NCBI GenBank assembly: GCA_030595835.1
Contig: JAUVLG010000022.1
Coordinates: forward strand, 1 to 35,825
Length of the DNA: 35,825 nucleotides
Origin: Candidatus Eiseniibacteriota bacterium
Lineage (GTDB): Bacteria > Joyebacterota > Joyebacteria > Joyebacterales > Joyebacteraceae
Direction of reading: 5' to 3'
In this document: one piece after another, positions 1-35,825 of the stretch
Layout of the letters: each line of letters opens with the position of its first letter
Numbering within the stretch: position 1 is the first letter of the stretch
Translations under genes and position numbers: made by a program
The notes under the pieces: model-generated
What the model was told of the DNA's origin: nothing
What the model saw: the letters and a program-made list of their open reading frames with translations, nothing else
The model's database searches: none

Positions 1-2920
1 GCGCGGGGTTGGGCGCGCTCTGATGCAGCACGGGGCGAAGCCCGACCGCTTCGATATCGATGCCCGTCCCGGTCAGCCGCAACACGTAGTACTCCGCCCT
101 CTCCAGATTGGCGTTGCCGTTTCCGGCGGGAGCCTGATCGCTGAGCGCGGCTCCGTCCGCGGTGCCGTACCCACCCACCGCGATCAGGATCGAGTCCGGC
201 ATGGAACCGTAGAGCGCCTCGATATCGAGTGCCCCCTCTAGACAGGTCCCGCTCGCCAGCACCGCACTGGTGGAGTTCATCACGTTTTCGCCCGAATCGA
301 ACCACCCGCTCCAGTCGTTCGACTCCTCGCTGCCCAGAAAATGGTCCCAGCCCGCGACCGTACCGGCCTTGCCCCAGGGCGCTCCCTGCGAGGCGGACGA
401 ATCCTCGTCAACGAGGATGAAGTGGTCCAGTCCCGACGTCGCGCCCACACCCTGAGTTGCCACGTAGAGCCACGCGCCGTCGAAGTCCACGTGAAGCGCG
501 AGCTCGGCGCCCGCACCCACTAATGTAGCCTCGGCGTCCAATGCTCCGTCCATCTCGTAGCTCGAGCCGCTGCTGCCACCTGTGACCGTCACGCCCCAGT
601 CGGCGCCGCCGTTGTTGTCCCAGAGCCCCCCGCCGTCGTTGAAGACGAACTCAACGGAGGCCGCCGCTACGGGCACCGAATACGTGTAGCTCCACCCTCC
701 CTCACCCGCGTCCCAGACCATTGCCGGGTCCGGCGAGATGACGTCCTGCCAGCCGCTGTGACCCACGTGGATGTGGACCGGGTCGGTCACGGCCGGCAGC
801 ACACCGCGGCAATCAAGATCGTAGTAGATCGTGACCGTCGCGCCTGCCGCAGGCTCCACGGGGTCCCACCAGACACAGGTGTCGGCGGGTGCTCCCCCAC
901 CGTTTCCGATCCAGACGTGCTGGATAGGCGAGCGTTTGACGTACCCGAGACTGTCGGTCGCCTCCACGTAGTAGTCCAGGAGCACGTCCTCGAAGCCGGT
1001 CATGTGCGCGTAGTACTCGTCCGCGATGTACTCGGGCATCACGATGAAGTCGATACCGGGATCGTTGTGGAAGTTCCCCGCCGGGAAGTCACGCCACGTC
1101 ATCTCTACCGTCTGCCAGTTCCCGACGCCCGGGCCACCGGCGTAGGTCTCGTTGTCGTCGTCGGACATCGGGTTCTCGCCGTTCGCGTCCTCGCGGTACT
1201 TGAACTCCACCGACGCGAGGCCGGACACGTCGTACGCGAACGTCCAGACCCAGAAGTCCTGGCTCATCACGGCGCCCGCGCCGCCAGGATAGCCCCACAG
1301 CGAGCCGCCGCCACGCCCGCCCGGATTCCACGGCAGCCTCTGCGGCAGCCAGACGGTCGGCGGAATCGCGTCCCCGCCCGAATCTATGACCGGGTCAGCG
1401 TGTCCCACCGCGTTGTTGCACGCGAGCGTCGCCTTGATCTCCATGTCGAGCGACGTGCCGTAGTACATGTACCCGCTCTCGTAGCCCGCGAGCAGGAAGT
1501 GCCACGCCTCCTCGACGGCGTTCGCCCCGAGCGACGGCTTCTGGATGCGCGCGGGGTCCGCCGAACCCATGATGCCCTCGGCCGTCTCCACACGGTTCTG
1601 CGCCGCCGTCAAGACGGCCCAGTTCCGCTGGTCCTCGGCCCAGCCCCCGGGGATGTCGAATCCACCGGCCCCACCTACGAGCGGCCAGTTCCAGTTGATG
1701 AACTGCGGACTCCCGAAGTCGCCGTCCGCGTTGACCCACCCCCCGTCCTCGACATGCACGACGTCCGCGGGGTCCACCGGATGGTCCGCGAGGTACTCCG
1801 CGATGGTCGTCGGTTCGTAGCCCTGCGACGCCGCCGCGTGGCTGAACTGCGTGACGTTCTCGTACCAGTACGAGTGTCCGCCCGACCACGCGTTGTCGCC
1901 GTCGTGTGCAAACAGGATGAGCATCGGTTTCGCTGGGTCGTTGTAGGACGCGATGGCGTCGATCTCGCCCGTTCCGTACAGCCCGTAGCCTTCGTTCCAC
2001 GACATGGCGTTGGCCGCGGGCACGACGACCATCTTTGATTCGGCCCCTGTTGCGGCATCGACGTACCGCGCGTAGTGCGGGCGGAAGCCGTACGGCGGCG
2101 GGACCTTGACGGTGACGCCGCGCGGTATGAATTGGTAGTAGTAGTAGCCCTGTGCTGGATTCTGCTGGTCGGCTGGATTCGGCGGGTCGCAGTTGTCCTG
2201 GTTGGCGCTGTAGGGATAGTCGGCGCACGCCCGCGAAATGTGGAGGTCCGGCACGATGACCCAATCCACGCCCTCATCCACAAGCACGGGAATCAGCCGC
2301 TCCGAGAAACAGGTCTCCGCCGGGAAGAACCCCGGCGAGTAGTCGGAGTCGCCCCACGCCTGCTCGTGCGCGTACTTTTGTATCTGCACTTCCTTGCGGA
2401 AGGCGTTCTCGTCCATCAGCGGATTGACAGCGTGGTGGTGGCCCACAAGCACCATGTCGCAGCGCGGACGCCCGCCGGAGGTCGTCCAACCGCGCGCCTC
2501 ACGGTACCACCGGTACCAGTTCGAGGAGTAGGCGCCCCCGTTCCATCCGTTGTCGCCCAGGCTCGTGATGTTCTCGATCAAGCTGCCGGCGAAGCTCACC
2601 TGCGCGCCCGCGTCCGCCAGGTCGAGAACGGACGCTATGGCATCGCGCGGGTAGTGCTGGTAGTCACCCAGCCGATCCGCCTTTCCGAAGATCTCTTCCT
2701 CGTTGTTCTCGGAATGCCCGAGCACGATGGTCTCGTACGCCGTCTCGTAGGCGCCGGGCGACCACGTGGAGTCATCGGGCCAGTAGATGGGCTGGTGCAT
2801 GTGCCAGAGGTAGGTGGTGTGGACTGGAGCGGCAGCAGCGGACATGCTCCACACGCAAATGAGCGCGAGGAGAACGACCGGGAGCCTCCAGGGTGTCGTC
2901 ACAAGATGCCATAGTCCCAT
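1..2920 (-). CDS. Secreted GH57 family glycoside hydrolase with starch-binding domain (3' end cut by window)
   Basis: The reading frame stays open for 973 codons and runs off the window start. Residues 1-31 form a signal peptide (hydrophobic core, then Ser-Ala-Ala-Ala-Ala). The GH57 motif His-Gln-Pro is at residues 42-44 in a Leu-Trp-His-Met-His-Gln-Pro context. By family pattern, Glu202 (Gly-Phe-Phe-Pro-Ala-Glu) is the likely nucleophile and Asp340 (His-Asp-Gly-Asp-Asn-Ala-Trp) the likely acid/base. Residues about 682-785 resemble a CBM25-type starch-binding module, with a Phe-Val-Phe-Asn-Asp-Gly stretch followed by Trp-Asp-Asn-Asn-Gly-Gly. Residues about 790-950 look like a second beta-sandwich. 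The last visible residues (about 961-972) read Leu-Arg-Pro-Val-Leu-His-Gln-Ser-Ala-Pro-Asn-Pro, which resembles the start of the FlgD-like or type IX C-terminal domain of FCB exported proteins. Probable role: extracellular alpha-glucan hydrolysis or transglycosylation; specificity cannot be told. The ATG at 2920 lacks a clear Shine-Dalgarno and sits almost at the predicted transcription start. Confidence 0.85.
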   Translation of the reverse strand, partial: MGLWHLVTTPWRLPVVLLALICVWSMSAAAAPVHTTYLWHMHQPIYWPDDSTWSPGAYETAYETIVLGHSENNEEEIFGKADRLGDYQHYPRDAIASVLDLADAGAQVSFAGSLIENITSLGDNGWNGGAYSSNWYRWYREARGWTTSGGRPRCDMVLVGHHHAVNPLMDENAFRKEVQIQKYAHEQAWGDSDYSPGFFPAETCFSERLIPVLVDEGVDWVIVPDLHISRACADYPYSANQDNCDPPNPADQQNPAQGYYYYQFIPRGVTVKVPPPYGFRPHYARYVDAATGAESKMVVVPAANAMSWNEGYGLYGTGEIDAIASYNDPAKPMLILFAHDGDNAWSGGHSYWYENVTQFSHAAASQGYEPTTIAEYLADHPVDPADVVHVEDGGWVNADGDFGSPQFINWNWPLVGGAGGFDIPGGWAEDQRNWAVLTAAQNRVETAEGIMGSADPARIQKPSLGANAVEEAWHFLLAGYESGYMYYGTSLDMEIKATLACNNAVGHADPVIDSGGDAIPPTVWLPQRLPWNPGGRGGGSLWGYPGGAGAVMSQDFWVWTFAYDVSGLASVEFKYREDANGENPMSDDDNETYAGGPGVGNWQTVEMTWRDFPAGNFHNDPGIDFIVMPEYIADEYYAHMTGFEDVLLDYYVEATDSLGYVKRSPIQHVWIGNGGGAPADTCVWWDPVEPAAGATVTIYYDLDCRGVLPAVTDPVHIHVGHSGWQDVISPDPAMVWDAGEGGWSYTYSVPVAAASVEFVFNDGGGLWDNNGGADWGVTVTGGSSGSSYEMDGALDAEATLVGAGAELALHVDFDGAWLYVATQGVGATSGLDHFILVDEDSSASQGAPWGKAGTVAGWDHFLGSEESNDWSGWFDSGENVMNSTSAVLASGTCLEGALDIEALYGSMPDSILIAVGGYGTADGAALSDQAPAGNGNANLERAEYYVLRLTGTGIDIEAVGLRPVLHQSAPNPA

Positions 2921-2928
2921 AATTTTCC

Positions 2929-2957
2929 AGTTTAGCACGTTGGCGGCGGCACCTCAA
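2929..2957 (-). promoter_or_regulatory. Putative sigma70 promoter of the GH57 gene
   Basis: On the minus strand, TTGAGG and TAAACT are separated by 17 bp. The predicted transcription start (about 2922) is only about two bases before the ATG at 2920, so the message would be leaderless or nearly so. Confidence 0.5.
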
Positions 2958-3048
2958 GCCGCCCTGGCGTACAACGCTGCAGGAACCCCCGGCGAGGCCC
3001 ACGTGATCCGCACCCCAGGTAGCTCCCGCTCGTCCCCCAGATCCTGTA

Positions 3049-3077
3049 TTGACTCGTAGTCGCGAATCGGCTATAAT
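3049..3077 (+). promoter_or_regulatory. Near-consensus sigma70 promoter for the CARDB-like secreted protein
   Basis: TTGACT (3049-3054) and a perfect TATAAT (3072-3077) are separated by exactly 17 bp. The next convincing plus-strand gene starts at 3400, leaving a leader of about 315 nt. It diverges from the GH57 promoter at 2929-2957. Confidence 0.75.
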
Positions 3078-3170
3078 CCCCATGTCCCGAGACACGATGC
3101 CCGATGCAGCGGCGGCCCACCGCGAGCGCTACGCGCTTCCCACGGTCGGATCCACCGCAGTGGCATGGAC

Positions 3171-3198
3171 CTCGGCATAGGAAGGAGGTGATGCCGAG
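3171..3198 (+). promoter_or_regulatory. Leader hairpin with an extended Shine-Dalgarno sequence in its loop
   Basis: A perfect 8-bp stem (CTCGGCAT at 3171-3178, ATGCCGAG at 3191-3198) closes a 12-nt loop, AGGAAGGAGGTG. The loop complements the usual 3' end of 16S rRNA. The ATG at 3191 lies in the 3' arm and would open a 35-codon Arg-rich frame ending at 3298, but its spacing to the Shine-Dalgarno is unusually short. The rest of the 2921-3399 gap holds only the two divergent promoters and the Shine-Dalgarno of the gene at 3400. The element could be a ribosome standby site, a leader peptide start or a small RNA; the sequence alone does not say which. Confidence 0.45.
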
Positions 3199-3399
3199 AA
3201 GAGCACTGATTCGCACGGCCGGTCTGGCTACCCGCAGCCGGCGCACTCCCCCACGGATCCTCGTGAGCTTCGCTCTGAGAACAACTCCGTTCACCTGACC
3301 GCGAGGACCCTCTCCCGCACCGACCCGTAGGCCTCCACTCGGCCGAGCCGACGACAACCGGTCGATACCGACCCCTCTTCTGCAACGAAGGAGAATACG

Positions 3400-4419
3400 A
3401 TGAACGGAAGAGCGCTTCTTTGCGCCCTCGGCGCGGCGTGCCTGCTTGCCATGCCGGCACCCGCCTCCGGAGGCATTGACTTCGAGGTCACCGACGTCCA
3501 CGTGGTGTGGGGCGGGCCCTACATCTCCGTGCAAGCGGAGCTGACGGTAGCAGCATCCGGCGAGCACGAGGGTTACATCATCGATGTCGCCTACGAGGTG
3601 GACGGCTCTCTGGTAGGTACCGTACAGGTGGACCTGGGTGAGATCAACTACACCGGCGTACCGAGCCCCTGGTGCGTCGACAGCTCTTCACCCTGCAACG
3701 GGTACTGCCCGCCCATCATCGTGGACGGCCAGGTGGTCACCACCTCCGCGTGCGTAGACTGGCTGAGCGATCCCGACTGCTGCTGTGTGTATCTGGTCAT
3801 GAGCAACCCCAGCGGCCCCGTCGCGTACAACGACCAGTCCACGGCGACAGCCACGGTGGATTGCTACGACGCCGTCGACGAAACGGACGAGGCGAACAAC
3901 ACGATGACGGTATCACTCGAGCAACCCAACATCGACTTCACCGTCGCGGACTGCTCTGTTAGCTGGCAGGGCAACGAGTTCACAGTGGAGGCTGAGATCG
4001 AGGTGTCGGTCCACGGCAACCACGACGGCTTCCTGACGGACGTGGGCTTCTACTTCGACGGTTCGTACTACGGCAGCGTCGTGTTCGACGCGGACCAATT
4101 CGGGCCGAACCCGCCGACCAAGTGTGAGGACACCTACCCCGCCTGCGACGGGGCCTGTGCTCCAACCATCATCAACGGTCAGCTCACCAGCGGAAGCTGC
4201 AGCTCGTGGTTCCTCGATGACGAGTGCTGCTGTGTCTACCTCGTGGCCAAGTGCCCGGGCCCCGTCCAGCACTCGGGTCAGGAGAACTGCACTATCGTGG
4301 TCGACGACGGCGACAACGTCGCGGAGGGCAACGAGGAGAACAACGTCTACCAGTGCGCCATCGCCGGGACACCGGCGGAATCGGCGACGTGGGGCATTAT
4401 CAAGGCGCTCTACAGGTGA
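3400..4419 (+). CDS. Secreted two-repeat CARDB-like, cysteine-rich protein with C-terminal WxxIKALYR tail
   Basis: This is a 339-residue protein with a clear signal peptide (residues 1-24). The ATG is preceded by AAGGAG. The mature part is two homologous halves (about 25-172 and 173-325). Each opens with Ile-Asp-Phe-x-Val and carries a Cys-rich segment with a Cys-Cys-Cys-Val-Tyr-Leu-Val core. Each closes with an acidic Glu-x-Asn-Asn stretch, as in CARDB/APHP-type adhesion beta-sandwich domains; that assignment is by pattern only. The cysteine content suggests disulfide stabilisation outside the cytoplasm. The extreme C-terminus, Thr-Trp-Gly-Ile-Ile-Lys-Ala-Leu-Tyr-Arg, is shared with the next two genes although the domains are unrelated. 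It has its own promoter at 3049. Function unknown; a surface or extracellular structural or binding protein is the most likely reading. Confidence 0.85.
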   Translation: MNGRALLCALGAACLLAMPAPASGGIDFEVTDVHVVWGGPYISVQAELTVAASGEHEGYIIDVAYEVDGSLVGTVQVDLGEINYTGVPSPWCVDSSSPCNGYCPPIIVDGQVVTTSACVDWLSDPDCCCVYLVMSNPSGPVAYNDQSTATATVDCYDAVDETDEANNTMTVSLEQPNIDFTVADCSVSWQGNEFTVEAEIEVSVHGNHDGFLTDVGFYFDGSYYGSVVFDADQFGPNPPTKCEDTYPACDGACAPTIINGQLTSGSCSSWFLDDECCCVYLVAKCPGPVQHSGQENCTIVVDDGDNVAEGNEENNVYQCAIAGTPAESATWGIIKALYR

Positions 4420-4457
4420 TCCGCCATCCCCGGTGAGGTCTGGCTACAAGTATACTC

Positions 4458-4486
4458 TTGACCTATCGCATGATGGATTGTACAAT
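4458..4486 (+). promoter_or_regulatory. Sigma70 promoter of the first Cys-rich paralogue
   Basis: TTGACC (4458-4463) and TACAAT (4481-4486) have a 17-bp spacer in an AT-rich patch that stands out from the surrounding GC-rich DNA. The predicted leader is about 84 nt before the ATG at 4577. Confidence 0.7.
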
Positions 4487-4576
4487 GAGTATATATCAAC
4501 TAGGAACTCTGCGGTGAACAAGCGGGGCAGCTTCTCGCTGTCGTAGCATGTCTACAAGTGTAGAAGGGAGAACGCC

Positions 4577-5179
4577 ATGAAACTCGCTACGAGAACGCTG
4601 ATCCTGCTGCTCGTCGGGCTCGCGTGCATCGGGGTACCTCAACGAGCTGCGGCTGACGCGGTGTGGGGCACCGGCCTCGTCTTCTCCGCCACCGAGCCAG
4701 GCTTCGAAGGGTACTACGAGTACTGCTACCACATCTACTGGGACACCACCGAGTACGGCGGGCAGGGGCTCAGTCATTCGACCATCTACCTCGCGCTCGG
4801 CGAATGCGTCTGCGCGTGCGACCCGGGCTACTTCGGTCACCGCGTTCCAGCCGGCCTCGCGTACGGCGAGGAGAGCTGCGAGATCGACATGTACAGCACG
4901 TTCGACTGCTTGGGCGACCCCCACTTCCCTCTCGATGGTCCCACGATGAAGTTCGAACCGGACGAGACCAACTGCGAGCTGGGCGTGACCGGCTGGATGC
5001 ACGTCTGCTACTTCTCGCTCTTCCCGCCGACCGAGCCGGGCATCTTCGAGGATCACCTCGGCATCAAGTTCGGTCAGAACATACTGACGGGCGACCTCGA
5101 CGGCGTCATCCCCTTCTGCGAGTGCGCTAACCCGACCGAGCATGGGACGTGGAGCACCATCAAGGCGATGTATCGGTAG
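4577..5179 (+). CDS. Secreted Cys-rich protein of unknown family, paralogue 1, with WxxIKAMYR tail
   Basis: A 200-residue protein. The ATG follows an AAGGGAG Shine-Dalgarno. Residues 1-26 are a signal peptide ending Ala-Ala-Ala-Asp-Ala. The mature part has ten cysteines, including a Cys-Val-Cys-Ala-Cys cluster and a terminal Cys-x-Cys, so disulfides are likely. It is rich in Tyr, Trp and acidic residues and has no recognisable catalytic motif. It aligns end to end with the protein at 5559-6167, at about 80% identity over the mature region by my manual count. It ends Thr-Trp-Ser-Thr-Ile-Lys-Ala-Met-Tyr-Arg, the tail shared with the gene at 3400. Own promoter and own terminator indicate a monocistronic unit. 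I do not recognise the family. Confidence 0.85.
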   Translation: MKLATRTLILLLVGLACIGVPQRAAADAVWGTGLVFSATEPGFEGYYEYCYHIYWDTTEYGGQGLSHSTIYLALGECVCACDPGYFGHRVPAGLAYGEESCEIDMYSTFDCLGDPHFPLDGPTMKFEPDETNCELGVTGWMHVCYFSLFPPTEPGIFEDHLGIKFGQNILTGDLDGVIPFCECANPTEHGTWSTIKAMYR

Positions 5180-5295
5180 GCGAACGCAGCAGACACCTTC
5201 GGCCCAGCTACCGCCAAAGGGAAATACTGCTGAGAGGATCGGGCGCACATCACAGCGAAGTCACACCTTGCCGCTCGCATCTGACCAGCATTGAG

Positions 5296-5328
5296 ACGGG
5301 CTGCTCTCATGAGAGGGCAGCCCGTTTT
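5296..5328 (+). terminator. Rho-independent terminator after paralogue 1
   Basis: The 9-bp perfect stem ACGGGCTGC / GCAGCCCGT extends by four further pairs around an ATGA loop and is followed by TTTT. The stem core matches the terminator after the second paralogue. The rest of the 5180-5558 gap shows only the promoter at 5463-5493. Confidence 0.85.
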
Positions 5329-5462
5329 CTCATCTGCCCGACCGCGCCCACCGTCACGGCGGTCCAGAACGCACCCCAGGGCACTTCAAGGCACAGTATG
5401 CGCCATAGCGCGGATACACCTAGTTGAACGGTACCTCATCAATCAAGTTGGATGATAGCCGC

Positions 5463-5493
5463 TTGACAGGACAGAGGGTCCCAATGGTATGCT
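5463..5493 (+). promoter_or_regulatory. Putative sigma70 promoter of the second Cys-rich paralogue
   Basis: A perfect TTGACA -35 (5463-5468) and TATGCT (5488-5493) are separated by a slightly long 19-bp spacer. A predicted leader of about 60 nt precedes the ATG at 5559. Confidence 0.5.
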
Positions 5494-5558
5494 GGCTCTT
5501 GGTCATGCGGGGCCCTGCTCAACCATCGGCCTCGCTCAATCCTGAGAGGAGGCGTGCC

Positions 5559-6167
5559 ATGACTACCGCTATGCGTTTCACCCTCGCTGTCGCCGCAGTG
5601 GCGTTCCTTTCCGCGCTCTGCCCGTGCACTGCTTCGGCTGACGCTGTCTGGGGCACAGGTCTCTGTTTCGCGGCAACGGACCCCGGTTTCGAGGGCTACT
5701 GGGAGTACTGCTATCACATCGAATGGGACACGACCGAGTACGGCGGCCACGGGCTGAGCCACTCGACGATCTATCTCGCGCTCGCGGAGTGCGTGTGCGC
5801 CTGTGACGACGGCTACTTCGAGCACCGCGTTCCCGCCGGTCTCGCGTACGGCGAGGAGAGCTGCGAGGTCGATATGTACAGCACGTTCGACTGCGAGGGC
5901 GACCCCCACTTCCCTGTCGATGGCCCGACAATGAAGTTCGAGCCGGAGGAATCTAACTGCGAGCTGGGCGTGACGGGCTGGATGCACGTCTGCTACTACT
6001 CGCTCTTCCCCCCTACCGACCCGGGCGTCTTTGAGGATCACCTCGCCATCAAGTTCGGGCAGATTGTCGCGCTGGGGGACCTGGAGGGAGTGCTCCCCTA
6101 CTGCGACTGCGGCCCGAACCCGACGGAACACGGCAGCTGGGGCACGATCAAGGCCCTGTTCAGGTAG
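5559..6167 (+). CDS. Secreted Cys-rich protein of unknown family, paralogue 2, with WxxIKALFR tail
   Basis: A 202-residue protein. The reading frame is open upstream to 5424, but the ATG at 5559 is chosen because AGGAGG lies 6 nt before it and a signal peptide starts there (Met-Thr-Thr-Ala-Met-Arg, hydrophobic core, Ala-Ser-Ala-Asp-Ala). It shares the ten mature cysteines and almost all Gly/Tyr/Trp positions of the 4577-5179 protein and has one extra Cys near the mature N-terminus. Substitutions between the copies are mostly conservative, so both may be functional. It ends Ser-Trp-Gly-Thr-Ile-Lys-Ala-Leu-Phe-Arg. Separate promoter and terminator. Tandem duplicate of unknown function. Confidence 0.85.
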   Translation: MTTAMRFTLAVAAVAFLSALCPCTASADAVWGTGLCFAATDPGFEGYWEYCYHIEWDTTEYGGHGLSHSTIYLALAECVCACDDGYFEHRVPAGLAYGEESCEVDMYSTFDCEGDPHFPVDGPTMKFEPEESNCELGVTGWMHVCYYSLFPPTDPGVFEDHLAIKFGQIVALGDLEGVLPYCDCGPNPTEHGSWGTIKALFR

Positions 6168-6218
6168 GACGCCTCCGCCGCGGGCGCGGCCCTGCACTAG
6201 GGGGCCCGACACAATGAA

Positions 6219-6252
6219 GCGGGCTGCCTCAATGAAGGCAGCCCGCTCTCTC
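6219..6252 (+). terminator. Terminator after paralogue 2 (possibly bidirectional with groEL)
   Basis: The 11-bp perfect stem GCGGGCTGCCT / AGGCAGCCCGC has a 6-nt loop and is followed by a T/C-rich tail. Its stem core repeats that of the terminator at 5296. It lies between convergent genes and could also end groEL transcripts. Confidence 0.75.
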
Positions 6253-6319
6253 TATCTATGACAGTACTCTCACGCCCACGGCCGCAGGTCAGAACCAGCG
6301 GTCTTGGTGCGGAATTCAG

Positions 6320-7990
<1,671 letters not shown>

Positions 7991-8293
7991 CTAGAGAATC
8001 GCGAGAATGTCATCGTCCTTCATGAAGAGATACTCTTCGCCGTCGACGGTGATCTCGCTGCCCGACCACTTCCCGAAGAGAACTTCCTGCCCGACCTTGA
8101 CCTCAACCTCGATGCGCTCGCCCTCGTCGTTGAGCCTGCCGGGACCGACGGCCACGACCTTGCCCCTCTGCGGCTTCTCTTTCGCCGAGTCCGGAACGAT
8201 GATGCCGCCCGCCGTCTTCTGCATCTTTTCCTCGAGCCTCTTGACCAGCACGCGATTCGACAGAGGCTTGATGTTGAGCTTCTTCGCCGCCAT
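7991..8293 (-). CDS. groS: Co-chaperonin GroES
   Basis: A 100-residue protein with the Cpn10 pattern: Ile-Lys-Pro-Leu near the N-terminus, the mobile-loop region with Thr-Ala-Gly-Gly-Ile-Ile-Val-Pro, then Gly-Lys-Val-Val-Ala-Val-Gly-Pro-Gly. It caps the GroEL chamber as a heptamer. The ATG at 8293 has GGAGGAAG just upstream. First gene of the groES-groEL operon; promoter and CIRCE operator lie at 8334-8387. Confidence 0.97.
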
Positions 8294-8333
8294 GTCTTCC
8301 TCCTTCAGGGGAAAAGCACCTGTAGTAATGCCG

Positions 8334-8360
8334 CTAGCACTCGAAATACCAGACTGCTAA
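8334..8360. promoter_or_regulatory. CIRCE operator (HrcA-binding inverted repeat)
   Basis: On the plus strand CTAGCACTC, a 9-bp spacer and GACTGCTAA match the CIRCE consensus TTAGCACTC-N9-GAGTGCTAA with one mismatch in each arm. It lies about 40 bp upstream of groES and overlaps the promoter's -10/start region, as expected for HrcA repression. No hrcA gene is in the window. Confidence 0.88.
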
Positions 8361-8387
8361 TCTATGCGAAACCGGGCCACCACGCAA
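8359..8387 (-). promoter_or_regulatory. Putative groESL promoter overlapping CIRCE
   Basis: On the minus strand TTGCGT (8387-8382) and TAGATT (8364-8359) have a 17-bp spacer. The -10 touches the CIRCE arm, so HrcA binding would occlude initiation. Confidence 0.55.
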
Positions 8388-8463
8388 GGGCTTTCTGCCG
8401 TGCACGTGCGGTCCCATTCTTGACATCTCGTGCATCAGGACGACGCCCGGTCGCGTCGCGCCG

Positions 8464-9237
8464 CTACCGCCCTCCCCCCACCCTCTTGTGGATGACCGCG
8501 AGACCCATCAACGTCAGGTCCGGCTCCACCGCCTCGATGGTCTTCGAGAACGCGGCTATCGTCCCGGCCAGTCCTCCGGTCGCTATGACCTTCGGGACCG
8601 TCCCCCACTCATCGATCATGCGCCCGACTATCTCATCAACCTGGCCCACGGCACCGAAGATGATGCCGGACCGCATGGCCTCCGCGGTCGTCTTGCCCAT
8701 CACGTTAGGCGGCGGGTCCACCGCTACGCGAGGAAGCAGAGCACCGCGGCGAAACAGGTTCTCCGCGGACGTGATGACCCCGGGCGCGATGGCTCCCCCG
8801 AGGTAGTGTCCCTCCGCCGTGATGGCGTCGAACGTCGTTGCAGTACCGAAGTCCACCACGATCGCGGGCCCATCGACGATCTCGCCCACCCCCACCGCGT
8901 TGGCGAGGCGGTCCGGACCGACCTCCTTCGGGTCGAAGTAGTCGATGGTGATCCCGAGGTCAAGCTCCGGCCCCACGACGACGGGCGTGACACTCATCAA
9001 CCGCTCCGCCATCTCGGTGAGTGCGGCGGTCAGCGCCGGTACGACCGAACACACGACCACGCCACGTATGTCACCGAACTCCACGCCCGACTGCGTGCAG
9101 AGCTCCCTGACCAGGATGCCGAACTCGTCCGCCGTGCGTCGCGAGTCGCTCGCGATGCGCCAGCGGAAGCGCAGTTCGTCCCGCTCAAAGAGACCGATCA
9201 CCGTGTGTGTGTTGCCTGTGTCTATCGCCAGGAGCAT
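8464..9237 (-). CDS. coaX: Type III pantothenate kinase
   Basis: A 257-residue protein from the ATG at 9237. The longer frame to 9270 is rejected because the family begins at Met-Leu-Leu-Ala-Ile-Asp-Thr-Gly-Asn-Thr and GAGAGG sits upstream of that ATG. ASKHA-fold motifs are the Asp-Thr-Gly-Asn-Thr phosphate loop, the Gly-Pro-Asp-Arg-Leu-Ala-Asn motif and Val-Asp-Phe-Gly-Thr-Ala-Thr-Thr. It phosphorylates pantothenate, the first step of coenzyme A synthesis. It lies 39 bp downstream of the DUF3307 gene. In many bacteria coaX directly follows birA; here satD and DUF3307 intervene. Confidence 0.95.
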   Translation of the reverse strand: MLLAIDTGNTHTVIGLFERDELRFRWRIASDSRRTADEFGILVRELCTQSGVEFGDIRGVVVCSVVPALTAALTEMAERLMSVTPVVVGPELDLGITIDYFDPKEVGPDRLANAVGVGEIVDGPAIVVDFGTATTFDAITAEGHYLGGAIAPGVITSAENLFRRGALLPRVAVDPPPNVMGKTTAEAMRSGIIFGAVGQVDEIVGRMIDEWGTVPKVIATGGLAGTIAAFSKTIEAVEPDLTLMGLAVIHKRVGGGR

Positions 9238-9276
9238 TCTGTTTCCATCCTCTCGCACGCCCTCACACACCGAGCA

Positions 9277-10068
9277 TCAGCGCACCCACAGCATCGTCAA
9301 CCCCACGATGATGCCCGATGCCAGCGCGACCAGCACGCTTGTTAGAGTCCCGATCAGGTAGTACTCCGCGAAATCCTTGTGCCGTCTCCGCGTGAACTCC
9401 GGGAACCTGGCGATCGCCTTGACCGCCATGATGAGACCGAGCGCCGCCCACTGGTTGAAGAGAACGAGAGTCAGCGCCAGGTACCGCTCCAGGTTGCCGA
9501 TCGTGCGGCCCATCTCGTACTCGTTCTCTCCCCCGTCGGCTTCCGTCGGCACCGCCCTGGGAAACCGTTCGAGCACACCTCTCACGATCCGCGTCGCGCC
9601 TCGCCCGTTGAAGACGAAGGCCGCTGCCACCGCGGACCATCGAGCATACCACGTCAGCCAGACCACCGACGGAGACCATTCCGACGTGCCGCCGCCTGTC
9701 CAGTCGATAACCAGTCGCCAGAGAATGAACACGGCCCCAAGATGCAGGGTCTGGTCGACGAAGAAGGCCCCCAATGACGCACCCCACCCACCGCACGCAC
9801 GTGCGCGCGCGGCGTCGAAGACCAGGTGGAGAACGGACAGGCCCAGCAGCCCGCCAACCAGCTGCCAGCTCAGGAACGGCCACAGAACCGCGGCGTGCGC
9901 GACAAAGACCAGTGCGACATGGAGGAGCAGCACTCCCCAGTGTCGCTCCTTCTGCCTGGCCATCCACCTGGTCTGCAAAAGGAAGTCCCCGAAAACGTGC
10001 CCAACGACGAGCAGGATCAGGAGAGACGCGGATTCGCCGCCCATGTCCGACAGCAGCTGCGCTATCAC
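9277..10068 (-). CDS. DUF3307 polytopic membrane protein
   Basis: A 263-residue protein with about six hydrophobic segments. The N-terminal Gly-His-x-Phe-Gly-Asp-Phe-Leu-Leu-Gln-Thr and the following Leu-Leu-His / Val-Leu-His-Leu-x-x-Asp histidines are typical of DUF3307. The inner membrane is the likely location; biochemical function is unknown. The GTG start at 10068 overlaps the satD stop by four bases (GTGA), so translation is coupled. SatD and DUF3307 genes are, to my recollection, recurrent neighbours, which suggests a shared function. Confidence 0.82.
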   Translation of the reverse strand: MIAQLLSDMGGESASLLILLVVGHVFGDFLLQTRWMARQKERHWGVLLLHVALVFVAHAAVLWPFLSWQLVGGLLGLSVLHLVFDAARARACGGWGASLGAFFVDQTLHLGAVFILWRLVIDWTGGGTSEWSPSVVWLTWYARWSAVAAAFVFNGRGATRIVRGVLERFPRAVPTEADGGENEYEMGRTIGNLERYLALTLVLFNQWAALGLIMAVKAIARFPEFTRRRHKDFAEYYLIGTLTSVLVALASGIIVGLTMLWVR

Positions 10069-10745
10069 TCGGTCACCTCCTTGGCTGCTTCGCCGTCGAG
10101 AAGCAGATTGCTATGCCGCTCGAGCAGAATTTCCGCTGAGCGCTCTGCCGCCAGCACCGGATCATGAAACGCAGCCTTGAGTGCCTGGCTGACGCTGGAC
10201 TCGTTGACTCCTCGCGCGGCTGCCGCTTCTCTCTGCGTGCGCGCGGCCCTCACCTGCTCAACGGTTTCCCTCTGGACGCTTGTCCAGCGCCCTCTGACGG
10301 CTCCCACCAGCCACAGAAGACCATTGAGAATCTCGTCGTCTCCTCCGAAACCAGACACAGTGGCCCACCGATCCGCCCGCTTGCCCTCCCCCACGGCCTC
10401 CCGTGCCCTGTGGAAACATGGTCCGTCCATACCGACGGCCAGCTCCCGCAGTTCCGTCGAGATCGTTCCCCAACCCAGGCCGTATCTCACCGAGGTCTCG
10501 CCCAACACCGCCTCAAGTGCCACCAGCACCTTCATGGCCTGTCCGGGCTCCCGGAGCACACCCTGAAACTCATCCCCGAGCGTGATCACGAAGCCGGCTA
10601 CGAGCTCGTCCGCAAACTCCCGGTTGATTCCCTCCAGCTCGCGCTCCAGCAGTTTCTGAAGCTCCGCCCTTTGCGGGGCGAGCCTGGAGCGGCGGATGTC
10701 ACCGATGACCGCCAGATACCTTGTGTCGTCGCCGGGTTTGACCAT
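10065..10745 (-). CDS. satD: SatD family protein with C-terminal helix-turn-helix region
   Basis: A 226-residue protein. The N-terminal Tyr-Leu-Ala-Val-Ile-Gly-Asp-Ile-Arg-x-Ser-Arg and the central Gly-Asp-Glu-Phe-Gln-Gly motif are characteristic of the SatD family, named from the streptococcal sat (secretion and acid tolerance) locus. The C-terminal part (about 155-195) has an Ala-Ala-Ala-Arg-Gly-Val-Asn-Glu-Ser-Ser-Val-Ser-Gln-Ala-Leu pattern that fits a DNA-binding helix-turn-helix. The ATG is preceded by GGAGGT. It overlaps the DUF3307 gene by four bases. The AT-rich promoter with an operator-like array upstream (10763-10888) makes autoregulation an attractive but untested idea. Confidence 0.82.
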   Translation of the reverse strand: MVKPGDDTRYLAVIGDIRRSRLAPQRAELQKLLERELEGINREFADELVAGFVITLGDEFQGVLREPGQAMKVLVALEAVLGETSVRYGLGWGTISTELRELAVGMDGPCFHRAREAVGEGKRADRWATVSGFGGDDEILNGLLWLVGAVRGRWTSVQRETVEQVRAARTQREAAAARGVNESSVSQALKAAFHDPVLAAERSAEILLERHSNLLLDGEAAKEVTE

Positions 10746-10762
10746 CGCAACCTCCGGAGGTG

Positions 10763-10888
10763 ATGCTCATCGACTTAGGCACAGTCGCTTAAGTGCCTCA
10801 ACTTAACCTCAATGGCCCAAGTTCATACACTTCAGCTATAACACTACAGTTGCATACACTTGGCCAAATTAGCTTAAGGTCACCCCTT
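10763..10888. promoter_or_regulatory. Operator-like array with 28-bp period upstream of satD
   Basis: Dyads of the form AAGT-N6-ACTT occur at 10791-10804 and 10819-10832. A variant CAGT-N7-ACTT lies at 10847-10861. A right half ACTT lies at 10773-10776 and a degenerate AAGG-N5-CCTT at 10876-10888. Left arms of the main three start exactly 28 bp apart. The first is embedded in a larger perfect palindrome, TTAAGT-N6-ACTTAA (10789-10806). The longer word CATACACTT is repeated at 10824 and 10853. The array covers the satD promoter and leader. Confidence 0.5.
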
Positions 10889-10894
10889 CGTCAA
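10866..10894 (-). promoter_or_regulatory. Putative promoter of satD-DUF3307(-coaX)
   Basis: On the minus strand TTGACG (10894-10889) and TAATTT (10871-10866) have a 17-bp spacer in a markedly AT-rich stretch between birA and satD. Confidence 0.45.
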
Positions 10895-10904
10895 GCTCAA
10901 TCTT

Positions 10905-11702
10905 CTATTTCCGCACAGACAGCGTCACATCGCCCGTTGGAAGCAGTTTTCGGTGTCTGCCGTCAGCGAGCCTGAGGACTACGCCACCATCGTCCTCCAA
11001 CCCGAAGACCGTGCCCTGCACGGTCTCATCCCCGACCGTCGCCGTGACGGCCTCGCCTATGACCAGAGAGAGCCGCCTCCATTCCTCCATGAGTTCCGCG
11101 TGGCCCGGTCCGCGGTAGGCGAAGTACCGGCTCTCGAACTCAGCCAGAATGCGCGCCAGAAGCGCCGCCCGATCGCAGCTCTCCCCTGCCTCCCGCAGAA
11201 GCGAGGTCGCCTCGTACCATTTGGGGTCGGGCAGCTCACGCTCGGGCACGTTGGCGTTGACCCCCACACCGACAACGAGCGCCCCCTCTCCGGCCGATAC
11301 GACCATCACGCCGGCGAGCTTCCGCCCACCGACGAAGATATCGTTCGGCCACTTGATGCGCGCGCTTGGCCCAACGAGATCGATGACCGTCCGCGCCACC
11401 GCCACCGCCGCAACAACGGAGAGGCCGCCCGCCCGGTCCGGCGGCAGATGCGGTCTCAGCACGAACGAGAACCAGAGCCCGCCCGGCGGCGACTCCCAGA
11501 CATTACCCCTGCGGCCGTGCCCGCCCGTCTGAGTCTCCGCGACCACGAGCGTCCCTTCCGGGGCGCCGCTGATGGCGAGCCTCTTAGCCGTGTCGTTGGT
11601 GGAGACGATGGAGCCGTAGGCGTGGACCCGCCAGCGGATGCGCCGGTCGCACAGGAGAGGGAGGATCGTGTCTTCGGTCAGGGCATCCCGCGGCATCGTC
11701 AC
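10905..11702 (-). CDS. birA: Biotin--[acetyl-CoA-carboxylase] ligase (short form, no N-terminal HTH)
   Basis: A 265-residue protein. Motifs in order: Ser-Thr-Asn-Asp-Thr-Ala, Gln-Thr-Gly-Gly-His-Gly-Arg-Arg-Gly (biotinyl-AMP loop, with His where Arg is usual), Lys-Trp-Pro-Asn-Asp-Ile, and Lys-Leu-Ala-Gly-Val. The C-terminal SH3-like cap ends the protein. It activates biotin and attaches it to the carrier domain of biotin-dependent carboxylases. The N-terminal repressor wHTH of E. coli BirA is absent, so this is a group I ligase. The GTG start at 11702 overlaps the nadC stop (GTGA), so it is coupled to nadC. Confidence 0.95.
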   Translation of the reverse strand: MTMPRDALTEDTILPLLCDRRIRWRVHAYGSIVSTNDTAKRLAISGAPEGTLVVAETQTGGHGRRGNVWESPPGGLWFSFVLRPHLPPDRAGGLSVVAAVAVARTVIDLVGPSARIKWPNDIFVGGRKLAGVMVVSAGEGALVVGVGVNANVPERELPDPKWYEATSLLREAGESCDRAALLARILAEFESRYFAYRGPGHAELMEEWRRLSLVIGEAVTATVGDETVQGTVFGLEDDGGVVLRLADGRHRKLLPTGDVTLSVRK

Positions 11703-12580
11703 TCCGAACGCCCGGGACCGGCCGAGCCGGCATCCGGGAGCCCGCTCAGCTCGAGCGAGATGTCCATGGCCGTGACGGAGTGCGTGAGGGCCCCCACGGA
11801 GACGAAGTCGGGTTCCAGCTCCGCCACAGCGCGGAGGTTCTCGTCCGTGATCCCACCGGAGACCTCTATCTCAGGCGGGGAATCCACCGACCTCGCAAGC
11901 GCGATGGCGTCCCGCATCTGCTCAAGTGTCATGTTGTCGAGCATGATCCTGTCTGCGCCGGCCCCCATCGCCGACGCCACCTCGTCGATGGACCTCGCCT
12001 CGACCTCGACGACCAGATCGGGGTGACTCGACCGCGCGGCCGAGACGGCCTGGGCTATGCCGCCCGCCGCCTCTATGTGGTTGTCCTTGATGAGGATCAT
12101 GTCCCAGAGACCCATTCGGTGGTTTCCCGCACCTCCGATCTTCACGGCGTACTTCTCGAGTGCCCTCAGGCCCGGTGTCGTCTTGCGCGTATCCAGCACG
12201 CGCGTGCGACCGTCACCGAGTGCCGCAGTGCAGGCCGCCGCTGCCGTCGCGATCCCGGAGAGACGCTGCAGGAAGTTCAGGGCGACCCTCTCGCCCGTCA
12301 GAATGCCCCGGGTTCCGCCCTCGATCGTGGCCAGCGCGGTCCCCTCCACCACGCGATCGCCGTCCGCGACACGTGCGGTGAACACGAGTCCTGGATCACA
12401 CTCGGCGAAGACCGCGCGAGCGACATCGAGCCCCGCCACCACGCCTTCCGCCTTCGCCCTGATGGTCCCGAGCGATTCGTGCCCGGCCAGGATGGTCGAC
12501 TCCGTGGTCACGTCGCCCGTGCCTACGTCCTCCGCGACCGCCCTGCGTACGAGTTCGAGGATGTTCCGCTCTAGCGTCAT
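11699..12580 (-). CDS. nadC: Nicotinate-nucleotide pyrophosphorylase (carboxylating)
   Basis: A 293-residue protein, the usual length for quinolinate phosphoribosyltransferase. Clear signatures are Glu-Asp-Val-Gly-x-Gly-Asp-Val-Thr-Thr near the N-terminus, Arg-Lys-Thr-Thr-Pro-Gly-Leu-Arg, the Gly-Gly-x-x-Asn-His-Arg-x-Gly-Leu-x-Asp segment with Lys-Asp-Asn-His, and the late Glu-Val-Ser-Gly-Gly-Ile. It converts quinolinate and PRPP to nicotinate mononucleotide in de novo NAD synthesis. The ATG at 12580 overlaps the uvrB stop by four bases (ATGA), so uvrB-nadC-birA is a translationally coupled chain. nadA and nadB are not in the window. Confidence 0.96.
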
Positions 12581-14769
12581 CTCTTCGGCCCCCGCTTCTC
12601 CTTCCCGTAGACAACACCGGCCCGCTTCTCCTTGCCGGCGTTCTTCGATCGGCGTCTCCGCGCTCCCTTCGGCATCGGTCGACCGGCGGGTGGTTGTGCG
12701 TCCCCGCGCGGATCGCTCGCATCGCGCCTCGCGCTCGCCTTGCCCGCGGGCGCCCTGCCGGCGCTCTTGCCCCCACTGTCATCCAACGCGTCCGCCATCC
12801 GGAGTTCGTCTATCCTGTCGCGGAGTGAGGCCGCTTTCTCGAACTCGAGCCGCGCCGCGGCGTTCATCATCTGCTCCTCCAGGATCGCCATCATCTGGAC
12901 ACGGTCCAGACCCGGCTCGAGTCGCAGCATCTCGATGTCAGAATCAACGTCGGACCTGGCATCGGCCACGGCAGTGGCTCGCATTATCTCTTCGACGGAC
13001 TTGACGATGCTCTTGGGCTCGATGCCATGCTTCTTGTTGTATTTGATCTGGATGTTGCGCCGACGCTCCATCTCAGCCAGTGCGCGCTCCATGGAACCGG
13101 TCACGACGTCCGCATAGAAAATGACAAGACCACCCAGGTTCCGCGCCGCGCGGCCGGACGTTTGAATGAGCGAGGTGTCGGACCTGAGGAACCCTTCTTT
13201 GTCCGCGTCGAGCACGGCAACGAGGGACACCTCCGGCAAGTCCAGCCCCTCTCTCAGCAGATTGATGCCGACGAGAACGTCGAACTCCCCCAGTCTCAGC
13301 CCCCTGATGATCTCCACTCTCTCCAGAGCCACAATATCGGAGTGCAGGTACCTCACGCGCACCCCCAGCCCACCCAGATAGTCGGTCAGATCCTCCGACA
13401 TGCGCTTCGTGAGAGTCGTCACCAGCACGCGGCCCCCCTCGGCGACGCGCGTCCGTATCTCCTCGAGCAGGTCGTCGACCTGCCCTTCCACCGGGCGCAC
13501 GACTATCTCAGGATCCACAAGGCCGGTGGGCCGGATGATCTGCTCGACGATCACACCCTCCGACTTCGAGAGTTCATAGGGCCCGGGCGTCGCCGAAACG
13601 AACACCACCTGGTTCATGAACTTCTCGGACTCCTCGAACATGAGCGGCCGGTTGTCCAGCGCCGATGGCAACCTGAACCCGTACTTGACCAGCGTCTCCT
13701 TGCGCGAACGATCGCCGCGGAACATACCGCGAAGCTGCGGCACCGCCACGTGCGACTCATCGATGAACACCAGGAAGTCGTCCGGGAAGTAGTCGAGAAG
13801 GACATCAGGGCGCGACCCCGGCCCGCGCCCTGAGAGATGACGGGAGTAGTTCTCGATGCCGCTGCAGTAGCCCATCTCACGCATCATCTCGATGTCGAAG
13901 CTTGTCCTCTGCTCGATTCGCTGCGCCTCCAGGAGCTTGCCCTCAGCTCTGAAGTATTCGAGCTGCTGCGCGAGCTCGGCCTCGATACCCTTGATGGCAA
14001 GCTCGATGTTCTCCTGCGTCGTCACCCAGTGCTTCGCCGGATATATCGACACGTCTTCGAGCTCATCGGTCACCTTGCGCGTCACGAGATCGATAACGGA
14101 CAGCCTCTCCACCTCGTCGCCGAAGAGCTCTACGCGAATGGCCCATTCCTCATACGACGGCCTGATCTCGATGATGTCGCCGCGCACCCTGAAGGAGCCG
14201 CGCGCGAACTCCACGTCGTTCCTGTCGTACTGCATGTCGATGAGGTCGCGGAGCATCTTGTTGCGGTCGACCTCCTGCCCGACGGACAGGGCGAGCATCA
14301 TCGACTTGTAGACCTCGGGCGAGCCCAGGCCGTATATGCACGACACCGACGCGACGATGACGACGTCCCGACGCTCAAGCAGAGAAGCCGTTGCGCGCAG
14401 GCGCAATCGGTCGATCTCGTCGTTGATGTCGGCGTCCTTCTCGATGTAGGTATCGGTGACCGGGACGTAGGCTTCAGGCTGGTAGTAGTCGTAGTAGCTG
14501 ACGAAGTACTCGACGGCGTTCTGAGGGAAGAAGGCGCGGAACTCGGCGAATAGCTGCGCGGCGAGCGTCTTGTTGTGGGAGATGATGAGAGCAGGCCGGT
14601 TGGTTTGCGCGATGACGTTGGCCATCGTGAAGGTCTTGCCGGAGCCCGTCACGCCCAGAAGAGTCTGGAAGCGCTCGCCCTGCTCGATGCCCCTCGTGAG
14701 CTCTTCTATCGCACTGTTCTGGTCGCCCTGCGGCTCGAAGCCCGCTGTCAGGCGAAAGGGAGTTTGCAT
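12577..14769 (-). CDS. uvrB: Excinuclease ABC subunit UvrB with a long basic C-terminal tail
   Basis: A 730-residue protein from the ATG at 14769 (GAGGTG upstream; Met-Gln-Thr-Pro-Phe matches the family start). The frame is open 69 codons further upstream, but that part is not UvrB-like. Walker A Gly-Val-Thr-Gly-Ser-Gly-Lys-Thr (39-46), the Tyr-Tyr-Asp-Tyr-Tyr-Gln-Pro-Glu beta-hairpin, Asp-Glu-Ser-His, and Gln-x-Ser-Gly-Arg-Ala-Ala-Arg-Asn are all present. The UVR domain that contacts UvrC follows. It acts as the damage-verification helicase of nucleotide excision repair. Beyond the UVR domain there is an unusual tail of about 65 residues rich in Lys, Arg, Gly, Ala and Pro, likely disordered. 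Confidence 0.97.
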
Positions 14770-14828
14770 TGGCACCTCGGACGCGCAGGGTCGCGGCCGG
14801 TCGACCTCCCCACGTGCGCCGCTAAACG

Positions 14829-15638
<810 letters not shown>

Positions 15639-15674
15639 GAGTGCCTCCAGCATGCTTGTCGTTGTTCCAGACTG

Positions 15675-17048
15675 CTAGTACTCGTACCTTACAGTGTACC
15701 TGACAATGGCCTCCCCGTCACGCTCGACCGGCACGGAGAACTCGATTCTGTAGGCTTCCTTCTTCTCGAAATCATGCGTTGTGCGGGTGATCGTCCAGAA
15801 TCCGCGGGGGTGGTCGACAAGCCTGATGACCACGTCCTCACCCTTGTGATTCCGGAGAGAGACCTCGTAGTCCTCCTCGCGGACCCTGTCGGTTATGCGT
15901 CTCGAATCGAGCGTCTTGCGCTCGGCCGCGACGTCGAAGGCGTTCCCCATGTAGAGGCTCATGTCCTCGTCCCTCGACGTGTGGTTGATACGGTCCTCCC
16001 CGATAAACTGGAGCGCACCAACCGAGTCGGCCTTGTACATCCGGACCTTGCCCGCCGGAAGCGGTATGCCGAGCCCTGCTTCCTCGGAGTTCTTGAACTC
16101 GAGAAGCACGCGGACGTCGCCGCTCCTGTGATGGTCAAACTCAAGGACCTTCTCAACCGCCACGTCCGTGCTCGGGAAGAAGGTCAGCTGCTTAATCTCC
16201 CGATCGGCCACGGTGGCCGGTGTGTCCAGCTTGTAGAGGTGATACTCGAAGAGCGACTCCTCCTGGAAGGACGGCGGCGCGGCGCCCTTTGCGAGCGCCA
16301 TGTAATCCGCCTCCTGAACCATGTCACCTCTGCCCCAGTCCTGGGTCCGGTGGACGTCCCCCGCCACGAGGTCGAGCTGCGCGTCCTCGTAGCTGGCGCC
16401 CGAGCGGTTGTCTATCGACACCCAGGCGGCGAGGTCGATGTTCGAATCCTCGGCGTCTATGACGCCGACGTACTCCGCGTGCCAGTTGATGCTGGAGGTC
16501 ATGTACGTGACCTCGACCAGTCTGTCGCCGTCCTCGTCCGCACCGAGCTTCCAGACGAGCGTCGGCTTCGAGATCAGCCCGGACGGCAGCGTGGGGAATC
16601 TGATGTAGGACACCTTCTCCCTGTTCAGTGAGAGAATGGGACCGGCTCCCCGTCCCTGATCCAGCACGATGGACGAGCCGTCAAAACTGACCAGCCGGCC
16701 CGTGAACAGATCGGCGTCCTCCCCTACCACGTCGATCTCCGTCTCGAGGTACTTCTCGAGGATCTTGGAGGAACTCGCCAGGTCGAACCTGTAGTTCTGC
16801 TCCCAGACACTGGCCGGGTGCCCGGCGAGCACCTTGAAGTGCACGCTGGTCGGGTCGATCCTGGCTGCGACGTCGTCGAACCTGAGCTCGCTGACGCCGG
16901 ACTCGATATCCATCTCCCGTACGTCTTTGACCAGGGCAAGATCCCTGTTGTAGATGGTGATGGAAACCCCGGGCTCGTCCGCGGCCTGCGAGACCGCGGC
17001 GATGGCTACTACCAGTACGGCTACGAAGATGACCTGACATCGTCTCAT
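15675..17048 (-). CDS. Exported DUF4139 family protein
   Basis: A 457-residue protein from the ATG at 17048, chosen for AAAGGAG upstream and an immediate signal peptide (Met-Arg-Arg-Cys, hydrophobic core, Ser-Gln-Ala-Ala-Asp). The open frame continues upstream into uppP but is a shadow there. The body opens with Tyr-Asn-x-Asp-Leu-Ala-Leu-Val-Lys-Asp, has a Trp-His-Ala-Glu-Tyr segment near the middle, and ends in beta-rich sequence, as in DUF4139 proteins. Likely periplasmic or outer-surface location; no enzymatic motif is known. It sits 29 bp after uppP and 36 bp before the rodZ-like gene, inside the envelope cluster. Confidence 0.82.
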   Translation of the reverse strand: MRRCQVIFVAVLVVAIAAVSQAADEPGVSITIYNRDLALVKDVREMDIESGVSELRFDDVAARIDPTSVHFKVLAGHPASVWEQNYRFDLASSSKILEKYLETEIDVVGEDADLFTGRLVSFDGSSIVLDQGRGAGPILSLNREKVSYIRFPTLPSGLISKPTLVWKLGADEDGDRLVEVTYMTSSINWHAEYVGVIDAEDSNIDLAAWVSIDNRSGASYEDAQLDLVAGDVHRTQDWGRGDMVQEADYMALAKGAAPPSFQEESLFEYHLYKLDTPATVADREIKQLTFFPSTDVAVEKVLEFDHHRSGDVRVLLEFKNSEEAGLGIPLPAGKVRMYKADSVGALQFIGEDRINHTSRDEDMSLYMGNAFDVAAERKTLDSRRITDRVREEDYEVSLRNHKGEDVVIRLVDHPRGFWTITRTTHDFEKKEAYRIEFSVPVERDGEAIVRYTVRYEY

Positions 17049-17077
17049 AGCGATGTCTCCTTTCAACAAACTCCCGT

Positions 17078-17878
17078 TCAATGTCCCGTTAGGACGAACG
17101 CGAGCGACACGGCGCCCACGGTCCAACAGTAGTACGCAAAGCTCGACAGCTTCCCGGTCGTCACGGCCCTCAGAAGCAGAGCGATCGCGGGCAACGCCGA
17201 CAGGAACGCGGCCAGTGTCCCGAGCGCCAGCGCCGGGCCCGAAGACGCACCGGCCGCAAGAGCGTCTCCCAGACTTGCAGCGGCGGCGCCGAATATGACG
17301 GGGACCGAGAGCAGGAACGCGAACTCGGCCGCGGCCCGGCGTTCCAGTCCCACCGCGAACCCGGCCGTTATCGTCGATCCGGAGCGTGAGATACCCGGCA
17401 GGATCGCCAGCGCCTGCGCCGCGCCGATGGCCAGCGCATCCAGCCAGGTCCCGCGCGCTTTCGTGCCCGGAAAGAGCTTGCCAGAGAACCACAGTATGAA
17501 ACCCGTGACTATCAGAAGAACAGAGACGAGCACGGGGCTCGTGAATGCCTGCTCGATGCGAGGAGCAAGGAAGTAGCCGACCGCCGCGGCCGGAACGGTT
17601 CCTAGGAGGAGGTGCAGCGCGAGTCGCACCTCGGCCGCGTCATGCTGCAGCCGCATCACGCACCGCGCCAGAGCCACGAGAATGCTGGCAATGCGTCCAC
17701 GGAAGAAGAGCACGACGGCCATCGCCGTCCCGAAATGGACGAACACCTCGAACGTAACTCCGGGACTCTCTACCCCAAAGAAGTGCTCCGCGAGAGCCAG
17801 GTGACCGGAGCTCGACACCGGCAGAAACTCGGTCAGTCCCTGCAGCAAACCAAGGAGTATTCCCTGCAGAACCGTCAT
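17078..17878 (-). CDS. uppP: Undecaprenyl-diphosphatase (BacA/UppP)
   Basis: A 266-residue polytopic membrane protein. The N-terminal Gly-Leu-Thr-Glu-Phe-Leu-Pro-Val-Ser-Ser-Ser-Gly-His motif and the second Pro-Gly-Ile-Ser-Arg-Ser-Gly-Ser motif are the two catalytic signatures of the UppP family. It dephosphorylates undecaprenyl diphosphate to recycle the lipid carrier for peptidoglycan and surface polysaccharides, and it confers bacitracin tolerance in other bacteria. It starts 3 bp after the UbiA stop, so the two membrane-lipid enzymes are co-transcribed. Confidence 0.96.
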   Translation of the reverse strand: MTVLQGILLGLLQGLTEFLPVSSSGHLALAEHFFGVESPGVTFEVFVHFGTAMAVVLFFRGRIASILVALARCVMRLQHDAAEVRLALHLLLGTVPAAAVGYFLAPRIEQAFTSPVLVSVLLIVTGFILWFSGKLFPGTKARGTWLDALAIGAAQALAILPGISRSGSTITAGFAVGLERRAAAEFAFLLSVPVIFGAAAASLGDALAAGASSGPALALGTLAAFLSALPAIALLLRAVTTGKLSSFAYYCWTVGAVSLAFVLTGH

Positions 17879-17881
17879 CTT

Positions 17882-18724
17882 CTAGAGCACTCCCACTATG
17901 AAGGACAGCAGCCCCAGCGCCATCACCGCCTTCAGGGCGTTGGACGACCTGCGAACCGCCGCGTTCTCGTAGTTCGCCTTCATGGACACCATCAACCAGA
18001 TCAGCACAACATCGATGACCACGAGGACGCCCGCGTAGCCCCAACCATAGACGCGAAACGCAAACGGCAGCACCGCGAGCGCCATCAGGACGATCAAGGT
18101 ACCACGCACGACCGCAAAAGAGGCCGCAGCACCTCGCCGCACCGCGAAGGTGCGCAATCCGGCCGCCTCGTCACCAACGATGTCCTCCACGTCCTTCACG
18201 ATCTCGCGCGCCAGGTGGATGAAGAACGCCAGCACACAGGGGATGGCAGCCAGCAGGCACTTGCCTTGAGAAAACCCGCCCATGAGAAATGGTGTGGCCG
18301 CCACCAGCGCCACCGCGACGTTGCCCGCGATCGGCACACCCTCAAGAAAACGCGAGTAGAGCGCGGTCAGAACCAGCCAGGTGATCGCGAGCGTGACGGC
18401 GCCCGCGCCGATCACCGCGGCCAGCCCCACCGAGACGAGACCACTCACACACGCAGCGACCGTCGCCTCTGCCCGCGACAGCCGTCCGGATGGGATCGGC
18501 CGGCCGGGGCGGTTGATTCGATCGGACACGATATCCAGCCGGTCGTTCAGGGCGTTGGCGGCGCCCGCTGCGGCGAACGCGGACCCGGCGCCCGCGAGCG
18601 CCGGCCACCAGAACATCGGTGACCGCGATACGAACGCGCCCACGAGAACAGCGACAGCGGCCAACAATCCGTTGACCGGACGAAGAAGCTCGATGAGCGC
18701 GCCGGCTCTAGATGCGGAACTCAA
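17882..18724 (-). CDS. UbiA superfamily prenyltransferase, DGGGP synthase-like
   Basis: About 280 residues if the TTG at 18724 is the start; no ATG or GTG lies closer to the conserved N-terminus, and the gene overlaps the end of the upstream gene. The protein opens with Glu-Leu-Leu-Arg-Pro-Val-Asn. The first Asp-rich motif reads Asn-Asp-Arg-Leu-Asp-Ile-Val-Ser-Asp, followed by Arg-Ile-Asn-Arg-Pro-Gly-Arg-Pro-Ile-Pro-Ser-Gly. The second reads Lys-Asp-Val-Glu-Asp-Ile-Val-Gly-Asp-Glu. These match the archaeal digeranylgeranylglyceryl phosphate synthase type more closely than quinone-pathway UbiA. The enzyme transfers a prenyl chain to a lipid acceptor in the membrane. The actual acceptor is unknown; no quinone or isoprenoid genes are adjacent. 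Confidence 0.82.
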   Translation of the reverse strand: MSSASRAGALIELLRPVNGLLAAVAVLVGAFVSRSPMFWWPALAGAGSAFAAAGAANALNDRLDIVSDRINRPGRPIPSGRLSRAEATVAACVSGLVSVGLAAVIGAGAVTLAITWLVLTALYSRFLEGVPIAGNVAVALVAATPFLMGGFSQGKCLLAAIPCVLAFFIHLAREIVKDVEDIVGDEAAGLRTFAVRRGAAASFAVVRGTLIVLMALAVLPFAFRVYGWGYAGVLVVIDVVLIWLMVSMKANYENAAVRRSSNALKAVMALGLLSFIVGVL

Positions 18725-20414
18725 TACCCGCCCAGAATTCCCACCCGTCGTCGTCCTTGCCAAGGGTATTCCCCTCGTTTGCGACTGACTCGTATGCCAC
18801 TCCGAGACCGGCCGCGAGCCTCTCCAGACTCTGATATCCGAACTCGACGCCCACCCTGTTCGTGGTCTCGACCACGCCCGACGGGAACGCGGGCTCGTGG
18901 TGATCCTCGACGGGATCGAACGGTTCGGTGATGTGACCGCAGCCCTTCCTCGCATGCTCGTAGGTGGTCCCGACGAACCATTCCACTGCCGGGTGAAGCA
19001 CAAACTCGGCTCGGAATCTGTCCGCGTCCGGCCCGAGCTCGAACCCCATCGGCGCCCCGTCGTGCGCGAACCGGTACTCGGTGTACTTGTGAGTGTACGT
19101 CCACTTCCGGACGTTCGTGTACTCCGCCGTCAGCTCGGTGTCGAAGCCACGAACCGCACCGTACCACGCCCCACCGAGCGTCACGCCGTACTTGTCCGGG
19201 TTCTCGGTCGACCTCTCGTACTGGAGATCATCGATGAGGAATTCCCAGTACGCCGTGATACCCGGACGCACGTGGTGCACGCCGTCCAGCAACCAGAACA
19301 CGTTGTCGTTGAAACGCTCCTTGTGCTGAGCCAGGTAGTAGGGCGTGAGCGGGTTGACGTAGACGGGGTCCGGCAGGATCGAGCTGTAGACGACCGCCTC
19401 GCTCACTCCGATGCTTCCCCACTTGCCCCGCACGACCATGCGGTGGCTGGCAAGGAACAGGTTCTCCATTTCACCCAGGTCGGTCTCGGTACCCAGCTTC
19501 TCGTACTCCAAAAACGCGTGCATCGCCTCGAACGAAAGCACACCCACCTTGTACCTCACGTTGAGCTGGTCGAACGTGGGCGCCGTGCCCGACAGCATCA
19601 GGCGCCCCCACCTGGAGCGCCCCCACGCGGTGCCGCGACGCCCCAACACGATCGAGTAGCTCGGGCGCTCGAGCTTGAAGTAGGCCCGCTCGGATGACGC
19701 GGACACCCCACGCCAGGTCCTCATCCTGTTGGAGATCCGGACCCCCCGCGCCCCGTCCTGCCCACCCAGGAGCAACTGGCTGTCGGCGTAGAACCCGACG
19801 AGGCCTTCCACCCCACCCCATACCTCGTAGCCGATGTCGGCCGCGATGTCGAGCTGCGCCTCGTCGTCTGCCTCGTTTGCGACGTACCTGACACCAGCGT
19901 TCGCGCCGGCCTCAACGCCCACGTTCGCGCCGGCCCCGGCGTCCGCGTACCTGAGCGGCGTGATCCCGCCCGGTGCGCTACCGGGCCACAGGTCGAGCGA
20001 GTCCGTCTCCGCACCGTAGCGCATCTGCGTGAATACCCTGACGCCCAGACCAAACGACGCCGAGCCCGTACCCGTGCTGAAGGCGGGCGAGTCTACCTCC
20101 CCGCGAACGAACTCGGCCTCGAGCCTGTAGAGAAGCCACAACTCCCTCTCACTGAGCGAGTCGGACGCGAGACGCTCGGAACTACGGGCGGCGGACACCG
20201 CGGCCGCCACGTCCGTGCGCGACACCGGTCGCGCGGACAGATCGATGTCGATGACACGTCTGGCCTGGAGCCTCTCGAGCAGCGGGTAGGACCAGTGGTT
20301 CAGCGGCACGTCAGCGGGCGGCCTTGCGATGGGTGACTCCGCGGTCGCCCCTGCAGCCTGAAGGAGCAGGAAGCACGCGAGTAGAGCCGGAAGGACGAAG
20401 CGACCGAAAGACAT
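18708..20414 (-). CDS. Wzi-like outer-membrane beta-barrel protein
   Basis: A 568-residue protein with a signal peptide (1-25). An N-terminal segment (about 35-75) contains Val-Pro-Leu-Asn-His-Trp-Ser-Tyr-Pro-Leu-Leu-Glu-Arg-Leu. A long run of alternating hydrophobic/polar strands with many Tyr and Trp follows and ends at Glu-Phe-Arg-Ile, as in beta-barrels. The overall plan resembles the capsule-assembly Wzi family (PF14052) seen in many FCB genomes; this is pattern recognition, not a search. The ATG at 20414 has AAGGAG about 11 bases upstream. The coding end overlaps the start of the UbiA gene. Possible role: surface polysaccharide attachment or an outer-membrane pore. Confidence 0.65.
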   Translation of the reverse strand: MSFGRFVLPALLACFLLLQAAGATAESPIARPPADVPLNHWSYPLLERLQARRVIDIDLSARPVSRTDVAAAVSAARSSERLASDSLSERELWLLYRLEAEFVRGEVDSPAFSTGTGSASFGLGVRVFTQMRYGAETDSLDLWPGSAPGGITPLRYADAGAGANVGVEAGANAGVRYVANEADDEAQLDIAADIGYEVWGGVEGLVGFYADSQLLLGGQDGARGVRISNRMRTWRGVSASSERAYFKLERPSYSIVLGRRGTAWGRSRWGRLMLSGTAPTFDQLNVRYKVGVLSFEAMHAFLEYEKLGTETDLGEMENLFLASHRMVVRGKWGSIGVSEAVVYSSILPDPVYVNPLTPYYLAQHKERFNDNVFWLLDGVHHVRPGITAYWEFLIDDLQYERSTENPDKYGVTLGGAWYGAVRGFDTELTAEYTNVRKWTYTHKYTEYRFAHDGAPMGFELGPDADRFRAEFVLHPAVEWFVGTTYEHARKGCGHITEPFDPVEDHHEPAFPSGVVETTNRVGVEFGYQSLERLAAGLGVAYESVANEGNTLGKDDDGWEFWAGIEFRI

Positions 20415-20442
20415 GAGAGGACGTACTCCTTCCCTGCCGGCA

Positions 20443-21534
20443 CTAGGATCGAGCGTGGAGCTTGTCGGCCCGCCTGTAGGAGTCGACGGCGTCGACGCTC
20501 CTTCCGAGGCGATCCATCACGATTCCCAGCTGGTAGTGGATCTTCGGATCATCGGGGGAAACCGCGGCGGCCTTGCTGAGAAAGCGCTCCGCGTCGTCCA
20601 GACGATCGAGCGACGAAAGCACGAAACCCATCTGGTAGCAGGCGTCGGCCGTCTCTCCTTCGAGGGCGATGACCCGCTGGAACTCCACCACGGCCCTTGC
20701 GAACATGCCCTTCTCCGAGTAGACCAAACCGAGCCTGTAGTGGGCCGCGGGGTTGTCCGCAGCGTACTTCACTGCCAGCTCGAGTTCGATCGCGGCCTCA
20801 TCACGCTCGTCGCATCCGATGAGGGCGGTACCGAGATTGAAGTGGGCCTCCGCGCTGGTCGGATCTATCGCGCTCGCCGACCTGAATTCCTCGATGGCCT
20901 CGGGCAGCATCTCTTTCTCGCCGTAGATGGCGCCGAGATTCAGGTGGCGTTCCGCGTTGTCCGGATCGATCTCGATGGCCCGCTTGAACTCCAGAATGGC
21001 CTCGTCGGTCTTACCGAGCCGGTCGAGCGTGTAGCCCAGATTGGTGTGAGCCTTGGCGCATCCGTAGTCGGCCTCGATGGCTCTCTCGTAGCTCCTGACA
21101 GCCTCCTCGAACTCCTGCTTGCGAGCATACGTCACGCCGAGGCGGTAGTGAGGTTCCGAATCGTCCGGAGAGAGCTCGATGGCCGCGGCGTGCTGTCCGA
21201 CCGCATCCTCAAACCGCCCCATGAGATCGTACACACGACCCAGATTGTAGCGGGCGGGCGCACTTCCCGGGGTCGTCCTCACGGCTCGCTCGAACTCGGT
21301 CGCCGCCGATTCCAGCAGCCCCAGGCGACGGTAGCAGCTACCGCAGTCGATCATCGCACTGACATCGCGCGGTCGCTTGGCCAGAAGCTGCTGGAGGACC
21401 ACGACGGCATCGGCGGAGCGACCTGACTCCAAGTAGACGGACGCGAGATCAGACAGCGCGTCAACGTCATCCGGTGCCGCCCGGAGTCTCCTCCTGAAAT
21501 CCAGTAGTTCCCTGTGCGTCTGGATCCGCTTCAC
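20443..21534 (-). CDS. Ten-repeat TPR protein
   Basis: About 363 residues from the GTG at 21534, which has GAGAGG six bases upstream; a GTG at 21540 is an alternative with no spacing. Nearly the whole length is ten consecutive 34-residue tetratricopeptide repeats with the usual Tyr-x-x-Leu-Gly and Ala-x-x-x-(Tyr/Phe)-x-x-Ala pattern. There is no signal peptide or membrane segment, so it is probably a cytoplasmic scaffold. The gene starts just after the receiver gene stop (21545) and precedes the Wzi-like gene by 28 bp. Partnership with the adjacent two-component pair is inferred from position. Confidence 0.9.
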   Translation of the reverse strand: MKRIQTHRELLDFRRRLRAAPDDVDALSDLASVYLESGRSADAVVVLQQLLAKRPRDVSAMIDCGSCYRRLGLLESAATEFERAVRTTPGSAPARYNLGRVYDLMGRFEDAVGQHAAAIELSPDDSEPHYRLGVTYARKQEFEEAVRSYERAIEADYGCAKAHTNLGYTLDRLGKTDEAILEFKRAIEIDPDNAERHLNLGAIYGEKEMLPEAIEEFRSASAIDPTSAEAHFNLGTALIGCDERDEAAIELELAVKYAADNPAAHYRLGLVYSEKGMFARAVVEFQRVIALEGETADACYQMGFVLSSLDRLDDAERFLSKAAAVSPDDPKIHYQLGIVMDRLGRSVDAVDSYRRADKLHARS

Positions 21535-21544
21535 TTGCACCCTC

Positions 21545-21910
21545 TCAGATCTTCCCGCGCTTCGCGAGCACGTCCTTTATCGTATCCTTGAGCTCCGTGA
21601 GATCCGCCGACTTCACGACATACGCGTCGGCCATCCAAGACGCGAAGTCCTGCTTGTATGTCGAATACGCCGAGTTGAGGATGACGGGGAGATCTCTCTT
21701 CCTCTCCATGATGGTGCGCAGGCAGTCGATGCCGTCCATCCCATCGAGCCTGATATCGAGCACGACCAGGTCCGGCTCGGTCTCCTCGAGCGCCTCCAGC
21801 GCTTCCTCGGCGCTCTCGGCCGTTATCACGTCGTAGCCGTCACGCGCGAGTTCGGTCTCGTAGAGCCGCCTGATGTTCTTCTCGTCGTCGACGACAAGCA
21901 ATCTGGTCAT
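21545..21910 (-). CDS. Stand-alone CheY-like response regulator receiver
   Basis: A 121-residue single receiver domain. The acidic pair Asp8-Asp9, phospho-acceptor Asp52 (Val-Val-Leu-Asp-Ile-Arg), Ser80 and Lys100 are all in place. There is no output domain, so it acts through protein contacts or a phosphorelay. The ATG is preceded by GGAGGT. The gene lies 75 bp downstream of a histidine kinase and directly before the TPR gene, so kinase-receiver-TPR is probably one signalling unit. Confidence 0.92.
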   Translation of the reverse strand: MTRLLVVDDEKNIRRLYETELARDGYDVITAESAEEALEALEETEPDLVVLDIRLDGMDGIDCLRTIMERKRDLPVILNSAYSTYKQDFASWMADAYVVKSADLTELKDTIKDVLAKRGKI

Positions 21911-21985
21911 TCGGAACCTCCGATGTCTTCAGCTGCTTCGTGTTCCACCATGCTCATCTCTGCTTCGGGTTCCACCGCACCTGCC

Positions 21986-23347
21986 TCAGACCTTCTCTTC
22001 CACTCCCCCCCCGTTCGGAGGGTCGCCGTAGAGCGCCCGGTGCTCGACCTCGGGTGCCCCTCTCACTATGGGGATCGAGATGCGCACGGTCGTCCCCTCG
22101 CCCGGGGCGCTGTCCACACCGATGCTGCCACCGTGGTTCTCTACAATCCTCCGGGTCACTGCCATCCCGAGTCCCGACCCGGCCTTCCTCGTCGTGAAGA
22201 AGGGCACGAAGAGCTTGCTCATGATCTCCTTGGGAATGCCGGGGCCGTTGTCGCGGACCGTGATCACTATCGTGTGTCCGGACTGCCCGGTGGAGATCTC
22301 GATTCTCCCGCCGTCCGGCATCGACTGAACCGCGTTGTTGATGACATTGAGAAACGCCTGCTTGAGCTGGTTGGCGTCCCCCATCGTGACCGGCAACCCG
22401 TCCGCCAGGTCGCCGATCAACCGCACCCGCGACGAGAGCATCCCGTGTGATAGCAGCTTCCAAACGTCCTTGAGTATCTGGTTGACCTCGACAGGAGCAA
22501 GCACCGGCTGGAGGTGCCTCTCGAGCGTCAGCTGTTCGCGCAGGATCTGCTCGAGCCTCGTGACCTCCTCCAGAATGATGCTGGTGTACTCCCTGCGCGC
22601 GTCGTCCGCGTCGAGCGCCTCATGAAGCTGCCGGGCGAACCCGCCCACCGCGATCAGCGGGTTCCGAATCTCGTGCGCGACGTTGGCAGCCATGTGACCG
22701 ATACCGGTCATCTGCTCCACCTCGCGAAGCTGGCTCTGGAGTTTGTTGCGCTCGGTGACGTCCTTGATGTACTGAATTGCCTGGACGGTCTCGCCGTTCT
22801 CGTCCCTGACCGGAAACGTGTAGACGTCGACACCCGTGCGATGATACCCGGACTGGTGCTCGATCTTGGAGACGAGAACGCGTTTGCCGGTCGCGAAGGT
22901 CTCGTGAGCGGGACAAGCCTCACAGGCCGCCTCACCCCTGCAGTAGATCTCGTAGCACGGCTTCCCCACCAGCTCCTGAGGCGTGCTGCCCAGGAAGGCG
23001 GCCTCGGCCTTGTTGACGGCCATGACAGTGAAATCCCTGTCCACGATTATAAGGCCGTCGGTGATGCCGTCGAATATGGCCTGAAGCTGGTGCTTGCTCT
23101 TTGTGATCTCGCTGCGTTTCCGCGCGGCGCTTAGCCGTTGCACCCTGCCGGACAACCAGCCAAGTGCGATACCCACAACCAGCGCCGCCACGACCCCGAG
23201 GAGGGACGTCGCTGACACCCACGGAACACCACTGGCAGCGGTAACCCCGATGGCGAGCATGCTCAAACACCCCGAGTTGTCGGCCCGAAAGGCCGGGTCG
23301 CCGGGCAGGGCCCAGAAAGCCCGCAGAACGGCCTCAATCGCCGTCAT
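21986..23347 (-). CDS. Membrane-anchored PAS-domain sensor histidine kinase with cysteine cluster
   Basis: 453 residues from the ATG at 23347. A transmembrane segment lies at about 43-66. A PAS domain (about 86-200) carries Cys131, Cys136, Cys142 and Cys145 in a Cys-Tyr-Glu-Ile-Tyr-Cys / Cys-Glu-Ala-Cys-Pro arrangement that could bind metal or sense redox state. The dimerisation domain has His225 in Val-Ala-His-Glu-Ile-Arg-Asn-Pro. The ATPase domain has an Asn box (Asn-Val-Ile-Asn-Asn-Ala), Asp-Asn-Gly-Pro-Gly-Ile and Gly-Ser-Gly-Leu-Gly-Met. The start is uncertain: a promoter-like pair ends at the ATG, and an in-frame ATG at 23260 with GGGGTG upstream is an alternative. It likely phosphorylates the receiver encoded next. 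Confidence 0.9.
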   Translation of the reverse strand: MTAIEAVLRAFWALPGDPAFRADNSGCLSMLAIGVTAASGVPWVSATSLLGVVAALVVGIALGWLSGRVQRLSAARKRSEITKSKHQLQAIFDGITDGLIIVDRDFTVMAVNKAEAAFLGSTPQELVGKPCYEIYCRGEAACEACPAHETFATGKRVLVSKIEHQSGYHRTGVDVYTFPVRDENGETVQAIQYIKDVTERNKLQSQLREVEQMTGIGHMAANVAHEIRNPLIAVGGFARQLHEALDADDARREYTSIILEEVTRLEQILREQLTLERHLQPVLAPVEVNQILKDVWKLLSHGMLSSRVRLIGDLADGLPVTMGDANQLKQAFLNVINNAVQSMPDGGRIEISTGQSGHTIVITVRDNGPGIPKEIMSKLFVPFFTTRKAGSGLGMAVTRRIVENHGGSIGVDSAPGEGTTVRISIPIVRGAPEVEHRALYGDPPNGGGVEEKV

Positions 23348-23375
23348 GTTATTGCCAAGCGTGGGGAGGTGTCAA
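23348..23375 (-). promoter_or_regulatory. Putative promoter of the kinase-receiver-TPR run
   Basis: On the minus strand TTGACA (23375-23370) and AATAAC (23353-23348) have a 16-bp spacer. Predicted initiation falls within or just past the first ATG, so either the start codon is the downstream ATG at 23260 or this box is not used. Confidence 0.4.
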
Positions 23376-23420
23376 GGTCAATTGGCGCAGTTCAGGGCAG
23401 TTGGGCCCGGGAGAAGCGGC

Positions 23421-23448
23421 TTGACAATCGGCGCTGCGGCATGATATT
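23421..23448 (+). promoter_or_regulatory. Putative sigma70 promoter of the MscS-like remnant
   Basis: A perfect TTGACA (23421-23426) is followed after 16 bp by GATATT (23443-23448), divergent from the kinase promoter. Confidence 0.45.
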
Positions 23449-23545
23449 CCACCTGGCACCCTAACAGATGGAGACCGAAGCACCGGCGCTCGGCCGGAGC
23501 GCGTCTTCCTCAGCGGGCGGTCCACCGCAGGGCCTGGAGCTAACA

Positions 23546-23845
23546 GTGAGTCTGGATGCAGCACTGCCTTTCACGAGCATCACTCTGATGCAGCTTCTGA
23601 CCGCCGTGGCCGCGCTGGTCGTCGGGGTCATCCTCGCCCGAATCGTCCTGAATGATCCAGAGCCGGCGGTCGTCATCACAGAGCTGGCTGACTCATCGGT
23701 CAACCTGGCCCTCAGGCCGTGGACGAAAACGGAGAACTACTGGGCGGTCAAGGGCAATATCTCGAAGGCAGTGCTCGAGGGGTTACCTGCCGCCGGCGTT
23801 GAGATCCCCTTCCCGCAGCTGGACGTGCATATGAGCAAAGAATAG
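23546..23845 (+). CDS. Internally deleted MscS-family protein (99 residues)
   Basis: The GTG at 23546 has GGAG six bases upstream and is preferred over the ATG at 23468, which lacks one. Residues about 12-36 form one hydrophobic helix like the first transmembrane segment of MscS channels (Val-Val-Gly-Val-Ile-Leu-Ala-Arg). The sequence then passes directly to the family's far C-terminal domain: Asp-Pro-Glu-Pro, Glu-Leu-Ala-Asp-Ser-Ser-Val-Asn-Leu, Arg-Pro-Trp, Tyr-Trp, and the terminal Ile-Pro-Phe-Pro-Gln-x-Asp-Val-His. The pore helix and the middle beta domain, roughly 150-180 residues, are missing without loss of frame. It is therefore either a decayed gene or a miniature derivative. It cannot form an ordinary MscS channel by itself. 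Confidence 0.75.
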   Translation: MSLDAALPFTSITLMQLLTAVAALVVGVILARIVLNDPEPAVVITELADSSVNLALRPWTKTENYWAVKGNISKAVLEGLPAAGVEIPFPQLDVHMSKE

Positions 23846-23880
23846 AAGGCACCGATGTTCCGCAGGATGGCAGACGCGCC

Positions 23881-23907
23881 GCACCGCCGCAGGGACACGG
23901 GCGGTGC
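23881..23907 (+). terminator. Possible weak hairpin terminator after the MscS-like gene
   Basis: The stem GCACCGCC / GGCGGTGC has an 11-nt loop and is followed by a short pyrimidine-rich tail but no T-run. Confidence 0.25.
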
Positions 23908-23951
23908 GTCTGTCCTTCTGAGAACCTGCAAGACACACAAGGAGAAAGCAC

Positions 23952-24887
23952 ATGAAGCTCTGGCTTGTCATGATAGTGGCCTCAGGAATGCTCCTGATGG
24001 CCTCCCCCGCCCCGGCCGACGAGAACGCTCCGGCGGATGAGGCGGGAGAAACCGTCCCCGAGGGATGGCAGATCGCCTCCGACATCAACCTGACCCTCAC
24101 GCAGAATGCCTACACGGACAACTGGGACGGCGGCGAGACCGGCGCCCTCTCGTGGGCCCTCAACTCGAACACTCTCGCTGAGAGTCAGCTGACGGACACC
24201 GTCAACAGCAAGAACACGCTCAAGCTCTCTTTCGGCCAGACGCACAGCCAGGACAGGGAGACGAGAACGTGGGCGAAGCCCTCAACCACCACCGATCTCA
24301 TCGACCTCGAGAGCGTCTTGCGCCTCACCTACGGCTGGTCCGTCGACCCGTTCGTGTCCGGTCGGGTCGAGTCGCGCTTCCTTGACACACGCGACCAGGT
24401 GAAGAAGCGCACGCTGAACCCGACCACCTTCACGGAGAGCGTCGGGGTCGCACGCGTCTTCATCAAGGAGGAGAGCCGCGAGTGGACGACGCGGCTGGGT
24501 GGAGCCGTCCGCCAGCACCTCGACCGCGACGCGCTGCCCGAGGGCGCCACCGAGGACGCCGAGCGGGAGAACCTCTCCACCAACGACGGTGGTGTGGAAT
24601 TCGTCAGCGAGTTCAGGACCCCGCTCGCCGACGGCGCCATAACGCTGACGAGCGACCTGACCATCTACAAGGCGCTCTACTACTCCGACTCGGACGCGCT
24701 CACGGGGCTACCGGGCGCTGACGACTGGAAGTCGCCGGATATCAACTGGGAGAACACGTTCTCCGCGGGGATCACCAAGCACATCGTCGTCAATCTCTAC
24801 ATCCAGGCGCTGTACGACAAGGAGATCGACGCGGATGTGAGGCTCAAGGAGACGCTCTCGTTGGGGTTCACGCTCAAGTTCCTCTAA
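23952..24887 (+). CDS. Exported DUF3078 family protein
   Basis: A 311-residue protein. The ATG follows AAGGAG. Signal peptide at 1-22 (Ser-Pro-Ala-Pro-Ala-Asp). The mature part opens with Gly-Trp-Gln-Ile-Ala-Ser-Asp-Ile-Asn-Leu-Thr-Leu-Thr-Gln and an Asn-Trp-Asp-Gly-Gly-Glu motif characteristic of DUF3078. It then continues as amphipathic beta strands and ends Leu-Gly-Phe-Thr-Leu-Lys-Phe-Leu, consistent with an outer-membrane barrel. DUF3078 is best known from Bacteroidota and relatives; function unknown. A short GC hairpin (24900-24916) follows the stop but lacks a T-tail. Confidence 0.8.
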   Translation: MKLWLVMIVASGMLLMASPAPADENAPADEAGETVPEGWQIASDINLTLTQNAYTDNWDGGETGALSWALNSNTLAESQLTDTVNSKNTLKLSFGQTHSQDRETRTWAKPSTTTDLIDLESVLRLTYGWSVDPFVSGRVESRFLDTRDQVKKRTLNPTTFTESVGVARVFIKEESREWTTRLGGAVRQHLDRDALPEGATEDAERENLSTNDGGVEFVSEFRTPLADGAITLTSDLTIYKALYYSDSDALTGLPGADDWKSPDINWENTFSAGITKHIVVNLYIQALYDKEIDADVRLKETLSLGFTLKFL

Positions 24888-24968
24888 AGAGTCGTACGTG
24901 CGCTTTGAAGAAGCGCCCAGGCCCGATGCTTGCACCTCCTGTCCTGGTTCCGGTGCGGTATTGCGCGC

Positions 24969-24997
24969 TTGACACAGTGCCAGGGGAACCGTATATT
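24969..24997 (+). promoter_or_regulatory. Strong sigma70 promoter of the LysM/M23 peptidase gene
   Basis: TTGACA (24969-24974) and TATATT (24992-24997) have a 17-bp spacer. The predicted start (about 25004) leaves only about seven bases before the ATG at 25011. Confidence 0.7.
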
Positions 24998-25010
24998 CCC
25001 GAGTCATCTT

Positions 25011-26264
25011 ATGAATAGCCATGCACAGACAGAAACCTCGCTGGCCACCATGCTATCGGGCCATTTCGTCCGCCTCCCGCGGACCGTGCGTTTCTATGTA
25101 TGGCTCTCCGCGGTCCTCATTACGCTCGTCGTGGCCTCCGGGCTAGCGGTCAGCCGCGTCGCGGTATCAAGCAACGTGGAGCTGAATGCCCGCGCCCCGA
25201 TGTTCACGCAGCTCTCGCCCTGGGGACGCGTGCTCGGGAAGACCAGCAGCAACTACCTCAAGTCCAGTTTCGACGTCATAGGTGTGGTAACTCCGGTCCC
25301 GGAGGGCACCACGAGCTACGACTACATCGCGGACCCGGGGCAGGACCTCGAGTCGATAGCAATGGAGTACGGCATCGACCTGGATCTCCTGGCCAGCGCG
25401 AACAGCGTGAGCTATGCGCGGGTGCCAAGGCGCAAGTGCGAGGTTCGGCTGCCGCTGCTCTACTCACGTAATCGGAGTTGGGACCGTTCGCTGGAGTTCC
25501 TGTACCCCATCTCCAAGAGCGCTCCGGTGGGCGGCAACGGCAAGGCCAAGAACGGCGCGCCGAGCATCACTCGCCACGCGGTCGCTGCCGGCGAGTGCCT
25601 GTGGAACATTGCCAGGAAGTACAAAGTCCGCATGGAGACGATCGTCGCGATGAACGACCTGCCGAGCGCGCGCTACCTGCGCCCCGGCCAGATCCTCGAG
25701 GTCCCGGACACCGACGGGACCTACGTGAGCCTCAAGAAGGGCGACACCATCAGCGGGATCTGCAAGAAGTACGAGGTGGAACTGACCGACCTCGTCAACG
25801 CCAATCCGGGTGTCGACGTCGGCAGCTTGCATATCGGCGACAAGCTCTTCATCCCAGGCTCGGGCGCCCTTGCTCAACTGTTCCGATTCGCGTGGCCGGT
25901 GCACGGAAGAATTTCAAGCCGCTACGGCATGCGCCTGCATCCGGTCTACCGTCGCCGCATGATGCACACCGGTCTCGACATCGCCGCGCCACACGGCACA
26001 TCAATTCGCTCCGCACTCCAGGGACGAGTGACCTTCGTCGGCTGGAAGGGCGGCTACGGGAAAACGGTCATCGTCGAACACCCGAACGGCTACGAGACAC
26101 TCTACGGACACTGCTCGAAGATCCTCGTCACCCGCGGCCAGACGGTTAAGAAGGGCGAGCGCATAGCCAAGGTGGGATCGACGGGCGTCTCAACAGGTCC
26201 GCACGTCCACTTCGAGCTGAAGAAGGCAGGAAAGAGAACCAACCCGGAGAGCGTACTCTACTAG
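25011..26264 (+). CDS. LysM-repeat M23 family peptidoglycan endopeptidase
   Basis: 417 residues from the ATG at 25011. An upstream ATG at 24930 lies before the promoter and is rejected. A membrane anchor lies at about 28-47. Three LysM-like repeats follow: a degenerate one (about 100-140) and two clear ones (about 185-230 and 235-280, each with a Leu-x-x-Gly-x-x-(Leu/Ile)-x-(Val/Ile)-Pro end). The M23 domain carries zinc-site residues His319 and Asp323 (His-Thr-Gly-Leu-Asp) and the His398-Val-His400 pair, all intact. It therefore probably cleaves peptidoglycan cross-bridges in the periplasm rather than being a degenerate activator. No Shine-Dalgarno is visible and the leader appears very short. 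A strong terminator follows. Confidence 0.93.
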   Translation: MNSHAQTETSLATMLSGHFVRLPRTVRFYVWLSAVLITLVVASGLAVSRVAVSSNVELNARAPMFTQLSPWGRVLGKTSSNYLKSSFDVIGVVTPVPEGTTSYDYIADPGQDLESIAMEYGIDLDLLASANSVSYARVPRRKCEVRLPLLYSRNRSWDRSLEFLYPISKSAPVGGNGKAKNGAPSITRHAVAAGECLWNIARKYKVRMETIVAMNDLPSARYLRPGQILEVPDTDGTYVSLKKGDTISGICKKYEVELTDLVNANPGVDVGSLHIGDKLFIPGSGALAQLFRFAWPVHGRISSRYGMRLHPVYRRRMMHTGLDIAAPHGTSIRSALQGRVTFVGWKGGYGKTVIVEHPNGYETLYGHCSKILVTRGQTVKKGERIAKVGSTGVSTGPHVHFELKKAGKRTNPESVLY

Positions 26265-26293
26265 GCGCAGTCCGATTGCAGCGACCAACGACG

Positions 26294-26324
26294 ACGCCCC
26301 GCCTCAAACGGCGGGGCGTTTCTT
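26294..26324 (+). terminator. Rho-independent terminator after the M23 gene
   Basis: Perfect 10-bp stem ACGCCCCGCC / GGCGGGGCGT with a 6-nt loop and a TTTCTT tail. Confidence 0.88.
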
Positions 26325-26370
26325 GTGAGTGAACTGGCTGGGGCCCCGGCGGCTCGCCCAGGAACCCGGG

Positions 26371-26916
26371 CTAGAGTCCCAGCTCTCCGCTGATGCTCTG
26401 CATCGACGCGAGCGCCACTCCGATGAACTCCTCGAGAGACAGGCCCAGCTCGGAACAGACGGCCATCTGCTCCCTGCTGGCGCCCGCGGCGAAGCGCTTC
26501 TCCTTGAATCTGCGCATGATGAAGTCGACATCGAGGCCGGCCAGCTTCTTGTCCGGATGCATGAGCGCGGCCGCCACAATGAGCCCCGTAACCGGATCAC
26601 TGGCGTAGAGCGCCCTGTCCATGGCACTGTCCCGCGTCACGTGCTCGTTGTGAGCCTTGACGGCGTGGATTATTTCCTCGGAGACGCCCAGCTCACCCAG
26701 CTTCTCGGCCGAGACCAGACCGTGCCGGTCGGGGTCGTCGACGGTCTCCTCGTAGTCCAGGTCGTGAAGAAGCCCCGCCAGCGCCCACGACTCCGCGTCT
26801 TCACCGAGCTTCCCCGCAAGACCGACCATCACGGCCTCGGTGGCAAGCATGTGCTTGATCAGATTCCTGTTCCCGCAGTGTTGCCTGACGGCGGCGATCG
26901 CCTCTTCCCTGGTCAT
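26371..26916 (-). CDS. HD-domain (HDIG-type) protein
   Basis: A 181-residue protein. The HD metal site is visible as His22 (Lys-His-Met), the doublet in Gly-Leu-Leu-His-Asp-Leu-Asp-Tyr-Glu, His in Arg-His-Gly-Leu-Val-Ser-Ala-Glu, and His in Ala-His-Asn-Glu-His. Such proteins are metal-dependent phosphohydrolases acting on nucleotides or related phosphate esters; the substrate is unknown. The ATG has AGGAGG upstream, lying just after the recG stop 8 bp away, so translation is probably coupled to recG. Confidence 0.88.
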   Translation of the reverse strand: MTREEAIAAVRQHCGNRNLIKHMLATEAVMVGLAGKLGEDAESWALAGLLHDLDYEETVDDPDRHGLVSAEKLGELGVSEEIIHAVKAHNEHVTRDSAMDRALYASDPVTGLIVAAALMHPDKKLAGLDVDFIMRRFKEKRFAAGASREQMAVCSELGLSLEEFIGVALASMQSISGELGL

Positions 26917-26924
26917 CCGGCCTC

Positions 26925-28973
26925 CTATCCCACGTCCATGAACGCCCCACGTCCTCTGAATCGCCTCCTCGTCGCATCGAGCAAGAGCTTGCCCACGGGC
27001 GTGCTCATGTTCGGATCATCCGCGACGAGAGCGAAGGCGTCGTCCCGTGCCTGCACCAGCAGGCGTGCGTCAGTCACCAGGTCCGCAACCGAGAACCTCG
27101 GCAGCCCGTGCTGCCTCACGCCGAGGAACTCGCCGGGTCCTCGCATTTCCAGATCCCTCTCCGCGATGACGAACCCGTCGTTCGTGTCCGCCAGCACCTG
27201 GATGCGCTCGCGCGCCTCGTCGGACGCGCCACGTCCCACCATCAGAATACAGTAGGACCGGTGCTCCCCCCTGCCGACGCGCCCCCTCAACTGGTGGAGC
27301 TGCGCGAGCCCGAAGCGCTCCGCGTGTTCGATGACCATGACGGTCGCGTTGGGAATGTCAACGCCCACCTCGACGACGGTCGTGGATACGAGGATGTCCG
27401 TGCCACCCGCTTTGAAACCCGCCATGACGGCGTCCTTCTCCTCGGCCTTCATGCGCCCGTGAACCAGTCCGACGGTCGCATCGCTGAACGTCCGTTCCTT
27501 GAGCTCCTCATACATCTTCGTCGCGGCCGCCAGCTCCATCTTCTCCGACTCCTCGACGAGCGGGTACACGATGAAGATCTGCCTCCCGGACGTCACCTCG
27601 CTTTTCAGGAAGCTGTAGACCTTGCTTCTGGCGGCCTCGTCTCTGACGGCGGTCGCGACCATCTCTCTTCCGGGCGGCATCTCATCAAGAACCGACACGT
27701 CAAGATCCCCATAGACGGTGAGAGCCAGCGTCCTCGGGATTGGCGTGGCGGTCATGACGAGGATGTGCGGCGCGCGCCCCTTCCCTCGAAGGGCCGCACG
27801 CTGAACCACTCCGAACCTGTGCTGCTCATCGACGACGGCCAACGCCAGGTCGGAGAAGCTCGTCGTCTGTTGAATGAGTGCGTGCGTGCCCACGACGACC
27901 TGGGCCTCGCCGCTCGCGATGAGCCCCAGCGCGTCGTCGCGCTCCCCCACCTTCATCCCGCCGCGCAGCAGCACGACGCGGCCGCCGAGCGGCGACAGGA
28001 GCGCCGTCAGGTTCTCGAAGTGCTGCTCCGCCAGGATCTCCGTGGGCGCCATTATGGCTGCCTGATGCCCGGCGGCGACCGCCTGATGCATTGCGGCAGC
28101 GGCCACGGCGGTCTTGCCGGACCCGACATCACCCTGAAGCAGCCTGTTCATCGGCTCGCCGCGCTCAAGGTCGCCGGCAATCTCACTGATGACGCGCTCC
28201 TGGGCGCCGGTGAGATCGAACGACAGCGACGCGAGGAGCCGCCCATGTTCCTCATCCCGCCAGGCGATCCTGACCGCGTCGCCACTGCTCGCGATCTGCC
28301 GCTTCTTGAGAGCAACCACGATCTGGAACAGGAAGAGTTCATCGTAGGCGAGCCGGGAGCGGGCCCGCGCCGCGTGTTCGAGAGACGGAGGGAAATGCAC
28401 GTTGGCGATCGACTCCATAAGGCCCGGGAGGCCGCGCGCTTCCAACACGCTCTCGGGCAGTGGATCGACGACCTGGTCGAGGAATTCGTCGATGGCGGTC
28501 CTGACGATTCCGCGGATGCGGCCTCCGGAGAGGCTGGCGATCTGAGAATACTGGGGCTCGATGCGGCCCTCGGCAACCTCATCCTCGCCGATAACCTCGA
28601 ACGAGGGGTTCATGAACTCGATGCGCCGGGCGAACCTGCTGAATCTGACCTCGCCGCTGACGGCCACCTTCGTTCCGGCTTCGAGCACGCGCTGAATGTA
28701 GCGCCTTCCGAACCAGCGCGCCAGAATCGTGCCTGTGTCGTCCTCCAGTGCCGCCGTGAAGATCTGCATCCGCCCACGTCGCAGGACGTCGCAGGAAACA
28801 ACCCGCGCCACAACCGTCACGCAGTCGCTGATCCTGAGCGAGCCGATCTCCACGATGTTCGTCCAGTCGGTGTAGGCTCGGGGGATGTAGTAGAACAGCT
28901 CCTCGATCGTGCTGACGCCCGCCTTCGCGAACAGCTCCGATGACTTGGGGCCCACGCCCTTGAGATATCGCAC
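26925..28973 (-). CDS. recG: ATP-dependent DNA helicase RecG
   Basis: A 682-residue protein (E. coli RecG is 693). It opens Arg-Tyr-Leu-Lys-Gly-Val-Gly-Pro-Lys, the usual N-terminal helix-hairpin motif, and is followed by the OB-fold wedge. Helicase motifs include Leu-Leu-Gln-Gly-Asp-Val-Gly-Ser-Gly-Lys-Thr, Asp-Glu-Gln-His-Arg-Phe-Gly-Val, Thr-Ala-Thr-Pro-Ile-Pro-Arg and Gln-Leu-Arg-Gly-Arg-Val-Gly-Arg-Gly. It remodels stalled forks and Holliday junctions. The GTG at 28973 is the only start codon between the conserved region and an upstream in-frame stop; no Shine-Dalgarno precedes it, so a rarer start slightly upstream is possible. Confidence 0.96.
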   Translation of the reverse strand: MRYLKGVGPKSSELFAKAGVSTIEELFYYIPRAYTDWTNIVEIGSLRISDCVTVVARVVSCDVLRRGRMQIFTAALEDDTGTILARWFGRRYIQRVLEAGTKVAVSGEVRFSRFARRIEFMNPSFEVIGEDEVAEGRIEPQYSQIASLSGGRIRGIVRTAIDEFLDQVVDPLPESVLEARGLPGLMESIANVHFPPSLEHAARARSRLAYDELFLFQIVVALKKRQIASSGDAVRIAWRDEEHGRLLASLSFDLTGAQERVISEIAGDLERGEPMNRLLQGDVGSGKTAVAAAAMHQAVAAGHQAAIMAPTEILAEQHFENLTALLSPLGGRVVLLRGGMKVGERDDALGLIASGEAQVVVGTHALIQQTTSFSDLALAVVDEQHRFGVVQRAALRGKGRAPHILVMTATPIPRTLALTVYGDLDVSVLDEMPPGREMVATAVRDEAARSKVYSFLKSEVTSGRQIFIVYPLVEESEKMELAAATKMYEELKERTFSDATVGLVHGRMKAEEKDAVMAGFKAGGTDILVSTTVVEVGVDIPNATVMVIEHAERFGLAQLHQLRGRVGRGEHRSYCILMVGRGASDEARERIQVLADTNDGFVIAERDLEMRGPGEFLGVRQHGLPRFSVADLVTDARLLVQARDDAFALVADDPNMSTPVGKLLLDATRRRFRGRGAFMDVG

Positions 28974-29117
28974 ATCTGATTGAAGGGTCTTTTCGGCAGG
29001 CGTGGCGGCCTCCGGGTTTAAATGGTGGGCGGATAGGATCCTCTGACCAAGCTTGTTGCATTCCGGTCCGGCGCGCGGGGCCGATCACGCCGGCCCGCGG
29101 TGCCCACTCCCCCCCGC

Positions 29118-30641
29118 TCAAGGGGACCGGAGACAGGCCCGAAGCGCGGAGACCCGGGGCGCCACGACCCGGTGAACGAACAGCCCCAGCAGCACGAGGT
29201 GCATGGGGTCCGTGACGAACCGGAAACGGTTGTTCTCTCCCATCTCGAACAGGTTCCCGACGACGGCCACGTACACGATATTGAAGCACAGGTACATAAT
29301 GAGGGCGCGCTGGCCCCCATCGAGACCGCGTCCCGCGTGGAATCTCGACAGCCTGAGTGCGTAGAGGACGAGAAGCGGCAGAGCAAGCAGCAGGAATGCG
29401 AACACGTGGTGGCGCCGGCCGCGCTCGTAGATGGGCAATCCGCGCACCGAGGACAGGTCGCACGGTAGCTTCCCGTAGAAGAGGCGATCGTACAGGGTTC
29501 CCACCGCCGCCAGCTTGCACCAGTTGGCACCGAGCGAGGCGTCCTCGCTGCTCGACTTGAAGTACTGGAACCACGCCCTCGACACCCCGACGCAGAGGGC
29601 GCGAGGGTGATGCGACGCCACGTACAGCCCGTCCTTGAGGTACTGATGCGATATGCCCACGTATGCCAGGTGGTTGAAGTTGTTGCGTCCGGTCGATGTC
29701 GTGACGTCCCGCAGGGCCGCAACTGACTCGAAACCCTCGATATCCGTATACTCGGCCGGGTAGCTACGGAGAGGAGAGAAACGCGGAACGAGAGAGACCT
29801 CCGAGAGTCTGCCGTCGGCGACGAGCCGGTCTCTGACGTCCGCCGAGAGGTTCCGCCCCGTCGTACCCCAGAGATTCATGCCCATCCACGAGCTGCTCTC
29901 GAATCCTCCAAAGAGAATCAGGTTCTTGGCACTCAGACCGACCAAGAGCAGGACGGGCAGCAGAGACAGGATGATGATCCTCTTCCTGCCGCGCCTGCAG
30001 ACCGCGGCCAGCCCCCCGACAACGACGATGACGTACAGCACGTGGAACACACTGCGCATCATCGCGAGGGTGAACACGCAACCCAGGAAGCACGCGATCG
30101 ACCACGTGCTCGCCCGCCGGATGACCTCGTGCAGCAGGACAGCGGACAGTGCGAGCATGAGCGCGGTCGGGAGCGTGTAGAAGAGCAGATTCTCGTAGAG
30201 CACGCACGAGGGACTGACCGTGAAGAGGAGTGCCACGACAAAGGCGACCGATCTCGAGACGCCGAGCCTCATCTGGAGCAGCAGCACGGAGGTGCAGAGC
30301 AGGAAGCTCCCCAGAAGATAGACGAACTGGAGCGCCTGGCTCTCGAACCCCGGGAACGCCTGCAGCATGGCCCCCACGAACAGATTGAAGAACGGTGGCT
30401 GGCTGTGCAGGTAGAAGCAGCTCCGAAGGAGGTCGTGCCTCAGGAGCACGGGATCCAGAAACTGCCAGAAGCCGCTGAGAGGGCTCATGTCGAAACGAAT
30501 CCCCGCAGCGGCGTACGCCACGCGACAAACAACAAAGGCCGCGGCGAGCCACGCGATGGCCCGCACGGCGCCGGAACCCGGACCGCTCCGACGCTGGCGT
30601 ATCTCAGAGAGAACCCTGTGTGGACCGGAACGGCCGAGCAT
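29118..30641 (-). CDS. Polytopic membrane protein, glycosyltransferase (GT-C)-like
   Basis: 507 residues from the ATG at 30641, chosen for GGAGGG upstream; the open frame before it is not hydrophobic. About ten transmembrane helices are evident. The first loop carries His-Gln-like residues in Tyr-Leu-His-Ser-Gln-Pro-Pro-Phe-Phe-Asn-Leu, comparable to acidic first-loop motifs of lipid-linked-sugar transferases. A late motif reads Met-Gly-Glu-Asn-Asn-Arg-Phe-Arg-Phe-Val-Thr-Asp-Pro, a pattern common in GT39/GT83-like mannosyltransferase relatives. A soluble loop of about 130 residues sits between helices. A role in glycosylating a surface polymer or protein is inferred; there is no genetic context to support it. 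Confidence 0.65.
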   Translation of the reverse strand: MLGRSGPHRVLSEIRQRRSGPGSGAVRAIAWLAAAFVVCRVAYAAAGIRFDMSPLSGFWQFLDPVLLRHDLLRSCFYLHSQPPFFNLFVGAMLQAFPGFESQALQFVYLLGSFLLCTSVLLLQMRLGVSRSVAFVVALLFTVSPSCVLYENLLFYTLPTALMLALSAVLLHEVIRRASTWSIACFLGCVFTLAMMRSVFHVLYVIVVVGGLAAVCRRGRKRIIILSLLPVLLLVGLSAKNLILFGGFESSSWMGMNLWGTTGRNLSADVRDRLVADGRLSEVSLVPRFSPLRSYPAEYTDIEGFESVAALRDVTTSTGRNNFNHLAYVGISHQYLKDGLYVASHHPRALCVGVSRAWFQYFKSSSEDASLGANWCKLAAVGTLYDRLFYGKLPCDLSSVRGLPIYERGRRHHVFAFLLLALPLLVLYALRLSRFHAGRGLDGGQRALIMYLCFNIVYVAVVGNLFEMGENNRFRFVTDPMHLVLLGLFVHRVVAPRVSALRACLRSP

Positions 30642-30831
30642 CAACCCTCCCACTCGAGCACCCTCCCTGCGGCGGCGACCCGGATCTCGCCCGCCCTCTC
30701 CGCGGCGAACCCGGACCGTCATGTCCCATGCCGCGGTTCTTCCTCTCCGCCATACTGCACGAGCATTGCCGCACATGAACCCGAGGTCGGCTGGCAGCAC
30801 GGCCCGGAGGTGCTCATGCGTCTCATTGGGT

Positions 30832-30859
30832 ATTATACCACAATCAACTCGATGGACAA
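30832..30859 (-). promoter_or_regulatory. Extended -10 promoter of the membrane protein gene
   Basis: On the minus strand TTGTCC (30859-30854) and a perfect TATAAT (30837-30832) have a 16-bp spacer, and a TGG precedes the -10 (extended -10). A leader of about 185 nt runs to the ATG at 30641. Apart from this and the rpmB promoter, I see nothing in the 30642-31040 gap. Confidence 0.6.
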
Positions 30860-30979
30860 CGTCCACCCTCTCAAGCTCAGGATGGCCTGGTACGGCTCGA
30901 AACACGGCATCTGCCGGACCACCGACGGGGGCCGGCTCGGCAGCCCCCTCGAGCAGCGATGAGAGGCCCCCGAAAGGGC

Positions 30980-31008
30980 TTGCGCCCGGTCGCCCCGCGT
31001 GCTAACCT
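30980..31008 (+). promoter_or_regulatory. Putative rpmB promoter
   Basis: TTGCGC (30980-30985) and TAACCT (31003-31008) are separated by 17 bp, about 33 bp before the L28 start codon. Confidence 0.45.
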
Positions 31009-31040
31009 TAGTTTCTGTCTTAGAATTCACGGAGGAAAAC

Positions 31041-31244
31041 ATGTCTAGGAAGTGTGATATCTGTGGAAAGCACCCGCAGGTGGGGAACAACGTCAGCCAC
31101 GCGCACAACGTGACGAAGCGCAGATGGCTGCCCAATCTCCAGCGGGTAAGGGTCGTCGTGAACGGCACTCCTAAGAAGATCCTCGTGTGCACCCGGTGCA
31201 TCCGCTCCGGAGCAATCGACCAGTACAAGAGAAAGACCGCCTGA
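31041..31244 (+). CDS. rpmB: 50S ribosomal protein L28 (zinc-ribbon form)
   Basis: 67 residues from the ATG at 31041, which follows GGAGG; the 14-codon upstream extension is not L28. Sequence opens [10 protein letters not shown] and has [11 protein letters not shown], both diagnostic of L28. Cys5, Cys8, Cys50 and Cys53 form the four-cysteine zinc site of the C+ type. It stands alone with its own promoter and terminator, not next to rpmG. Confidence 0.96.
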
Positions 31245-31270
31245 CAGGTTCAGCAGGCGCGCTCAAACCA

Positions 31271-31298
31271 CGAGGGGCCCTCGGATGAGGGCCCCTCG
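31271..31298. terminator. Hairpin terminator between rpmB and the convergent rsbW-like gene
   Basis: Perfect 12-bp stem CGAGGGGCCCTC / GAGGGCCCCTCG with a GGAT loop. The T-tail is weak, but the position between convergent genes suggests bidirectional use. Confidence 0.7.
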
Positions 31299-31377
31299 GT
31301 TCGTGTGCTGCTCCCGCATGTGACTCCGTTGCTTCGGGCCTGCCGGCCATCCACCCCGCACGACAGACACTCCCCCG

Positions 31378-31800
31378 CTACGCGGACTTCATCAGCGTTA
31401 CCGTCGTTCCCAACTCGTTCGACATCTCGAACTCGACCGAGTCCATCACCTCGCGCATGATGTAGATACCCCGCCCCGAGGATGCCATGCACCTCTCAGG
31501 ATCGGTGGGATCGGGCACGCACGAAAGGTCGAATCCCTTCCCCTCATCGTGGACGGTAATCGTAATGCGGCCAGGCTCCCACTCGTACCGAACCCTCACT
31601 TCCTTGCCGCCGCAAGCCGCGTTCCCGTGCAGTACGGCGTTCGTCACGGCCTCGATGGCCGCAATGGCGACCATACCCGCCGTGTCGTCGTCGATACCCG
31701 CCAGGCGACTGTACTTGAGCGTCGATTGGTCGATACTGTCAAGCACTTCGAGTTCGCTCGGGAGAACGACCTCTTCCGTGCCGGAAGGGGCGTCAGGCAT
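31378..31800 (-). CDS. RsbW/SpoIIAB-type anti-sigma factor serine kinase
   Basis: A 140-residue single HATPase domain of the GHKL type. Glu50 and Asn54 form the N box (Glu-Ala-Val-Thr-Asn-Ala-Val-Leu-His-Gly). Asp85-Glu-Gly-Lys-Gly-Phe-Asp forms the G1 box and Gly109-Arg-Gly-Ile the G2 box. Such proteins phosphorylate a STAS partner on serine and bind a sigma factor or other target. The ATG has GAGGAA upstream. It lies 23 bp after the STAS gene. No sigma factor is adjacent, so the final target is not evident. Confidence 0.88.
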   Translation of the reverse strand: MPDAPSGTEEVVLPSELEVLDSIDQSTLKYSRLAGIDDDTAGMVAIAAIEAVTNAVLHGNAACGGKEVRVRYEWEPGRITITVHDEGKGFDLSCVPDPTDPERCMASSGRGIYIMREVMDSVEFEMSNELGTTVTLMKSA

Positions 31801-31823
31801 TCCGTTCCTCGGAGTCAGTGACG

Positions 31824-32162
31824 CTACTTGAAGCTCTCTATGGCCTCTTTCTCCGACGGGTGCGTATCGAAGATCGTGAGGAGCTTGGTGATCATGAACA
31901 GGCTCTGGATACGGTCGGAGACGTGACAGAGGGTAAGCGATCCCTCGCTTCTCTGAACGCTTGTGTAGACAGCCATCAGCGCTCCAAGGCCCGTGCTGTT
32001 AATCCACGGGACGCCATGAAGGTTGATGACGAACTTCTTCACTCCATCCTCGATGAGCCTCTTGATCTCGTTTCTCATGTTCTCGCTTTCGGGTCCCCCC
32101 ATGAGCTTCCCCGAGACGTGCACGACCGCGATGTCACCTTCCATCTGAGTCTTGACCTTCAA
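31824..32162 (-). CDS. STAS-domain anti-anti-sigma factor (RsbV/SpoIIAA type)
   Basis: About 112 residues if translation starts at the TTG at 32162, which has GGAGG seven bases upstream; a longer frame from 32216 would begin inside a hairpin. The STAS fold carries the phosphorylatable serine Ser56 in Ile-Asn-Ser-Thr-Gly-Leu-Gly-Ala-Leu. When dephosphorylated such proteins sequester the partner kinase encoded next. It is the first gene of a two-gene operon with the RsbW-like kinase. Confidence 0.88.
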   Translation of the reverse strand: MKVKTQMEGDIAVVHVSGKLMGGPESENMRNEIKRLIEDGVKKFVINLHGVPWINSTGLGALMAVYTSVQRSEGSLTLCHVSDRIQSLFMITKLLTIFDTHPSEKEAIESFK

Positions 32163-32184
32163 GGTCCACCTCCACAGTCTGATT

Positions 32185-32216
32185 GTGGTCGGATTCCCTT
32201 GGGATTCCCCGACCAC
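32185..32216 (-). promoter_or_regulatory. Leader hairpin upstream of the STAS gene
   Basis: An 8-bp perfect stem GTGGTCGG / CCGACCAC encloses a further GGGA-rich imperfect pairing. On the minus strand it follows a run of six T. It lies about 22 bases before the start codon region and may influence translation. Confidence 0.4.
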
Positions 32217-32266
32217 GGCAAAAAAGGAATCCGGCTCAGCACCGGAAGCCCATTTGTCACGCGAGT

Positions 32267-32294
32267 ACTATAGCACGGCATGTGCGGTGCTCAA
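32267..32294 (-). promoter_or_regulatory. Promoter of the STAS-kinase pair
   Basis: On the minus strand TTGAGC (32294-32289) and TATAGT (32272-32267) have a 16-bp spacer, giving a leader of about 98 nt. Confidence 0.55.
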
Positions 32295-32388
32295 AGACCT
32301 AATGAACCGCGGCCAATGAGTTCCAGAACGTCTTCCAGCAGGCAGAATGGCCCACCAGCGTCCCTTTTCGGCTCGGAATATGCTCCTT

Positions 32389-32457
32389 CTCGACCCAGGT
32401 GGTACGGTCGAGGCACGAACCCTGCCTGTGGTGAAACCCGCTGGAACGTAGGCAGGG
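32389..32457. other. Two perfect hairpins in an otherwise unexplained noncoding stretch
   Basis: A 7-bp stem CTCGACC / GGTCGAG (32389-32412, 10-nt loop) is followed by an 8-bp stem CCCTGCCT / AGGCAGGG (32420-32457, 22-nt loop). They lie in the 32295-32744 gap, where no frame on either strand resembles a protein. A further GC-rich foldable stretch follows to about 32515. This may be a structured RNA or the leader of the kinase gene at 32745; no known riboswitch or ncRNA class was recognised. Confidence 0.3.
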
Positions 32458-32744
32458 ACAGCCGCGGCGGGTCGGCGTGCGGGGCGTCGTGCGCCCGTGC
32501 GCGGCTCATGCCCGCAGCATTGGGCCAGGGGCTCTCACCGCTGGACGTGCCCGCCATACCCATCCTCGCGGCCCAGAAGAGTCGCGAAACGGAAAACGTG
32601 CATGGGAAATGCGGGCTAGAGCTCGTGGAGTAGCTGCAGACCTCGCGGTCGGATGTGCGCGTTCTCCTCGCGAGTAGCTACACCGATCGGATCCGCCTGA
32701 CACCTGAGCTGAGACGCGGTATTGAGAGCGCTAAGGAACCGGAC

Positions 32745-35700
32745 ATGAAACGCAGAGCCAGGAAGACAGAGCCCACCTCACGGGAGATCGAGAAGCTCCG
32801 GGCGCGCATCGCCGAACTCGAGGCGCAGCGGCGGGGCTGCAGAGCCGACGGGGCGAGTTCGGACCGGGACCGCCAGTTCGACAGGATGCTCATGGAGGCG
32901 TCTCCGGCCTTCTCCGTCGCCATCGACGCGAATGGACGCACCCTCAGGATGAACGACACGATGCTGGAGGCGCTCGGCTACACGAGCGACGAGGCGGACG
33001 GCACCGACTACGTGTCGACGTTCGTCCCGGAGGACGACCGACCCGAGCTCCGCGAGGTCTTCGAGCAGCTGGTCAGGGACCGGCAGCCCACGTTCAGCGA
33101 GAACAGGCTGTTGACGAAGAGCGGTGAGGAGCTTCTCGTAGAGTGGCACGGCAGCCCGGTCATCGGGGACAACGGTGAGTTCGAGTGCTTCTTCGGGGTG
33201 GGCATCAACATAACCGAGCAGCGCAGAGCCCGGGAGGAACTCCGATCCAAACGGGACGAGGCTCAGGAGTACCTCGACCTGGCAGGCATCATGTTCCTCG
33301 GTCTGGACCGCGACGGGTGCGTGACGCTGATCAACCGGAAGGGCTGCGAACTCCTAGGTGGCGCCGAGGGCGACATCACCGGGCAGAACTGGTTTGATAC
33401 GTTCGTCCCGGAGAAGAGCCGCCGGCAGGTGCGGGAGGTGTTCGAAGAACTGATCTCCGGCGAGGACGCCGGCGCGTCGGACGACCACGAGAGCGAGATC
33501 CTCACGCTCGCTGGCGAGAAGAGGGTGTTCGAATGGCACACCGCCCTCGAGCGGGATGCCGAAGGCCGTGTGATCGGCACGATGAGCTCGGGCGTGGACG
33601 TCACCAAACGCAGGCGAGCGGAGGACGTGCAGCGGCTCGCCTACAGGATCGGGAGTTCGATTCACACGGCCGAGAGCATGGAGGAACTGTTCGCGAGGAT
33701 CCGCGAGGCACTCGGTGACGTGATGAACACGGAGAACTTCTTCATCGCACTGTACAACCGTGAGAAGGACACGCTTTCACTCTCCTACTTCGTGGACGAG
33801 CAGGATCAGAACGACTTCGACTCCTTCCCTGCCGGGAAGACCCTCACGGGCTACCTCATCAAACACGAGACGTCGCTCCTGGTGACCAGGGAAGAGCTCG
33901 ACACGTGGACGGAGGAGGGCATTGTCGACATCGTGGGCACGCCGTCGCTCATCTGGCTGGGCGTCCCGCTCCGCGTCAGCGGTGAGATCATCGGCGCGCT
34001 CGTGGTGCAGAGCTATGACGACAGGAACGAATTCGGCGAGGCCGACAAGGAGATGCTGGAGTTCGTCTCCGAGCAAATCGGCTTCGCCATCGAGCACACG
34101 CGTGCCGAGAGTGAACTCAAGTCCAGCGAGGCCGAGAAGAAGGCTATTCTGGACGCCGTTCCCGACATGATGTTCCGCCTTGACAGAGATGGCATCTTCC
34201 GTAGCTACGACGCCCCGGGCGACGCTCTTCTCGCTGTACCCCCGGAGACACTCCTGGGGAAGCGCGTCAGCGAGGTCTTCCCCGGCCCGTTCGCGGCGAG
34301 GATAGAAACTTCGATCGCGGACGTGCTCCGAACGGGCGAGATGCAGCTCATGGAGTACTCCATACCCATTCCGGCCCCCAACGGAAACCTCAGGGACTTC
34401 GAGGCCAGAATGGTCATGAGCGGCGACGAGATGGTCCTGGGCGTTGTTCGAGACATCACCGAACACACGCGCGCCGACAAGTTCCTGAAGACGCTCAACG
34501 AGGCGGCACTGGAGATGGAGCGGCAGCTGAAGCCCGATGAGATCTTCGCGGCCGCTGCCTCGGAGCTGGCGGAGGTGAACCTGACGGGCACGCTCTTCCT
34601 CTTGAACGAAGCCGGGGACGAACTGTCCCTCAAGTACACGTCTGAGGACCCGGAGCGGCTTCGGGCCGCCCAGAAGCTCCTGGGCGGGCCCGTGTCCGAC
34701 ATGGCGTACCGTATAAATCAGGTGGACGCGTTCAGAGCTGCCGTCCACGAGCGGGAGACCGTACTCGTGGATGACACGGTCGAGTTCCTTCGACAGAGGC
34801 TCCCGCTCCCCAAGAAGAAGTTCGCGCCACAGCTCCAGAGGGTGCTCGATGTCAGGACCGTCATCCTGGCCCCCATGATCACCGACGACAGGGTGTTCGG
34901 CCTGCTCGCGGTGGCGTCTGACAGGCTGACGGAGAAAGATGTCCCGGCCGTGACAGCGTTCTCCAACCAGCTCTCCGCAGCCTCGCGCAAGGCCACGCTG
35001 ATGAAGGAACTCGAACTGAGCCTCGAGGATCTGCGTGAGACGCAGGACCAGCTGCTGCAAGCGCAGAAGATGGAGGCCGTGGGCAGGTTGGCGGGCGGCG
35101 TCGCACACGACTTCAACAATCTCCTCACCGCCATCAGCGGATACGCCGAGCTGCTTTCGTGCGACACCACGCTCAGTGAGAGCGTACACGGCGACATCGG
35201 CCAGATCCGCAAGGCGGCGGAACAGGCGGCGGCGCTCACGCGTCAGCTTCTGGCATTCAGCCGCAGGCAACCGCTCCAGCCGGTCGTCATCAATCTCAAC
35301 AGGATTGTCGTCGACACGGACGCGATGCTGCGCAGGCTCATCGGAGAAGACATCGAGCTCATAACCACGCTGGACGACGCCTCGTGCCAGACGAAGGTGG
35401 ACCCGGGACAGCTCGATCAGGTCATGATCAACCTGGCTGTCAATGCAAGGGACGCCATGCCGGAGGGTGGCAAGCTGACGATCTCGACGGGCAACGTGGT
35501 GCTGGACAGCACGGCCTGCGCAATGATCCACGATGCACGACCGGGCAGGTTCGTGTGCCTCTCAATCGAGGACACGGGCTCAGGCATCGAGAGAGACATC
35601 CTCGACCAGATATTCGAGCCCTTCTTCAGCACCAAGGGACCCACCAAAGGCACGGGGCTGGGGCTGGCGGTCGTCTACGGGATAATCAGACAGCACGGCG

Positions 35701-35825
35701 GGTGGATAAACGTCTACAGCGAGCCGAACCAGGGCACGGCGTTCAAGGTGTACCTTCCCTCCGTGGAAAGCTGCCGGAGCGAGAGCGACGAATCAGCGGC
35801 CACGGACGAACCGGCGTCGGTGCGC
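32745..35825 (+). CDS. Large PAS/GAF multi-sensor histidine kinase (3' end cut by window)
   Basis: The frame is open for 1027 codons to the window end. The ATG has AAGGA seven bases upstream. After a short coiled N-terminus the order is PAS (about 50-165), PAS (about 180-290), GAF (about 295-455), PAS (about 465-580), GAF (about 585-755) and a HisKA domain. HisKA carries His788 in Gly-Gly-Val-Ala-His-Asp-Phe-Asn-Asn-Leu-Leu. An ATPase domain follows with Asn-Leu-Ala-Val-Asn-Ala-Arg-Asp-Ala, Asp-Thr-Gly-Ser-Gly-Ile (about 943) and Gly-Thr-Gly-Leu-Gly-Leu. No transmembrane helix is seen, so it is probably cytoplasmic. Kinases with the His-Asp-Phe-Asn-Asn box usually carry a C-terminal receiver; that part would lie beyond the window. 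Ligands unknown. Confidence 0.92.
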   Translation, partial: MKRRARKTEPTSREIEKLRARIAELEAQRRGCRADGASSDRDRQFDRMLMEASPAFSVAIDANGRTLRMNDTMLEALGYTSDEADGTDYVSTFVPEDDRPELREVFEQLVRDRQPTFSENRLLTKSGEELLVEWHGSPVIGDNGEFECFFGVGINITEQRRAREELRSKRDEAQEYLDLAGIMFLGLDRDGCVTLINRKGCELLGGAEGDITGQNWFDTFVPEKSRRQVREVFEELISGEDAGASDDHESEILTLAGEKRVFEWHTALERDAEGRVIGTMSSGVDVTKRRRAEDVQRLAYRIGSSIHTAESMEELFARIREALGDVMNTENFFIALYNREKDTLSLSYFVDEQDQNDFDSFPAGKTLTGYLIKHETSLLVTREELDTWTEEGIVDIVGTPSLIWLGVPLRVSGEIIGALVVQSYDDRNEFGEADKEMLEFVSEQIGFAIEHTRAESELKSSEAEKKAILDAVPDMMFRLDRDGIFRSYDAPGDALLAVPPETLLGKRVSEVFPGPFAARIETSIADVLRTGEMQLMEYSIPIPAPNGNLRDFEARMVMSGDEMVLGVVRDITEHTRADKFLKTLNEAALEMERQLKPDEIFAAAASELAEVNLTGTLFLLNEAGDELSLKYTSEDPERLRAAQKLLGGPVSDMAYRINQVDAFRAAVHERETVLVDDTVEFLRQRLPLPKKKFAPQLQRVLDVRTVILAPMITDDRVFGLLAVASDRLTEKDVPAVTAFSNQLSAASRKATLMKELELSLEDLRETQDQLLQAQKMEAVGRLAGGVAHDFNNLLTAISGYAELLSCDTTLSESVHGDIGQIRKAAEQAAALTRQLLAFSRRQPLQPVVINLNRIVVDTDAMLRRLIGEDIELITTLDDASCQTKVDPGQLDQVMINLAVNARDAMPEGGKLTISTGNVVLDSTACAMIHDARPGRFVCLSIEDTGSGIERDILDQIFEPFFSTKGPTKGTGLGLAVVYGIIRQHGGWINVYSEPNQGTAFKVYLPSVESCRSESDESAATDEPASVR

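Follow-up and report, generated by a model that had tools for sequence, protein, structure and literature searches.

A ten-residue C-terminal tail, very probably a sorting or targeting tag, on exported proteins of Candidatus Eiseniibacteriota and related bacteria

Three consecutive genes with the same ending

The stretch of DNA analysed here (the window) is 35,825 nucleotides in length and comes from a contig of a Candidatus Eiseniibacteriota bacterium. As shown in Table 1, three consecutive genes of the window encode proteins ending in nearly the same ten residues, directly before the stop codon in each case, as the original prediction had stated. Read directly, the C-terminus of protein 1 is GTPAESATWGIIKALYR followed by a stop codon, and those of proteins 2 and 3 are the 16-residue sequences listed for them, each also followed by a stop codon. 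The claim that the first protein is unrelated to the other two was borne out. Protein 1 has CARDB-like repeats that are 39% identical to each other, while proteins 2 and 3 are paralogues with 76% identity. The Cys-rich domain of protein 2 has no Pfam match, and the predicted structure of protein 2, based on three input sequences, was unusable (pLDDT 49). The start of protein 3 was placed at an ATG with a ribosome site; the TTG at 5424, which was the listed start, lies too early and was rejected.

A neighbouring ORF, whose GH57 label was taken from the original prediction, leaves the contig. As judged by eye, its final QSAPNPA stretch resembles the beginning of a type A CTD of the T9SS. An alternative signal thus appears to be present on the same contig as the tail genes.

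Table 1. Features of the window, with positions counted from its first nucleotide
Feature	Position	Strand	Description
GH57-like secreted protein (neighbour)	2..2938	-	open-ended ORF leaving the contig at QSAPNPA
Tail protein 1	3400..4419	+	signal-peptide-like N-terminus; two CARDB-like repeats; tail SATWGIIKALYR
16-residue C-terminal signal of protein 1	4369..4416	+	core TWGIIKALYR at 4387-4416
Tail protein 2	4577..5179	+	signal-peptide-like N-terminus; Cys-rich domain of about 160 residues; tail TWSTIKAMYR
16-residue C-terminal signal of protein 2	5129..5176	+	NPTEHGTWSTIKAMYR; core at 5147-5176
Tail protein 3	5559..6167	+	start ATG at 5559; paralogue of protein 2; tail SWGTIKALFR
16-residue C-terminal signal of protein 3	6117..6164	+	NPTEHGSWGTIKALFR; core at 6135-6164

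Occurrence, anatomy and passengers of the tail

Is the tail confined to these three proteins, or is it equally common at internal positions and in cytoplasmic proteins? The genome of the window (2.85 Mb, 98.5% complete) was searched with a degenerate DNA pattern, W-x-x-[IVM]-K-x-hydrophobic-[YF]-R-stop, and with the reversed pattern as the control. It was found that the genome has 48 copies of the stop-ended tail, while the reversed control gave 0. When the stop requirement was dropped and two positions were relaxed, there were 60 matches (reversed, 3), and 59 of them lie no more than five residues from a stop codon. Among the 12 extra matches, three end at the stop, eight have one to five residues after the motif, and one has at least 11. 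Thus, the motif is terminal, yet some copies are followed by further residues. One of the 12, WGTVKTGYR at L163, belongs to a short frame and could be a chance match. No internal copies were found in the called genes of 538 kb of sampled stretches, from whose home-made gene calls the background rates were also taken. The answer to both questions is therefore negative, and the original claim survived the refuting condition that it had set for itself: there are about 60 copies, 59 of them terminal, and nearly all are on proteins with a signal peptide. The tail genes are clustered: 21 of 59 have another one no more than 2 kb away, where 4.6 would be expected, and some of them are thus tandem duplicates.

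The consensus of the tail is [ST]-W-G-x-[IV]-K-A-[LM]-[YF]-R at the protein end. Among 45 tails, S or T occupies position -10 in 44, G position -8 in 35, A position -4 in 39, and L or M position -3 in 44. The remaining core columns are W at -9, a free position at -7, I/V/M at -6, K at -5, Y/F at -2, and R at -1. An S-P-V-E lead-in is present at -16 to -13 (P at -15 in 31 of 45, V at -14 in 31, and E at -13 in 33), and the information beyond -17 is at the background level. The W, K, Y/F, and R columns were imposed by the search pattern, while the S/T, G, A, and PVE columns were left free and thus confirm the motif independently. Where two tails share a residue, 2668 codon pairs are synonymous but different and 4050 are identical, and all six arginine codons are used. 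This variation indicates that selection acts on the peptide and that the tail is not a DNA repeat. The tail is probably an amphipathic helix. The helical hydrophobic moment of the tails at 100 degrees is 0.57, compared with 0.37 +/- 0.03 for shuffled ones, and AlphaFold predicts, with modest confidence (pLDDT 61-68), that the tail is helical in the single-copy homologue described below.

The signal peptides and many cysteines noted for the first three proteins turned out to be general. A signal-peptide-like N-terminus was found in 39 of 40 complete tail proteins, compared with 173 of 401 background genes (43%, p 2e-12), by a home-made, lenient score that is not SignalP and was applied equally to the background. 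With ATG starts only, the figures are 34 of 40 and 25%. Three tail proteins have a lipobox and are thus lipoproteins. The tail proteins have 4.0 Cys per 100 residues, compared with 1.1 for background genes and 1.05 for type A proteins, a roughly fourfold enrichment over either reference set. Their lengths are 132-479 aa, while type A frames often have 500-1800 aa. After removal of the signal peptide and the tail, the tail proteins fall into 15 groups unrelated by BLAST. The passengers include parallel beta-helices, MAM/cleaved-adhesin-like domains, CARDB, CBM20, and PPC, and several have no match at all.

Among the Pfam and NCBIfam matches of the 40 tail proteins, none corresponds to a sorting signal. 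The weak matches to rhombosortase- and myxosortase-dependent M36 models concern named protein families and do not establish an involvement of the tail. A literature search for the tail sequence returned accidental letter matches only. The tail is undescribed, in that neither a Pfam or NCBIfam model nor a paper on it was found. I consider it very probable (about 0.93) that the tail genuinely serves exported proteins as a C-terminal sorting or targeting tag. The sorting role and a receptor are what I infer, and likewise translocation and any cleavage.

Spread across phyla and the single-copy protein

In the phylum of the window, all 20 sampled genomes (one family, eight genera) have 20-69 tail copies, with a reversed control of 0 in each. 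Other named Eisenbacteria and Krumholzibacteria genomes have 7-26 copies, and a genome labelled Gemmatimonadota has 33. One copy each was found in Ignavibacteria, KSB1, Caldithrix, Zixibacteria, and Delongbacteria. In Bacteroidota, 45 of 297 genomes have a single copy, and its sequence is TWGSIKA(M/L/I)FR in all of them (control, 0). A scan of species genomes was performed with a stricter pattern; among the matches listed, the named ones are all within these phyla; one label, Acetofilamentum, looks misassigned. Thus, the tail is kept across the phylum of the window and in related phyla.

Genomes with one tail copy nearly always have it on the same protein, which consists of a signal peptide, a fibronectin-III (FnIII)-like domain, a short linker, and the tail. 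Comparison with Pfam, NCBIfam, and PDB sequences gave no convincing family and a weak Ig/FnIII likeness, while Foldseek matched the domain to FnIII-like domains. This secreted protein of about 130-150 aa was seen as a single copy at L095, L063, L124, L098, L091, and 32 further loci. In 18 aligned members, TWGSIKA(M/L/I)FR keeps all residues but one, while the members are 28-65% identical to the first one outside the tail. The near-invariance of the tail over this divergence suggests that it binds a fixed partner. The single-copy carrier is a clean protein for asking what reads the tail.

None of the neighbours of the single-copy gene is constant, and none suggests a machine. In some lineages, Maf, SpoIID-like, MATE, UPF0104, and elongation-factor genes are found nearby; the Maf and SpoIID-like genes are often close to the single-copy gene in Ignavibacteria. 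Conserved neighbours were ruled out as machine candidates because nothing is constant across lineages.

The T9SS, other routes and known C-terminal signals

SprA, the translocon of the type IX secretion system (T9SS), is present in all 28 of the tail genomes tested and in 0 of 14 control genomes. It also occurs in 229 of the 297 Bacteroidota genomes; these include every one of the 45 tail genomes, and none of the 68 genomes without SprA has the tail (hypergeometric 2.7e-6, uncorrected for shared ancestry and inflated by it). In every genome tested, therefore, the tail is accompanied by the type IX channel, and so far it is known only in such bacteria. Since SprA is common in these phyla, the co-occurrence is weak evidence for T9SS dependence, compatible with it but no proof. 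Moreover, 184 SprA-bearing Bacteroidota genomes lack the tail, indicating that the T9SS does not need it. The original prediction envisaged an undescribed tag with a cognate machine elsewhere in the genome. The terminal tag on diverse exported passengers is well supported, while for the machine the co-occurrence hints at the known T9SS and not at an unknown machine.

The genome of the window has 79 type A signals and 17 PorV-family matches, of which 8 are over the cut-off, and PorV-family matches are present in every tail genome tested. No type A signal (TIGR04183/PF18962) was found on any of 40 scanned tail proteins, and no type B or ChiA-type (type C) signal model was found among their NCBIfam matches. 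Both signals are found on beta-helix passengers (phmmer 1e-45, 9e-30, 3e-22), and the sharing of MAM-like passengers is weaker. The lack of type A signals on the tail proteins and the shared passengers indicate that the two signals behave like alternatives. Of 59 tail genes, 15 have a type A gene no more than 4 kb away, where 13.4 would be expected (p 0.29), and their proximity to type A genes thus does not exceed chance. PorV genes show no preference for tail loci either: 779 kb of such loci from genomes other than that of the window contained 4, while the PorV density in the genome of the window predicts about 5. Suggestive PorV-tail gene pairs were seen at L032, L057, and L096, without overall enrichment. 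Two similar loci, G000:C36:9131-12634 and G000:C177:23566-27047 (L276, L004, L032), have a PorV-family gene and two tail proteins, and at least three of these tail proteins are lipoproteins. They could be a shuttle-cargo pair, although PorV linkage is not general.

The leading explanation, with about even odds, is that the tail proteins follow the T9SS, with the tail as an alternative T9SS signal. The tail would be a very short sorting signal of about 16 residues, made up of the ten-residue core and the looser S-P-V-E lead-in. The tail proteins, mostly small and Cys-rich, would be exported by Sec via the N-terminal signal peptide and fold in the periplasm. The free C-terminal amphipathic helix W..IKA(L/M)(Y/F)R would then be recognised by an outer-membrane route dependent on or parallel to the T9SS, standing in for the type A domain of 70-100 residues. 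The likeliest reader would be a PorV-family shuttle, and the route would end in surface display or release of the tail protein. A bolder proposal, which I put forward tentatively and regard as doubtful, is that the ten-residue helix suffices by itself as an outer-membrane sorting code and has a dedicated reader, apart from the T9SS CTDs. It would have been born in the conserved single FnIII-like secreted protein of several phyla and later copied onto dozens of cargo proteins in the phylum of the window, Eisenbacteria, and Krumholzibacteria.

A separate outer-membrane sorting or retention machine outside the T9SS might read the tail and merely share its taxonomic range. The tail is unlike any T9SS CTD in length or fold, its cargo differs from type A cargo in cysteine content and length, many SprA genomes have no tail, and the tail genes are unlinked to type A or PorV genes. 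However, no gene turned up as a candidate, none of the neighbours of the single-copy family is constant, and some passengers are common to tail and type A cargo; such a machine seems somewhat unlikely to me. Less likely still is that the tail has no transport role and is a docking or anchoring helix that tethers proteins already in place, be it to a membrane, to a surface polymer, or to a common partner. Its amphipathic pattern with aromatic and basic residues would suit an anchor, and the near-invariant helix of the single-copy protein is as expected for a fixed partner. On the other hand, the three proteins with a lipobox would not need a second anchor, and a fixed partner would account for 15 passenger groups only if it served as a general anchor.

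Quite improbable, though conceivable for type II in tail-rich genomes, is a reading of the tail as a label for cargo of a type II or type IV-pilus-like secretin route. Distant GspD-like secretins were found in 24 of 25 tail genomes, but none of the matches passes the family cut-off, and G033, a carrier of the single-copy protein, has no secretin match at all. Secretins do not discriminate tail genomes, and type II secretion is not known to use a linear C-terminal tag. The GspD-like matches of G003, G004, G010, G011, G014, G016, G019, G048, and G051 have one in-frame stop (eight TAG, one TGA), which may result from the match overrunning the gene end or from something odd. An artefact, whether chance, descent from duplicated genes, or a DNA element repeated at gene ends, might be suspected from the clustering and the tandem duplicates. 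It was rejected as hardly credible because the reversed controls are near zero, the 15 passenger groups are unrelated, synonymous codons vary, and the tail is conserved across phyla.

Known bacterial C-terminal sorting tags are of two kinds, transmembrane-anchored ones (sortase-like) and folded domains (T9SS). If the tail is a sorting tag, a soluble ten-residue signal found across several phyla would be the smallest of its kind. It would allow a location to be assigned to many unannotated surface proteins of uncultured bacteria, and it could be used as a minimal display tag. It would also either test minimal cargo recognition by the T9SS or reveal another outer-membrane route.

The tail resembles the type A CTD (TIGR04183, PF18962) in being C-terminal on Sec-exported cargo, in the same genomes and with some passenger families in common. 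As in the tail, the last residue of type A signals is basic and follows hydrophobic ones. In contrast, the type A CTD is an Ig-like beta domain of 70-100 residues with motifs A-E, while the tail has about 10-16 residues, is predicted to be helical, and gave no TIGR04183 match in the 40 scanned proteins. The final residues of type A CTDs are functionally critical; in P. gingivalis, loss of the last two residues of RgpB leads to periplasmic retention, and the signal of HBP35 was mapped to its final 22 residues, with extensions tolerated (PMC11285876). This dependence on the CTD end parallels the tail, which seems to be read at the C-terminus with a few extra residues tolerated. One T9SS can read several signals (PMC12618676, PMC10202324, PMC11969387). 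In this respect, the tail would be like type B (TIGR04131), type C (ChiA), and the short CTDs of Prevotella intermedia, which are alternative signals used beside type A. However, type B has 150-235 residues and type C about 100, with beta-sheet folds described or predicted. Since the shortest described T9SS signals have 43-55 residues (PMC11969387), the ten-residue helical tail would be a clear departure, since all known T9SS signals are folded beta domains.

The signals of LPXTG/sortase, PEP-CTERM/exosortase, GlyGly-CTERM/rhombosortase, and MYXO-CTERM/myxosortase are tripartite, with a motif, a transmembrane helix, and a basic cluster. From its Trp onward the tail has nine residues, with no hydrophobic segment long enough for such a helix, and its distinction from LPXTG and PEP-CTERM was thus drawn correctly at the outset. 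What the tail shares with these systems is the use of a short C-terminal tag on dozens of unrelated exported passengers per genome.
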